Shown piece after piece: positions 1 to 45,225 of a DNA stretch of 45,225 nucleotides. The stretch spans positions 1 through 45,225 of the forward strand of contig JAGBRZ010000152.1 in assembly GCA_017632155.1 (NCBI GenBank), in the 5' to 3' direction. This DNA is from Clostridia bacterium. GTDB taxonomy: Bacteria > Bacillota_A > Clostridia > Oscillospirales > CAG-272. How positions within the stretch are numbered: position 1 is the first letter of the stretch; every line of letters starts with the position of its first letter. The notes under the pieces were generated by a model. The model did not search any database and was not told the origin of the DNA. It was given only the letters and a program-made list of their open reading frames with translations. The translations under genes and the position numbers were made by a program.

Positions 1-141
1 ATTATCGCAGAAGGAATCTCAATCGACGAAGTAACGTGCTGTATGCTACTCCGTCCGACTGATTCCGTGGCTCTCGGGATTCAACAAATGATGCGTTGTA
101 TGAGATACCTACCGGGTAAAACCGCCAAAATTTTGGATTTC
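1..141. repeat. Left copy of the exact 141-bp end repeat
   Basis: Bases 1-141 are identical to bases 45085-45225. The repeat lies inside the helicase reading frame, which continues without interruption across the join. A 141-bp exact overlap matches a k-mer length used by a common metagenome assembler. It is best read as the mark of a circular or circularly permuted molecule, not as a biological terminal repeat. Confidence 0.95.
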
Positions 142-534
142 GTAGGAAATTACCTACGGGTAGGTGTCCCAGACGAACCCCGAGAGTGGTCGCTCGAACG
201 ACCTGTCCCACGACGGAAATCTCTCAACGACAACGGCGATTTCTACATTCGGTGCTGTCCCGAGTGCTATATGACATTCAAAACGGCTCCCGTTTGTCCG
301 TACTGTGGTGCTGAGTATCCTCTGCATCCGAGAGAGATCCAAGCACACGAGGACATAGAACTTGCTCGAATTACCGCCGAGGAAACGGCTCGTTTGGAAC
401 AGATGATGAAAGTCGCCCGCATTGAACAGGGGAGAGCGCAGAGCTTCGAAGATCTCGTGAAGCTCGGCAAACAAAGGGGTTATAAGAATCCTGCGTTTTG
501 GGCGGCGAAAGTTATGAGAGGGAGAAAACGATAG
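1..534 (+). CDS. SF2 DEAD/DEAH-type helicase, C-terminal part (starts at 44290 across the join)
   Basis: This is the C-terminal half of the helicase that begins at 44290. The frame is open from base 1 and fuses in phase with the end of the window, giving a protein of about 442 residues. The first codons carry the end of the RecA-like domain 2, including a QQMMRCMR stretch at the place of helicase motif VI. After it comes a four-cysteine zinc-binding segment (CCPECY and CPYCG), then a lysine/arginine-rich tail. It would unwind or remodel DNA during phage replication. It overlaps nothing downstream: the methyltransferase starts directly after its TAG stop. The helicase assignment rests mainly on the N-terminal part. 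Confidence 0.9.
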   Translation: MIAEGISIDEVTCCMLLRPTDSVALGIQQMMRCMRYLPGKTAKILDFVGNYLRVGVPDEPREWSLERPVPRRKSLNDNGDFYIRCCPECYMTFKTAPVCPYCGAEYPLHPREIQAHEDIELARITAEETARLEQMMKVARIEQGRAQSFEDLVKLGKQRGYKNPAFWAAKVMRGRKR

Positions 535-1902
535 ATGATAAAGATTCTTATGGGCGGTAGTCCTTGTACCTTTTGGTCTATTGCTCAGAAAAACAACCGA
601 GAAACAGAGGCAGAGGGGTTAGGTTGGGAGTTATTCAAAAACTACCTTATCGCCAAGGAGAAATTCAAGCCCGACTTATTCCTCTATGAAAACAACAAAT
701 CGGCAGCACAACCAATCAAAGATCAGATCAGTCGTGAGCTTGGTGTGGATCTAATGTATATAAACTCCGCGCTTGTGAGCGCCCAAAACCGCCAACGCTT
801 CTATGCTTTTAATTGGCAAGTGGATCAGCCCGAAGATCGAGGTATTCTGTTGCGAGATATATTGGAGTCGGGTTCAGATCTAACCGACAACGACAAGTCT
901 TTCTGTTTGACAGCAAGTTATAACGGTGCTGTCGCGTGGAACACGTTGGAACGATCACAAAGAACTATGGTCGTTGAGCCTGTCGGTATAGGTTGGCGTG
1001 GTCGTCAAGAGGGTGGTAAATGGAAGAAGCGCTACGAAAGTAACGGTGAACCTAAAGCCAACGCTTTGACGACAGCGCAAACCGATAGTATGGTTGCCGA
1101 ACCTATCCGTGTTGGAGGTATGCCTCGCCCTAACGGGGAGCTATCCACAAGTCAAGCAAAACGCGTTTACTCAATCGAGGGTAAGAGCGTAAACCTTACC
1201 GCGAATGGTGGCGGGGAGGGCGCCAAAACAGGATTGTATGCCGTGCCGTATGAGTTTATAGATTATGAGCCGAGAAGAAATAGCGACATAGTAATAAACG
1301 ATAACTCAATACGATGCGTATTACGCGATGCTAAAAAATCCTCCACACAAGAAACGGTGGTAAAATTCCCAGATAGCAAAACAAACGCTTTTGTGACTGC
1401 GCATACTCCAAAAGTTATCGACAAAGCAGAATATTACAATACTGATAATGCGAAAGTTTACAAAGTAGAAAACGGCTTTATTGAGGTCAGGGGCAAGCAA
1501 TACCCGATTAAACTTGCAGATGGGTTTTATATCATCCGCAAACTAACACCTGTTGAGTGCGAGAGACTTCAAACCCTCCCAGATGGATATACTCGCAACG
1601 TTAGCAACGCTCAACGATACAAGGGTCTCGGCAATGGTTGGACGGCAGAGGTTATTATCCACATTCTGAATGGCGCGTTGAAGGACGTTCCGAGGGATGA
1701 GGAGATCGTGGTTCTGTCTATGTACGACGGCATCGGTACGGGTCGCTACTGCTTGGATGCGATGGGCTTTACGAATGTGAAATACTTCGCATACGAGATC
1801 GACAAGTACGCAAAACAAATTTCTATGAGCAACTATCCCGATATCATTCAGTGTGGCGATGCGTTCGACATTCGTCACCCCGATTGGACTATCGGTTATT
1901 AA
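535..1902 (+). CDS. DNA (cytosine-5) methyltransferase with circularly permuted motif order
   Basis: 455 residues. It would transfer a methyl group from S-adenosylmethionine to cytosine C5, probably to shield phage DNA from host restriction. The protein begins with motif IV (GGSPC, catalytic Cys11). Motif VI (E52-N53-N54) and motif VIII (QNRQR, 84-88) follow, then a long variable target-recognition region (about 110-320). Next come motif IX/X-like segments (ERLQTLPDGY near 343; GNG near 367). Last are motifs I-III: DGIGTG at 398-403, E421-I-D and GD at 441-442. The SAM-binding motifs normally lie at the N-terminus, so the domain order is permuted. No partner restriction enzyme lies nearby, so it looks like an orphan. 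Its ATG follows the helicase stop directly and the ribosome site is weak. Confidence 0.88.
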   Translation: MIKILMGGSPCTFWSIAQKNNRETEAEGLGWELFKNYLIAKEKFKPDLFLYENNKSAAQPIKDQISRELGVDLMYINSALVSAQNRQRFYAFNWQVDQPEDRGILLRDILESGSDLTDNDKSFCLTASYNGAVAWNTLERSQRTMVVEPVGIGWRGRQEGGKWKKRYESNGEPKANALTTAQTDSMVAEPIRVGGMPRPNGELSTSQAKRVYSIEGKSVNLTANGGGEGAKTGLYAVPYEFIDYEPRRNSDIVINDNSIRCVLRDAKKSSTQETVVKFPDSKTNAFVTAHTPKVIDKAEYYNTDNAKVYKVENGFIEVRGKQYPIKLADGFYIIRKLTPVECERLQTLPDGYTRNVSNAQRYKGLGNGWTAEVIIHILNGALKDVPRDEEIVVLSMYDGIGTGRYCLDAMGFTNVKYFAYEIDKYAKQISMSNYPDIIQCGDAFDIRHPDWTIGY

Positions 1903-1933
1903 CAGAGCGACACAGATCGCCACCATTACAAGA

Positions 1934-2263
1934 ATGGAGGCGGTCTTTATTAACCCCGAAACATCATTACAAAACAAAATTATCGTGGCTCTATGTCAGA
2001 ACGGCTGCGTAGCTCGTAACCACACGGTAGGACAGTTCTACACCAAGTATGGCTCTATCGTAAACATAGGACACCACGGCGAGGCTGACATCTGGGGACA
2101 TCGTTGCTCAGATGGTAAGGCTTTTTATATCGAAGTCAAACTTCCGGGCGAGGAACCCCGCGAAGATCAACAAAAATTCTTGGACGCAATGCGTAGAGCA
2201 GGTGCTATCGCAGGGTGCGCTCACAGTGTAGAGGAGGCGTTAGAAATTGCAATCACCGTGTAA
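1934..2263 (+). CDS. VRR-NUC family nuclease
   Basis: About 109 residues from ATG 1934. The VRR-NUC core is visible: E-A-D-I-W, then F-Y-I-E-V-K-L followed by Q-Q-K-F-L-D. This gives the D and E-x-K residues of the PD-(D/E)XK fold. Stand-alone VRR-NUC proteins are common beside phage replication genes and are thought to cut branched DNA. The start is uncertain. An earlier in-frame ATG at 1853 would overlap the methyltransferase by 50 bases. A GGAGG at 1936-1940 lies inside the chosen start and would suit an ATT codon at 1949. The 3' end overlaps the next gene by 17 bases. Confidence 0.82.
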   Translation: MEAVFINPETSLQNKIIVALCQNGCVARNHTVGQFYTKYGSIVNIGHHGEADIWGHRCSDGKAFYIEVKLPGEEPREDQQKFLDAMRRAGAIAGCAHSVEEALEIAITV

Positions 2264-2429
2264 AGACTGTCCCGATCGCAAGCTCGGATGTCACTCGATC
2301 TGCGAGAAGTACATCGAGTACACCAAGTTTCGCGAGGAACTTCGAAGGAAGCGACAGGAAGCCTATCGTCAAGACCACGACTACTACGCCGCGTATTTCA
2401 GAAACGGGCGCGGAAAAAAGAGGGACTAA
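2247..2429 (+). CDS. Small cysteine-rich protein
   Basis: 60 residues with four cysteines in the first 20 (C-x2-C, then two more, with a histidine). A charged helical tail rich in Arg/Lys and Tyr follows. I read it as a small zinc-binding phage protein of unknown role. The start is TTG at 2247, chosen because GAGGAGG lies at 2231-2237, nine bases upstream, inside the end of the nuclease gene. The 17-base overlap suggests translational coupling with that gene. It ends just before the polymerase start. Confidence 0.7.
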   Translation: MQSPCKDCPDRKLGCHSICEKYIEYTKFREELRRKRQEAYRQDHDYYAAYFRNGRGKKRD

Positions 2430-2430
2430 G

Positions 2431-4302
2431 ATGAGAATAATCGTTGGTGATATTGAAACATTCAAATACGATTGGATTTCTGTGTTCTACGATATCTCTC
2501 GCAACGAGTGGTTGGTGTATCACAACGATAACAACGGCGTTCGGGATCTTATGGCTCAGACCGATGTTATATTCTGTGGGTTCAACAACAAACACTACGA
2601 TAACCACATCTGGAAAGCCATCTGCTGTGGCGCCGATCCGACGTTGGTAAAACAAATCAGTGATTTTATCATCGAGGACGAGCGCCCTGGGTGGGAGCAT
2701 TGGTTCATACGGAAAAACCGATTCTGGTTCGATTCGTTCGACCTTATGGACGACACCCAAGTCGGAACCTCGCTGAAACACATCGAAGCCCATCTCGGGT
2801 GGAACATCGAGGAAACCGAGGTCGACTTCAACATCGATCGTCCTCTGACTCGCGGAGAAATTCAGCAAACCATTTATTACTGTAAGTGGGACGTTCGTGC
2901 TACCACGAAACTACTCACTATGCGGAAAAACTATCTCGACTGCAAAATCGACCTCGGTCGTATGTGCGACCTGTCGGCGGCCAAGGCTCTCTACTGTACC
3001 AACGCTCGACTCACGGCGAAGTACCTCGGTGCTACCTACGTCGAGCGTGACGACGGTAGGGAATACACTTATCCCGATAACCTACGGACTTACCTCATTC
3101 CGAACGAAATTCTCGATTTCTTTATGCAGATTCGAGATATGTCTATCCCAGACGACGTGCTGTTCAAGCGCAAACTCGATATCGTCGTCGGTGGCTGTCC
3201 CTGCACCTACGCTTGGGGTGGCGTTCACGGCTCACTCACTCAGTATTACGAGGCTGCCACCGCAACCCGTGTCATTCAGAACCGCGACGTAAGCTCCCTG
3301 TACCCGAGCTTGCTCGATCTTTACAACTACATTTCTCGTAACTGTGCCGACCCGAACAAGTATCGGAACACGAAAAACGAGCGTTTGGAAGCAAAACGTA
3401 GAGGCGATAAGAAAACCGCCAATACGCTGAAAAACCCTCTGAACGTCACTTCCGGGGCGATGGATCAGCCCACGAACGACCTGTACGACCCTCGGAACGC
3501 TCGGTCGATGCGAATCTCGGGACAACTGTTCCTAACAGAACTTGTTATAGAACTTCTCACAGAGTGTAAGACGCTGAAACTTCTGAACTTCAATACCGAT
3601 GGTCTTATGTATTCCGTAGATAAATCGGAACTTCCGAAGGTCGATGCGATCTGCGCTGCGTGGGAGAAACGTACACGCTTCGAACTCGAAACGGATGAGA
3701 TTCAGAAGGTCTATATCAAAGACGTAAACAATTTACTCTTTGTAGACACAAACGATCACGTTAAAACCGTCGGTGGCTATCTTAACTACGGCGTCGCAGA
3801 GAAGGGCGCGTGGAAGATAAACAACGATTTCACCATCGTCAAGGATGCTGTTATCGCCAATTTCGTTCACGGAACACCTGTCGAGGAAACAATATATCAA
3901 TGTACCGATATATCCAAGTTCCAAATCATCGCCAAGGCTGGCGGTGGCTATAAGTCCGTCCATCGCGTTCCACCCGACTTCGAGGATCGTAAGAAACAGT
4001 GGCAGAAAAACAATCGCTTCCGTGGCTCGGACAACAAGCTCATTACACCGCGCTTTACGTGGGACTGCTACGCGGGGCCGCGCGCTGAGGTTCAGCGTGT
4101 AAACCGCGTTTACGCTTCACTGAACCCAAATATGGGGACTCTCGTCAAAGTCAAACCCGATGGTACAGTCGGTAAGATCGGAGGACTCCCCGAGTCCTGT
4201 ATCATCGATAACAAAAATAACCTTACCATCGACCAAATCGATCGGTCGTGGTATGTGGATTTAGCCAATAAATACATCAAAGATTACAGAGGAGGAGCCT
4301 AA
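2431..4302 (+). CDS. Family B-like DNA polymerase with 3'-5' exonuclease
   Basis: 623 residues, short for family B and closer in size to protein-primed viral enzymes. Exonuclease motifs: Exo I D7-I-E9, Exo II around F51-N...Y56-D57, Exo III YYCKWD (D154). Polymerase motifs: motif A D286-V-S-S-L-Y-P-S, a motif B candidate K334-NPLN-VTSG, motif C F-N388-T-D390-G. The first Asp of the usual DTDS motif is Asn, but the essential second Asp remains. The enzyme should replicate phage DNA with the primase-helicase at 5253. The ATG start follows an AGAGGG site. I see no terminal-protein gene, so the family resemblance need not mean protein priming. Confidence 0.88.
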   Translation: MRIIVGDIETFKYDWISVFYDISRNEWLVYHNDNNGVRDLMAQTDVIFCGFNNKHYDNHIWKAICCGADPTLVKQISDFIIEDERPGWEHWFIRKNRFWFDSFDLMDDTQVGTSLKHIEAHLGWNIEETEVDFNIDRPLTRGEIQQTIYYCKWDVRATTKLLTMRKNYLDCKIDLGRMCDLSAAKALYCTNARLTAKYLGATYVERDDGREYTYPDNLRTYLIPNEILDFFMQIRDMSIPDDVLFKRKLDIVVGGCPCTYAWGGVHGSLTQYYEAATATRVIQNRDVSSLYPSLLDLYNYISRNCADPNKYRNTKNERLEAKRRGDKKTANTLKNPLNVTSGAMDQPTNDLYDPRNARSMRISGQLFLTELVIELLTECKTLKLLNFNTDGLMYSVDKSELPKVDAICAAWEKRTRFELETDEIQKVYIKDVNNLLFVDTNDHVKTVGGYLNYGVAEKGAWKINNDFTIVKDAVIANFVHGTPVEETIYQCTDISKFQIIAKAGGGYKSVHRVPPDFEDRKKQWQKNNRFRGSDNKLITPRFTWDCYAGPRAEVQRVNRVYASLNPNMGTLVKVKPDGTVGKIGGLPESCIIDNKNNLTIDQIDRSWYVDLANKYIKDYRGGA

Positions 4303-4304
4303 CC

Positions 4305-4400
4305 GTGTATATTCATCCCTTTTTCGTCGGCGTTATCGCCACACTTCTTACCGAAATTGCGCTCATCGTCGTGTGGGCTGCTTGTAGCAAACGGAGGTAA
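4305..4400 (+). CDS. Small single-pass membrane protein
   Basis: 31 residues from GTG 4305, with AGGAGGAG at 4290-4297 about seven bases upstream. A hydrophobic stretch of about 20 residues (FFVGVIATLL, then an I/V-rich run) is followed by a basic CSKRR end. This fits one transmembrane helix with a cytoplasmic basic tail. The gene starts two bases after the polymerase stop, and its end carries the ribosome site of the next gene. The function is unknown. Confidence comes from the strong ribosome site and tight packing. Confidence 0.55.
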   Translation: MYIHPFFVGVIATLLTEIALIVVWAACSKRR

Positions 4401-4406
4401 TTGTCT

Positions 4407-4586
4407 ATGACTTGCCCTAAATGTAACGGTAAAACGCAAGTAATAAATACTCGCGCAAAAGCCGACCACATCCTTCGCTACCGCGAGTGCGTGGAGTGCC
4501 AATACATCTTCCGCACCATCGAAACCGATGAGGATATCTACCTCAGAACCCAGAAGAAAGGAACCAAGAACGATGCTAACGATTAA
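4407..4586 (+). CDS. NrdR-like zinc-ribbon protein
   Basis: 59 residues. The N-terminus MTCPKC...VINTR then RYREC-x2-C closely resembles the zinc-ribbon of the ribonucleotide reductase repressor NrdR (CPxC...SR...RRRxC..C). The ATP-cone domain of NrdR is absent, so it is only the DNA-binding or protein-binding half. It could interfere with host nrd regulation, which is inference. ATG 4407 is chosen over TTG 4401 because the ACGGAGG site ends at 4397. The 3' end overlaps the next gene by 14 bases. Confidence 0.7.
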   Translation: MTCPKCNGKTQVINTRAKADHILRYRECVECQYIFRTIETDEDIYLRTQKKGTKNDAND

Positions 4587-5271
4587 CCGAACCGTCACAG
4601 CTTCTCCCGATCAGTGGAGTATCATCATCGAAGGTATGCGAAATCCTATGGAGTCGTGGGATAAGTCGGATACGTATTGGTCGGATGATTTTGAGGATAG
4701 CGAAAAGGATTGGGTCGGCTACGACAGTGGTAGTGGCTCTGTTATGGTTATCGGCGACAACGATCTCAATCTTATGCTCAAACTTTCACGCGCGGGTTCC
4801 GACCACGCGAAATTCCGTCGTATGATCCCCGTGTATCTTACGATCACCGCGCCTCTGTACTGGTGGAAGGAGTTCGACACTTACAAGGTCGGCACTACAA
4901 CCAATTCCTGCTCGACTATGCACAAAATCCACGCCCACGAGTTCACCTTCGACGATTTTTCCGTCGACCGTCTCACTCCGTGGAGTCTGAATATCTTCGA
5001 GGACACAATCAACACGCTCAATCTCTGGCGTCACGAATACCTCGATACGGGCGACAAAACCGCGTGGGAGCAACTAATACAACTATTACCGTCGTCATAC
5101 AATCAGCGCAGAACCGTGTGTCTCAACTACGAAGTCCTACACAACATCTATCACGCTCGGCGTAACCACAAACTCACCGAGTGGCACACACTCTGCGATC
5201 ACATTCTTAAACTACCTTATTCCGAGATAATCACAGGGGAGGCGACACAACCGTGTACGACATCCAACTAA
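4573..5271 (+). CDS. ThyX-fold-like protein lacking the ThyX signature residues
   Basis: 232 residues. By eye it aligns with flavin-dependent thymidylate synthase along two stretches. One is the segment ending VYLTITAPLYWW-KEFDTYKVG-TTTNSCSTMH. The other is a C-terminal segment (LPSSYNQRR...LNYEVLHNIYHARRNH) like the ThyX region that ends in ARSLMNFLNLR. The RHRxxS signature is replaced by DTYK-V-G, so normal dUMP methylation is unlikely. I recall this type from many Firmicutes phages, usually unannotated. Its position between an NrdR-like protein and the primase suggests a nucleotide-related role, which is inference. The start is ATG 4573 behind AGAAAGGA. The 3' end overlaps the primase-helicase by 19 bases. 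Confidence 0.6.
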   Translation: MLTINRTVTASPDQWSIIIEGMRNPMESWDKSDTYWSDDFEDSEKDWVGYDSGSGSVMVIGDNDLNLMLKLSRAGSDHAKFRRMIPVYLTITAPLYWWKEFDTYKVGTTTNSCSTMHKIHAHEFTFDDFSVDRLTPWSLNIFEDTINTLNLWRHEYLDTGDKTAWEQLIQLLPSSYNQRRTVCLNYEVLHNIYHARRNHKLTEWHTLCDHILKLPYSEIITGEATQPCTTSN

Positions 5272-7664
5272 TCAAATCCCGCATTTCCTGTGTCACTTTC
5301 GCACAGCAATACGGACTACCGATTACGAAATCCGGGGATCGCTGTATCTCACCCTTACGCGACGGCGCTACCAATCCCACGTCGTTCGTCGTCTACGACG
5401 ACTTTTACTACGACTTCGCTCTCGGTTCTGGTGGCGACGTTATCGAACTATGCGCGACTCTCAACCATCACGGCGACCGTGGTGTAGCCATTCGCGAACT
5501 CGCCCGACTCACAGGCGTACCCTCGGACGGCAACACCGATACCCAGGCGTGGCTCGACTATACTAACCATCTCAACGCGCAGACCGCGTACTATAATACT
5601 CAGCTCACCGACGACGACCACAACTATCTACACTCTCGCGGACTTTCCGACGACGACATATCCCGACTTCTCATCGGTCGTGTTACGGACGGGCCTTTAC
5701 GCGGACGGCTATTCTTACCATACTTCTCGGGAGCCAACGGCTACGTATGCTACTACGCTACTCGCGCTTTACCGGGCGGGGCTTTCCCCGACTCCAAGTA
5801 TATGAAACAACGTCGCGACGAATATTCTCAACATCTTCCGTGGGGACTTCAAACCCTAAACCGCGCCTCCGACACTCTCGTTATCGCTGAGGGCTACTTC
5901 GACGCCGTTTCTTTCGAAATCCGTGGTTATCCCGTCCTGTCAGCCATCACGGGACGATTCTCGCGCGAACAACTACCCGTCGTACTCTCCGTGGCGCGGA
6001 AATTCAAATCCGTGTTCATCGTCTACGACAACGACTCCCGCACTCACGCGGGCGACAACTTCGCGCAGTCTATGTCGGAAATATTAACTCAAAACCGTAT
6101 TCCGTTCATCGTCGGAACCGTACCACCGCCGTACCACGACGTTTCGGAGTACTTCGCTGCGGGTGGCGATCTCTCTCAGATCATCGCTCACGCCGAACAC
6201 GGCATCTCGTACATCGCAACCCGATTCACCGAGTTCGCCGATCTCGAACGCTTTATCTATACCGTCGCACGACACACCAAGCGTACCGAACTCGAAAACA
6301 TTTTCTCGACTATCCGAAACACAAACCGATGGAACGACAACGCGCTGAAATCCCTGCTGAAATCAGCAACTACGGCTCCACCCGAGAATATCATTACGGA
6401 CGAAATTCTCAGCAAGCACAAGCTCGTCTTCGTTCCCAAGGTCGGCTTCTACGAGTACTCCCACGGTGTGTGGACTCGCGTCGATGATACTCTAATCAAA
6501 TCTTACGCCGACCGCGCTTACGGGGTGTTTTCTACGGCTCAACGGGTAAACGCTGTCTGTAACCTAACCAAAGTCCGCGCTATGCGCGACGACATTACGT
6601 TCAATCAGCAACCCGTGTGGAACTTCATCAACGGGACTCTCGATCTCGAAACAGGCACGTTCCGCGATCACAATCCCAACGACTACTGTTCCATTCAAGC
6701 CAACTATCCGTACAATCCCGACGCCACCTACGATTCGTGGTCTCGCTTCGTCGACGATATCACGGCGGGCGATCCGAGGTCTGCGGAACTATTACAACTC
6801 ATCCCAGGCTACGTCCTGTTCCAGAATAACTCTCACGAGAAGGGCTTCGTCCTCTCTGGCAACGGCTCGAACGGTAAATCCAAATACCTCGAAATCCTGC
6901 GACAACTATTCTGCGGACATCCCACGGTGGCAAACCTAACACCGCGCAGTATGCTCGATAAATTCCAACGCATACAGTTCCGCGAGGCTATCCTTAACAT
7001 CGCGGGAGAAATTCGTTCGGACTTACGCGATGCCGAGGAGATAATCAAATCCGTTATCTCTGGCGAACCGCAGTCCGCGTGTTACAAGGGCGAGGACTTC
7101 GTTACGTTCCTTACTCGTACCAAACTCGTGTGGGCGACTAACTCGCAACTATCGTCGGGCGATACATCCGAGGGTCTTACTCGCCGTCTTATTATGGTAG
7201 ATTTCAAGGTTTCCTTCGTGGACAACCCCGACCCGAACGACCCGTATCAGAAGCCCAAGAACATCGATATTCTGAACGAATTACTCGTCGAGCTACAGTC
7301 GGGCGGTATCTTTAACTGGGCTTACGAGGGCTACAAGCTCCTTCGCGCTGTGGGCTACTTCACCGAGACCAACGATCAGACCGCGCTTATCCAAGATTTC
7401 AAGCGTTCAAGCAACCCGATTCTCGTGTTCTGGGAGGAGTCCGACTATCGCCCCCGCGAGTACGACTATCAACAGGCTTACTCCGACTATGTGGCTTGGT
7501 GCGCGGGCAATGGCTACAAGCCCGAGACGAGTCTTAAATTCCATTCGGAGTATCGCCGTGTGAGCGCGAAGCACTACGAGTCGGTTGAAAAATCTGTTCG
7601 TGTGGACGGAAAACCGCGCAAGAAGCGCTTTTATAGCCTTAGAGACGACTACACGACTACGTAG
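5253..7664 (+). CDS. Primase-helicase: TOPRIM primase fused to SF3/D5-type helicase
   Basis: 803 residues from GTG 5253 behind AGGGGAGG. The N-terminal 90 residues resemble the DnaG zinc domain (CISPLRDG, then FALGSGGDVIEL) with most zinc ligands lost. A TOPRIM domain follows, with E213-G and D259-N-D261. Residues 380-500 fit the D5 N-terminal domain. The SF3 ATPase core has Walker A GNGSNGKS (536-543), a Walker B-like NIAGE (E586), sensor WATN (627-630) and an RR pair at 644-645. It should unwind and prime the replication fork. The last codons are made of CGACTAC repeats that continue into the non-coding region downstream. Confidence 0.92.
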   Translation: MYDIQLIKSRISCVTFAQQYGLPITKSGDRCISPLRDGATNPTSFVVYDDFYYDFALGSGGDVIELCATLNHHGDRGVAIRELARLTGVPSDGNTDTQAWLDYTNHLNAQTAYYNTQLTDDDHNYLHSRGLSDDDISRLLIGRVTDGPLRGRLFLPYFSGANGYVCYYATRALPGGAFPDSKYMKQRRDEYSQHLPWGLQTLNRASDTLVIAEGYFDAVSFEIRGYPVLSAITGRFSREQLPVVLSVARKFKSVFIVYDNDSRTHAGDNFAQSMSEILTQNRIPFIVGTVPPPYHDVSEYFAAGGDLSQIIAHAEHGISYIATRFTEFADLERFIYTVARHTKRTELENIFSTIRNTNRWNDNALKSLLKSATTAPPENIITDEILSKHKLVFVPKVGFYEYSHGVWTRVDDTLIKSYADRAYGVFSTAQRVNAVCNLTKVRAMRDDITFNQQPVWNFINGTLDLETGTFRDHNPNDYCSIQANYPYNPDATYDSWSRFVDDITAGDPRSAELLQLIPGYVLFQNNSHEKGFVLSGNGSNGKSKYLEILRQLFCGHPTVANLTPRSMLDKFQRIQFREAILNIAGEIRSDLRDAEEIIKSVISGEPQSACYKGEDFVTFLTRTKLVWATNSQLSSGDTSEGLTRRLIMVDFKVSFVDNPDPNDPYQKPKNIDILNELLVELQSGGIFNWAYEGYKLLRAVGYFTETNDQTALIQDFKRSSNPILVFWEESDYRPREYDYQQAYSDYVAWCAGNGYKPETSLKFHSEYRRVSAKHYESVEKSVRVDGKPRKKRFYSLRDDYTTT

Positions 7665-7842
7665 ACGACTACATACCCGACTACGCCCGAAATACCCATA
7701 TGCTATCGATTTTCTTATTATTTTATTCTTTTGTAGTCTTGTAGTCGTCTATAAAGAGTAAATAGTAAATAAATAAAAAATGAAAATTATATATATATAA
7801 GAAATTGGCGTTTTTTACGACTACACAGCACTACACAACTAC
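7646..7842. repeat. Array of CGACTAC repeats around an AT-rich core (origin or operator candidate)
   Basis: CGACTAC occurs in direct orientation at 7646, 7654, 7666 and 7678. It is inverted at 7733 (one mismatch) and 7741, and direct again at 7818, with two looser copies at 7828 and 7836. Neighbouring copies are 8 or 12 bases apart. The first copies lie inside the primase-helicase gene, and the last end at the terS ribosome site. Between them, 7700-7817 is strongly AT-rich and non-coding. The arrangement fits a replication origin with initiator boxes or an operator array for the small-terminase gene. Confidence 0.6.
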
Positions 7843-7855
7843 AAGGAGGATTTTT

Positions 7856-8446
7856 ATGGATGAAATAGTAAAACGACCTACAGGTAGACCGCCTAAACGC
7901 AAACCCGAGGACGATCAGAATCTCCCGGTACAAAAACCAACTCGCAACCGTCCCGATCTCGCTAACTTCGGGCAGGAGTATGTTCAGCCTGGCGACAACT
8001 CCAAGTATCTCGGTCACGCGCTGACTATCGCGAATATGCCTCTCGTGGATCTCAACGATATTAACGCCGTGACGGATCGCATCGAGTGGTACTTCGACCA
8101 CTGCTTCTCCAACGATATGAAGCCGACTGTGGCAGGACTTTGTAATGCGTTGAAGATCCATAGATCGACTCTGTTGACTTGGAGGAACGGGACTTATAGA
8201 GATGATAGCTACCAAGCCGTTGTTCTGAAAGCCTACGGTGTTATGGAAGAATTGTGGGAGAACTATATGCAGAATGGCAAGATCAATCCTGTGTCTGGCA
8301 TCTTCCTCGCCAAGAACAACTATGGCTACACGGACAAGCAGGAGTATGTTCTGACTCCGAACAATTCGCAACTTTCGGAGATCGATACCGCGACTATCGA
8401 AGCCAAGTATGCTGAGCTTCCCGATATGGACGGTGAGACCGAGTGA
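7856..8446 (+). CDS. Probable terminase small subunit
   Basis: 196 residues from ATG 7856 behind AAGGAGG. The N-terminus is basic and proline-rich (RPTGRPPKRK). A helix-turn-helix-like segment at about 90-125 contains GLCNALKIHRSTLLTWRNG. The C-terminal segment INPVSGIFLAKNNYGYTDKQ is typical of small-terminase/DNA-packaging proteins of Firmicutes phages. It would bind the packaging site and recruit the large subunit. It is unusual that the large subunit lies about 7.8 kb downstream, with a leftward operon in between. TerS is the last substantial gene of the replication operon, just before a terminator. A generic phage DNA-binding protein is the alternative. Confidence 0.72.
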   Translation: MDEIVKRPTGRPPKRKPEDDQNLPVQKPTRNRPDLANFGQEYVQPGDNSKYLGHALTIANMPLVDLNDINAVTDRIEWYFDHCFSNDMKPTVAGLCNALKIHRSTLLTWRNGTYRDDSYQAVVLKAYGVMEELWENYMQNGKINPVSGIFLAKNNYGYTDKQEYVLTPNNSQLSEIDTATIEAKYAELPDMDGETE

Positions 8447-8502
8447 GTGTTATCGTTCCTATCCTGTGGTTTGCTATCACTATTGCGCTGCTTCGAGACT
8501 AA
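8443..8502 (+). CDS. Possible 19-residue hydrophobic peptide
   Basis: A GTG codon at 8443 overlaps the terS stop by four bases. It opens a 19-residue frame (VSVIVPILWFAITIALLRD) that is almost entirely hydrophobic with a charged end. Stop-start overlap and composition suggest a real small membrane peptide. There is no independent ribosome site, and the gene is too short for a firm call. An overlapping frame from 8447 runs through the repeats and is probably noise. Confidence 0.3.
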   Translation: MSVIVPILWFAITIALLRD

Positions 8503-8504
8503 TT

Positions 8505-8592
8505 CACGACTTTCAGACCCTCACGACTTTTGGGGGTCTGTTTTTATTTTACGACTTTCACAACTTTCGGGACTTTCACGACTTTCAGACCC
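8505..8592. repeat. Nine-base tandem repeats (GACTTTCAC type)
   Basis: Four head-to-tail 9-mers occupy 8553-8588: GACTTTCAC, AACTTTCGG, GACTTTCAC, GACTTTCAG. Further copies at 8508 and 8525 frame the terminator. A 16-base segment (CACGACTTTCAGACCC) occurs at 8505-8520 and 8577-8592. Lying just after the small-terminase gene, the array could be a packaging-site element, but nothing in the sequence proves that. Confidence 0.6.
8514..8545 (+). terminator. Intrinsic terminator after terS
   Basis: CAGACCC at 8514-8520 pairs with GGGTCTG at 8534-8540, followed by five T residues. It closes the long replication operon. The loop contains one of the 9-base repeat units. Confidence 0.75.
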
Positions 8593-8670
8593 CAAAACCT
8601 CGCGCGACGGAAAACCCACCCCGATAAAAAAGACCAAAATTTGAACGGTTTTTTAACAAAAAATGAACAC

Positions 8671-8699
8671 TACCAAAATTTCCCTGTAAAAATTTGGTA
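8671..8699. repeat. Short inverted repeat
   Basis: TACCAAA at 8671-8677 and TTTGGTA at 8693-8699 form a stem with AT-rich extensions on both sides. It belongs to the structured island between the convergent operons. I see no open frame or promoter that explains it. Confidence 0.4.
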
Positions 8700-8718
8700 A
8701 TTCACAGAGGCGCAAAAT

Positions 8719-8790
8719 AGCCCCTTAGAGGCGTTTTCTTTTCGGGGGTACGTTTACCACTCCCGAAGGTTAAAACGCCTCTAAGGGGCT
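8719..8790. repeat. Perfect 19-bp inverted repeat forming a large cruciform or hairpin
   Basis: The left arm AGCCCCTTAGAGGCGTTTT (8719-8737) is the exact reverse complement of 8772-8790. The 34-base loop can fold further: TTCGGG (8741-8746) with CCCGAA (8762-8767), and GGTA with TACC around a CGTT turn. No T-run follows immediately, so this is more than a plain terminator. Possible roles are an RNA element, a single-strand origin, a packaging or recombination site, or a remnant of a small inverted-repeat element. Confidence 0.7.
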
Positions 8791-8847
8791 AAAATAGGGC
8801 GCTATGGAGGTATAAAAAAGTCCCACAAACGGGGCAAGACATAAGAA

Positions 8848-8873
8848 AAGCCCCCGTTTTTTGGGGGCTTTTT
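8848..8873. terminator. Bidirectional intrinsic terminator
   Basis: AAGCCCCC (8848-8855) pairs with GGGGGCTT (8863-8870). A T-run follows on the + strand and an A-run precedes it, so it can stop transcripts from both sides. It separates the rightward operon from the leftward operon that ends at 8877. Confidence 0.8.
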
Positions 8874-8876
8874 CCT

Positions 8877-9143
8877 TCAGTCGGTAGATTTCTTTTTTGT
8901 ATCGTGCATTATCTCAATACACCGAGTACCTTTTATTTCGCAATAGTTGAAGCCACATTTTTTGAAAATTTCGAGCGCTTTTTCTACGTCTTGGGGGTCG
9001 TCACAAAAATAGTGTCCATAGTGTACTATATTATTATACCATCCCGTTAAATATGGGATTTTGTGCTTTGATAATTCTCCTTCGATCCCTTGTTTTCTAA
9101 GTTCTGCGAAATAGTCGAGCTTTGCGCGTGCTGCCATATACAT
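8877..9143 (-). CDS. Hypothetical protein, last gene of the leftward operon
   Basis: 88 residues from the ATG at 9143, chosen because GGAGGT lies about seven bases upstream. A longer frame would start inside a terminator hairpin. The protein is basic and aromatic-rich, with YNNIVHYGHYFCDD in the middle, then a helical segment and CGFNYCEIKGTRC. It shows no membrane segment and no motif I can assign. It probably has its own translation and perhaps transcription, since a terminator precedes it. Confidence 0.6.
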   Translation of the reverse strand: MYMAARAKLDYFAELRKQGIEGELSKHKIPYLTGWYNNIVHYGHYFCDDPQDVEKALEIFKKCGFNYCEIKGTRCIEIMHDTKKKSTD

Positions 9144-9160
9144 TGTTTTACCTCCATACA

Positions 9161-9183
9161 AAAACCCGCGCGGGGGCGGGTTA
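9161..9183 (-). terminator. Leftward intrinsic terminator
   Basis: On the - strand AACCCGC pairs with GCGGGTT around a C-rich loop, followed by TTT. It lies between the 27-residue membrane gene and the last gene of the leftward operon, so it may lower expression of that last gene. Confidence 0.6.
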
Positions 9184-9188
9184 TTCAA

Positions 9189-9272
9189 TTACTTATATTT
9201 TTTTGATAATTCCAAGATCACGCCCAAGAAGAATATAGCGGGCGAAAATAGTATTATTAGAATAATAGTCAC
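9189..9272 (-). CDS. 27-residue membrane protein
   Basis: The GTG start overlaps the stop of the preceding leftward gene in a GTGA, a classic sign of translational coupling. The product is one hydrophobic helix (VTIILIILFSPAIFFLGVIL) followed by a short polar, lysine-rich tail. The function is unknown. It is too short for routine gene calling, but the overlap and composition support it. Confidence 0.55.
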   Translation of the reverse strand: MTIILIILFSPAIFFLGVILELSKKYK

Positions 9273-9913
9273 GATTCCACCGCCTTATATTTTGGGGTGC
9301 GTTCCCATCCATCAAAGGCGTATAATTCGATGTCTTCTGGCGTCGCGTTTACTACTTCCGCGATCTCTGCGCGGGGGTTATCAGTTACACAATATATACC
9401 GAAGTCGGGGGTTCCGTCTTCGTATATGATCCACTCTGTACCAAGGTTAAAATATTCGATCTCGAACGTGCGAAGCCATTCGGCGCCATATTCAACGGGA
9501 TATATAACGCTCTGCCAATCACCTTGACAACACCCGCGAATGGTTGCGCGGGCGTATTCCTTGCCCGTGATAAGTTGTAACGCGTCCAAGAAACACCCCG
9601 TTTCTTCGTCGGTTTCTTCCCATCTGCGTATGATATCAAACCATTTTTTGCGCTCTGCGCGGGTGTAGTTGTCCCGTCCCGTGTATGCCTCCAAGATCAA
9701 GGTAAAATCACAATGGGGCTTTTCTCCCGCGCGAAGCATCTCTAATTCGTCTGCGATCTCCTCGAAGATTCCGGGAAGGTTGCGTAACAAGTCGCTTTTA
9801 TGGTCGTTGTAGTGTCGGTTACCATATACAGAAACGCCCTCGGGCATTTCGTCGAATTGGATCAGCGGGGAATTTTGTTCCTCGGGCGGTATTTGATATG
9901 CTTTTATTTTCAT
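9269..9913 (-). CDS. Hypothetical acidic protein
   Basis: 214 residues from the ATG at 9913 behind GGAGG. It is acidic and rich in Trp and Tyr, with a helical middle (ERKKWFDIIRRWEETDEETG) and a C-terminal segment NATPEDIELYAFDGWERTPKY. There is no signal peptide or membrane segment, and I do not recognise a catalytic motif. It overlaps the small gene on its 3' side by four bases and the gene on its 5' side by four. Acidic proteins expressed early from a regulated leftward operon are sometimes anti-defence or host-takeover factors, but nothing here shows that directly. Confidence 0.65.
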   Translation of the reverse strand: MKIKAYQIPPEEQNSPLIQFDEMPEGVSVYGNRHYNDHKSDLLRNLPGIFEEIADELEMLRAGEKPHCDFTLILEAYTGRDNYTRAERKKWFDIIRRWEETDEETGCFLDALQLITGKEYARATIRGCCQGDWQSVIYPVEYGAEWLRTFEIEYFNLGTEWIIYEDGTPDFGIYCVTDNPRAEIAEVVNATPEDIELYAFDGWERTPKYKAVES

Positions 9914-10089
9914 TTTATTATATCCTCCAAATTTACGATTTTTATGGATGTTTTATATACAGTCCAATACAGTCCCGCGCCCATTAAGATCTTGACGCGG
10001 TTTCCGTGAATTGGTCGAATTGATACGATCTTGTCAAGGTTGAAAAATTCAGTTTCTCCGTCGATTGCTGTAGCTTGCAAAAATTGCAT
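9910..10089 (-). CDS. Small hypothetical protein
   Basis: 59 residues from the ATG at 10089, nine bases after GGGGAG. An ATG at 10098 would touch that ribosome site. The product looks like a small beta-rich fold (FFNLDKIVSIRPIHGNRVKI, then YWTVYKTSIKIV), as in short single-domain proteins that bind nucleic acid or protein. No known motif is visible. It is coupled to the next gene by an ATGA overlap. Confidence 0.6.
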   Translation of the reverse strand: MQFLQATAIDGETEFFNLDKIVSIRPIHGNRVKILMGAGLYWTVYKTSIKIVNLEDIIK

Positions 10090-10090
10090 T

Positions 10091-10252
10091 CTATTCATCT
10101 CCCCATAATGTTGTCATTACTACAAAAAAGTTTATATTCGAATGCCTGGGTTCGGGTTTCAAGTTGTCAGTTACAACGTCAACCCAAGAAACACACACCC
10201 ACAAAAGAAAAGCGATCATTATACCCGAGAAAATATTACCTATTTTATACAT
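10091..10252 (-). CDS. Small membrane protein
   Basis: 53 residues from the ATG at 10252 behind GGAGGG. One transmembrane helix is predicted near the N-terminus (IGNIFSGIMIAFLLWVCVSW). A polar tail of about 25 residues follows. The gene overlaps the end of the upstream acidic-protein gene by eight bases. The function is unknown; the small membrane protein at 9189 in the same operon may be a partner. Confidence 0.55.
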   Translation of the reverse strand: MYKIGNIFSGIMIAFLLWVCVSWVDVVTDNLKPEPRHSNINFFVVMTTLWGDE

Positions 10253-10652
10253 TGGCTGCGCCCTCCAATTCTTCGGCAAATTCTTCTTCGAGTTCGTCTA
10301 ATACTTCGTGGATCATAGACCCCAAGAGGTAACATCTAATTGTTACGTCGAAGTATTCCCATTCTCCATCAAGAAATTTTTGGGCGATGTGTTCGGCATC
10401 GTCGCAAAATTCCCGCAGTGCTTCTTGTAATAAGTCGGTGTTTTCGGTGACAAATTCTTTTGCTTTCCAGGAGTTGAATGTGTAAGATCCCGAGCCATTA
10501 CCCGTTACAGAGTCACACGTCCAAAGGTCGTCGTGTAGTTCGCTTTCCCATTCGTCGCGATCTTGCAATTTTTCGACGATCTCCTCGGGTGTGTAGTTTT
10601 CGCGAATATTATCGCGAATGTCTTCATTCATTGTTTGTTTGTAGTCGTACAT
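10245..10652 (-). CDS. Highly acidic hypothetical protein, first gene of the leftward operon
   Basis: 135 residues from the ATG at 10652 with GGAGG seven bases upstream. It is strongly acidic, with repeated E/D clusters, and its end EVLDELEEEFAEELEGA is a likely helix. I recall the TPEEIVEKLQDRDEWE and SVTGNGSGSYTFN segments from gut Clostridia phages and mobile elements, always without a function. It is the promoter-proximal gene of the leftward operon and should be expressed most strongly. Its charge would suit DNA mimicry, which is speculation. Confidence 0.7.
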   Translation of the reverse strand: MYDYKQTMNEDIRDNIRENYTPEEIVEKLQDRDEWESELHDDLWTCDSVTGNGSGSYTFNSWKAKEFVTENTDLLQEALREFCDDAEHIAQKFLDGEWEYFDVTIRCYLLGSMIHEVLDELEEEFAEELEGAANV

Positions 10653-10682
10653 TGTAATTCCTCCGTTTTGTTCGTATTATAT

Positions 10683-10768
10683 ACGCGTTTTCGCGTCTAT
10701 ACTTATATTATACGCATTTTCGCGTATAAATCAAGAGGTTTTATAAAAGTTTCTACGCATTTTCGCGT
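10683..10768. promoter_or_regulatory. Three copies of a palindromic operator (O1-O3)
   Basis: Core sequences are ACGCGTTTTCGCGT at 10683-10696, ACGCATTTTCGCGT at 10712-10725 and the same again at 10755-10768. The fourth copy is the reverse complement at 11053-11066 in the divergent promoter. The near-perfect dyad fits a dimeric repressor controlling both directions. The HTH protein encoded at 11103 is the nearest candidate. Confidence 0.75.
10707..10734 (-). promoter_or_regulatory. Leftward promoter PL
   Basis: On the - strand TTGATT (10729-10734) and TATAAT (10707-10712) are 16 bases apart. Operator O2 fills the spacer and touches the -10 box, so repressor binding would block the polymerase. 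Transcription would start near 10700 and enter the 10652-8877 operon. A second TATAAT at 10676-10681 lacks a good -35 box. Confidence 0.65.
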
Positions 10769-10774
10769 ATTTTA

Positions 10775-10801
10775 CAGTTTGTTCATAAACTGCACAGTTT
10801 A
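10775..10801. promoter_or_regulatory. CAGTTT/AAACTG inverted repeats
   Basis: CAGTTT at 10775-10780, AAACTG at 10787-10792 and CAGTTT at 10795-10800 form two overlapping dyads, with spacers of 6 and 2 bases. The sequence differs from the O1-O4 operator, so a second regulator or the nearby serine recombinase could bind here. Confidence 0.4.
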
Positions 10802-11043
10802 TACACACAATATAGAAGGATCGCGCGCGTTGTTGTGTGTGTTGTGTTGTTGTGTGTTGTGGTGTGTGTTGTTTGTTTTGTTCGTTCTTTTCTTTGCTGA
10901 TCCCGTCGCGCAGTCGTGCCGGGGGCGGGGGGATATCCCCCGCACACGGCGGCCGGGTGATGTGTTTCAGTAGAAAAAATTTCAAAAAAGGCGAAAATTC
11001 TCCCAGACATTGTAAACAAATTTTGAACAATTACAGGAAAGTG
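10802..11043. other. Non-coding stretch: GT-rich tract and GC-rich hairpin
   Basis: From 10826 to about 10885 the + strand consists almost only of G and T. It is followed by a GC-rich segment with the hairpin GCGGGGG (10925-10931) and CCCCCGC (10937-10943), and the palindrome GGGGGATATCCCCC at 10928-10941. I see no convincing gene. It may be an untranslated RNA or a spacer with binding sites. Confidence 0.45.
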
Positions 11044-11072
11044 TTGACAAATACGCGAAAACGCGTTATACT
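11044..11072 (+). promoter_or_regulatory. Rightward promoter PR with operator O4 in its spacer
   Basis: TTGACA at 11044-11049 and TATACT at 11067-11072 are 17 bases apart. The operator ACGCGAAAACGCGT (11053-11066) sits entirely between them. Transcription would start near 11079, about 24 bases before the HTH gene. The layout implies strict repression, probably autoregulation. Confidence 0.85.
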
Positions 11073-11102
11073 GTGAGTACATTCAAATTGGAGGGAATCA
11101 AA

Positions 11103-11351
11103 ATGAACGAAATAGCGATTATCAAAGCAATTATGGAAAGCAGTACACCGAAGATCACCCAAGATGTACTGCGCGAACGACTCGGGTACAAAACACTCTC
11201 GGGCGTGAACGATCGTCTGAATCGTGGTAAGAGTATGAAGGTAGATAATTACGTTCAGTTCTTGGACGCGCTCGGCTACGAGTTGATTGTGCAGCCGAAG
11301 ACGGCTCGTGATGCCCGCGAAGGTAGTTATAAGGTAGGTGGCGAAGAATGA
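11103..11351 (+). CDS. HTH regulator, candidate repressor of the O1-O4 operators
   Basis: 82 residues from ATG 11103 behind GGAGGG. The segment ITQDVLRERLGYKTLSGVND reads as a helix-turn-helix, followed by VDNYVQFLDALGYELIV, the second half of a small XRE-like fold. As the first gene after PR, whose spacer is an operator, it probably represses its own promoter and the leftward promoter. It overlaps the recombinase start by four bases. Family membership is judged from pattern only, and an activator role cannot be excluded. Confidence 0.7.
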   Translation: MNEIAIIKAIMESSTPKITQDVLRERLGYKTLSGVNDRLNRGKSMKVDNYVQFLDALGYELIVQPKTARDAREGSYKVGGEE

Positions 11352-11932
11352 GGTACGGTTACGGTCGTGTGAGTAGCACCACACGTTATGCGGGTGGCGA
11401 AGATGGTAATAGCTTGGAAGCCCAGGATAAGAAGTTACGCGCGGCGGGTTGTGATGAGATTATATTGGAAGCCTACACGGGAACGAAGATGGATCGCCCG
11501 AAGTTTACGAAGCTGATTGCGAAGTTGGTATCTGGCGACACGTTGGTTGTGTGTAAGCTCGACAGATTTGCGAGAACGGCCACGGAAGGTGTTGAACTGA
11601 TTAAGGAACTGATGGGTCGAGGAGTATCGGTACACGTTCTGAATATGGGTTTGGTGGAGGATTCACCGACAGGTAGATTGACGCTGACGATAATGATGGC
11701 GTTCGCGGAATACGAGCGCGATATGATTATCGAAAGATTGAACGACGGTAAAGAGGAAGCGAAAGCGAAGAATCCCGATTATAAAGAAGGTAGGAAAGCG
11801 ATTGAGATACCCTTGGAGTTTGAGGGTTGCCGGAATTATGTAGCTGAGGGAAATATGACGGTAGTCGAGGCGTGTAAGTATCTCGGTATCAGCCGTAGCC
11901 TGTGGTATAAGTGGATGAAGCAGGTAGCGTAA
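11348..11932 (+). CDS. Small serine recombinase (resolvase/invertase type)
   Basis: 194 residues. The N-terminal catalytic domain has YGYGRVS with Arg7 and Ser9 as expected active-site residues, then CKLDRFART and AEYERDMIIERLNDG, the long E-helix. The C-terminal VVEACKYLGISRSLWYKWM is a helix-turn-helix for DNA binding. The size equals Tn3 resolvase or DNA invertases and is far below large serine integrases, so I do not read it as the phage integrase. In a plasmid-like prophage a multimer-resolution role is plausible. I saw no clear invertible segment in the tail-fibre region. Confidence 0.85.
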   Translation: MRYGYGRVSSTTRYAGGEDGNSLEAQDKKLRAAGCDEIILEAYTGTKMDRPKFTKLIAKLVSGDTLVVCKLDRFARTATEGVELIKELMGRGVSVHVLNMGLVEDSPTGRLTLTIMMAFAEYERDMIIERLNDGKEEAKAKNPDYKEGRKAIEIPLEFEGCRNYVAEGNMTVVEACKYLGISRSLWYKWMKQVA

Positions 11933-11953
11933 AGCGGAGGGAGGACGATAGTA

Positions 11954-12187
11954 ATGGATAAAACACAGGAGTTGTTGTATCGGGCCGCGAGTGTTCCGAA
12001 AGACGTTCGGTATATGTTGTGTGATATGGGTTACTACAACGACGCGATGAAGGGTTATATGATCGCGGGTATGCGGAAGATGGGATTTAGCGAGAGCGAG
12101 ATCCGAAAAGCGGTACTCGGAATGCGTAGTGCGCACGACGAGCTGACGGCAGAGGAAGCCGAGAAGGTATACACGGAGGAATCGTGA
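11954..12187 (+). CDS. Hypothetical protein
   Basis: 77 residues from ATG 11954 with GGAGGGAGG upstream. It is helical and Met-rich (GYMIAGMRKMGFSESEIRKAV). The end LTAEEAEKVYTEE is acidic. No motif is recognised. Its stop overlaps the ATG of the next gene by one base, so it belongs to the operon from PR. Confidence 0.6.
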   Translation: MDKTQELLYRAASVPKDVRYMLCDMGYYNDAMKGYMIAGMRKMGFSESEIRKAVLGMRSAHDELTAEEAEKVYTEES

Positions 12188-12351
12188 TGAGAAGACGCAC
12201 CCCAAAGAAGCGTCGTCGTAAGGACATAGAGACGGCGCTAAAGATGATAATATATCCCCCGGTAATCGTGTTGGGACTGATACATAATTATAAAAGGAAG
12301 GAAAAAGGTAAGAAAAATGGGAGTAAGAGCGGAAATAGCCGATGTAATTAA
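12187..12351 (+). CDS. Small basic membrane-associated protein
   Basis: 54 residues from ATG 12187, overlapping the upstream stop by one base. A very basic N-terminus (RRRTPKKRRRKD) is followed by a short hydrophobic segment (MIIYPPVIVLGLI) and a lysine-rich tail. It could bind DNA or sit at the membrane. The 3' end overlaps the next gene by 35 bases, which lowers confidence. Confidence 0.45.
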   Translation: MRRRTPKKRRRKDIETALKMIIYPPVIVLGLIHNYKRKEKGKKNGSKSGNSRCN

Positions 12352-12913
12352 GAGTCTGCGTTGGCTCTCGGAGGAACTGCGCGCTGAGAAGCGCGCGAAT
12401 GAGGCGAAGATATGCCGTGTGGCTGCTGATCGGTTGAAGAAAATCGACGAACACTGTGCGGAGTTTGCTTCGATTCTACCCGCCTGTGAGGGCTGTGAGG
12501 GTAAGACCGTGTTTGGTGAGCGCACCGAGTCCTGTGTGTATAACATCGACGATATGTACTGTATGGATCGCGCGCGGAAGAATTATTTCGCGCTTAAAGA
12601 TCGTGCTGAGAAGTCGGAAGCCGAGGTTGAAAGATTGGAGCGAATACTTAATTCGTATGCCTTGCAATACGGTACAGTTACAGACCAACAGAAAGTCATC
12701 GATGAAGCAAAGGTCAAGGTTGCGATTAAGATTTTTGCGGAGATTGCGAACAAACTTCGGGGAGATATAAACGACATTATAGAGAGTGTAGATCGTATCA
12801 CAGACCCAGATGCGATAGACGGGCAATATGAAGAAATAGGCACGAAGTCGGCCTTACTTTATGACCTTGCCGAACTCAAAAAGAAATACACGGAGGTAAA
12901 GGACGATGAATAA
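12317..12913 (+). CDS. Hypothetical coiled-coil protein
   Basis: 198 residues from ATG 12317 behind GGAAGG. It is mostly helical. The first 45 residues and residues 90-115 (KDRAEKSEAEVERLERIL) have heptad character. Between them is a cysteine group (ACEGCEG...C...YC) that may bind metal. I know of no function. Proteins like this are common in the variable early region of Clostridia phages. Confidence 0.6.
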   Translation: MGVRAEIADVIKSLRWLSEELRAEKRANEAKICRVAADRLKKIDEHCAEFASILPACEGCEGKTVFGERTESCVYNIDDMYCMDRARKNYFALKDRAEKSEAEVERLERILNSYALQYGTVTDQQKVIDEAKVKVAIKIFAEIANKLRGDINDIIESVDRITDPDAIDGQYEEIGTKSALLYDLAELKKKYTEVKDDE

Positions 12914-13103
12914 GTGTCCGAAGTGCGGTGGCACGAGTGGTTTTTACACGAAGGGCGAGTATTGGCACTATTACAGGAATGATGGTCGCCCGGACGGTTA
13001 TGATTTTGTGAGCGAGGGTACGACGGCGATCTGCTTGGATTGCGGTAGGAGAATGAAGCTCGCGTTGTTGCAGGAGGAATGGGATAGTGGAAAAGACGTG
13101 TAA
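12906..13103 (+). CDS. Zinc-ribbon protein
   Basis: 65 residues. Two knuckles, CPKCGG at the start and CLDCGR at about 43, are separated by an aromatic stretch (YTKGEYWHYYRNDGRPDG). Together they form a zinc-ribbon. It probably binds nucleic acid or protein. It overlaps the preceding gene by eight bases and the following gene by 17. Confidence 0.65.
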   Translation: MNKCPKCGGTSGFYTKGEYWHYYRNDGRPDGYDFVSEGTTAICLDCGRRMKLALLQEEWDSGKDV

Positions 13104-13602
13104 GAATTGTTTTCACTATCACGCGTGTAGTGAAATGCTTCGGGTGCAAGGATATGTTCTACCCGAAAACCACGCGGGGAATGCCGAGAAGTGTGATACC
13201 TTCGTGGCGACCATCGACGTTGTACCGAAGACCGAGGTAGATCGATTGGAAGCCGAAGTTGCCGATTTGCTGAAAGATTTGGGGATTGTACGGCGTTATG
13301 GAATCTCGAAGACCGAGATTCCCGATAAGATCGAGGAAATGAAAGTGGATCTGAGGATGGCAGAGCATTGGTATTTCACCAATGATGGTCGTGACACTGA
13401 ACTTGATCGCCGTAAGACCGCAGAGAATCTTTACAATATGGGCTACCGTCTACAGCGCGAGGGTACGTGGGTTCGCAAACCCGATGGTAGTTGTAGCTGT
13501 TCTGCGTGTAACAGGGACGCGAATCGTGATGGTGATTCGTGGATTTTGACCGAGTTTTGCCCTCACTGTGGTACAGCGATGAACGGAAATGTAATTGAAT
13601 AA
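13087..13602 (+). CDS. Conserved phage protein with terminal zinc clusters
   Basis: 171 residues from GTG 13087, with GGAGGAAT upstream inside the previous gene. The N-terminus CKNCFHYHAC...CDTF and the C-terminus CSCSACN...FCPHCG are both cysteine-rich and likely bind zinc. They flank a helical middle (TEVDRLEAEVADLLKDL). I recognise this architecture from many Firmicutes phages, where it has no assigned role. It is the last gene before a 160-base regulatory gap. Confidence 0.65.
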   Translation: MEKTCKNCFHYHACSEMLRVQGYVLPENHAGNAEKCDTFVATIDVVPKTEVDRLEAEVADLLKDLGIVRRYGISKTEIPDKIEEMKVDLRMAEHWYFTNDGRDTELDRRKTAENLYNMGYRLQREGTWVRKPDGSCSCSACNRDANRDGDSWILTEFCPHCGTAMNGNVIE

Positions 13603-13643
13603 CGCCGATTTGGAGGGCTACTCCATTATTATTTTTGCTTCTT

Positions 13644-13743
13644 TTTGTGCAAAATAGACAAAAAAAAAAGCTTTGGATTGGTTATTTGTGCAATTTACAA
13701 AATTTGGTTTTTATGGTATAATATCATATAACACAAATTTTGT
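13644..13743. promoter_or_regulatory. Operator-like repeats around the 13.7-kb promoter
   Basis: TTTGTGCAA occurs at 13644-13652 and 13685-13693, each followed by an ACAAAA-type segment. A perfect 10-base inverted pair, ACAAAATTTG (13697-13706) and CAAATTTTGT (13734-13743), encloses the -10 box. This is a likely repressor or activator site. Confidence 0.55.
13694..13722 (+). promoter_or_regulatory. Extended -10 promoter
   Basis: TTTACA at 13694-13699, a 17-base spacer and TATAAT at 13717-13722, preceded by TGG (an extended -10). It should drive the gene at 13762 and the following operon. Confidence 0.75.
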
Positions 13744-13761
13744 CAAGTAAGAGGTAAAAAA

Positions 13762-14244
13762 ATGATCGTATGCGCTCACGGCGATGTTGCAGAATTTTGT
13801 AGAGATCGCGAGATGTTTATATGTGAGACGTGGAGTGGTGAGCTTCGTGATTACAAGGGTAAGTGTCGCGTAGTAGTCACAGCCCAGGAGATGTCCGAGA
13901 ACGAGTATTACTTCCTAAAGGGAGAATTTCTCGCCCGAGGAATCGAATTGGTGTCGACACAGCACAAGGACGATAAGTTGGTTGTGGGCTATCTCGCGTA
14001 TGCCGAGGATCGTCGCAAGGAGAAGAAGGGTACGCGCCAACCGTTTGGTTTTCGCCGAGAGAACGGTGCAGTAGTACCGTGTCCCGAAAGCATCGCAGTA
14101 GTGGGAAAGATCCTCGAACTGCGCGATAAGGGATTTTCGTTGAGATCGATCTCCGAGAACGAGATGGTTCGCAACCCAGATGGAACGAAGATGAGTGTCA
14201 GTAAAATTCAGAAAATTATAAATAATCGAAAAATTTATGAATAA
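13762..14244 (+). CDS. Recombinase-domain-like protein without a catalytic domain
   Basis: 160 residues from ATG 13762 behind AAGAGG. The C-terminal half looks like the DNA-binding Recombinase region of large serine recombinases. It has an FGFRRENG-type turn, then ESIAVVGKILELRDKGFSLR, then KMSVSKIQKIINNRKIYE. The N-terminal 90 residues lack the catalytic serine and arginines. I recall this family as widespread and unassigned in Clostridia phages. It has its own strong promoter with operator-like repeats. It might be a DNA-binding regulator evolved from a recombinase; this is inference. Confidence 0.6.
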   Translation: MIVCAHGDVAEFCRDREMFICETWSGELRDYKGKCRVVVTAQEMSENEYYFLKGEFLARGIELVSTQHKDDKLVVGYLAYAEDRRKEKKGTRQPFGFRRENGAVVPCPESIAVVGKILELRDKGFSLRSISENEMVRNPDGTKMSVSKIQKIINNRKIYE

Positions 14245-14253
14245 GAGGAAGTT

Positions 14254-15255
14254 ATGAACGGAGAAGTATTACGTGGAGAAGTATATTGGTTGAAAGACCG
14301 CGATAGTTTTGGTTGTGAGGAACGGTTGAAGCGCCCTGTGTGTATTGTAAGTTCTGCACAGGGTAATATGACGTCCCCTTTGGTGATCGGCGCGAGTATG
14401 ACGTCGAAGACAAAATGGGGATCAATTAACGTACCCGTAAGGGCGACGGGAAGACAATCGTGGGTAATGTGTAATCAAGTGTACTGTCTTGATAAAAATA
14501 GATTGGATGGATACATTGGCGTGTTGTCAGATCGAGAGATGGCTGAGGTAGACAGAGGTCTGCGTATTGCTATGGATTTGATGGGACATAAGGACGAAGA
14601 CGAAATAGCGGAGTTGGAGGAAGAAATTCTGTCGTTAAAGGGTGAGATTACCCGACTGAAAGAACAGTTATCCTCGAAGGATGCCGAGAGTCAGATTAAA
14701 TGCGAGGCGTATAAGAAGCTGTACGAGAAAGCCCTCGATGAGTTCGTATCATATAAGTTCGCGCAGGATGTAGATATCTTAGCGAGAGAAAAGACCGTAG
14801 AGGTAGTCGAGGAGGAGTCGCTTCCCTCCCCTGCCACAGAGCCAGAACCCGAACCCGAGTTGGTGGATGTGAATACCTGCTCGTATGAGGAACTGCGGTC
14901 GATTGGTGTGGACGGATATCTTGCAGATAACATAATAAAGAACCGTCCGTATGATGATATCGAGGATGTGAAGTTTGTTCCCGGTATGAAAAGCATCGCG
15001 TATAACATATTGAAAAACAAGATTCGCGTTGACCCGTGGGAAAAGAAAGTTGAGCCGAAAGCCCCGTCGAAGCTGAACATAAATACTGCTACGATCGAGG
15101 ATTTTCAGAAGATTGGAATAGGGGTTCAGACAGCGCGTATGATATGTTCCTATAGGAAGAAGTTGGGTCTATTCACGAAAGTGGAAGATCTGTTGGTTGT
15201 TCCTCGTTTCGGAAAAATGTGTCTGCTGAAATACGGAGGTATGTTAGAGGTATAA
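14254..15255 (+). CDS. PemK/MazF-like domain fused to coiled coil and two HhH domains
   Basis: 333 residues from ATG 14254 behind AGAGGAAG. Residues 1-110 resemble the PemK/MazF fold: GEVYWLKD, RPVCIVSS, SPLVIGASMTS, WVMCNQV and a final LSDREMAEVDRGL helix. Residues 115-165 form a coiled coil. A linker rich in PEPEPE leads to two ComEA-like helix-hairpin-helix units. The first is at 204-256 (VDVNTCSYEELRSIG). The second is at 273-333 (LNINTATIEDFQKIG). MazF-like domains cut RNA, and HhH units bind DNA without sequence specificity. No antitoxin gene is visible nearby. Confidence 0.7.
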   Translation: MNGEVLRGEVYWLKDRDSFGCEERLKRPVCIVSSAQGNMTSPLVIGASMTSKTKWGSINVPVRATGRQSWVMCNQVYCLDKNRLDGYIGVLSDREMAEVDRGLRIAMDLMGHKDEDEIAELEEEILSLKGEITRLKEQLSSKDAESQIKCEAYKKLYEKALDEFVSYKFAQDVDILAREKTVEVVEEESLPSPATEPEPEPELVDVNTCSYEELRSIGVDGYLADNIIKNRPYDDIEDVKFVPGMKSIAYNILKNKIRVDPWEKKVEPKAPSKLNINTATIEDFQKIGIGVQTARMICSYRKKLGLFTKVEDLLVVPRFGKMCLLKYGGMLEV

Positions 15256-15257
15256 AT

Positions 15258-15743
15258 ATGAGGAAATGGTATAAGTGTATCCCACCCAAGTATTGTCACG
15301 AGAAGTTGGGTATGTATCACGGTGAGTGGCTTCCCCAGATGGATAAATATTGGGAGTCTGACGATGGCTACGACGTTATGAGTCGTAAGATTCGCACCGA
15401 TTGGGGTGTGGTTGAACACGTCACAGTTCACCGTATGGGTAGCTTCGGGGATATCCCGTGGGCTGTGAAACAGGAAATCAAGAACGAGTTGTTTGGTACG
15501 ACGTGTACCGCCATAGAGGTATTCCCTTCCGAGAAACATTTGGTTGATGTCTGCGATGTATATCATCTGTGGATATTACCCGAAGATTTCCGTTTACCGT
15601 TCGGTATCCATCCAAATCGTGATCCAAAGGGTGTTCCTGTGCATAGAGGCTACGATTTCAACTTGGATGCAGTGCAGGCGTGGACTGATAGCCCAGAGCG
15701 GAAAGCGTTATTGAACCGTGATGGAAATAGAGAGATTACATAA
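15258..15743 (+). CDS. Conserved phage hypothetical protein (DUF7694-like)
   Basis: 161 residues from ATG 15258 with GAGG seven bases upstream. Typical segments are WGVVEHVTVHRMG, DIPWAVKQEIKNELFG, AIEVFPSEKHLVDV and YHLWILPEDFRLPFGI. I know these from a common phage family of unknown function; the DUF number is from memory and tentative. The last 23 bases overlap the next gene. Confidence 0.65.
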   Translation: MRKWYKCIPPKYCHEKLGMYHGEWLPQMDKYWESDDGYDVMSRKIRTDWGVVEHVTVHRMGSFGDIPWAVKQEIKNELFGTTCTAIEVFPSEKHLVDVCDVYHLWILPEDFRLPFGIHPNRDPKGVPVHRGYDFNLDAVQAWTDSPERKALLNRDGNREIT

Positions 15744-16046
15744 TATGCTCCTCGATGCGGGGATAAACCACGCGTGGATAGATAGAGGAGAACGCTGGCG
15801 CGACCACGAGTCTGATTTGCGGTGGGGATTCAAGTTATTGTCTACCGTGAAGATGGCGAACGGTTAGTGAGTGCGATTGAGGGCTTTGGTTCTCACGGGT
15901 TCGGTCTCAATGGTGAACAGGGCGACTTGATCGAGATTATGGGTTTGCTCACTCCCGAAGAAGAAAAAGAGGAATCTGTGCGCGGTTGGTTGACCGCCGA
16001 AGAAGTTTTCAGAAGAATCAAGGAGGCGTTATGTGGGTCGAAGTAA
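15721..16046 (+). pseudogene. Conserved phage protein split by a single-base frameshift
   Basis: The frame from ATG 15721 (MEIERLHNMLLDAG) ends at 15867. The rest of the protein (QVIVYREDGERLVSAIEGFG, EIMGLLTPEEE, WLTAEEVFRRI) lies in the -1 frame from 15822 to 16046. I know both halves as one protein of about 110 residues, widespread in Clostridia phages. The break falls at the G run 15824-15827, where one more G would restore the frame. It is a true indel, a sequencing error or, less likely, a programmed slip. The family has no known function. Confidence 0.65.
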
Positions 16047-16213
16047 TTCAGTGGGTGTTGATTAACATATGCTGGATAAGTATTGTAGCGAATAGCTTGT
16101 GTATTATTTTGTTATGTCGCGCCCGTATGGGTCTACTCAAAGAATGGGAGAAGTTGCGAGAGCTGACTTCGGAGTTGGAGGAATTGACCCAAGGGTTGAC
16201 AAAAACAGAATAA
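16031..16213 (+). CDS. Small membrane protein with coiled-coil tail
   Basis: 60 residues from ATG 16031 behind AAGGAGG. One transmembrane helix (about 8-30, WVLINICWISIVANSLCIIL) is followed by a basic turn and a coiled coil (LLKEWEKLRELTSELEELT). It is the last gene of this operon, and its 3' end carries the -35 box of the late promoter. The function is unknown; the topology resembles holin-accessory or i-spanin-like proteins, without proof. Confidence 0.6.
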   Translation: MWVEVIQWVLINICWISIVANSLCIILLCRARMGLLKEWEKLRELTSELEELTQGLTKTE

Positions 16214-16224
16214 AGGTGTATAAT
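16196..16224 (+). promoter_or_regulatory. Consensus promoter for the structural operon
   Basis: TTGACA at 16196-16201 and TATAAT at 16219-16224 with a 17-base spacer: a perfect consensus. It is the only strong promoter directly before the large terminase. Transcription would start near 16231, giving a leader of about 58 bases. Confidence 0.88.
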
Positions 16225-16254
16225 ATTACCAGAAAAATTTAACAGAGCGCCAAC

Positions 16255-16288
16255 AGAGCGCCTTCCAGAAGGAGGGCGCTCTATTTTT
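16255..16288 (+). terminator. Attenuator-like hairpin covering the terL ribosome site
   Basis: A 12-bp stem (16255-16266 with 16271-16282, one G-U pair) has a 4-base loop and is followed by ATTTTT, so it looks like an intrinsic terminator. Its 3' arm contains AGGAGG, the only ribosome site before ATG 16289. An 11-base segment, AACAGAGCGCC, is tandemly duplicated at 16241-16262. Control by antitermination or RNA unfolding is implied. Confidence 0.7.
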
Positions 16289-17908
16289 ATGCACAAAATA
16301 CCTATTGTGGAGAGGATAAGACGGCTACCGAAGCAAACCGAGGAGTCGTTGCAGGACGCGTTCGGGCTGTTGCTCGGCGTGGAAGACCGCAGATCGGTCG
16401 ATCATTATGTCCGATGGATTCGATCTGAGGCACAGAAAATACGGTCGGCAGCGATGTACGAGCTGATTAAGCAGACGTATATGTATGCGGGACAGTACGA
16501 TTTTGACTGTTTTATGATTGCTATGGAGTGGAATCGTGAGCCGAAAGCTCGATTTTGGCTCCCTCGCCGTAAGGTTTTGGAGGGTAAACACGGTATTGCC
16601 ACAAAGATTCAGAATTTTATGGATGATCCCGATGCGTTGTTTCTCGGGTTCTCACAGCCTCCCGGTACGGGAAAGACCACGATAATTAAGTTCCTGTTGG
16701 CTTATATCATCGGACAGGAGCCGAAATCGGCGAATATGTATATATCGTACTCGGATGGTATGACGAAGATGCTCCTCGATTCCGTGAAATCGATGCTCAC
16801 AGACAGACAGGAGTATTGTTTCCACGAGATATTTCCGAATCTTGGAGAGCCGAATACGAGTGCTGAGTATAAGACGATAAGTTATCGTCGTGCGGGTGAC
16901 TTCCCTACCCTCGGTTTGGTATCGATGTCGGGTTCCGTAACGGGTCGTACTCGTGCGAATAGATTTCTTGTGACCGACGACTTGGTTAAGAACAAGGAAG
17001 AAGCGCGGTCGCCCGAGCGATTGGAGAAGCTGTTTTCAGATTACACGGCCACGCTGACTACCCGTATGATCGGCGACCACGTAAAACAGGTGATGTTGGG
17101 AACTCGGTGGAGTGCGTATGATCCGTTGGGTCGTATGGAAGATGCTCACGGTGACGACCCGAGATATACGTTCATAGCGATTCCTGTATGGGACGAGAAC
17201 GAGGAGTCGAACTTCGAATACGAGCATCCCGACCGTTACACGACGGAGAAGATTCGGGATATTAAGAACACGATCGACAGTGCGGATTTCGAGTGTTTGT
17301 TCATGCAACACGGAATCGAGAAGGAAGGTTTGGCGTTCCCTGCCGATAGTCTGAGGTATTACAACGGTGTTCTCCCCGATGGTGAGCCAGATAATATCGC
17401 GTTTGCGAACGACGTCGCATGGGGTGGTGGTGACTCGCTGAGTTTTCCTGTGGCATACGTGTACGGTGAGGATGTGTATATCCACGATTGGATTTTTGAT
17501 AAGCGAGATAAGAGTGTCACGAAGCCTCGCGTGGTAGCGAAGATCCTCGCGAACAAGATAAAGATGGGTCAGACTGAGGCGAATAATGGTGGTGAGGAGT
17601 ATTCAGATGATGTGTATCGTATTCTCCGACAGGAGTATGGGTACAGCATAAATATGAGTCACAAGAGAGCGCCCACGAATATGGCGAAGCTGACTCGTAT
17701 CGAGCAGCACGCGCCCACGATTCGGAATTTTTATTTCCGAGATAGTAACTGTCGGGACGATGATTATCGTAAGGCTATGAATGAGCTGACGGGATTCAGC
17801 TTCACGTCGAAGAATCTCCACGATGATGCTGCGGATAGTCTGGCGATGTTGGCGGGATATTTGTTTGGCGGTCAGAAGATTGTGACAGTAGCGAAGCGTC
17901 CGTTCTAA
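16289..17908 (+). CDS. terL: Terminase large subunit
   Basis: 539 residues. The ATPase domain has Walker A QPPGTGKTT (123-131) and Walker B FLVTDD (226-231). The RNase H-like nuclease domain has NDVAWGGGD (374-382), E430 and a final HDDAADSLAML. It pumps DNA into the prohead and cuts the concatemer. The length is typical. The structural operon starts here behind a perfect promoter and a hairpin that hides the ribosome site. A circular map with no cos-like terminal repeat suggests headful packaging. Confidence 0.95.
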   Translation: MHKIPIVERIRRLPKQTEESLQDAFGLLLGVEDRRSVDHYVRWIRSEAQKIRSAAMYELIKQTYMYAGQYDFDCFMIAMEWNREPKARFWLPRRKVLEGKHGIATKIQNFMDDPDALFLGFSQPPGTGKTTIIKFLLAYIIGQEPKSANMYISYSDGMTKMLLDSVKSMLTDRQEYCFHEIFPNLGEPNTSAEYKTISYRRAGDFPTLGLVSMSGSVTGRTRANRFLVTDDLVKNKEEARSPERLEKLFSDYTATLTTRMIGDHVKQVMLGTRWSAYDPLGRMEDAHGDDPRYTFIAIPVWDENEESNFEYEHPDRYTTEKIRDIKNTIDSADFECLFMQHGIEKEGLAFPADSLRYYNGVLPDGEPDNIAFANDVAWGGGDSLSFPVAYVYGEDVYIHDWIFDKRDKSVTKPRVVAKILANKIKMGQTEANNGGEEYSDDVYRILRQEYGYSINMSHKRAPTNMAKLTRIEQHAPTIRNFYFRDSNCRDDDYRKAMNELTGFSFTSKNLHDDAADSLAMLAGYLFGGQKIVTVAKRPF

Positions 17909-17963
17909 TACAATATGTTGTGGTTGTGTTAGTGTCCAAATACCACATATAGTAAGCGCCATC

Positions 17964-17992
17964 TTGTTTCCCATATTACTATTTGCTATAAT
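17964..17992 (+). promoter_or_regulatory. Extended -10 promoter before the portal gene
   Basis: TTGTTT at 17964-17969, a 17-base spacer and TATAAT at 17987-17992 preceded by TGC. It lies in the 109-base gap between terL and portal and may boost head-gene expression independently of the terL attenuator. Confidence 0.6.
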
Positions 17993-18017
17993 TAGGGTAG
18001 ATAGGTAGGTGATATGA

Positions 18018-19454
18018 GTGAATTATGGTCGTAAAAAGATTTACACGGACGCGAGTGTAATCACCATCGAAAACGTCGTTGACGAGGTGGCAAAGGCATA
18101 CGCTACGCATTGCGTAAATCAGAACGATATATCGCTCTTGTGGGACTACTACCGTGGAAAGACGAAGATTCGAAACAAAGAGAAGGAAGTTCGCGCGGAG
18201 ATCAACCACAAGATCAACGAAAATCGAGCATTCGAGATAGTCGGATTTCACAAGGGCTACGTGTTCGGAGAGCCGATTCAGTACGTTCGTCGGGAGAATG
18301 CCACATCCAAACTGAGTGATGAGGCGATAGCAACCGATATTAACGCATTGAACGGATATATGGCTGACGCGAATAAAGCCTCGTGTGATAATTCGATCGC
18401 GGAATGGCTCTACATAGCGGGCGTAGGTTATCGTCTTGCCCTGCCGAACAAGCTGTGGACGGCAGATGGCGAGGAGCCTCCATTTGAGATTTATTCGCTC
18501 GATCCGCGCAGGACGTTTGTTGTATATAGCAACGACATCCGAGAGACGCCTGTTATGGGTGTATGTTGTGTGGAAAAGGAATATGGTGAAAAGGTATTCA
18601 GTGTATATACTGAAAATTCGTATTTCGAGTTCGAGGAACACGGTGAAGCGCGCGAAGTAAAACACGCGCTCGGTATGATTCCTATCATCGAGTACCCTGC
18701 CAACAACGCGCGTCTCGGAGTGTTCGAGATCGTTATGACGATGTTGGATGCGCTCGATGAGTTGCAGAGTAACCGAATGGACGACATCGTTCAGTTCGTG
18801 AACAGCTTCCTTGCGATCCTCGGAGGTCAGCTCGACGAGGAAACGTATAAGAAGTTGGAAGAATGGAAGACGCTCTGCTTGCCCGAGGGAACGGATGCGA
18901 AGTACCTCTCCCCTACTATGAGCCAGGGCGACATTCAGACGTTAAAGAGCGATTTCTATCAGTCCATTCTCACAATCTGCGGTGTTCCGAATCGCAACGG
19001 TGGTTCGAGTACTTCGGATACAGGATCGGCCGTCATTTTGCGTGATGGTTGGGAATCGGCTGAGGCGAGAGCCAAGGATACAGAGGAGATCTTCAAGTGT
19101 TCCGAAAAGTTGTTTTTGAAATTGGCTTTGCGGATTCTGAAAGATACGGTCGGTACGAAGTTGCGTGCGACCGATGTTGTGACGCATTTCACAAGACGAA
19201 ACTACGATAACATTGCAAGCAAAGCCCAAGTGCTGATTGCGATGCTGAATAACCCCAATATTCACCCCGAGTTGGCATTCACGTACAGCGGAATGTTCAT
19301 TGACCCCGAAAGCGCATACTTGCAGAGTATGGCTTGGAAAGAAGAACAGGCACAGAAAGCGAGAGAGATGCTGAATGAGGTACAAGATAACGACGAGGAG
19401 ACCCCCGACGAAAACGGAGGAGCCGAAGAAGAACAAGAGGAGGACGAAGTATGA
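18018..19454 (+). CDS. Portal protein, SPP1 gp6-like
   Basis: 478 residues from GTG 18018 behind a GGTAGGTG site. Characteristic segments are LLWDYYRGKTKI, GFHKGYVFGEPIQY and MIPIIEYPANN, then a long helical region (LDALDELQSNRMDDIVQFVN) and an acidic C-terminus rich in E/D. It forms the dodecameric ring through which DNA enters the head and to which the head-tail joining proteins attach. The family match to the SPP1-type portal is clear by eye. Its last codon overlaps the next start in ATGA. Confidence 0.92.
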   Translation: MNYGRKKIYTDASVITIENVVDEVAKAYATHCVNQNDISLLWDYYRGKTKIRNKEKEVRAEINHKINENRAFEIVGFHKGYVFGEPIQYVRRENATSKLSDEAIATDINALNGYMADANKASCDNSIAEWLYIAGVGYRLALPNKLWTADGEEPPFEIYSLDPRRTFVVYSNDIRETPVMGVCCVEKEYGEKVFSVYTENSYFEFEEHGEAREVKHALGMIPIIEYPANNARLGVFEIVMTMLDALDELQSNRMDDIVQFVNSFLAILGGQLDEETYKKLEEWKTLCLPEGTDAKYLSPTMSQGDIQTLKSDFYQSILTICGVPNRNGGSSTSDTGSAVILRDGWESAEARAKDTEEIFKCSEKLFLKLALRILKDTVGTKLRATDVVTHFTRRNYDNIASKAQVLIAMLNNPNIHPELAFTYSGMFIDPESAYLQSMAWKEEQAQKAREMLNEVQDNDEETPDENGGAEEEQEEDEV

Positions 19455-19609
19455 TCCCTGTCTTGGAACAAATCAGATGTCCTCAATGCAACAGAAGGTT
19501 GATGGACTTAAAGGGTCAATCGGAGATCAGATGTCCCAAGTGTAAGGCTTTGGTTTTCGTTGATACCGATGCACGAAAAGTTTATATCAAACAAGAGCGT
19601 CAAAAATAG
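19451..19609 (+). CDS. Com-like zinc-finger protein
   Basis: 52 residues, coupled to portal by a four-base ATGA overlap. Two C-x2-C knuckles (IRCPQCNRRL and IRCPKCKAL, with an F-V end) match the small Com-type zinc finger first known from phage Mu, where it regulates translation of the methylase mom. No mom gene is seen here. It often sits beside portal genes in Firmicutes phages, with unknown use. Confidence 0.7.
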   Translation: MIPVLEQIRCPQCNRRLMDLKGQSEIRCPKCKALVFVDTDARKVYIKQERQK

Positions 19610-19649
19610 AACGCCAACAATCGAGGAAAACTCGGTAGTTGGCGTTTTT
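19610..19649 (+). terminator. Intrinsic terminator after the portal cistrons
   Basis: AACGCCAAC (19610-19618) pairs with GTTGGCGTT (19638-19646), and an inner CGAG/CTCG stem extends it. The T-run lies at 19645-19649. The scaffold gene starts 113 bases later, so partial readthrough or an unseen promoter is needed. Confidence 0.8.
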
Positions 19650-19761
19650 ATATTTACTGCGGAGATGCAGGTAAAAAGCCCAAACAAAGTTCGGAGATGA
19701 ACTATAAAAGCCCACAAATAAAGCGAGAGAACGCTTCAAAAAACCCAAAGGAGAATTTTTT

Positions 19762-20316
19762 ATGAAAATCACCATCGAAAACTACGAGAACCTTACCACC
19801 GAAGAAAAGCTCGCCGCGTGGGAAGCATACGACCCCGAGAAGAACGGCTTTGTGAGCAAGGCTACGTTCGACAAAAAGGCGTCGGAAGCATCTGAACTCG
19901 GAAAGCAGTTGCGTGCGAAGCAGACCGACGAGGAAGCCAAGGCAACCAAAGAAGCAGAAGAACGCGCCGCCCTCGAAGCTCGTGTAAAAGAGTTGGAAAC
20001 CGAGAGAGCCGTAAACGGCTACGAAAAGGCGTATCTCGCTATGGGCTATGATGAGAAAACTGCTAAGTCCAGCGCAGAGGCGATGGCACGAGGTGATATG
20101 GATACCGTGTTTGCGAATCAGAAAACACACATTGAGAACCGGGAGAAAGCTCTGAAAGCCGAACTGCTGAAAGAAACCCCTGCCCCTGCGGGTGGAAATC
20201 AGCCCACAGGAATGAAGAAAGAGGATTTCAAGAAAATGTCTCTTGCAGAGAAGCAGAAGTTCGCCACAGAGAATCCCGAAATTTACGCAAGTTTTTATAA
20301 CAAACAGGAGGAATAA
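19762..20316 (+). CDS. Scaffold protein
   Basis: 184 residues from ATG 19762 behind AAAGGAGA. It is highly helical and charged, with a coiled coil at about 45-95 (EEAKATKEAEERAALEARVK). A Pro/Gly-rich linker (APAPAGGNQPTG in part) leads to a short basic C-terminal segment typical of capsid-binding tails. Its position directly before the capsid gene and its composition fit the DUF4355-type scaffold. No maturation protease gene is seen. Confidence 0.82.
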   Translation: MKITIENYENLTTEEKLAAWEAYDPEKNGFVSKATFDKKASEASELGKQLRAKQTDEEAKATKEAEERAALEARVKELETERAVNGYEKAYLAMGYDEKTAKSSAEAMARGDMDTVFANQKTHIENREKALKAELLKETPAPAGGNQPTGMKKEDFKKMSLAEKQKFATENPEIYASFYNKQEE

Positions 20317-20319
20317 CTT

Positions 20320-21105
20320 ATGGCAAATGCACCTTATCAAAATTTCGTCCTCGCAAATGAAATCGAGGATCAATACAACAGCCACCTCGATCTGATGCGT
20401 TTCTGCACGATCGATAACAGCCTTGTTGGTGAAGCAGGTATGACTAAGAAGATTCACGTTTACAAGGCAACCAACGCTACCGAAAAGCTCGCTATGGGCG
20501 CAGGTAACACAAAGAGCATCGAAGTTTCCTATACTCCCGAGGAGTACACGATTCTGATGGCTCAGAACCGTTTCCAATACTACGATGAAGAAGCTATGAC
20601 TGATCCTATGGTTGTTACCACAGGTGTTCGTCATATGGCTACCGATATGTTCAACACTGTCAACGCAGATATCTTCGCAGAGTTCAACAAGGCAACCCTT
20701 GCTCACACTGCTTCTGCTCCCGATTTCGGTTGCTTCGCTGATGCCGCAGCTCTGTTGAATGTAGAGAATCTGGAAGGTATCGAACTGTTCGCGTTCGTAA
20801 ACCCCGCAGATATGGCTAAGATCCGCAAGGCTCTGAAGGAAGATCTGAAGTACGTTGAGGCGTTCGCACGTCAAGGCTACGTTGGTACTGTTGCAGGTTG
20901 GAACCTCTACACCAAGAAGGATGCTGTTGAAAACACCATCGTTGGTGGTACTCGTGAGGCTGTTACCTTGTTCAACAAGCCCGGCGTAAACGTAGAGCAA
21001 GAGCGCGACGGCAACATCCGTCAAAACTCCATCTACGGTCGTAAGTACTACCTGGCTGCTCTCACCGATGCAACCAAGGCAGTAAAGATTACTATCGGCG
21101 CCTAA
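20320..21105 (+). CDS. Major capsid protein
   Basis: 261 residues, short for an HK97-fold capsid protein but usual for this Firmicutes phage lineage. Translation starts at ATG 20320 behind AGGAGG. Segments such as VTTGVRHMATDMFNTVNADIF (split here at the helix) and VAGWNLYTKKD resemble the spine helix and A-domain of the fold. Codon use is more biased than in neighbouring genes, with many GCT/GGT/GTT codons, as expected for a highly expressed protein. It lies between scaffold and head-tail connector genes. Confidence 0.88.
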   Translation: MANAPYQNFVLANEIEDQYNSHLDLMRFCTIDNSLVGEAGMTKKIHVYKATNATEKLAMGAGNTKSIEVSYTPEEYTILMAQNRFQYYDEEAMTDPMVVTTGVRHMATDMFNTVNADIFAEFNKATLAHTASAPDFGCFADAAALLNVENLEGIELFAFVNPADMAKIRKALKEDLKYVEAFARQGYVGTVAGWNLYTKKDAVENTIVGGTREAVTLFNKPGVNVEQERDGNIRQNSIYGRKYYLAALTDATKAVKITIGA

Positions 21106-21128
21106 TTTCTGACAGGAGGTAAGCACCA

Positions 21129-21452
21129 ATGACAAGTCAAGAGAAAAAGGTACGGTTGGCGGTGCTGATCTCACCCGACACAGCATCGGATGAACTGTTA
21201 GATGCTCTTTTGTCTCAATCCGAGGGGATTGTGCTGAATAAGCGCTATCCCTTCGGTATCCCCGAAGGTTCTACCGTACCCACACAATACGAACACGTAC
21301 AGCTACAGATTGCAGTCGAATTGTTCGCCAAGATGGGCGCGGAAGGACAGACGGGACATAATGAGAACGGTGTCAACAGGACATACGAGGCGGCTGATGT
21401 TAGTCCTTCGCTTCTTTGGAGAATCGTACCTGTGTGTGGGAGTGTGATGTAA
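21129..21452 (+). CDS. Head-tail connector (adaptor) protein
   Basis: 107 residues from ATG 21129 behind AGGAGG. The pattern LNKRYPFG, then QIAVELFAKMGAEGQTGHNE and SLLWRIVP is typical of gp6/gp15-type head-completion adaptors that bind under the portal. Gene order (capsid, adaptor, stopper, gp10-like, tail terminator) supports the role. Confidence 0.8.
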   Translation: MTSQEKKVRLAVLISPDTASDELLDALLSQSEGIVLNKRYPFGIPEGSTVPTQYEHVQLQIAVELFAKMGAEGQTGHNENGVNRTYEAADVSPSLLWRIVPVCGSVM

Positions 21453-21811
21453 TGCGCGGTTTGAACAGAAACAAGCGACTCATTCATTATGCCCTACTCT
21501 TGGGTGACGAAACGATTTTGGACGAATACGGAAACGAGACTGGCGAAACTGCCCCGATTTACGGGGATGCTGTGGCTTTGAGATGTAATGTATCGTCGGC
21601 ATCTGGTGAAGATGCTGTGCAAGCGTTCGGTAGCTTCACGAACTACACGAGAGTTATATATGTAGCAGACAACAACTGCCCTATTAGTGCCAAAAGCGTG
21701 GTGTGGTTCGGTGTAGAGCCGACAGAGCCGTACAATTACATAGTAACTCGCAAAGCCGATAGCAAAAATGGAATCCTGTATGCTCTAACGGAAGTGACGG
21801 TGAGAACGTGA
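21452..21811 (+). CDS. Head closure (stopper) protein
   Basis: 119 residues from ATG 21452, sharing one base with the upstream stop. It is a small beta-barrel-like protein with ALRCNVSSASGEDAVQAFG and VVWFGVEPTEPYNYIVTRKA. These are recognisable from SPP1 gp16-type stoppers that seal the portal and offer a surface for the tail. Position is the main evidence. Confidence 0.72.
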   Translation: MRGLNRNKRLIHYALLLGDETILDEYGNETGETAPIYGDAVALRCNVSSASGEDAVQAFGSFTNYTRVIYVADNNCPISAKSVVWFGVEPTEPYNYIVTRKADSKNGILYALTEVTVRT

Positions 21812-22302
21812 AAATCGTTATCAATCCGTTTGATGTGGAGTCCATAAAGGATGCCATAAAGCAGTTGAAACAGTATCGTAAGGATTTCGATGCCAAAGAA
21901 AAGGAGTTCGTTAGGCGACTCGCCGAGATCGGTGTATCTGTTGCATCGACGGGATTTGCGATGGCTGATTATGACGGCGTAAACGACGTCGTTGTTTCGA
22001 TGCACCACAGTGGAACTCGGGCGACAATAATCGCAAAGGGCGAAGCTGTTGGATTCATCGAGTTTGGTACAGGTGTTAAGTTCCCCGAATGGGATAATTC
22101 GGGAATGGAATATACACCCCCGAAACACGGAACGTATGGTAAGGGACACGGTGCCAGACCTCACGGATGGTATTTCAAACCCAACGGAAGTGAGGGCGCC
22201 GCGCAACACACCTATGGTAATATCCCTGCGGAAGCGATGCGAACCGCGAGGGATGTCGTGATTGAGCGCGTAGTACAGATAGCGCGGGAGGTATGGCGAT
22301 GA
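21808..22302 (+). CDS. HK97 gp10-like neck/tail-joining protein
   Basis: 164 residues from GTG 21808, overlapping the previous gene by four bases. The conserved part is FIEFGTGVKFPEW, then GTYGKGHGARPHGWYF and AMRTARDVVIERVVQIA, as in HK97-gp10-type proteins at the head-tail joint. The fold has an N-terminal helix and a central beta sheet. Confidence 0.8.
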   Translation: MKIVINPFDVESIKDAIKQLKQYRKDFDAKEKEFVRRLAEIGVSVASTGFAMADYDGVNDVVVSMHHSGTRATIIAKGEAVGFIEFGTGVKFPEWDNSGMEYTPPKHGTYGKGHGARPHGWYFKPNGSEGAAQHTYGNIPAEAMRTARDVVIERVVQIAREVWR

Positions 22303-22703
22303 TTGATTATCAAAACGAAATATTTACATCCGTTGCTACCAAGGTACGCGCTGAACACGCAGGAACTACTGTGACGGGAGAATATACTCGAAGTCCATCG
22401 CAGTTCCCTACTGTGACTCTTGACGAGATTGAGAACGTCACAGTTGGTTCGTTGGTGGATTCTTCCAACGAAGAAAAGTACTGTGGTGTAACCTATCGGT
22501 TACAGGTTTTTTCAAACAAAACCGCAGGAAAGAAAGCCGAAGCGCGAGATATTTTCGCAACGGCTGACATTGTAATGTTAGGTTTGGGGTTCCGACGCAT
22601 TACTTACTCTACAACCCCCGAAATTTACGATTCTACAATCTACTCCATTACGGCTACGTATGAAGCGATAGTCGATGCGAATGGAGTTCTATATTCACGA
22701 TAA
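22299..22703 (+). CDS. Tail terminator/completion protein
   Basis: 134 residues. ATG 22299 is chosen because GGGAGG at 22286-22291 is too close to the ATG at 22293. VTLDEIENVTVGSLVDSSNEE and YRLQVFSNKTAGKKAEARDI fit the small ring protein that caps the tail tube at the head end. It precedes the tube protein as expected. Confidence 0.75.
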   Translation: MIDYQNEIFTSVATKVRAEHAGTTVTGEYTRSPSQFPTVTLDEIENVTVGSLVDSSNEEKYCGVTYRLQVFSNKTAGKKAEARDIFATADIVMLGLGFRRITYSTTPEIYDSTIYSITATYEAIVDANGVLYSR

Positions 22704-22719
22704 ATAGGAGGATATTACT

Positions 22720-23109
22720 ATGGCTATTAGCACCTATGGTGTAACGCTGAAATATGGTGCTTCCAGCGCCACCACAGAAGTCTTGATTAAGGATTTCCCT
22801 CAGATTCTTGGCTCTCGTAGCGCATTGGAAACCACAACCCTGTCCGATGATGCACAAACCTTTATTCCCGGCATTCGTCAGCAAAGCGAAACCTTGGATT
22901 TCACTGCGAACTTCGATGCTACGGTTATGAGTGCAATCAATGCGCTTACCGCAGCTCAGAAGTGCGAACTCGCTTTCTCGGATGGTTCCAAGTACACGTG
23001 GGATGGTTATATTTCTGCCGCCATCAACGAAGGTTCCGTTGACGCTGTGGTTGAAATGACTGTTTCCATCACACCTACCACCGTACCCGTATTCACGGCT
23101 GGCACCTAA
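22720..23109 (+). CDS. Major tail (tube) protein
   Basis: 129 residues from ATG 22720 behind AGGAGG. It is beta-rich, with TTLSDDAQTFIPGIRQ and a final VVEMTVSITPTTVPVF. These features are common in small tail-tube proteins of Firmicutes siphophages. It forms the stacked rings of the tail. A GC-rich hairpin in the gap 23118-23140 may reduce downstream transcription. Confidence 0.85.
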   Translation: MAISTYGVTLKYGASSATTEVLIKDFPQILGSRSALETTTLSDDAQTFIPGIRQQSETLDFTANFDATVMSAINALTAAQKCELAFSDGSKYTWDGYISAAINEGSVDAVVEMTVSITPTTVPVFTAGT

Positions 23110-23180
23110 TAAAACGCATTTGGGGCGGCTAACCACCGCCCTTATTTGAAATTACAAAACACTAAAGGAGAGTAACTAAA

Positions 23181-23534
23181 ATGGCAACACAGATTACCTT
23201 AACCTACAAAAACGACAAGTATCTTCTGGAATATACCAGACTGACGGCATCTGCAATCGAGAAGCAGGGTTTCAACCTTGATGAGATTACCACGAAGCCG
23301 AATATTATGATTCCTCTGTTGGTACACGGTGCGTTTCTGAGACACCACCGCGATCTCAAACAGAAAGTTATTGATGAGATTTACGAAAATCTTGTCAACA
23401 AAACAGGCAAAGAGGGTGAGGAAGGATTTATCTCCGTTCTTGCCGAGATGTATGCCGAAACTGTTTCCACGCTGACGGATGAAACTGCTGTCGATGAGGG
23501 AAACGCGGCAACTTGGACGGTGACAAAGGGCTAA
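23181..23534 (+). CDS. Tail assembly chaperone, short form
   Basis: 117 residues from ATG 23181 behind AAGGAG. It is helical after a beta-hairpin start (ITLTYKNDKYLLEYTR). It corresponds to lambda gpG: many copies coat the tape measure during tail assembly. Its last three codons form the slippery heptamer A AAG GGC just before TAA, so a fraction of ribosomes should continue into the next frame. Confidence 0.8.
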   Translation: MATQITLTYKNDKYLLEYTRLTASAIEKQGFNLDEITTKPNIMIPLLVHGAFLRHHRDLKQKVIDEIYENLVNKTGKEGEEGFISVLAEMYAETVSTLTDETAVDEGNAATWTVTKG

Positions 23535-23947
23535 CCTACAAGAGTTACGAAGAAATATTCGAACAACTCTGCCCTTACTATATGTCAATCGGTATGTCCT
23601 ATGACGAGTTCTGGAACGGTGACGTTTCGATGGTAAAGGCGTACCGAAAGTCGTATGAGTTGCAAGAAAAACGAAGAAATCAAGAGCTTTGGCTACAGGG
23701 AATGTATTTCTACGAAGCGTTGTGTGACGCAAGTCCTCTGTTCCGTTTCTCGATGAAGAAGGGGGTTATTAAGCCAGAGCCATATCTTAAAGAGCCTTAT
23801 CCTATTACGACTGCCGAGGTTCGCGCCCGCGAGGAGCGTGAAGCGAAGCAGAGAGAGGAACGGATCAAGGCGGGATTCGCAGCGTTCGCGGAACAGTTGC
23901 GAAAGAAGATGCCCCAAGAGGCACACTCCCAAGATGGCGGGAGGTGA
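23513..23947 (+). CDS. Tail assembly chaperone, frameshift extension
   Basis: This frame has no credible start of its own: a TTG at 23513 without a ribosome site. It overlaps the short chaperone by 22 bases in the -1 frame. After slipping at 23525-23531 it would add about 138 residues: LTYKSYEEIFEQLCPYYM, then a helical RREERI-type tail. This parallels lambda gpGT, the longer chaperone that contacts the tube protein. It ends seven bases before the tape measure start. Confidence 0.8.
   Translation: MDGDKGLTYKSYEEIFEQLCPYYMSIGMSYDEFWNGDVSMVKAYRKSYELQEKRRNQELWLQGMYFYEALCDASPLFRFSMKKGVIKPEPYLKEPYPITTAEVRAREEREAKQREERIKAGFAAFAEQLRKKMPQEAHSQDGGR
23525..23531 (+). promoter_or_regulatory. -1 ribosomal frameshift site
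   Basis: AAAGGGC read as A AAG GGC fits the X XXY YYZ rule. It is followed directly by the TAA of the upstream frame. Slipping joins ...TVTKG to LTYKSY.... The place, between the two tail chaperone frames, is where lambda-like tail modules carry such a site. Confidence 0.8.
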
Positions 23948-23953
23948 TTCATT

Positions 23954-26900
23954 GTGGGAGTTACCATTGATACCCTATCCATAGAGATAGAAAGTAGTTC
24001 TGAGGGCGCGGCGCGAGGCATAGATGCTCTTGCCAAGTCGTTGGAAGGACTCAAGAAGAACGGTTCGTTCAAGACCGTTTCTAACAACTTGAACAATTTA
24101 TCTACCGCGCTCCAAAATCTCCCGAATGTTCACCAAGCCTCTAATGCGCTTAGAACACTGGCGAACTCGATTGAGAAATTGAAGGGTGTCGGTTCGGTCG
24201 CGGGGCTTGCGAATAGTCTCAAAAAGCTCCCAGAGGGCTTGAACAGCATTGGGAAGATCAATCTCGATGCTATCGCTCCGCAGATACAAAAAATTGCCGA
24301 GGCGGTTGCCCCCTTGTCTGCTGTGAAAGCGGGCGGTCTTAACACGATGATGAACTCGTTAAAGAAACTTGGTGAAGTTACCAAGAGTCTTGACGAGGAA
24401 ACCATTGCTAAATTCGCCGAAAAGATTGCGCTCTTGACATCGAAACTCGGGCCGTTGTCGGAAAAGATGTCGACGATTAAGTCTGGGTTCAGTGCCATTA
24501 ACAGTGGTGCTCGTAGTGCAAAATCGGGAGTAAAAGAGTTTAGTAGCGAAGTAAATGCGACAGCACTCAATGCTTCGAGTTTCATCGAAGTTCTGGCGGG
24601 TGTTGGAAACGCGTTGCAAGCCGTTATTCAAAAATTCTCCGAGTTTATAGCGGAGGCGATTGAATGGGATGGTATCGCTGCTCGTTTCGGTAGAGGTTTC
24701 GGTAGTCAAGCATCGGAAACCTACGCTTGGATTCAACGACTCAACGAGGAAATGGGTATAAACATTCAACAGTTTATGAAGTATTCCTCGGTATATAGCA
24801 CGATGTTGACGGGCTTTGGTGTCGCTACGGAAGATGCTACAAAGATGGCTCTCGGTTATACCGAGTTGACATACGACATTTGGGCTGGCTACAACGATAT
24901 CTATAAGACCTTTGACGAAGCATCTGAGGCGGTTAAGTCCGCTATTGCAGGTGAGGTTGAGCCGATTCGTCGTGCAGGTTTCACCATCGTTGAGTCGACA
25001 TTGAAGCAAACGGCAGCGAATCACGGCTTGGAAATTAGCCTCGAAAATGCTACAGAGGCACAAAAGTCTTATTTACGGTACCTTACGTTGGTGGATCAAG
25101 CGCATTCTCAGAGTCTTGTCGGTACTTATGCAAAAGAACTGAACACCGCAGAAGGTATGATGCGTACATTTGCGCAACAGTTGAAGTCTTTGACGCAAGC
25201 GTTCGGTTCCCTGTTCTTACCGATTCTCGTCAAGGTAATGCCTTGGCTCCAAGCATTCGTAGAATTGCTTACGGAGGGTGTGCATTGGCTTGCATCGTTC
25301 CTCGGTGTTGAAATTCAGAAGGTCGATTTCTCGGGCTACGAAGCAGGAGCAGGAGCGATCGATAATGTTACGAACTCGGCAGGAGGCGCCGCAGGCGCGC
25401 TTGAAGACGCGACAAAGGCTGCCAAAGAACTCAAAAACGCGACGCTTGGTATCGATGAACTGAATGTTATTAGTCCTTCGAACGCCACGAGTGGTGGTGC
25501 AGGAGGCGCTGGTGGCGGTAGTGGTTCTGGTGGCGGTGGCTTTGCGGGGCTTGATGTTGATTCCCTGTGGGATGAAACCATTTTCGACAATATCCAAAGT
25601 GATGTCGATGCCATCAAGGAAAAGTTGCGTGGATGGATGCCTGTTATCGCAGGTGTTGCGACGGCTATCGCGGGACTTCGCCTCACAAAACTACTCAAAG
25701 ATATCGACATTATTGAAAAATCCAAACTGTTTACAGGCGGTCTTAAATTTACATTTGGTAAATTGAAAGACTTCACAGGTTGGGTCACAGCGTTTACACA
25801 GTTGGCGCGAGAGGGTGGTATTCTTGCTACTCTTGCCGTAGCGTTCCCAAAGGCGAGTAAGGCACTAAAAACATTTACGGGTAACCTAAGTGCTTTCTTT
25901 GCCCTTGCAAAAGAGGGAGGAGTAGTACAAGCACTTGCAGCGGCGTTCCCGAAACTTAGTACTGCGATTTCGAGCGTGGGTACATTCCTTGCCGGAATTA
26001 GCGCACCCGTGTGGGCGGCTATTGCCGCCGCAGTAGCTTTAGTCGGTTCGACAATCTACTTCGTTGTAAAGAATTGGGAAGAACTCAAACAAGCGGTCAA
26101 GGATTTTTTTGCTGAGAATGTAGGCCCGAAACTTGACGAAATAAAGAAGCATTTTGATAATATCAAAACCGCGTTAGAGCCTCTTTACAACGTACTAAAA
26201 CCCGTGATAGACGGAATTAAAAATTTCTTTGAGAACATAGATTGGGAAGGTTTCAAGAATGTTCTCTTGAAAATCGTCGAGGGGATCGGTGCGTATGCCG
26301 TAGCAATGTCGGGCTTAGTGGTGTCTGGTGTGATTCCTGCGTTAGTTGCTTTGTTGGAAAACCTTATCCAAATCATTAGTGGCGTAGTTCAGACGATAAC
26401 TGGCGCTATCGAGTTCTTAGTAGCGTTGTTCACAGGTGGGGATGTTGAAGCTGCGTGTCAAAAAATGGTTTCTGGCATAGGTGACATTTTTGGTGGGCTG
26501 TGGGGTGCTGTGGTTGATACCATTGCGAGTTTCTTCGAGGGGGTAGTTTCGTGGTTCACAAAACTATGGGATGTCCTTGTCGGACACTCCATCGTACCCG
26601 ACACAATCAACGCTATTGTAGATTGGTTCATCGGTCTGCCCGGTAGAGTCTTAGGTTCTATTGGAAACTTCGTTAAGGATGTTATCGGTAAATTCTCCAA
26701 TCTCGGTTCGGGGCTTTCCGAAAAATTCAGCGCAGCTTGGGAGGCTGTTAAGACTTGGTGGAGTAAAAAAACTGAGCTTTCGACTTACACTCCCTCCATC
26801 GGAAACATTGCTGCCAGGATTTCTTCCGCTTGGGAGAGTGCTAAGACTTGGTGGAGCAAGAAAACATCGCTTTCTACTTATACCCCGAGCATCGGCTCCA

Positions 26901-27559
26901 TCTATGACAAGTTGAAAGAGCGTTGGGATAACGCTCGTACTTGGTGGAACGACAAGAAAACCAAAGCGAAGGAGTACACCCCTTCCATCGGTTCTATCTA
27001 CGAAAAGCTCTACGACAGATGGAAGAATGCCCGCGATTGGTGGAACAGCAAGAAGGGTTCTATGTCCTATACTCCGTCTATCGGTAGCATTAAAGATAAG
27101 ATTGTAAGTGCTTGGAACACTGCTAAGAAGTGGTGGAGCAGTAACGCAAGTCTTTCCGCAAAGCTGAATATCAGTGTTCCGAAACTAACCGTAAATTGGG
27201 GAGAGGTTTCTGCACTTGGAAAGACGTTCAAATACCCTAAGAGCTTTAGCGTAAAGTTCGCCGCACGAGGCGGTATCTTCGATCAAGGTTCTTTGATTTG
27301 GGCGGGCGAACGAGGCCCCGAAGTTATGGCTGAGGCATCTGGCGGTAGAACGGGCGTTATGAACGTCCAACAGATGCAAGATGCCGTTTACGAAGGTGTA
27401 TATGCTGCCGTGAGTGCTGCGATGCGCGGTATGAACGGTGGTAGTAGCGGACAAGAGGTTCGCGTATATCTCGATGGACGAGAGATTTCTTCTTCCGTCC
27501 GTAAGCACCAACACGAGAGTGGTGCAACAATTATGGGTAACGAGGTTTATGCTTATTAA
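23954..27559 (+). CDS. Tape measure protein
   Basis: 1201 residues from GTG 23954 behind GGGAGGTGA. The N-terminal 400 residues are long amphipathic helices (SLEGLKKNGSFKTVS, SNALRTLANSIEKL repeated in style). A Gly/Ser-rich linker lies near 515-535, and hydrophobic segments fill 555-910. A tandem repeat region (929-1083) and a C-terminal segment FAARGGIFDQGSLIWAGERG-P end the protein. That last motif is common to tape measures of Firmicutes phages. It sets tail length and is ejected during infection. At about 0.15 nm per residue the tail would be near 180 nm. Confidence 0.92.
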   Translation: MGVTIDTLSIEIESSSEGAARGIDALAKSLEGLKKNGSFKTVSNNLNNLSTALQNLPNVHQASNALRTLANSIEKLKGVGSVAGLANSLKKLPEGLNSIGKINLDAIAPQIQKIAEAVAPLSAVKAGGLNTMMNSLKKLGEVTKSLDEETIAKFAEKIALLTSKLGPLSEKMSTIKSGFSAINSGARSAKSGVKEFSSEVNATALNASSFIEVLAGVGNALQAVIQKFSEFIAEAIEWDGIAARFGRGFGSQASETYAWIQRLNEEMGINIQQFMKYSSVYSTMLTGFGVATEDATKMALGYTELTYDIWAGYNDIYKTFDEASEAVKSAIAGEVEPIRRAGFTIVESTLKQTAANHGLEISLENATEAQKSYLRYLTLVDQAHSQSLVGTYAKELNTAEGMMRTFAQQLKSLTQAFGSLFLPILVKVMPWLQAFVELLTEGVHWLASFLGVEIQKVDFSGYEAGAGAIDNVTNSAGGAAGALEDATKAAKELKNATLGIDELNVISPSNATSGGAGGAGGGSGSGGGGFAGLDVDSLWDETIFDNIQSDVDAIKEKLRGWMPVIAGVATAIAGLRLTKLLKDIDIIEKSKLFTGGLKFTFGKLKDFTGWVTAFTQLAREGGILATLAVAFPKASKALKTFTGNLSAFFALAKEGGVVQALAAAFPKLSTAISSVGTFLAGISAPVWAAIAAAVALVGSTIYFVVKNWEELKQAVKDFFAENVGPKLDEIKKHFDNIKTALEPLYNVLKPVIDGIKNFFENIDWEGFKNVLLKIVEGIGAYAVAMSGLVVSGVIPALVALLENLIQIISGVVQTITGAIEFLVALFTGGDVEAACQKMVSGIGDIFGGLWGAVVDTIASFFEGVVSWFTKLWDVLVGHSIVPDTINAIVDWFIGLPGRVLGSIGNFVKDVIGKFSNLGSGLSEKFSAAWEAVKTWWSKKTELSTYTPSIGNIAARISSAWESAKTWWSKKTSLSTYTPSIGSIYDKLKERWDNARTWWNDKKTKAKEYTPSIGSIYEKLYDRWKNARDWWNSKKGSMSYTPSIGSIKDKIVSAWNTAKKWWSSNASLSAKLNISVPKLTVNWGEVSALGKTFKYPKSFSVKFAARGGIFDQGSLIWAGERGPEVMAEASGGRTGVMNVQQMQDAVYEGVYAAVSAAMRGMNGGSSGQEVRVYLDGREISSSVRKHQHESGATIMGNEVYAY
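26738..27200 (+). repeat. About 31-residue tandem repeats in the tape measure
   Basis: Units begin at Trp 929, 960, 991, 1023 and 1054 (the last diverged). The shared pattern is W-x2-A-K-T-W-W-x-K-K, then S-x-Y-T-P-S-I-G-x-I. The DNA copies differ at many third positions, so the duplication is old or codon-shuffled. Confidence 0.85.
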
Positions 27560-27604
27560 ACCTAACAGAGCGCCGAGAGCGCCCTACCCTCTTTGGAGGT
27601 GATT

Positions 27605-27976
27605 ATCATAGAAGCGTTAGTATCTATCGGTGGTTTCGATTTCCCAGAGCCATCCACATATAATGCAACGACATCTACTATCGTTGACTCGGCTCGTAAT
27701 GTGCAAGGTCGTGTGGTAGGTGCGGTTGTGCGACACGATGTAGCGAAAATTGAAATGACGTGGAAATATCTCACGGCATACCAATGGTCGCAAATACTCT
27801 CGCTCTTTACAAATAGTTTCTATAATGATGTCACGTTCTTAAATCAAGTAACAAACGCGCGCGAAACACGCACGATGTATGTCGGTGACAGAAACGCGGG
27901 AATGTGGCGTAGAGATCCGCAGACAGGTGCGGTTATGGGCTATACCGGGTGTTCTATCGCACTCGTGGAGGTGTAA
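27605..27976 (+). CDS. Distal tail protein-like (Dit position) protein
   Basis: About 123 residues. It is beta-rich, with TYNATTSTIVDSARNVQGRV and KIEMTWKYLTAYQWSQIL. It is widespread between tape measure and tail-tip genes and probably part of the distal tail ring. The start is unusual. GGAGGTGA at 27595-27602 is a near-perfect ribosome site, but the codons at the right distance are ATC (27605) and ATA (27608), not ATG, GTG or TTG. A TTG at 27593 lies before the ribosome site. An upstream hairpin reuses the AACAGAGCGCC motif of the terL leader. Confidence 0.75.
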   Translation: MIEALVSIGGFDFPEPSTYNATTSTIVDSARNVQGRVVGAVVRHDVAKIEMTWKYLTAYQWSQILSLFTNSFYNDVTFLNQVTNARETRTMYVGDRNAGMWRRDPQTGAVMGYTGCSIALVEV

Positions 27977-27978
27977 GT

Positions 27979-29502
27979 ATGATTGCCGTATCTGATGCGT
28001 GGAAAGAAATACAGCAACGATTTCTCTTACCCGAGACACACATCGAAATTGATTGTACTGTTACCGAAGCTGATGTACAAGAGAGCGCAACGATTTCGGG
28101 GACAAACGAAGCGGAGTTTTCTAATACAATTAGCGCATTATACGACACTACGAAAACCGCAAAATATGCGACAAATGAACTAAACTTGTGGGAATTAGAC
28201 GGTTCGTTTGTTATAGCCCCCGATTCTGCTCCGTATGACGATATTGGTTATGTGAGCGAGTATTCGGAGGGTAGCGTGACAGTACAGCTCCCTATGGTTC
28301 ACACATCTGCTACATCTGGCGTAACAATCACTTGGAGTGGTATGCACAGCGAATATCCCACAGCATTTACGATTATTGCTAAAAACGGAGATACTGTTGT
28401 GTATGAATCGACGGTTACTGATAACACCGAGAAAGTGAGTGCTGTGTTTGCGAAATTGCAAAATTATGACAGCATTGCGATTACTCCCCACGATTGGAGC
28501 CTACCATATCGTCGTATTCGTATCGAGAAAGTTACTATAGGTCACGTGCTGACTTTTTATAAGAAGGACATTTTTAACTATACGCACGAACAGACGGGGC
28601 ATTTGAACAGTGGCGAGTTACCTAAAAACAGTATTACGTTTGTCTTGGATAACACCGATGGTCGATGGAATCCCAACAATCCGTCGGGTATGGAACAGTA
28701 TTTGTCGGAACGCCAACGGCTAAGAGTTCGTTATGGTTTAGATGTGAACGGTGTAGTTGAGTGGATTGAGGCGGGTACATTCTATCTCTCTGAATGGAGA
28801 GTACCGAACAACGGTTTGGAAGCGAGTTTCGTAGCAAGAGATATTTTCGAGTATCTTTTGAATGAAATATACAACAAAGGTAAAAGTGGAACGCTATACG
28901 ATTTGATTGAGGATGCTTTTGAATCTGCGGGAGTTCCCTACGATTTTGAATATATTTTGGATTCGTCTTTGAAGTCTCGTTCTGCTACTATCCCCGATGG
29001 GGAGCATAAGTGCGCAGAAATCGTACAGATGTGTGCAAACGCCGGGGGCTGTGTGATTTATCAAGACAGAGATGGTGTGTTGCATATAGAGCCTTTGAGT
29101 AAGGTTCATTCTGGTGTTATTATCCCCCTTACGCTTTCATACTCTCATCCCGAGATAGAGTTGTCGAAACCATTGAAAAATGTGGCTGTTTCGTATGGGG
29201 ATGAAAATTATAGTTTGCCTGTTAGTAGTACGGGAGAAACACAGACTGTGAGCAATCCGCTGGTAAGCAACCAAGCACAAGCGAGATTCATTGCGGAGTG
29301 GGTGCGAGATACGCTCACAACAAGAAAAACCGTGAGTGGTGAATATCGTGCCGATCCTCGTTTGGATGTATTCGATATCGTTGCGGTCGCAAGCAAATAC
29401 GGAGATTTGCAGAATGTGGCTCTTACGAGCATTAAATATACCTTTAACGGCTCTTTTAGAGGCGAATATGAAGGTAGATTGTTGGAGGTAGGTAATGTAT
29501 GA
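27979..29502 (+). CDS. Tail tip/hub protein
   Basis: 507 residues from ATG 27979 behind GGAGG. The middle part (FVLDNTDGRWNPNNPSGM, RYGLDVNGVVEWIEAGTFYL) and the C-terminal ISGEYRADPRLDVFDIV-like stretch are typical of tail-associated minor structural proteins that form the hub at the tail tip. A carbohydrate-binding-like segment may lie at 75-175. No lysozyme or peptidase motif is seen in it. Confidence 0.75.
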   Translation: MIAVSDAWKEIQQRFLLPETHIEIDCTVTEADVQESATISGTNEAEFSNTISALYDTTKTAKYATNELNLWELDGSFVIAPDSAPYDDIGYVSEYSEGSVTVQLPMVHTSATSGVTITWSGMHSEYPTAFTIIAKNGDTVVYESTVTDNTEKVSAVFAKLQNYDSIAITPHDWSLPYRRIRIEKVTIGHVLTFYKKDIFNYTHEQTGHLNSGELPKNSITFVLDNTDGRWNPNNPSGMEQYLSERQRLRVRYGLDVNGVVEWIEAGTFYLSEWRVPNNGLEASFVARDIFEYLLNEIYNKGKSGTLYDLIEDAFESAGVPYDFEYILDSSLKSRSATIPDGEHKCAEIVQMCANAGGCVIYQDRDGVLHIEPLSKVHSGVIIPLTLSYSHPEIELSKPLKNVAVSYGDENYSLPVSSTGETQTVSNPLVSNQAQARFIAEWVRDTLTTRKTVSGEYRADPRLDVFDIVAVASKYGDLQNVALTSIKYTFNGSFRGEYEGRLLEVGNV

Positions 29503-30374
29503 AAGGTCTGATAACAGATAGAACGCAGAGAAATGTATATTACCGCAAAGAACTCTCCAATAAAGGTTGGTCGAGAATGACAACGGAGGAACGAACTGCG
29601 TGGCTCGGAAATCCATTAGAGGCAGAGGGAGTAAACCTTTTCGCTTGTGGTCCAGCCTACTCCGATGTGGTGAGCCTAAAATATAGAAGCGAAGAAATTG
29701 TTGCCACGGCAATGGTGAATGGATCTTATCTTTTCTCCGTTTCTATTATCGGCAATGCCTCTGATTTTGAAAATAAGATATTAACTCTATCGGCAGATAC
29801 CATAGAAGCTGAGAACGGCACTCCTCACATCGCTATGTATTGGCACGATGAGAATGGCTTTGAGTACGCGGGAGTAGATTTACTTACGGCGGGGAGCATA
29901 ACATTTGATACGAGCGTAATGCCTAATACAAACAATCGAAAATTTCTCGCAGCATACATCTATGTGGCAATGGCTGATGCAGTGTCGGTCGGTGATAGGG
30001 CGGTATTTAAAGGTGTTATGTTGGAGAACGGAGTCACCCGGCACGAATATGTACCCTACACCGAAATCCTTGCTACCGAGGCCACAAAGGGTGCATATAA
30101 CTATTCTGACCTTAACCGAGTAGAACGAGCGGTTGCCGAGATGTCCGATATTCTTGGATTGGGGCTTTTAACAAAGACCGATTGGGGTATGTGGGATATT
30201 CCAACCGAATCCGAGATGGAACGATATCTTAATAATATCGCAGTTTTAAAAGAACAGATCGCAGACGATGGTAGCCTTCCTAATCTGCCAACATCTATGA
30301 ATAACCTAACATATACGGTTGCTAACAACATTGAACTTGTTTTGAATGCCGTGTATGAACAAGTAAAAAGTTGA
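29499..30374 (+). CDS. Minor tail protein
   Basis: 291 residues, overlapping the hub gene by four bases (ATGA). The start LITDRTQRNVYYRKELSNKG and the MTTEERTAWLGNP segment recur in Clostridia phage tails. A jelly-roll-like middle (60-185) and a helical C-terminus follow. It is probably a baseplate or fibre-linking protein. Confidence 0.7.
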   Translation: MKGLITDRTQRNVYYRKELSNKGWSRMTTEERTAWLGNPLEAEGVNLFACGPAYSDVVSLKYRSEEIVATAMVNGSYLFSVSIIGNASDFENKILTLSADTIEAENGTPHIAMYWHDENGFEYAGVDLLTAGSITFDTSVMPNTNNRKFLAAYIYVAMADAVSVGDRAVFKGVMLENGVTRHEYVPYTEILATEATKGAYNYSDLNRVERAVAEMSDILGLGLLTKTDWGMWDIPTESEMERYLNNIAVLKEQIADDGSLPNLPTSMNNLTYTVANNIELVLNAVYEQVKS

Positions 30375-30384
30375 GGTAAAGCCT

Positions 30385-30732
30385 ATGTGGGAAACAGTTA
30401 TGAATACCGCGCTTACAATGTTAGTCGGTCTCGTGGTTACGGCAATATTTAACGGCGCGATTAACGTACCGAAAAAGAAAAAAGCAGAAGATGCAAAGCG
30501 CGCAGAAGATTCGCGCTTGATAAAAAAAGGCATTCAAGCCCTTTTGAAAAATGACTTAAAAGTTAGATATGATTATTGGTTGGATCAAGGCTATGCTCCC
30601 GAGGATGCTCGGGAGGATTTAGAAGCGGAATATCAAATCTATCACGCCCTCGGTAAAAATGGTGTTATGGATGATAGACGCAAAAGATTTTTGGCACAGC
30701 CGAAAGAACCACCAACAGGAATGGAGGTATAA
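30385..30732 (+). CDS. Membrane-anchored helical protein (holin-like position)
   Basis: 115 residues from ATG 30385. One transmembrane helix (about 5-25, TALTMLVGLVVTAIFNGAI) is followed by a lysine-rich coiled coil and a conserved end, EYQIYHALGKNGVMDD. I recall this family from the same place in many Firmicutes phages, sometimes labelled holin. A second holin candidate lies at 36326, so this one may be an accessory or a superinfection factor. Confidence 0.65.
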   Translation: MWETVMNTALTMLVGLVVTAIFNGAINVPKKKKAEDAKRAEDSRLIKKGIQALLKNDLKVRYDYWLDQGYAPEDAREDLEAEYQIYHALGKNGVMDDRRKRFLAQPKEPPTGMEV

Positions 30733-30735
30733 ACG

Positions 30736-31686
30736 ATGGCAATTAAAGCAACATTCTTGTCTGGAAGAAACGACACCACGACAGAGAACTTGTATCAATG
30801 GGACTACGGGCAAGAGTTGGAAATCGAACACCCTGGTATGGGTTCTCTGCTCTGTGAGGTTCACTTTGCTTACCACGGTATGTCGGAAGCTATTGTTAGA
30901 CCTTGTAATTTTTCCGCGAACATAGGAAATGTCACAATCCCCGATGATTGCTTGGAACAATCGGCTGCGATTACGGCCTGGATTTATGAAAAAAGCGCTA
31001 ATAGCGCGAACGGTAGAACTCGTGGTGTTATCACTATTCCTGTTGTTGCGCGAACAAGACCGGGAGTAGTTCGTGATGATATTCCCCCAGAAACAAACGA
31101 CCAATATACTCTGTTGATTCAAGAAGTCAACGATGCCATTGATGATATTGAGAATGGTAAGGTCAAGGCTAAATATGCGGGCGAAGCAGACACCGCGAAA
31201 ACCGCAGTACGCGCCACTTCCGCAGATAGTGCTACTACGGCAGGAAACGCCAATTATGCTACAACAGCGGGAACTGCGGGTTCGGCAACTAACGCAACAT
31301 CTGCTGGATTTGCCACGAATGCTGGATTTGCCACGAATGCCGGGACGGCAGATAACGCAACGAACGCTGGTGCGGCGACCGTGTTGACTCCAAGTTCGTC
31401 CATAAAAAACCCCGCTGGCGAGTTGGAGTATTTCCCCTCGGGTGCGGGTGTGTATGTTGTGATATTTAAAACGCGTGATGGCGTTGCTTCTTCACTTATT
31501 ATCGTTCCCGCATCGGGATCGGCTAATGGTACGATTGTCGAGTGTATACCTCCCAGTGGCGACGTAACAACTTTGGGGATGGCGTATACAGAATACAATG
31601 GTTCTACTGCTGCTTTGTCCGTATATCACGAGAATGTAAAGGATGCAATTCCCATCACCGCTGTGTATAAGATTGCGGGTATATGA
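30736..31686 (+). CDS. Baseplate/fibre protein with Ala-Thr-rich repeats
   Basis: 316 residues from ATG 30736. The N-terminal 110 residues form a compact beta domain typical of tail-attachment domains. A helix leads into a low-complexity region of A-T-N-A-G and A-D-T-A units (about 150-215), including an exact 17-base DNA duplication near 31307-31341. Such repeats often form fibrous shafts. The C-terminal 90 residues are a beta-rich domain that could bind a receptor. Confidence 0.68.
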   Translation: MAIKATFLSGRNDTTTENLYQWDYGQELEIEHPGMGSLLCEVHFAYHGMSEAIVRPCNFSANIGNVTIPDDCLEQSAAITAWIYEKSANSANGRTRGVITIPVVARTRPGVVRDDIPPETNDQYTLLIQEVNDAIDDIENGKVKAKYAGEADTAKTAVRATSADSATTAGNANYATTAGTAGSATNATSAGFATNAGFATNAGTADNATNAGAATVLTPSSSIKNPAGELEYFPSGAGVYVVIFKTRDGVASSLIIVPASGSANGTIVECIPPSGDVTTLGMAYTEYNGSTAALSVYHENVKDAIPITAVYKIAGI

Positions 31687-31700
31687 GGAGGTAGCGAAGT

Positions 31701-33455
31701 ATGATTTTACACATTGACGTAGTAAACAAGAAGGCGACATTCCAAAAGCGCGGTGGCTGTATCGTGTGTGGAAACAGTGGCTATCAGATTCAATTCTCTT
31801 TCGATGGAGAGTGGGATGCTCACGACAATAAAACGGCGCGTTTCATCTACAACGGGGAGTTTACAGACGTGGATTTTGACAAAACAGAGGACAACAATAT
31901 CTGTTCCGTTCCTATCCTGCACGACACCACAGAGGTTGAGGTCGGTGTCTACGCAGGAGACTTGACAACGACCACAAGCGCGCGTATCGATTGTCAAAAG
32001 TCAATTCTTTGCAAGGCAGTAACGCCGAGCGAGGAGAACGACCGTATCCACACCAACGAAGCGAAAGAGGCAGCCGATCGTGCTGAATCCGCAGCGAAGG
32101 TTGCCGAAGAATTGGTTAGAATGGCAGAGCTGAGTACGCAAGGCCCTCAAGGCCCCCAAGGTGAACAAGGCCCTCAAGGCCCCCAAGGTGAACAAGGCCC
32201 TCAAGGCCCCCAAGGCCCTCAAGGTGAGCAAGGCATCCAAGGTGAAAAGGGCGATGACGGAAGCACTCCCGAAATCATAAATGACTATTGGTTTATAGAC
32301 GGAAAATCCACGGGTGTTAAAGCAAGAGGTGAGGATGGAAATGGTGCTTCAACCGAAAGAACTTCCCCACCGACAATAACAAGAGAAGGTTCTGTTGTTA
32401 CAGTTAGTTTCACTCCTGAACAAATGTATGATGCGTTTAACGATATGACTTTGTGTTATAGAGTGTTCAATCGTTTTGACGATAACGAACAAACTAACCA
32501 CACCACTCATATTATTCGCAGTACCAATTTGTTGACGCACACAATAGATATAGCCAAAGATGATATTTACAACTATCACAATAAGGGTAACTATTGTGTA
32601 GAGGCTTACGCCATCGCTCTTGGTCGTACTAAATCCAACCCAGTAACGTCAGATGACTACTATGACTACAAACATGTAGTGATGGGTGACTCTGAAAGCG
32701 CACGTCTGTGTTTTATACACGTTTATGAAATTACTTCTCCCTTTGATGTTACTAAAATAGTCGATATCGATGACTGGAATGAAGCATTAGCCAATATTCC
32801 AATATATTTTAGTGCTCCTGGAGATACAATAGACAGTGGAGAAATAGGCAAAAATGTAGAATATACACACCTTTATTTCCAGATTGTTGACAATACTTTG
32901 TATATCATTGATAGAGATAATAGCATCATTATATGCAGTGTTACAGACGGTGCAGCCGAATGGGAAGATGCTCGTTATGCGTACTGGGTCATACCTCCAC
33001 ACGAACCGACACCAGAAATTCCTTCTTCGCTTGAAAGATGGTTAATTGAGAACAGCGTAATTTTCACTTTCACTCCAGACGGATGTCGTAATACCAGTAA
33101 TATGAAGTTTGTGTTCAATAGTAGTCCTACTTGGGATAAGAGTTTCGAGTACCAGGAGGGTAGAATTGGAGGAGAATTTTCTTTCAAAGATGATTCAGGA
33201 ATGGAATACAACGGTATATTCTGTATCCCAATAGAGAGTCGTGAACATGAGGATGGCACAATTGAATACCTGAATTGGCAAATATTTTTGCAACGTACGG
33301 ATGGCGAAACCGTGCCTGTTTATAGTGCTGGTATGGACTTTACAGGGAATATTGGTCCCAATATTCGCTATATAACCTTTGATGACAATACCTATATTGT
33401 AGACCATAGCGATTGGTTTACATCAAACGGGCGGTTCAGCAACCCCCAACGATGA
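31701..33455 (+). CDS. Tail fibre, N-terminal part with collagen-like shaft
   Basis: 584 residues from ATG 31701 behind GAGGAGG. An N-terminal beta domain (1-110, with FSFDGEWDAHDNKTARFIY), a helix, a collagen-like Gly-X-Y run (148-186), then two globular beta domains. The frame stops at 33455. The sequence continues as a good match to the second fibre in the +1 frame, so the native protein probably extends to 34389 (about 895 residues). It is the likely receptor-binding protein or one of two. Confidence 0.75.
   Translation: MILHIDVVNKKATFQKRGGCIVCGNSGYQIQFSFDGEWDAHDNKTARFIYNGEFTDVDFDKTEDNNICSVPILHDTTEVEVGVYAGDLTTTTSARIDCQKSILCKAVTPSEENDRIHTNEAKEAADRAESAAKVAEELVRMAELSTQGPQGPQGEQGPQGPQGEQGPQGPQGPQGEQGIQGEKGDDGSTPEIINDYWFIDGKSTGVKARGEDGNGASTERTSPPTITREGSVVTVSFTPEQMYDAFNDMTLCYRVFNRFDDNEQTNHTTHIIRSTNLLTHTIDIAKDDIYNYHNKGNYCVEAYAIALGRTKSNPVTSDDYYDYKHVVMGDSESARLCFIHVYEITSPFDVTKIVDIDDWNEALANIPIYFSAPGDTIDSGEIGKNVEYTHLYFQIVDNTLYIIDRDNSIIICSVTDGAAEWEDARYAYWVIPPHEPTPEIPSSLERWLIENSVIFTFTPDGCRNTSNMKFVFNSSPTWDKSFEYQEGRIGGEFSFKDDSGMEYNGIFCIPIESREHEDGTIEYLNWQIFLQRTDGETVPVYSAGMDFTGNIGPNIRYITFDDNTYIVDHSDWFTSNGRFSNPQR
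32142..32258 (+). repeat. Collagen-like Gly-X-Y repeat
   Basis: Thirteen triplets, mainly GPQ and GEQ, ending GEK-GDD. The DNA consists of near-identical units built on CAAGGCCCTCAAGGCCCCC. This is a site where unequal recombination can change shaft length. Confidence 0.9.
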
Positions 33456-34389
33456 TGGATTTGAGGAGGGAACACCTGTTCAATCTTCTTTTGATGCAGA
33501 TGGTGATGGAGAAGCAGAAGTATATAACTTCTATGAAGCATTACCTTCCAAGTTTAACAGTAAAGATGTCATCAAAATTGATGCTGTTAAAGATATTACT
33601 GACGAAAACGGTGTGCATCAAGGGGCGGGCAGAGACAGCCACTATATGAAATATGATGATGGCATAATTCCTGCACACGTATATTGTCATGAGGATGAAG
33701 ACCATTATTTGCGTTATTCATTCAATGTTGCGAGTGATGGTATTTATGAACTTGCTGTCCATCTTCGTATAAAAGATGAACAACTTCGTGGTGCTACTTA
33801 TACCATTAACAAAGGTGCAAGCGATGAACACTCTTTTGCTACTACTTACGGTTGGAGCTCCCAAGGGGAGGCTCTTGCAATTCGTAATGATGACCAAGGT
33901 GCATACATGAGTGGTATGGAGGTATATCTCCACGCAGGAGTTAATACCGTTCACATTACTCCTGCCGTTGGAGTAACAAAAACTCAGCACTTCAGAGAAT
34001 TGTATCTTGCTAAATCTAAAATTTTCTGTGAACACAACAAACTTTTAGACAATGGCGTTTGTAAAGGTTGTGGCGGTAAACTTATTTTAACAATGGACGA
34101 AGCAGAAGCAATGGGTGTAGGTCTTGTAAAGGGTACAAGACTTCCTGATTACTACTACACCGAAGTTACATTCAACAATGGTGCTCCGAGAAATGGCGAT
34201 GGTTTCTGCCGTGTTATTACTTCGAACAATCATAAAATGAGTATCTATAATATTATTCTTGCTGACGGACAGACAATGCCTTTGGCAGGTGAAACAGTAA
34301 TCCTTCGTGGCAAGATTGGATGCGTAAACTCTAATGTAAACGGTAGTATCGGACAAGAGGCTCGTATCTTTGATGCAACTATCGTTTAG
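33403..34389 (+). CDS. Tail fibre, C-terminal part in the +1 frame
   Basis: From about 33443 this frame reads PNDDGFEEGTPVQSSF and then over 300 residues parallel to the second fibre (34626-35909). It has no start codon with a ribosome site before GTG 33613. It should therefore be read as the continuation of the 31701 gene. The crossover fits the C5 run at 33443-33447, where one C fewer gives one continuous frame. Domains: a carbohydrate-binding-like beta sandwich (GIYELAVHLRIKDEQLRGA), an inserted cysteine-rich segment (CEHN...CKGCGGK), and a C-terminal OB-like domain (TLRGKIGC type). Confidence 0.7.
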   Translation, partial: TIAIGLHQTGGSATPNDDGFEEGTPVQSSFDADGDGEAEVYNFYEALPSKFNSKDVIKIDAVKDITDENGVHQGAGRDSHYMKYDDGIIPAHVYCHEDEDHYLRYSFNVASDGIYELAVHLRIKDEQLRGATYTINKGASDEHSFATTYGWSSQGEALAIRNDDQGAYMSGMEVYLHAGVNTVHITPAVGVTKTQHFRELYLAKSKIFCEHNKLLDNGVCKGCGGKLILTMDEAEAMGVGLVKGTRLPDYYYTEVTFNNGAPRNGDGFCRVITSNNHKMSIYNIILADGQTMPLAGETVILRGKIGCVNSNVNGSIGQEARIFDATIV

Positions 34390-34429
34390 CATGTGACAAA
34401 TTAGTTAGAATTGAAAGGAGATAAACATT

Positions 34430-34621
34430 ATGGCTTACAAACTTATTAAAGAGGAATATTGTCCTTATGTAAACGCTGAGAGACGCGAATACCTTTGCGA
34501 TACCGATGCTGACTTTGCTAACCTTCCCGAAAGTTGCACAGGTAGCGCCGCAGTGTCGGCAGCAACGGGCAATGTGTATGTTGAGAACGCGAGTGGCGCG
34601 TGGGTAAAGTTTGGAGGTTGA
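34430..34621 (+). CDS. Small fibre-associated protein
   Basis: 63 residues from ATG 34430 behind AAAGGAGA. The N-terminus AYKLIKEEYCPYVNAERREY and a compact beta end (AVSAATGNVYVENASGAWVK) recur near fibre genes in Firmicutes phages. Its role is unknown. Its end holds the ribosome site of the second fibre. Confidence 0.65.
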   Translation: MAYKLIKEEYCPYVNAERREYLCDTDADFANLPESCTGSAAVSAATGNVYVENASGAWVKFGG

Positions 34622-34625
34622 TGCA

Positions 34626-35909
34626 ATGAACATCATTGAGTTTGCAATGCTCAAAAAAATGTTTGTCAAAGTCGGTGACGCATTACCAAGCCAACAAGTG
34701 GAGATCTTTTGTGTTACGGCACAAGGTGTTATTACATTGCAGGAAGCAATTGTAATGTTTGGTGGCAACGGAAATATAGCCATTCAAATTGTGCAGACAC
34801 TACCCGAAAAACTTATTGTAAGTGATGCAAACGATTGCGTATATGTGTATGTTGTCGAGAGCACAGGCGTTGCTTATGCCTCTTTTGCTGGCATGAGCGA
34901 GGTTACCGCAGGAATGATGGTATTCAATAATGATGGTTTTGACAGAGGATGGACAACCGATATCAATTCTATTACAGAGCATGGTGTTTACTGTGTTCGA
35001 AAAGACGTTATTGAAACACCAATACTTGTTGCATCTTCTTTTGATAATACGGGTGACGGAATCCCAGAAGTATATTCATTCTATAAGGAATTACCTGCAC
35101 TTTTTAAATCTGATGATGCCATCCAAATTGATGCAGTTAAAGATATAACAGACAATAACGGAGTTCATCAAGAAGCAGGAAGCCACTATATTAAGTATGA
35201 CGAGGTGGCGGCAGGAATAGGTACACTTCCACCGCACGTATATTGTAAAGATAATTCAAGCAACTATCTGCGCTACGAATTCTATGTACCAGAGGATGGC
35301 ATCTATGAACTTGCTGCACATCTTCGTATAAAGGATGAACAACTTCGTGGAGCTACCTATACTGTCAACAAAGGTACAATTGATGAACACTCTTTTGTTA
35401 CTACTTACGGATGGGATTCGGAAGACGAAGCCCTTGCGGTTCGCAACAGTGATGAATTGCAGGGTGCGTATATGAGCGGCATGCAAGTACATCTCCATTC
35501 GGGTATTAACACTATTCACATTACACCTACCGTTGGAGTAACAAAGAATCAACACTTTAGAAACTTGTATCTTGTAAAAACCGCTGATTTGCATAATCAC
35601 GATTTAACTATGGATGAAGCAGAAGCAATGGGAGTTGGTCTTGCTAAGGGTGCAAAACTTCCCGAGAACTATTATATTACAGTTACGTTCAATAACGGTG
35701 CGCCAAGAAGTAGTGATGGTTTCTGCCGAGTTAAGGCATCAAATGGTAATTTGATGAGTATTCAAAAAATTACTCTTGCAAGCGGTCAAACAATGCCTTT
35801 GGCTGGCGAAACAGTAACCCTTCGTGGAAAGATTGGATGCGTAAACTCTACTGTAAACGGTAGTATCGGACAAGAAGCACGTATTTTTGATGCAACTATC
35901 GTAGGATAA
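34626..35909 (+). CDS. Second tail fibre/receptor-binding protein, paralogue of the first
   Basis: 427 residues from ATG 34626, eight bases after GGAGG. Residues 150-427 are parallel to 33470-34389: the KIDAVKDIT/QIDAVKDIT segment, the HLRIKDEQLRGATYT carbohydrate-binding-like core and the same C-terminal OB-like domain ending EARIFDATIV. The N-terminal 140 residues differ and lack the collagen shaft. The cysteine-rich insert of the first fibre is replaced by a short HNHD segment. It may attach beside the first fibre or widen the receptor range. Confidence 0.75.
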   Translation: MNIIEFAMLKKMFVKVGDALPSQQVEIFCVTAQGVITLQEAIVMFGGNGNIAIQIVQTLPEKLIVSDANDCVYVYVVESTGVAYASFAGMSEVTAGMMVFNNDGFDRGWTTDINSITEHGVYCVRKDVIETPILVASSFDNTGDGIPEVYSFYKELPALFKSDDAIQIDAVKDITDNNGVHQEAGSHYIKYDEVAAGIGTLPPHVYCKDNSSNYLRYEFYVPEDGIYELAAHLRIKDEQLRGATYTVNKGTIDEHSFVTTYGWDSEDEALAVRNSDELQGAYMSGMQVHLHSGINTIHITPTVGVTKNQHFRNLYLVKTADLHNHDLTMDEAEAMGVGLAKGAKLPENYYITVTFNNGAPRSSDGFCRVKASNGNLMSIQKITLASGQTMPLAGETVTLRGKIGCVNSTVNGSIGQEARIFDATIVG

Positions 35910-35924
35910 GAAAGCGAATAAGCT

Positions 35925-36311
35925 ATGAAACAGTTACTTTTATGGATTTGGTGCTTTCCTCAAAACCTTGTGGGCTTGCTTGTGATGTTCTTCACGAAAG
36001 CAGAACACAAAGGAAATCATTATAGATATTCAATCAAGTGCGGTAGCGTTTCACTTGGTGAATATATCTTTCTATGCCCCGACCATTGGCGTGATATAAC
36101 CACGTTGAAACACGAAAACGGACACAGGATGCAATCACGCATACTTGGGTGGCTTTATCTTCCCATCATCGGTATTCCGTCTATTGTATGGGCTGGTTGC
36201 TTTGGATGGTATAGAAAAAAATACAAGGTAAGTTATTACGCTTTTTATACCGAGAAATGGGCTGATAAACTCGCAGGAATAACACGCAACGCAAACAACG
36301 ACCATTTATAA
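35925..36311 (+). CDS. Membrane protein with an HExxH-type motif
   Basis: 128 residues from ATG 35925. Two hydrophobic segments (about 5-24 and 79-95) flank LKHENGHRMQS, which fits the HExxH zinc-peptidase pattern. YTEKWADKLAGI near the end holds an Asp that could be a third ligand. It lies between fibres and holin. I recall similar proteins from gut phages without a function. It might cut host envelope proteins or act in lysis; this is inference. Confidence 0.6.
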   Translation: MKQLLLWIWCFPQNLVGLLVMFFTKAEHKGNHYRYSIKCGSVSLGEYIFLCPDHWRDITTLKHENGHRMQSRILGWLYLPIIGIPSIVWAGCFGWYRKKYKVSYYAFYTEKWADKLAGITRNANNDHL

Positions 36312-36325
36312 GGAGGTGGCAAACG

Positions 36326-36517
36326 ATGGAGATCGATTGGAAACGCAAACTTACATCTCGCAAGCTCTGGATGGCTGTCGCAGGCTTCGTAACAGGTCTC
36401 GTGGCTCTATTCGCTGGCGGTGCTACTGAGGTCAACATTACGGGAGCGGTTATGTCTCTCGGATCTGTTGTTGCCTACATTGTTGGCGAAGGTCTCACAG
36501 ATATGGCTAACAAGTGA
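36326..36517 (+). CDS. Holin
   Basis: 63 residues from ATG 36326 behind AAGGAGGTGG. A basic start (WKRKLTSRKLW) is followed by two hydrophobic segments (AVAGFVTGLVALFAGG and AVMSLGSVVAYIVG) joined by a short polar turn, and the end is GEGLTDMANK. Size, topology and position before the endolysin fit a class II holin that forms lesions in the membrane. Confidence 0.8.
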   Translation: MEIDWKRKLTSRKLWMAVAGFVTGLVALFAGGATEVNITGAVMSLGSVVAYIVGEGLTDMANK

Positions 36518-36524
36518 ATACCGA

Positions 36525-36548
36525 AGGGGGCTGTACCAACAGCCCCCT
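36525..36548 (+). terminator. Hairpin after holin
   Basis: GGGGGCTGT (36526-36534) pairs with ACAGCCCCC (36539-36547) around ACCA. The following ATCTCTTC is only moderately T-rich, so termination is probably partial. Confidence 0.5.
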
Positions 36549-36571
36549 ATCTCTTCAAAGGATGTGTTACT

Positions 36572-36964
36572 ATGACAATCAAAGCCTATTCCCGAGTAAA
36601 GGATGGCAACAAAAAACTATCTACTAATTTCCGAGTGCGAGAGTTCGCTTGCTTGGATGGTTCAGATCCTATTTTTATAGATACGGAGTTAGTGAATGTT
36701 TTACAGAAAATACGGACACATTTTGGTAAGGCGGTTACAATCACTTCCGCATACCGCACCCCACCGAGGAACAAGTCTGTGGGTGGCACAGCCTACTCTA
36801 TGCACCTCTACGGAATGGCTGCGGATATTAAGATAGCATCTGTATCACCGAAGAAGGTAGCCGAATATGCCGAGACACTTCTCCCAAGTAGAGGAGGGAT
36901 CGGCGTCTATGAAACCTTTACTCATATCGATGTGAGGGCTACAAAAGCGCGTTGGAAGGGGTAA
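36572..36964 (+). CDS. Endolysin, peptidase M15A family
   Basis: 130 residues from ATG 36572. It is a single catalytic domain with FRVREFACLDG, TITSAYRTPPRN, then SMHLYGMAADI (zinc His and Asp) and GGIGVYETFTHIDVR (second His). It would cleave the peptide part of peptidoglycan. No separate cell-wall-binding domain is present, as usual for small M15A lysins. It is the last gene of the late operon. No clear terminator follows directly. Confidence 0.88.
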   Translation: MTIKAYSRVKDGNKKLSTNFRVREFACLDGSDPIFIDTELVNVLQKIRTHFGKAVTITSAYRTPPRNKSVGGTAYSMHLYGMAADIKIASVSPKKVAEYAETLLPSRGGIGVYETFTHIDVRATKARWKG

Positions 36965-36989
36965 AATCCCCTTCCCTGCCCCAAAATTA

Positions 36990-37004
36990 CAAATAGTTTT
37001 ATAT
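36990..37004 (+). promoter_or_regulatory. CAAATAGTT motif, copy 1
   Basis: CAAATAGTTTTATAT resembles CAAATAGTTATATG found at 40880 and 42211. All three lie in non-coding DNA close to promoters or ribosome sites. It is possibly an operator. Confidence 0.35.
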
Positions 37005-37030
37005 TTTTTGAGAAATTTTGTCGTACCCTC

Positions 37031-37059
37031 TTGCAAAATGGACGACAATATGTTATAAT
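37031..37059 (+). promoter_or_regulatory. Extended -10 promoter of the rightward RNA
   Basis: TTGCAA at 37031-37036, 17 bases, then TATAAT at 37054-37059 preceded by TGT. The same arrangement, TTGCAAAAT plus TGnTATAAT, occurs before the cro-like gene at 40845. Transcription would start near 37066. Confidence 0.8.
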
Positions 37060-37065
37060 GGTTGC

Positions 37066-37297
37066 AATAACAACTAATGAAAAACGCCATCGGACGAATC
37101 CGACAGCGTTTATCAATAAGCGACATCCGCAAAGGTGCTGGTAACACCGATGCGGAACTTAGGATCATCGCACTGATCCGGCAGCGCCTTTGCGCATATT
37201 GCTTATTTGCAATTATTATATCACATAGTAGTGCAAATGTCAATAGGAAATGTAAAAATTTCGCCGATCAGAGTGGTAATTCTGATCGGCTATTTTT
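37066..37297 (+). ncRNA. Structured non-coding RNA upstream of rep
   Basis: About 230 nt from a strong promoter to an intrinsic terminator. Predicted stems are: hairpin 37082-37111 (AAACGC/GCGTTT and TCGGA/TCCGA with symmetric CA/CA loop and CGAA cap); closing stem AATAAGC (37115-37121) with GCTTATT (37201-37207); 13-bp stem 37128-37140 with 37182-37194 (one G-U pair); inner hairpin GGATCA/TGATCC at 37162-37179. A 76-codon frame exists inside but has no ribosome site. It may be the first part of the rep leader, stopped by attenuation, or an independent RNA. Confidence 0.6.
37254..37297. terminator. Bidirectional terminator shared by two convergent RNAs
   Basis: GCCGATCAGA (37263-37272) pairs perfectly with TCTGATCGGC (37281-37290). 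T-runs follow on the + strand (37293-37297) and on the - strand (37254-37258). Confidence 0.85.
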
Positions 37298-37484
37298 GTT
37301 GTTATGATCGAGTAGCGCCAACTACTCGTTAAATTCGACCGCAAGACTCAACCTGTAACGATCGGTTCGCCAAAACCGAGGGTTACAACCACAACCAAAA
37401 CACGCAACAAAACAAAAATCACGCGCGACGACGTTTCGAAAGAAACCGAGGTCGGGGGTGCGGCGAAGCCTTGTCTATTTTTGT
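37254..37484 (-). ncRNA. Predicted antisense RNA controlling rep, with twin UUGGCG loops
   Basis: From a perfect promoter (37491-37519) the - strand transcript runs about 230 nt to the shared terminator. It contains a GTTTC/GAAAC hairpin (37433-37446) and a GU-rich linker. The hairpin at 37354-37387 (GTAAC plus TCGGTT stems) and the hairpin at 37309-37328 (CGAGTAG stem) both end in the loop UUGGCG. That hexamer contains the YUNR U-turn known from kissing loops of antisense-controlled plasmid replicons. The RNA is antisense to the presumed rep leader, so it is a good candidate for a copy-number and incompatibility determinant. Confidence 0.65.
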
Positions 37485-37490
37485 GATGAT

Positions 37491-37519
37491 ATTATATCAT
37501 ACATTCGGGTTGTTGTCAA
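37491..37519 (-). promoter_or_regulatory. Perfect-consensus leftward promoter of the antisense RNA
   Basis: On the - strand TTGACA (37514-37519), 17 bases, TATAAT (37491-37496). It points away from rep and reads into its leader region. No leftward gene follows, which argues for an RNA product. Confidence 0.85.
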
Positions 37520-37573
37520 GTGTATTTTCATATTTTTTCAACAAAATGTTAAAAAGAACAGGAGGTGTACGGA

Positions 37574-39076
37574 ATGAATATAGTAGCGGCCCCGCTGAAA
37601 CAGCGAAATCATAAGCACATAAACAGATCCATCGAGCAGTGGCTTGATATTCATTTCGGCGACACTTCCTTTAACGGTCGAGTAATTATCGGTCGTAGGA
37701 AGAACCAAGGTGGTATCTATACTATGAGCGCTCGACCACTGACAGAACTTACCCCATACATAAAAATGGTTCACGCTTCTACGCGGTTGGACTACTACAT
37801 TACCGCAAACACCGTATCGGGCGTCAATCGCCTAAAAGACGAGTTGTTTGGCTTACAGAACATCGTAATTGACGTCGATTGTCACGATGCGAAGCACATT
37901 CATAGTGTTTCTGCCCTCGTACAGGCGTTTATTTGGCGTTCTAAGCGCGATCTATGGGACACAGGTATAATTCCTACCCCCAACTCGATTGTGCGCACAG
38001 GACGTGGCGTACAGCTTTGGTGGGCTATTGTTCCCTGCTACGGTGGTAGCAACTACGAAACGAGTCGTTATCACTACGATAAGATCAAAAATACTATGAT
38101 GGATCACATCGAAGCCCTACTCAGCGAATACCGCGACGAGTTAGACGGACTCGATGTAGACCGTGGCGCCAGCAGTAACCCTGTTGGTTATTTCCGTTTG
38201 CCTTGTACTTACAATACGACGGCAAAGTGTTTCAGTACGTTGGAGATCCTGCATTCCAAACGCCACGACCAACGGGAACTTACTAAGATTGCGAACCCAG
38301 GCGTCGAAACAAGCTCGGAAGTAGCTCGTGGTAGCTCCCGGTACGTTCCAATGCAAGAGACTGATAGAACCGTAATTCGAAACTTCGAATCTACGGGAGT
38401 TCGTCGTGTGCTACAACTCATTAAACTTCGTAACCTCCGAAACAATGAAGTTGGCTCCGAAATGCGAGATCACTTCAATTTCTCCGTATACAATGCCCTA
38501 CGAATGTCTTTCGAGCATCCTACGGCTATGGCTCGTCTCAGAGCGTTCAACAGTGGATTCAAGAAGCCTATGAACGAGCGAGAACTCGAAAACTGCATTA
38601 GTTCCGCGCAAGAAAAGGGTGGTTACAAGTATAGTAACGCAAAACTCGTAGAGCTATTAAGTATTACCCCAGAAGAACAAGTCATAATAGGTCTATTCCC
38701 TACCCTCGGTCGTCGTTGCTCGTGGAAGCATTCTAAGCAGAATGCAAGCCGTGACGAGGCTCGTAGGGCGCTCAGAGAGGATCGAGATCACCGAATAATG
38801 GAACTCATCGAACAAGGTGTGTCCCAAGCAGAGACGGCGCGAATACTTGGTATCAGCAAAAACACAGTAGGTAGTGTGGTTAAGAAAAACCGCGAAACCA
38901 CCGAGATAGAGCCTACGATCGTCGAAGTTGCTACCGAGTACAGCAGTCGTCCCAATTTTGGTGCTATATATGTACTGAATAATACAGCCCCCGCCGAACC
39001 GCCTACTTTGGTGACAAATCCAAAATTAGGAATACAGGAGGGCTTATTGGTGTTGGAGATGGAAGACACGTCATGA
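37574..39076 (+). CDS. rep: Plasmid-type replication initiator with AEP-primase-like domain
   Basis: 500 residues from ATG 37574, seven bases after AGGAGGT. The N-terminal 230 residues fit the archaeo-eukaryotic primase fold found in Firmicutes plasmid Rep proteins: IVIDVDCH (Asp100, Asp102), RTGRGVQLWW (141-150), then D196-RGASSNPVGYFRLP. A middle segment YKYSNAKLVELLSITPEEQ is also plasmid-Rep-like. The C-terminal SQAETARILGISKNTVGSVV (417-436) is a helix-turn-helix. It should start replication of the circular prophage. ParA and a ribbon-helix-helix protein follow, as in plasmids, and an antisense RNA overlaps its leader. Confidence 0.78.
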   Translation: MNIVAAPLKQRNHKHINRSIEQWLDIHFGDTSFNGRVIIGRRKNQGGIYTMSARPLTELTPYIKMVHASTRLDYYITANTVSGVNRLKDELFGLQNIVIDVDCHDAKHIHSVSALVQAFIWRSKRDLWDTGIIPTPNSIVRTGRGVQLWWAIVPCYGGSNYETSRYHYDKIKNTMMDHIEALLSEYRDELDGLDVDRGASSNPVGYFRLPCTYNTTAKCFSTLEILHSKRHDQRELTKIANPGVETSSEVARGSSRYVPMQETDRTVIRNFESTGVRRVLQLIKLRNLRNNEVGSEMRDHFNFSVYNALRMSFEHPTAMARLRAFNSGFKKPMNERELENCISSAQEKGGYKYSNAKLVELLSITPEEQVIIGLFPTLGRRCSWKHSKQNASRDEARRALREDRDHRIMELIEQGVSQAETARILGISKNTVGSVVKKNRETTEIEPTIVEVATEYSSRPNFGAIYVLNNTAPAEPPTLVTNPKLGIQEGLLVLEMEDTS

Positions 39077-39199
39077 CGGAGAGGCGGGGGCTATTCCCTA
39101 CCCTGTTTTCTGTGGATTCTAATATGATTTAGGATATATTATGCGGCATATTATGAAATATGTTATAAAATATATTAGAAAGTTTGGTTATTCTGCCGA

Positions 39200-39229
39200 T
39201 TGACAGGTGTATGGGAATTGTTGTAAAAT
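39200..39229 (+). promoter_or_regulatory. Probable par operon promoter
   Basis: TTGACA at 39200-39205, 18 bases, TAAAAT at 39224-39229. The transcript would carry a leader of about 170 bases containing the AT-rich repeats. Confidence 0.55.
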
Positions 39230-39306
39230 AATATATGAGGTAACATAATACATAATATATTAGGTTTTATATTAGGATTTGTATGAGGAAATCTAACAGC
39301 AAGCAT

Positions 39307-39382
39307 ATTATTTGATATAATAGAAAATATGTTATATGATATAATACAAGTTATATGATGTAATAGGTTATATACTATAAAA
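39307..39382. repeat. Direct repeats of GTTATATGATATAATA type (candidate parS/parC)
   Basis: Copies: ATTATTTGATATAATA (39307), GTTATATGATATAATA (39331), GTTATATGATGTAATA (39350), GTTATATACTATAAAA (39367). Further weak copies lie between 39121 and 39260. Tandem AT-rich sites directly before parA, with a ribbon-helix-helix partner, match the layout of type Ib partition systems. Confidence 0.6.
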
Positions 39383-39405
39383 TAAAATATATAAGGAGTG
39401 AGAAA

Positions 39406-40200
39406 ATGAAAGTTATAGCCTTTGGTACACTTAAAGGTGGTACAGGAAAGACCACAGTAGCATTCAATGTCGGGGGAATCTTGGCAGAAGAACACAAGGT
39501 TTTGTTCTTAGACATTGATCCACAGTCAAATCTCTCGGATAATGTGGGTGTTGATACCACAGACCAAGACGGTGCTACCATCCGAGACGTGCTGAACGAC
39601 CCGTATAACACGTCTGCAAACGATGTAATTACCAAAACACCGATGTGGCAGCTTCCGAACTTGGATATCATTTCGAGCCACATCCGACTGACAGCAACAG
39701 AATTACAACTTGCTGCCATCGCAGGACGCGAACGCATCTTGCAGAAATGGATGGATCGCAATAGGGATGTGTTGAAGCAATATGATTACATTATTATCGA
39801 CACCAATCCGTCTATGGGAATTGTGAATCAAAACGCGTTTATGTCTGCGGATAAAATCATTTTGGTATCCGACGTTTCAAAAAAGGCTATCCAGGGAGCG
39901 CAGTTGTTTACATATCTCTGGGGAGAAGTCTGTGAGAATACCGATGTGGAGGATAAAACGAGTGCGCTGATCCTCAATAACTGTGACAGGCGTATTGGTC
40001 TCACAAGAGACATTAAGGAGTACTACAAGGACGATGAGGATTTCGGTAAGATTGTCCTCGATAGTACGATTCCGTCCAGAGTAGATATCAAGAACACCGA
40101 GATAAAGTATTTACCCATAAACTTGACCGCACCCGATTCTGTATCGTGTGAGGCGTTTAGGGCTGTTGTGTCGGAATTAAAAGAAAGGAAGGTATTGTAA
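39406..40200 (+). CDS. parA: ParA-type partition ATPase
   Basis: 264 residues from ATG 39406 behind AAGGAG. A deviant Walker A KGGTGKTT (10-17), FLDIDPQSNLSDN (motif A') and YIIIDTNPSMG (Walker B) identify the ParA/MinD family. There is no N-terminal DNA-binding domain, so it is a small ParA of type Ib. It would segregate prophage-plasmid copies together with the protein at 40200, whose start overlaps the parA stop by one base. Confidence 0.88.
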   Translation: MKVIAFGTLKGGTGKTTVAFNVGGILAEEHKVLFLDIDPQSNLSDNVGVDTTDQDGATIRDVLNDPYNTSANDVITKTPMWQLPNLDIISSHIRLTATELQLAAIAGRERILQKWMDRNRDVLKQYDYIIIDTNPSMGIVNQNAFMSADKIILVSDVSKKAIQGAQLFTYLWGEVCENTDVEDKTSALILNNCDRRIGLTRDIKEYYKDDEDFGKIVLDSTIPSRVDIKNTEIKYLPINLTAPDSVSCEAFRAVVSELKERKVL

Positions 40201-40502
40201 TGGCAAACCCATTCAAAGATGCGGAAAAGAAAAAGAAGGTTGCTCCCGGTGGGGAAAAGGAACCCCAAAAGGAGGAAGTTGTTGTCGTTGATCCACCGAA
40301 AGTAGAAACCCCAAAAGTAGAAACACCGAAGCAAGATCCTCCCGAAAATCCTCTCGCAGGGATGATCGAGCCGAAGCCAGAAGGGAAAGCATACAGTGTT
40401 TATCTCAGTGCAGAGGCGAACGATAAGCTCGAAAAGTTGGCAAAGCAGAACAAATGTAGCAAAAGTAAGGCTCTTGATGCGTTGCTACGTAGTCTGACGT
40501 AA
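40200..40502 (+). CDS. Ribbon-helix-helix partition partner (ParB-like)
   Basis: 100 residues. A lysine-rich start and a Pro/Glu/Val-rich disordered middle (ETPKVETPKQDPPENP) lead to a C-terminal ribbon-helix-helix: AYSVYLSAEANDKLEKLAKQ, then CSKSKALDALLRSL. Translation is coupled to parA. In type Ib systems such a protein binds the centromere repeats, stimulates ParA and represses the operon. The role here is inferred from position and fold. Confidence 0.78.
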   Translation: MANPFKDAEKKKKVAPGGEKEPQKEEVVVVDPPKVETPKVETPKQDPPENPLAGMIEPKPEGKAYSVYLSAEANDKLEKLAKQNKCSKSKALDALLRSLT

Positions 40503-40507
40503 AAAAG

Positions 40508-40545
40508 AAAACCTCGTCGGTTGCATCCGACGGGGTTTTTATTTA
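40508..40545. terminator. Terminator between the par operon and the repressor
   Basis: AAACCTCGTCGG pairs with CCGACGGGGTTT (one G-U pair) and a T-run follows. The A-rich flank lets it also stop the leftward repressor transcript. Confidence 0.85.
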
Positions 40546-40776
40546 TTTGAGATAGGATGAAATGTATTCGTTGAGATCCAAATTAAGTATCTGACATATT
40601 TTTAGCGCCAAAACAAGGTCTACGTTTCTGAGACCTCTTTCTATATGAGAATAATAAACTTGGGATATACCGAGTAGTCGAGCCATATCCGTTTGATATA
40701 GGTTCGTTTTCTCCCGTTTCTCTCGGATGAATTTGCCGAAATCGGCAAGACACTCGTTGTTATCTATAGTCTTCAT
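40543..40776 (-). CDS. XRE-family repressor (CI-like)
   Basis: 77 residues from the ATG at 40776 behind AGGAGG. It is almost only a helix-turn-helix domain: FIREKREKTNLYQTDMARLL, GISQVYYSHIERGLRNVDLV and a final ALKICQILNLDLNEYI. There is no cleavable C-terminal domain, so induction would not use RecA-driven self-cleavage. It is divergent from the cro-like gene, with a 129-base gap between the two start codons. It probably keeps the replication operon silent in the lysogen. Confidence 0.82.
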   Translation of the reverse strand: MKTIDNNECLADFGKFIREKREKTNLYQTDMARLLGISQVYYSHIERGLRNVDLVLALKICQILNLDLNEYISSYLK

Positions 40777-40844
40777 ATTAGTGCCTCCTGTTTTTATAAA
40801 TAAGATATCACAAAAAATTAAATTTTCAAAATTGAGAAAAGGTA

Positions 40845-40873
40845 TTGCAAAATAGTAAAATTCGTGCTATAAT
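40845..40873 (+). promoter_or_regulatory. Extended -10 promoter of the replication (early) operon
   Basis: TTGCAA at 40845-40850, 17 bases, TATAAT at 40868-40873 preceded by TGC. It drives the cro-like gene and, by readthrough, the operon that continues over the join to 8545. Confidence 0.82.
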
Positions 40874-40879
40874 ATATTA

Positions 40880-40893
40880 CAAATAGTTATATG
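40880..40893 (+). promoter_or_regulatory. CAAATAGTTATATG motif, copy 2
   Basis: The 14-base sequence lies just after the -10 box, at the transcription start, and recurs exactly at 42211-42224. It is a candidate operator for the XRE or cro-like protein. Confidence 0.5.
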
Positions 40894-40905
40894 AGGGGTG
40901 TTCTA

Positions 40906-41160
40906 ATGATAACGGTTTACCCTGTACTGAGTCAACAGATGCGGGAAAACGGCACAACTTATTCCGAGTTGGCCGCTATAGCGGATATCAGTGTGATCTC
41001 AGTGTATTTGAAAATGTGTGGAATCAAGCGATGGAAATTAACCGAGGTGTTGAAGATCTGTTGCTTTTTTCGTACCCCAAATGCCGAACATTTGTTCCAA
41101 AAACGAAATTATCGTTTTGTACGGTATCATTATAACACACAAAACGATAAAAGTCTATAG
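40906..41160 (+). CDS. Cro-like HTH regulator
   Basis: 84 residues from ATG 40906 behind GAGGGGTG; an ATG at 40891 lies before that site. QQMRENGTTYSELAAIADIS and VISVYLKMCGIKRWKLTEVL form a small helix-turn-helix related to phage Cro-type proteins. It is the first gene of the early operon, opposite the CI-like gene. Its 3' end contains an inverted repeat and a leftward promoter-like sequence. Confidence 0.72.
   Translation: MITVYPVLSQQMRENGTTYSELAAIADISVISVYLKMCGIKRWKLTEVLKICCFFRTPNAEHLFQKRNYRFVRYHYNTQNDKSL
41110..41157 (-). promoter_or_regulatory. Leftward promoter-like sequence inside an 11-bp inverted repeat
   Basis: TATCGTTTTGT (41110-41120) and ACAAAACGATA (41139-41149) form a perfect dyad. 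On the - strand TATAAT (41129-41134), with TGT before it, and TAGACT (41152-41157) are 17 bases apart. A transcript would run antisense to the cro-like gene towards the CI-like repressor, as lambda pRE does. Confidence 0.45.
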
Positions 41161-41193
41161 AATTTTCAGAAAGGTTTGAAAAAATTTATAACT

Positions 41194-41394
41194 ATGTGTA
41201 ATATCTGTCGAAGGAGTCCTTGTCCCTCGGGGTGTCCGAACGCCCCAGAACCACCGAGAGTGTTTATATGCTCTGGGTGTGGTGAACCGATCCACGACGG
41301 TGACGATTATTGGGAGTTGATGGGGGAGCAGTGGTGCGAACAGTGCATCGACTCCGCAAGAAGCGTCGCCGAGTTCATACCCGAAGAAGAATAG
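41194..41394 (+). CDS. Small zinc-finger protein
   Basis: 66 residues from ATG 41194. It has three cysteine pairs: CNICRRSPCPSGC, CSGCGEPIHDGDDY and CEQC. The second part resembles a LIM- or RING-like zinc knuckle (ICSGCG...WCEQC). The start is uncertain: AGAAAGG at 41169-41174 is too far from this ATG and too near to TTG 41176. The function is unknown. Confidence 0.65.
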   Translation: MCNICRRSPCPSGCPNAPEPPRVFICSGCGEPIHDGDDYWELMGEQWCEQCIDSARSVAEFIPEEE

Positions 41395-41406
41395 AGGTGA
41401 AACGAC

Positions 41407-42183
41407 GTGATCTTAACGAACGAGAACTACTATTCCGTAGAAGCTAACCGACACTATATGTCTGTGAGCCAATACAAGGAGTTCAAGAAATGTGAAGCCT
41501 CTGCGATGGCTCAGATTTCGGGGGAGTGGGTACAACCTACTACGACCGCACTGTTGGTCGGAAGTTATATCGACGCTTGGTTCGAAGGTACTCTCGATGA
41601 GTTCTGTTTGAAACATCCCGAGATTTTCAAAAGAGACGGTTCTCTCAAAGCCGATTACGTGCAAGCCGAGGAACTGATCGAGTTCGTTCAGCGAGACCCC
41701 GTATTTATGGAGTATATGGCTGGCGAAAAGCAGGTAATTCGTACACGCGAGTTGTTCGGAGTACCTTGGAAAATAAAAATCGACAGCTATCATCCTAATA
41801 GAATGATAGTGGACGGCAAGGTAATGCGGTCAATGGAACGCATTATGGGTAAGTCGTTCGTAGAACATTGGGGTTACGACCTACAGATGGCAGTTTATTC
41901 GGCTGTGGAAGGTTCTGATCTTGATACATATCTGGCTGTTGTAACAAAAGAAGATCCTCCCGACAAGGACGTCATTCACATCCCAAAGTGGCGACGTGAC
42001 GAATTGTTGGCTGAGATCGAGAAAGACATCCCTCACATAGTCGAGGTGAAGTCGGGAAAAACACCCCCGCAAAGATGCGGTGTGTGTAAATACTGTCGTG
42101 CTACCAAAATGATAACGGAGCCGATAGATTTCGAGTTGGTTGGTTTATCTACCGCAGAACGCAGAGCGATTCTCGGAGGCTAA
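41407..42183 (+). CDS. PD-(D/E)XK exonuclease (RecE/YqaJ/DUF3799-like)
   Basis: 258 residues from GTG 41407, with AGAGGTGA upstream. The start YMSVSQYKEFKKCEASAMAQ is typical of this family. The catalytic core is KIKIDSYHPNRMIVDGKV (D...D-x-K type), followed by YDLQMAVYSAV. A cysteine group, RCGVCKYCRATK, near the C-terminus may hold a metal or Fe-S cluster. It would resect DNA ends to 3' tails for the Sak4-like ATPase downstream. The DUF number is from memory. Confidence 0.82.
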   Translation: MILTNENYYSVEANRHYMSVSQYKEFKKCEASAMAQISGEWVQPTTTALLVGSYIDAWFEGTLDEFCLKHPEIFKRDGSLKADYVQAEELIEFVQRDPVFMEYMAGEKQVIRTRELFGVPWKIKIDSYHPNRMIVDGKVMRSMERIMGKSFVEHWGYDLQMAVYSAVEGSDLDTYLAVVTKEDPPDKDVIHIPKWRRDELLAEIEKDIPHIVEVKSGKTPPQRCGVCKYCRATKMITEPIDFELVGLSTAERRAILGG

Positions 42184-42210
42184 CCACATTTTTTATCGCT
42201 ACATATATAG

Positions 42211-42224
42211 CAAATAGTTATATG
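42211..42224 (+). promoter_or_regulatory. CAAATAGTTATATG motif, copy 3
   Basis: Exact copy of 40880-40893 in the 54-base gap before the Sak4-like gene, directly ahead of its GAAGGAG ribosome site. I see no strong promoter here, so it may act on RNA or as an internal operator. Confidence 0.45.
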
Positions 42225-42237
42225 GAAGGAGAAAATT

Positions 42238-42906
42238 ATGTCTGTTGCAATGATATGGGGAAGTCCCGGAAGTGGTAAAACAGTCGCGGCCACTGCCCCA
42301 TCGAAAGAAAAAATCCTGCTTCTCTGCTCTGACAATAGCTCTGTGGTTTTGAATATGTTCGAACGCAAGAATGTCACCGTTGAACGCGTTGAACATTGGC
42401 TCGACCCTGGCGACGGTCAGAACTACTTCACGAAGCAATTCGAGAACGCCCTCAACTCGGGGAAGTACACCCTCATCGTGGTAGACAACCTCACCGACAT
42501 CAAAGAGATGGCTCTCTTGGAGATCGATGCGGAAGGTAGAATCAAAGACATTCGCCAAGTCTACCAAGCAGTCTATATGGCTATCAAACGCCTCACTCGT
42601 ATGGCTGCGAATGCGAAGTGTCACGTTACGTTCACCTGTTGGGACGACGGGGAGGAGATTACCAAAATGGATGGTACTATCGCCCTCCGACAGTTCCCGA
42701 ACCTTCCGAAGAAGATCCTACCGCAAGTCCTCGGTCTCTGCAACATCGTAGGTCAGATGGCAAAGGCAAAGGACAAGGACGGCACGATGCGATGGTTTAT
42801 GATTACGGAGGATTCCGAAACGCGCTACGGCTGTAAGGATCAGCTCTACGGTAGAAAAGCCATTATGCCCGAGAATCTGTTTGAAGCCCCGGAGGTTAAG
42901 AAATGA
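42238..42906 (+). CDS. Sak4-like RecA-fold ATPase (AAA_24)
   Basis: 222 residues from ATG 42238 behind GAAGGAG. Walker A GSPGSGKT (8-15) and Walker B TLIVVDNL, then VHTFT-like VTFTCWDD, identify the short RecA-like Sak4 group that assists strand annealing. Exonuclease, Sak4 and single-strand binding protein in one operon form a phage recombination module. The stop overlaps the next ATG by four bases. Confidence 0.82.
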   Translation: MSVAMIWGSPGSGKTVAATAPSKEKILLLCSDNSSVVLNMFERKNVTVERVEHWLDPGDGQNYFTKQFENALNSGKYTLIVVDNLTDIKEMALLEIDAEGRIKDIRQVYQAVYMAIKRLTRMAANAKCHVTFTCWDDGEEITKMDGTIALRQFPNLPKKILPQVLGLCNIVGQMAKAKDKDGTMRWFMITEDSETRYGCKDQLYGRKAIMPENLFEAPEVKK

Positions 42907-43469
42907 ATCGCAAGGAAGACTTTATGACACTCTACAAGACCTACATCTGTCGCCCTGGGGCTGATTCCTTGCTCCAATGGTTAGAGGAATCGGACTTCTT
43001 CACGGCTCCCGCCTCTACGCGCTTCCACGGCGATTATGCGGGCGGTCTGTGCGACCACAGCGTCAACGTGTGGGAGGAGCTTATTCGACTCCTCAAAGCA
43101 TATCCCGAGATTAAGGTGTCAGCCGAAACCGCCGCCATCGTGTCTCTCTTGCACGATGTATGTAAGGTAGGGTGCTACAAAACAGAACTCCGAAACAAAA
43201 AGGTAAACGGTGTGTGGGTACAACAGCCGACCTACGTTTTCCAAGAGGATTTCTGTTACGGGGGACACGGTAGCAAGTCCGTGTACCTTATTCATAAGTA
43301 TATGCCTCTGTCAGAGGCCGAGGCGGTTGCGATTAACTGTCATATGGGCTTCGCCGACCGCAGTCCGGGCGACTACAGTCTTGGTGGTGCTTACGAGCAA
43401 CACCCTCTGGCGTGGCTTCTTCACGTCGCCGATGAGAGCGCAACATATATTAGAGAATCTAATATGTGA
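42903..43469 (+). CDS. HD-domain phosphohydrolase
   Basis: 188 residues from ATG 42903. HD motifs: FHGDYAGGLCDHSVNVWEEL (first His) and SLLHDVCKVGCY (HD pair), later a conserved INCHMGF and a final HVADESATYI. HD-domain proteins hydrolyse nucleotides or phosphoesters. In this operon, nucleotide-pool control or removal of a signalling nucleotide is possible; the substrate cannot be read from the sequence. Confidence 0.78.
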   Translation: MNRKEDFMTLYKTYICRPGADSLLQWLEESDFFTAPASTRFHGDYAGGLCDHSVNVWEELIRLLKAYPEIKVSAETAAIVSLLHDVCKVGCYKTELRNKKVNGVWVQQPTYVFQEDFCYGGHGSKSVYLIHKYMPLSEAEAVAINCHMGFADRSPGDYSLGGAYEQHPLAWLLHVADESATYIRESNM

Positions 43470-43497
43470 GGAAATATATTATAAAGGAGAAAATGAA

Positions 43498-43971
43498 ATG
43501 GCTAATTGGAACTTCGACCCTTCGCAATATAGCGAGAAAAACTTCGAAATTATCCCCGTTGGAGATTACCGCGCAAGAATCTCCGATGTCGTAGAGAAGA
43601 AATTCTCTACAGGGAACGAGGGCTACGAGATCACATTGGATATCAACGGATATAACAGCAAGATGTGGTTCTACCTCGTTCTGGATGCAAGCAACCCCGC
43701 ACAGACAAACCAACGTATCGGTGACTTCTTCAATTCCTTCGGTATTGTAAACCCTGCTATGGGAAGTGGTAAGCAGTGGATCGGTGCTGTCGGTGCTGTC
43801 AGAGTAAAGCACGAGCCTTATAACGGCGAGAATCGTGCGAAAGTCGCTTACTGCATCGCACGTAACCGCCAAGACAAACTTCCTGCTTGGCAAAACACTG
43901 CGGGTGTGGCTACTCCTCAGACGGCTCCTACCTTTGAGACCGTTGAAATTCCCGATGATCTTCCGTTCTGA
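43498..43971 (+). CDS. DUF669-like single-stranded DNA-binding protein
   Basis: 157 residues from ATG 43498 behind AAGGAGA. The core FEIIPVGDYRARISDVVEKK, the LDINGYNSKMWFYLVLD segment and the acidic, Phe-ended tail IPDDLPF are typical of phage SSB-like proteins of the DUF669 type. The tail would recruit partner proteins. It completes the recombination and replication module. Confidence 0.82.
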   Translation: MANWNFDPSQYSEKNFEIIPVGDYRARISDVVEKKFSTGNEGYEITLDINGYNSKMWFYLVLDASNPAQTNQRIGDFFNSFGIVNPAMGSGKQWIGAVGAVRVKHEPYNGENRAKVAYCIARNRQDKLPAWQNTAGVATPQTAPTFETVEIPDDLPF

Positions 43972-43973
43972 GT

Positions 43974-44300
43974 ATGAAAATACCCGAAAGCGTAAGAATA
44001 GCAGGTGTTGAGTTTGAGGTTAAATATGTACCGAACCTAAATAACGGGACAAATTTAGCCTATGGTTATATTGACTATGAAAATTCCGTCATTAGTTTAT
44101 CCGACACAAACGGAACAGAACACCAAAGAAGATGTCAAATACTTTGGCACGAAATTCTACACGGAATCCGCGAAAACAACGGTATGCAAATTGAGAACGA
44201 GGAAGCCGTTGTGGATATGTTCGCAAGAGGGATTTATCAAGTTCTCCAAGATAACGGTAGACGCCTCTTTGATATTGTGAGTGATTCCGATGCTTCGTGA
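43974..44300 (+). CDS. Metallopeptidase-like protein (HExxH)
   Basis: 108 residues from ATG 43974. QILWHEILHGIRENNG carries a clear HExxH, and ENEEAVVDMFARGIYQVL supplies a possible third acidic ligand, as in ImmA/IrrE- or SprT-like small peptidases. The N-terminal part is a short beta sheet. It may process a regulator, as ImmA does with a mobile-element repressor. No ribosome site is obvious, so it is probably coupled to the SSB gene. It overlaps the helicase by 11 bases. Confidence 0.65.
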   Translation: MKIPESVRIAGVEFEVKYVPNLNNGTNLAYGYIDYENSVISLSDTNGTEHQRRCQILWHEILHGIRENNGMQIENEEAVVDMFARGIYQVLQDNGRRLFDIVSDSDAS

Positions 44301-45225
44301 CTATCAACGCGACCTGTTTTACAAAACCTCTGAGGCATTCAAAAACGGGTTCCGTCGTCCACTGATAGTCGCCCCCTGTGGGGCGGGGAAATCATATCTC
44401 TTTGCGGAGATGATTCGTCATACTCGCGGTGAGGTTCTTGTTTTAACGCATCGACAAGAACTCAAACAACAGCACGAGGAATTACTACATAATCTCAACA
44501 TCGATAACGCAAGGGTTGCTATGGTACTTACCGAGTATAATCGGCTCGGCAAATATCCTACGCCCGCTATGATTGTGACCGATGAGGCACATCTGTCGAG
44601 GAGCAATTCTTGGCAAAAGGTGATTGAATATTATGATACTTACACCGTGGGGTTTACCGCCACTCCGATCCGATTGGATGGTAAACCTCTCGGCGACATC
44701 TTCGATGCACTTATCGAGGGTGTGGATGTGCGATGGCTTATCGAAAACAGACGCCTCGCACCTTACGAATACTATGCTCCTATGACCGTGGATACGTCGG
44801 GTCTACGCATCGTATGCGGTGACTACGTTGTCTCGGATTTGGAGCAGTTGATGAATGAGAGGGCTGTATATGGGAATGTCATTGAAGCGTATCGCCGATT
44901 TGCTCCGGGGGAACGGGCTATCGCCTATTGTGTTTCAGTCCGACACGCCCAACATACAGCCGAGGCTTTTAATTCCGTTGGAATACGGGCAGAAGTGCTT
45001 TCTTCTGGAACTCCACCAAAGCAACGATCGCGGGTTATGGAGGATTTCAGAGCTGGAAAACTCACCGTACTCTGCAACGTGGGTATTATCGCAGAAGGAA
45101 TCTCAATCGACGAAGTAACGTGCTGTATGCTACTCCGTCCGACTGATTCCGTGGCTCTCGGGATTCAACAAATGATGCGTTGTATGAGATACCTACCGGG
45201 TAAAACCGCCAAAATTTTGGATTTC
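44290..45225 (+). CDS. SF2 DEAD/DEAH-type helicase, N-terminal part (continues at base 1)
   Basis: Starts at ATG 44290 and runs off the window. The last 141 bases repeat bases 1-141, where the frame continues to 534. Domain 1 has LRDYQRDL (Q-motif-like), APCGAGKS (Walker A), VTDEAH (DEAH) and FTATP (motif III). Domain 2 starts near ERAIAYCVSVRHAQ and includes EVLSSGTP. It resembles phage helicases related to UvsW/ComFA that remodel forks or recombination intermediates. It overlaps the preceding gene by 11 bases. Confidence 0.9.
   Translation, partial: MLRDYQRDLFYKTSEAFKNGFRRPLIVAPCGAGKSYLFAEMIRHTRGEVLVLTHRQELKQQHEELLHNLNIDNARVAMVLTEYNRLGKYPTPAMIVTDEAHLSRSNSWQKVIEYYDTYTVGFTATPIRLDGKPLGDIFDALIEGVDVRWLIENRRLAPYEYYAPMTVDTSGLRIVCGDYVVSDLEQLMNERAVYGNVIEAYRRFAPGERAIAYCVSVRHAQHTAEAFNSVGIRAEVLSSGTPPKQRSRVMEDFRAGKLTVLCNVGIIAEGISIDEVTCCMLLRPTDSVALGIQQMMRCMRYLPGKTAKILDF
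45085..45225. repeat. Right copy of the exact 141-bp end repeat
   Basis: Identical to bases 1-141 and in the same reading frame of the helicase gene. Removing one copy gives a circle of 45,084 bp. Confidence 0.95.

Follow-up and report, generated by a model that had tools for sequence, protein, structure and literature searches.

Antisense control of copy number is classical for plasmids, and little of the kind was found in the literature searched for phages that persist as plasmids. The 45,225-nt stretch of Clostridia DNA analysed here, hereafter the window, raises the question of whether a phage replication gene lies under such control, and by what mechanism. Because its ends repeat each other over 141 nt (direct repeat, 1-141 and 45085-45225), the window is probably a complete circular molecule. 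Its genes for an SPP1-like portal, a D5-like primase/helicase, a resolvase-type recombinase, an endolysin, a ParA partition ATPase (39406-40200, plus strand) and a 500-aa replication protein, Rep (37574-39076, plus strand, with the Shine-Dalgarno sequence GGAGGT at 37561-37566), fit a phage-plasmid. The module discussed below sits within the 610-nt gap that separates the endolysin gene from rep.

Rep matches at least 270 proteins and PHROG 9432 (E 3e-8), with helix-turn-helix matches near its C-terminus that fall below the Pfam cut-offs. Distant matches (21.5-27.1%) occur in 27 plasmid records, seven of them annotated as replication proteins; tblastn against the INPHARED phages found none, and at E <= 1e-20 Rep was detected, again distantly, in three and two genomes of samples of 394 and 391. 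A blastn search with window positions 36500-40500 returned nothing from plasmids and only the endolysin, in three records, from phages.

The original prediction was of an antisense RNA (RNA A) opposite the rep leader, driven by a perfect promoter, devoid of genes and carrying two hairpins with unlike stems and one loop, and most of this stands. The promoter PA (TTGACA-17-TATAAT, 37491-37519, minus strand) matches all 12 consensus positions and is one of three perfect sites in the window when both strands are scanned at 16-18-nt spacing. The putative transcript (37254-37484, minus strand) would start about 7 nt past the -10 box and contains short mechanical ORFs and no convincing gene. Both hairpins, hp2 (37309-37328, 7 bp) and hp1 (37354-37387), display CGCCAA on the plus strand and UUGGCG on the minus strand, and they form the sole loop-sharing pair among the 32 hairpins of the window with a stem of at least 6 bp and a 6-nt loop. 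Chance was rejected as their source: when 37254-37574 was shuffled 5000 times with dinucleotides kept, a repeated loop never arose, and neither did this loop. The minus strand of RNA A folds with z = -3.08. The predicted end near 37254 fared less well: the 3' end is uncertain, the hairpin at 37263-37290 makes a better terminator on the plus strand, and a scan of the window found no clear minus-strand terminator.

RNA A is not alone in the gap, which also holds features absent from the original prediction, namely a second antisense RNA (RNA B) and, on the plus strand, two terminators, each with a candidate antiterminator. Another perfect promoter on the minus strand, PB (TTGACA-17-TATAAT, 12/12, 37215-37243), lies 276 nt beyond PA and would drive an RNA B of about 134 nt (37075-37208, minus strand, ends approximate) that folds with z = -6.66 and contains a terminator-like hairpin followed by a U-run (37083-37111). 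The proposed start of the replication transcript is P+ (TTGCAA-17-TATAAT, 10/12, 37031-37059, plus strand). Downstream, the strand AT1 (CTGATCCGGC, 37173-37182) is a candidate antiterminator, able to pair with the 5' arm of the intrinsic terminator T1 (37263-37290, tail TATTTTTG). A second antiterminator helix joins AT2 (CACGCGCGAC, 37420-37429) to GTCGGGGGTG (37451-37460), which overlaps the 5' arm of T3; this terminator-like hairpin (GGTGCGGC-GAA-GCCTTGTC, U-tract TATTTTT) lies, all on the plus strand, in an element of conserved sequence at 37456-37482.

We compared 13 modules, drawn from the window and IMG/VR phage contigs (window, L001, two in L002, L032, L036, L038, L041, L027, L044, L068, L049 and L060). 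Pattern scans of IMG/VR yielded only two loci with a close Rep, L001 (62%) and L002 (55%). A pattern taken from the conserved 5'-end sequence of RNA A, and thus independent of the loops, gave 20 loci, with further ones showing the same hairpin series, and two RNA-B patterns gave 28 and 18. Loci that the RNA-B model failed to match, or matched only in part (23-39 of 106 positions), were dropped as non-modules (L029, L030, L031, L033, L035, L037, L039, L042 and, among RNA-B pattern hits, L045-L048, L050-L059, L061-L064, L065-L067 and L070). Repeats identical over 650 nt were collapsed (L028 and L034 into L027, L040 into L038, L043 into L036, L069 into L068); L009 equals L001 and L012 equals L002, and L008, L010, L011 and L019 were excluded as non-relatives of Rep. 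Searches with blastn found no phage relative of the L036 module plus RNA or of the L038 module, and among plasmids only a ParA match to the former, in one. The RNA-B model found nothing at E <= 1e-4 in the 394 and 391 genomes, an empty result of little weight.

Apart from the exceptions given here and below, the modules share one order: a weak P+, RNA B, T1, the shared-loop hairpins of RNA A, T3 and then a cargo. In L002 two of them stand in tandem (1790-2290 and 2417-2991), the first without cargo of its own. The best PA site matches at least 10 of 12 consensus positions in every module, as does the best PB site in all except L002 module 2 (8), which thus has no good PB; the best site in the P+ interval of the other 12 modules reaches only 8-10. 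Comparison thus supports the predicted antisense RNA opposite a replication leader, with a conserved promoter, pairing that is kept and loops that are shared. In five of the 13 (both L002 modules, L032, L041 and L068) the RNA A terminator on the minus strand is a hairpin bearing the module's own loop; L001, L036 and L038 have one of another kind, and L027, L044, L049 and L060, like the window, gave none in the scan.

Seven loop types occur over the 13 modules. Read on the plus strand, the loop is CGCCAA in the window, L001 and L032, TTGGCG in L002 module 2, L036 and L038, CTGCCA in L002 module 1, CTGGCA in L068, CGGCAA in L041, CTGGTAA in L044 and TTGGTAG in L049 and L060, and L027 mixes two related loops (CTGGTAA twice, TTGGTAG once). 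In nine modules one loop recurs in two or three hairpins whose stems are fully paired or G.U paired; tolerating one A.C mismatch brings in L002 module 1 and L068, and L049 has one clean shared-loop hairpin. Hexamers of the modules' loops are flanked by at least 4 bp at 28 of 31 sites, against 137 of 2477 other positions, a test that is partly circular for loop types read by eye and not so for CGCCAA and TTGGCG. Because loop strings were read by eye first and listed afterwards, hairpins with other loops may be missed; perfect hairpins without the listed loops also occur in both L002 modules, L036, L038, L027, L049 and L060. Relatives had been expected to show varying stems and constant loops: the stems do vary with pairing kept, whereas the loops differ between modules and do so jointly within each. 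L002 module 1 and L068 have nearly equal stems and differ in a central loop base in both hairpins: the two loops changed together.

Loop identity within a module may reflect multivalent kissing or a shared partner, and transcription attenuation by itself gives no reason for it. Protein sponges are typically single RNAs in which several hairpins carry one loop on unrelated stems. Were the loops bound by a protein, as in a CsrB-like sponge or by a regulator coded in the phage, rather than kissing loops, their identity would be directly explained. We think this very doubtful, given the seven loop types, the different loops in two modules of one phage (L002) and a UUGG that is sense or antisense depending on the module; UUGGCG is antisense in the window, L001 and L032, and sense in L002 module 2, L036 and L038. 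Nor do non-Watson-Crick pairs point to one strand: they favour plus in hairpins of L027, L044, L049 and L060, and minus in the terminator hairpins of L002 module 1 and L068. YUNR is the U-turn rule for recognition loops, and the fit to it noted originally for the window extends to 11 of the 13 modules, where one strand reads UUGG or CUGG; L002 module 1 and L041 fit only with the closing pair opened. Kissing between loops of RNA B and RNA A on one strand was judged inconsistent by eye and rejected.

The hexamer had been named as the kissing loop of IncI/IncB/IncFII-type systems. In ColIb-P9, UUGGCG is indeed given as the loop motif of the target RNA (PMC10724649, ref. 19). The loop hexamer is common to the window and the group of IncIalpha ColIb-P9 Inc RNA/repZ, IncB, IncK and IncL/M, on the target there and on the antisense RNA in the window. 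The IncI-type mechanism is not supported. Its pseudoknot was rejected for want of a loop-complementary site near the rep start: in 11 of 13 modules neither leader nor cargo contains an exact loop complement, the window and L001 have one only inside rep (+477 and +444), and among rep modules a 5-nt complement near the start occurs in L002 module 2 only. Rfam models of known plasmid antisense families gave no match, with hits far below gathering scores, and no Rfam family of any kind reached its gathering score in the window.

These observations bear on whether RNA A, though antisense to the leader, blocks translation of rep rather than transcription, as in R1, ColIb-P9 and pSK41. The order of antisense, leader and rep would be the same, and the L002 Shine-Dalgarno region, where the 5-nt complement lies, can pair with the loop and stem of a leader hairpin. 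Pairing partners of the Shine-Dalgarno sequence differ among the window, L001 and L002, however, and its occlusion was rejected as a common mechanism. Exact loop complements are mostly missing, as above, and nine modules have no rep to translate, since a conserved large RNA takes its place in a stretch whose longest plus-strand ATG ORF is 35-133 aa. We regard a translational block as unlikely.

Attenuation of transcription, the reading that we prefer, draws support from AT2. The window helix has 8 bp and two mismatches (-13.3 kcal/mol), and its antiterminator, or pre-emptor, strand is complementary to the 5' arm of T3, as in attenuators of the pT181/pIP501 type. Across 11 modules (L049 and L060, with another hairpin at T3, were left out), native upstream sequence pairs with the T3 5' arm at -13.9 kcal/mol against -9.6 when swapped between modules, and none of 20000 permutations equalled this, within a 45-nt upstream limit that was chosen after the position of the helix had been seen and with relatedness among modules ignored. 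The contrast holds without L027, L038 and L068 (0/5000 permutations), and control arms shifted by +11, +22 and +33 gave no signal, a shift of -60 little (805/5000) and one of -80 a weak signal (219/5000). With 110 nt upstream the contrast is smaller (-14.0 vs -10.9), and foreign upstream sequence pairs better in five of the 11.

In the seven of 13 modules in which hp1 is nested inside the AT2 helix, 94.3% of cells are paired and seven cells are changed on both sides; covariation is 0.400 against 0.164 in shuffles, none of 500 of which reached it, and one of the ten pairs fails in three of the seven. The helix is stronger on the plus strand (-13.9 vs -8.4), and with the upstream strand held, T3 pairing rises in 10 of 11 modules, the window being the exception (0.36 to 0.34), which speaks against the reading, as does the very weak T3 of the window. 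T3 itself is weak, at -2.7 to -5.8 kcal/mol: in the window -2.7 on both strands, elsewhere mostly -5.8 on plus (with G.U pairs) against -4.4 on minus. At this place L049 and L060 form another hairpin, which is stronger (-14.8 and -15.6). The U-tract after T3 is deficient in three of 13 modules (absent in L002 module 1, displaced in L002 module 2, poor in L036). All 49 counted cells of the T3 stem pair, with one C.U position omitted; because paired cells vary little, covariation says little for T3.

A second control point is suggested by RNA B and T1. The RNA-B sequence model R1 matches all 13 modules, nine of which built it. T1, with its U-tail on the plus strand, is more stable on that strand than on the minus in 12 modules including the window, L001 being the exception. 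Native AT1-T1 pairing beats swapped pairing, with 11 of 20000 permutations equal or better over the 13 modules, relatedness again ignored. In the window AT1 (-14.1 kcal/mol) is weaker than T1 (-19.5), and since T1 lies between P+ and rep it would halt most transcripts unless relieved. A sub-hairpin of RNA B, GGTGCTGRYAACACC within CCGC/GCGG, is also found alone in L053 (2121), L055 (8050), L057, L062 and L064; in L053 and L055 it directly precedes other phage genes, as judged by eye.

The sequences show the layout, the promoter matches, the hairpins with their shared loops, the covariation of AT2 and the swap of cargo; from these we infer that the RNAs are made and kiss, that T3 terminates and that copy number is the output. 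We propose, with a probability of roughly 0.6, antisense-controlled transcription attenuation of the replicon, similar to that of pT181 and pIP501 and using several identical U-turn kissing loops. Positions 37031-37575 would be the control leader of the replicon used in the plasmid state of a phage-plasmid. The plus transcript would begin at P+, and rep, or in relatives a large RNA, would be made only if polymerase passed T1 and T3. In a free leader AT2 would hold the 5' arm of T3 and transcription would continue; RNA A, made from PA just beyond T3, would kiss complementary hairpins of the nascent leader through its U-turn loops, AT2 would be lost, T3 could form and transcription would stop. 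More copies would mean more RNA A, and copy number would be held. Because RNA A covers T3, a full duplex would prevent T3 from forming, and inhibition would have to come from the early kissing stage. RNA B may act likewise at T1.

In the pT181 replicon the attenuator is single and Rep is of the rolling-circle kind. The module resembles it in that an antiterminator strand competes for the 5' arm of a terminator-like hairpin just upstream of rep, as described for the pT181 pre-emptor and the terminator-like stem-loop before repC (PMC5703833), and differs in its loops and leader and in having two terminators and two antisense RNAs. In pIP501 and pAMbeta1 (Inc18), RNAIII is reported to be antisense to a long rep leader and to cause premature termination of repR, with a U-turn loop in the target and two loop pairs needed (PMC4981023, PMC5703833). 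The antisense RNA opposite a long rep leader, and the attenuation proposed here, are alike. Unlike pIP501 as there described, our modules have identical loops in two or three hairpins, a second antisense RNA, a second terminator, a PA beyond T3 such that RNA A covers T3, no Cop gene next to the leader (in the window, a candidate regulator of HTH_3 type is encoded at 40543-40776) and a cargo that may be an RNA. Countertranscript attenuation is thus already known from pT181 and pIP501 (PMC5703833, PMC4981023); no description of such a module was found in the literature searched, which comprised titles, the openings of abstracts and few subscription papers.

The module is not tied to Rep, a point absent from the original prediction. 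Rep is the cargo in the window, L001 and L002 module 2, and the same RNA switch seems, on sequence comparison, to be kept in relatives where one of two large structured RNAs takes the place of the replication gene before ParA. Type I (about 500 nt, 84% mean column identity) occurs on the minus strand in L032 (3500-4000) and L038 (2280-2800). Type II (66% identity) lies on the minus strand in L036 (7029-7468), L041 (5002-5381) and L060 (8489-8915) and on the plus strand in L027 (5940-6420), L044 (1602-2080), L049 (6545-7000) and L068 (3088-3515); 32 of its 85 predicted pairs show kept two-sided change, counted without a shuffled control. These RNAs are large and structured like ROOL and GOLLD, described as large ornate bacterial RNAs (PMC12286853), and differ in that no Rfam model matched at gathering score in the seven loci scanned (L032, L036, L038, L040, L043, L041 and L049); at E <= 1 there were only weak, unrelated matches, in L032 and L036.

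A Rep profile matched two of 16 records (L001 and L002), and of the 14 others three are 44-45 kb and the rest shorter. ParA identity to the window is 80% in L001, which has rep, 78% in L027 and L044, which have the type II RNA, and 26-50% in the others, and the contig of L044 (G777, searched over 6900-44345) matches 23 of the 44 window ORFs of at least 100 aa. Rep and RNA thus swap at one site in related phages. Between rep and ParA in the window, 39117-39397 is AT-rich and contains degenerate repeats, most of whose spacings are multiples of 12 nt, which makes it a candidate partition site or origin; comparable AT-rich stretches lie upstream of ParA in L032 and L068.

Among plasmid prophages of mycobacteriophages with parABS, the replicon is reported to be served by a RepA-like protein in some and by a noncoding RNA region in others (PMC7157519), and our cargoes show the same alternative. 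A shared antisense leader module does not figure in that description, on which, rather than on sequence, the comparison rests. By analogy, the large RNA may be a replication initiator. The existence of such RNA-based origins (PMC7157519), and an RNA cargo that occupies the place of rep before ParA, would also suit a ColE1-like arrangement in which all members use the plus-strand elements as primer or origin of replication, both antisense RNAs target priming and rep is accessory. The rep frame, however, is open in the window, L001 and L002, with a Shine-Dalgarno sequence in the window, and we give this arrangement the slimmest chance of the explanations weighed here. Returning to attenuation, a wider form of it is tentative, possible at somewhat less than even odds: a cargo-independent phage-plasmid switch in which two antisense RNAs act on two serial attenuators, with one concerted kissing-loop specificity code per module (two in L002) and a cargo that is either Rep or an undescribed structured RNA of about 400-500 nt replacing Rep as initiator.

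A leader that precedes a Rep gene in some phages and a large RNA in others makes RNA-based prophage replication testable outside mycobacteriophages. The jointly changing loops offer a natural series of specificity codes, which bears on how incompatibility groups arise and may be useful for orthogonal antisense attenuators.

Traces of such loops appear farther afield. Among distant-Rep loci, L003-L007, L013 and L015-L018 have no hairpin of at least 5 bp with a TTGGCG or CGCCAA loop and L014 has one. By eye, the Geobacillus plasmids L022, L023 and L026 lack such loops, the Bacillales plasmids L020, L021 and L024, whose Rep is distant, have TTGG in loops of the leader's plus strand (TTGGTAG, TTTGGCCG), and the Paraclostridium bifermentans plasmid L025 has CGCCAA within a large loop. 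The L014 hairpin (162-177; Rep 31%) has a CGCCAA loop and is terminator-like on the minus strand, and L016, a second replicon of the same genome, has the same stem with the loop CTGCAA (both by eye), a difference that resembles an incompatibility switch.
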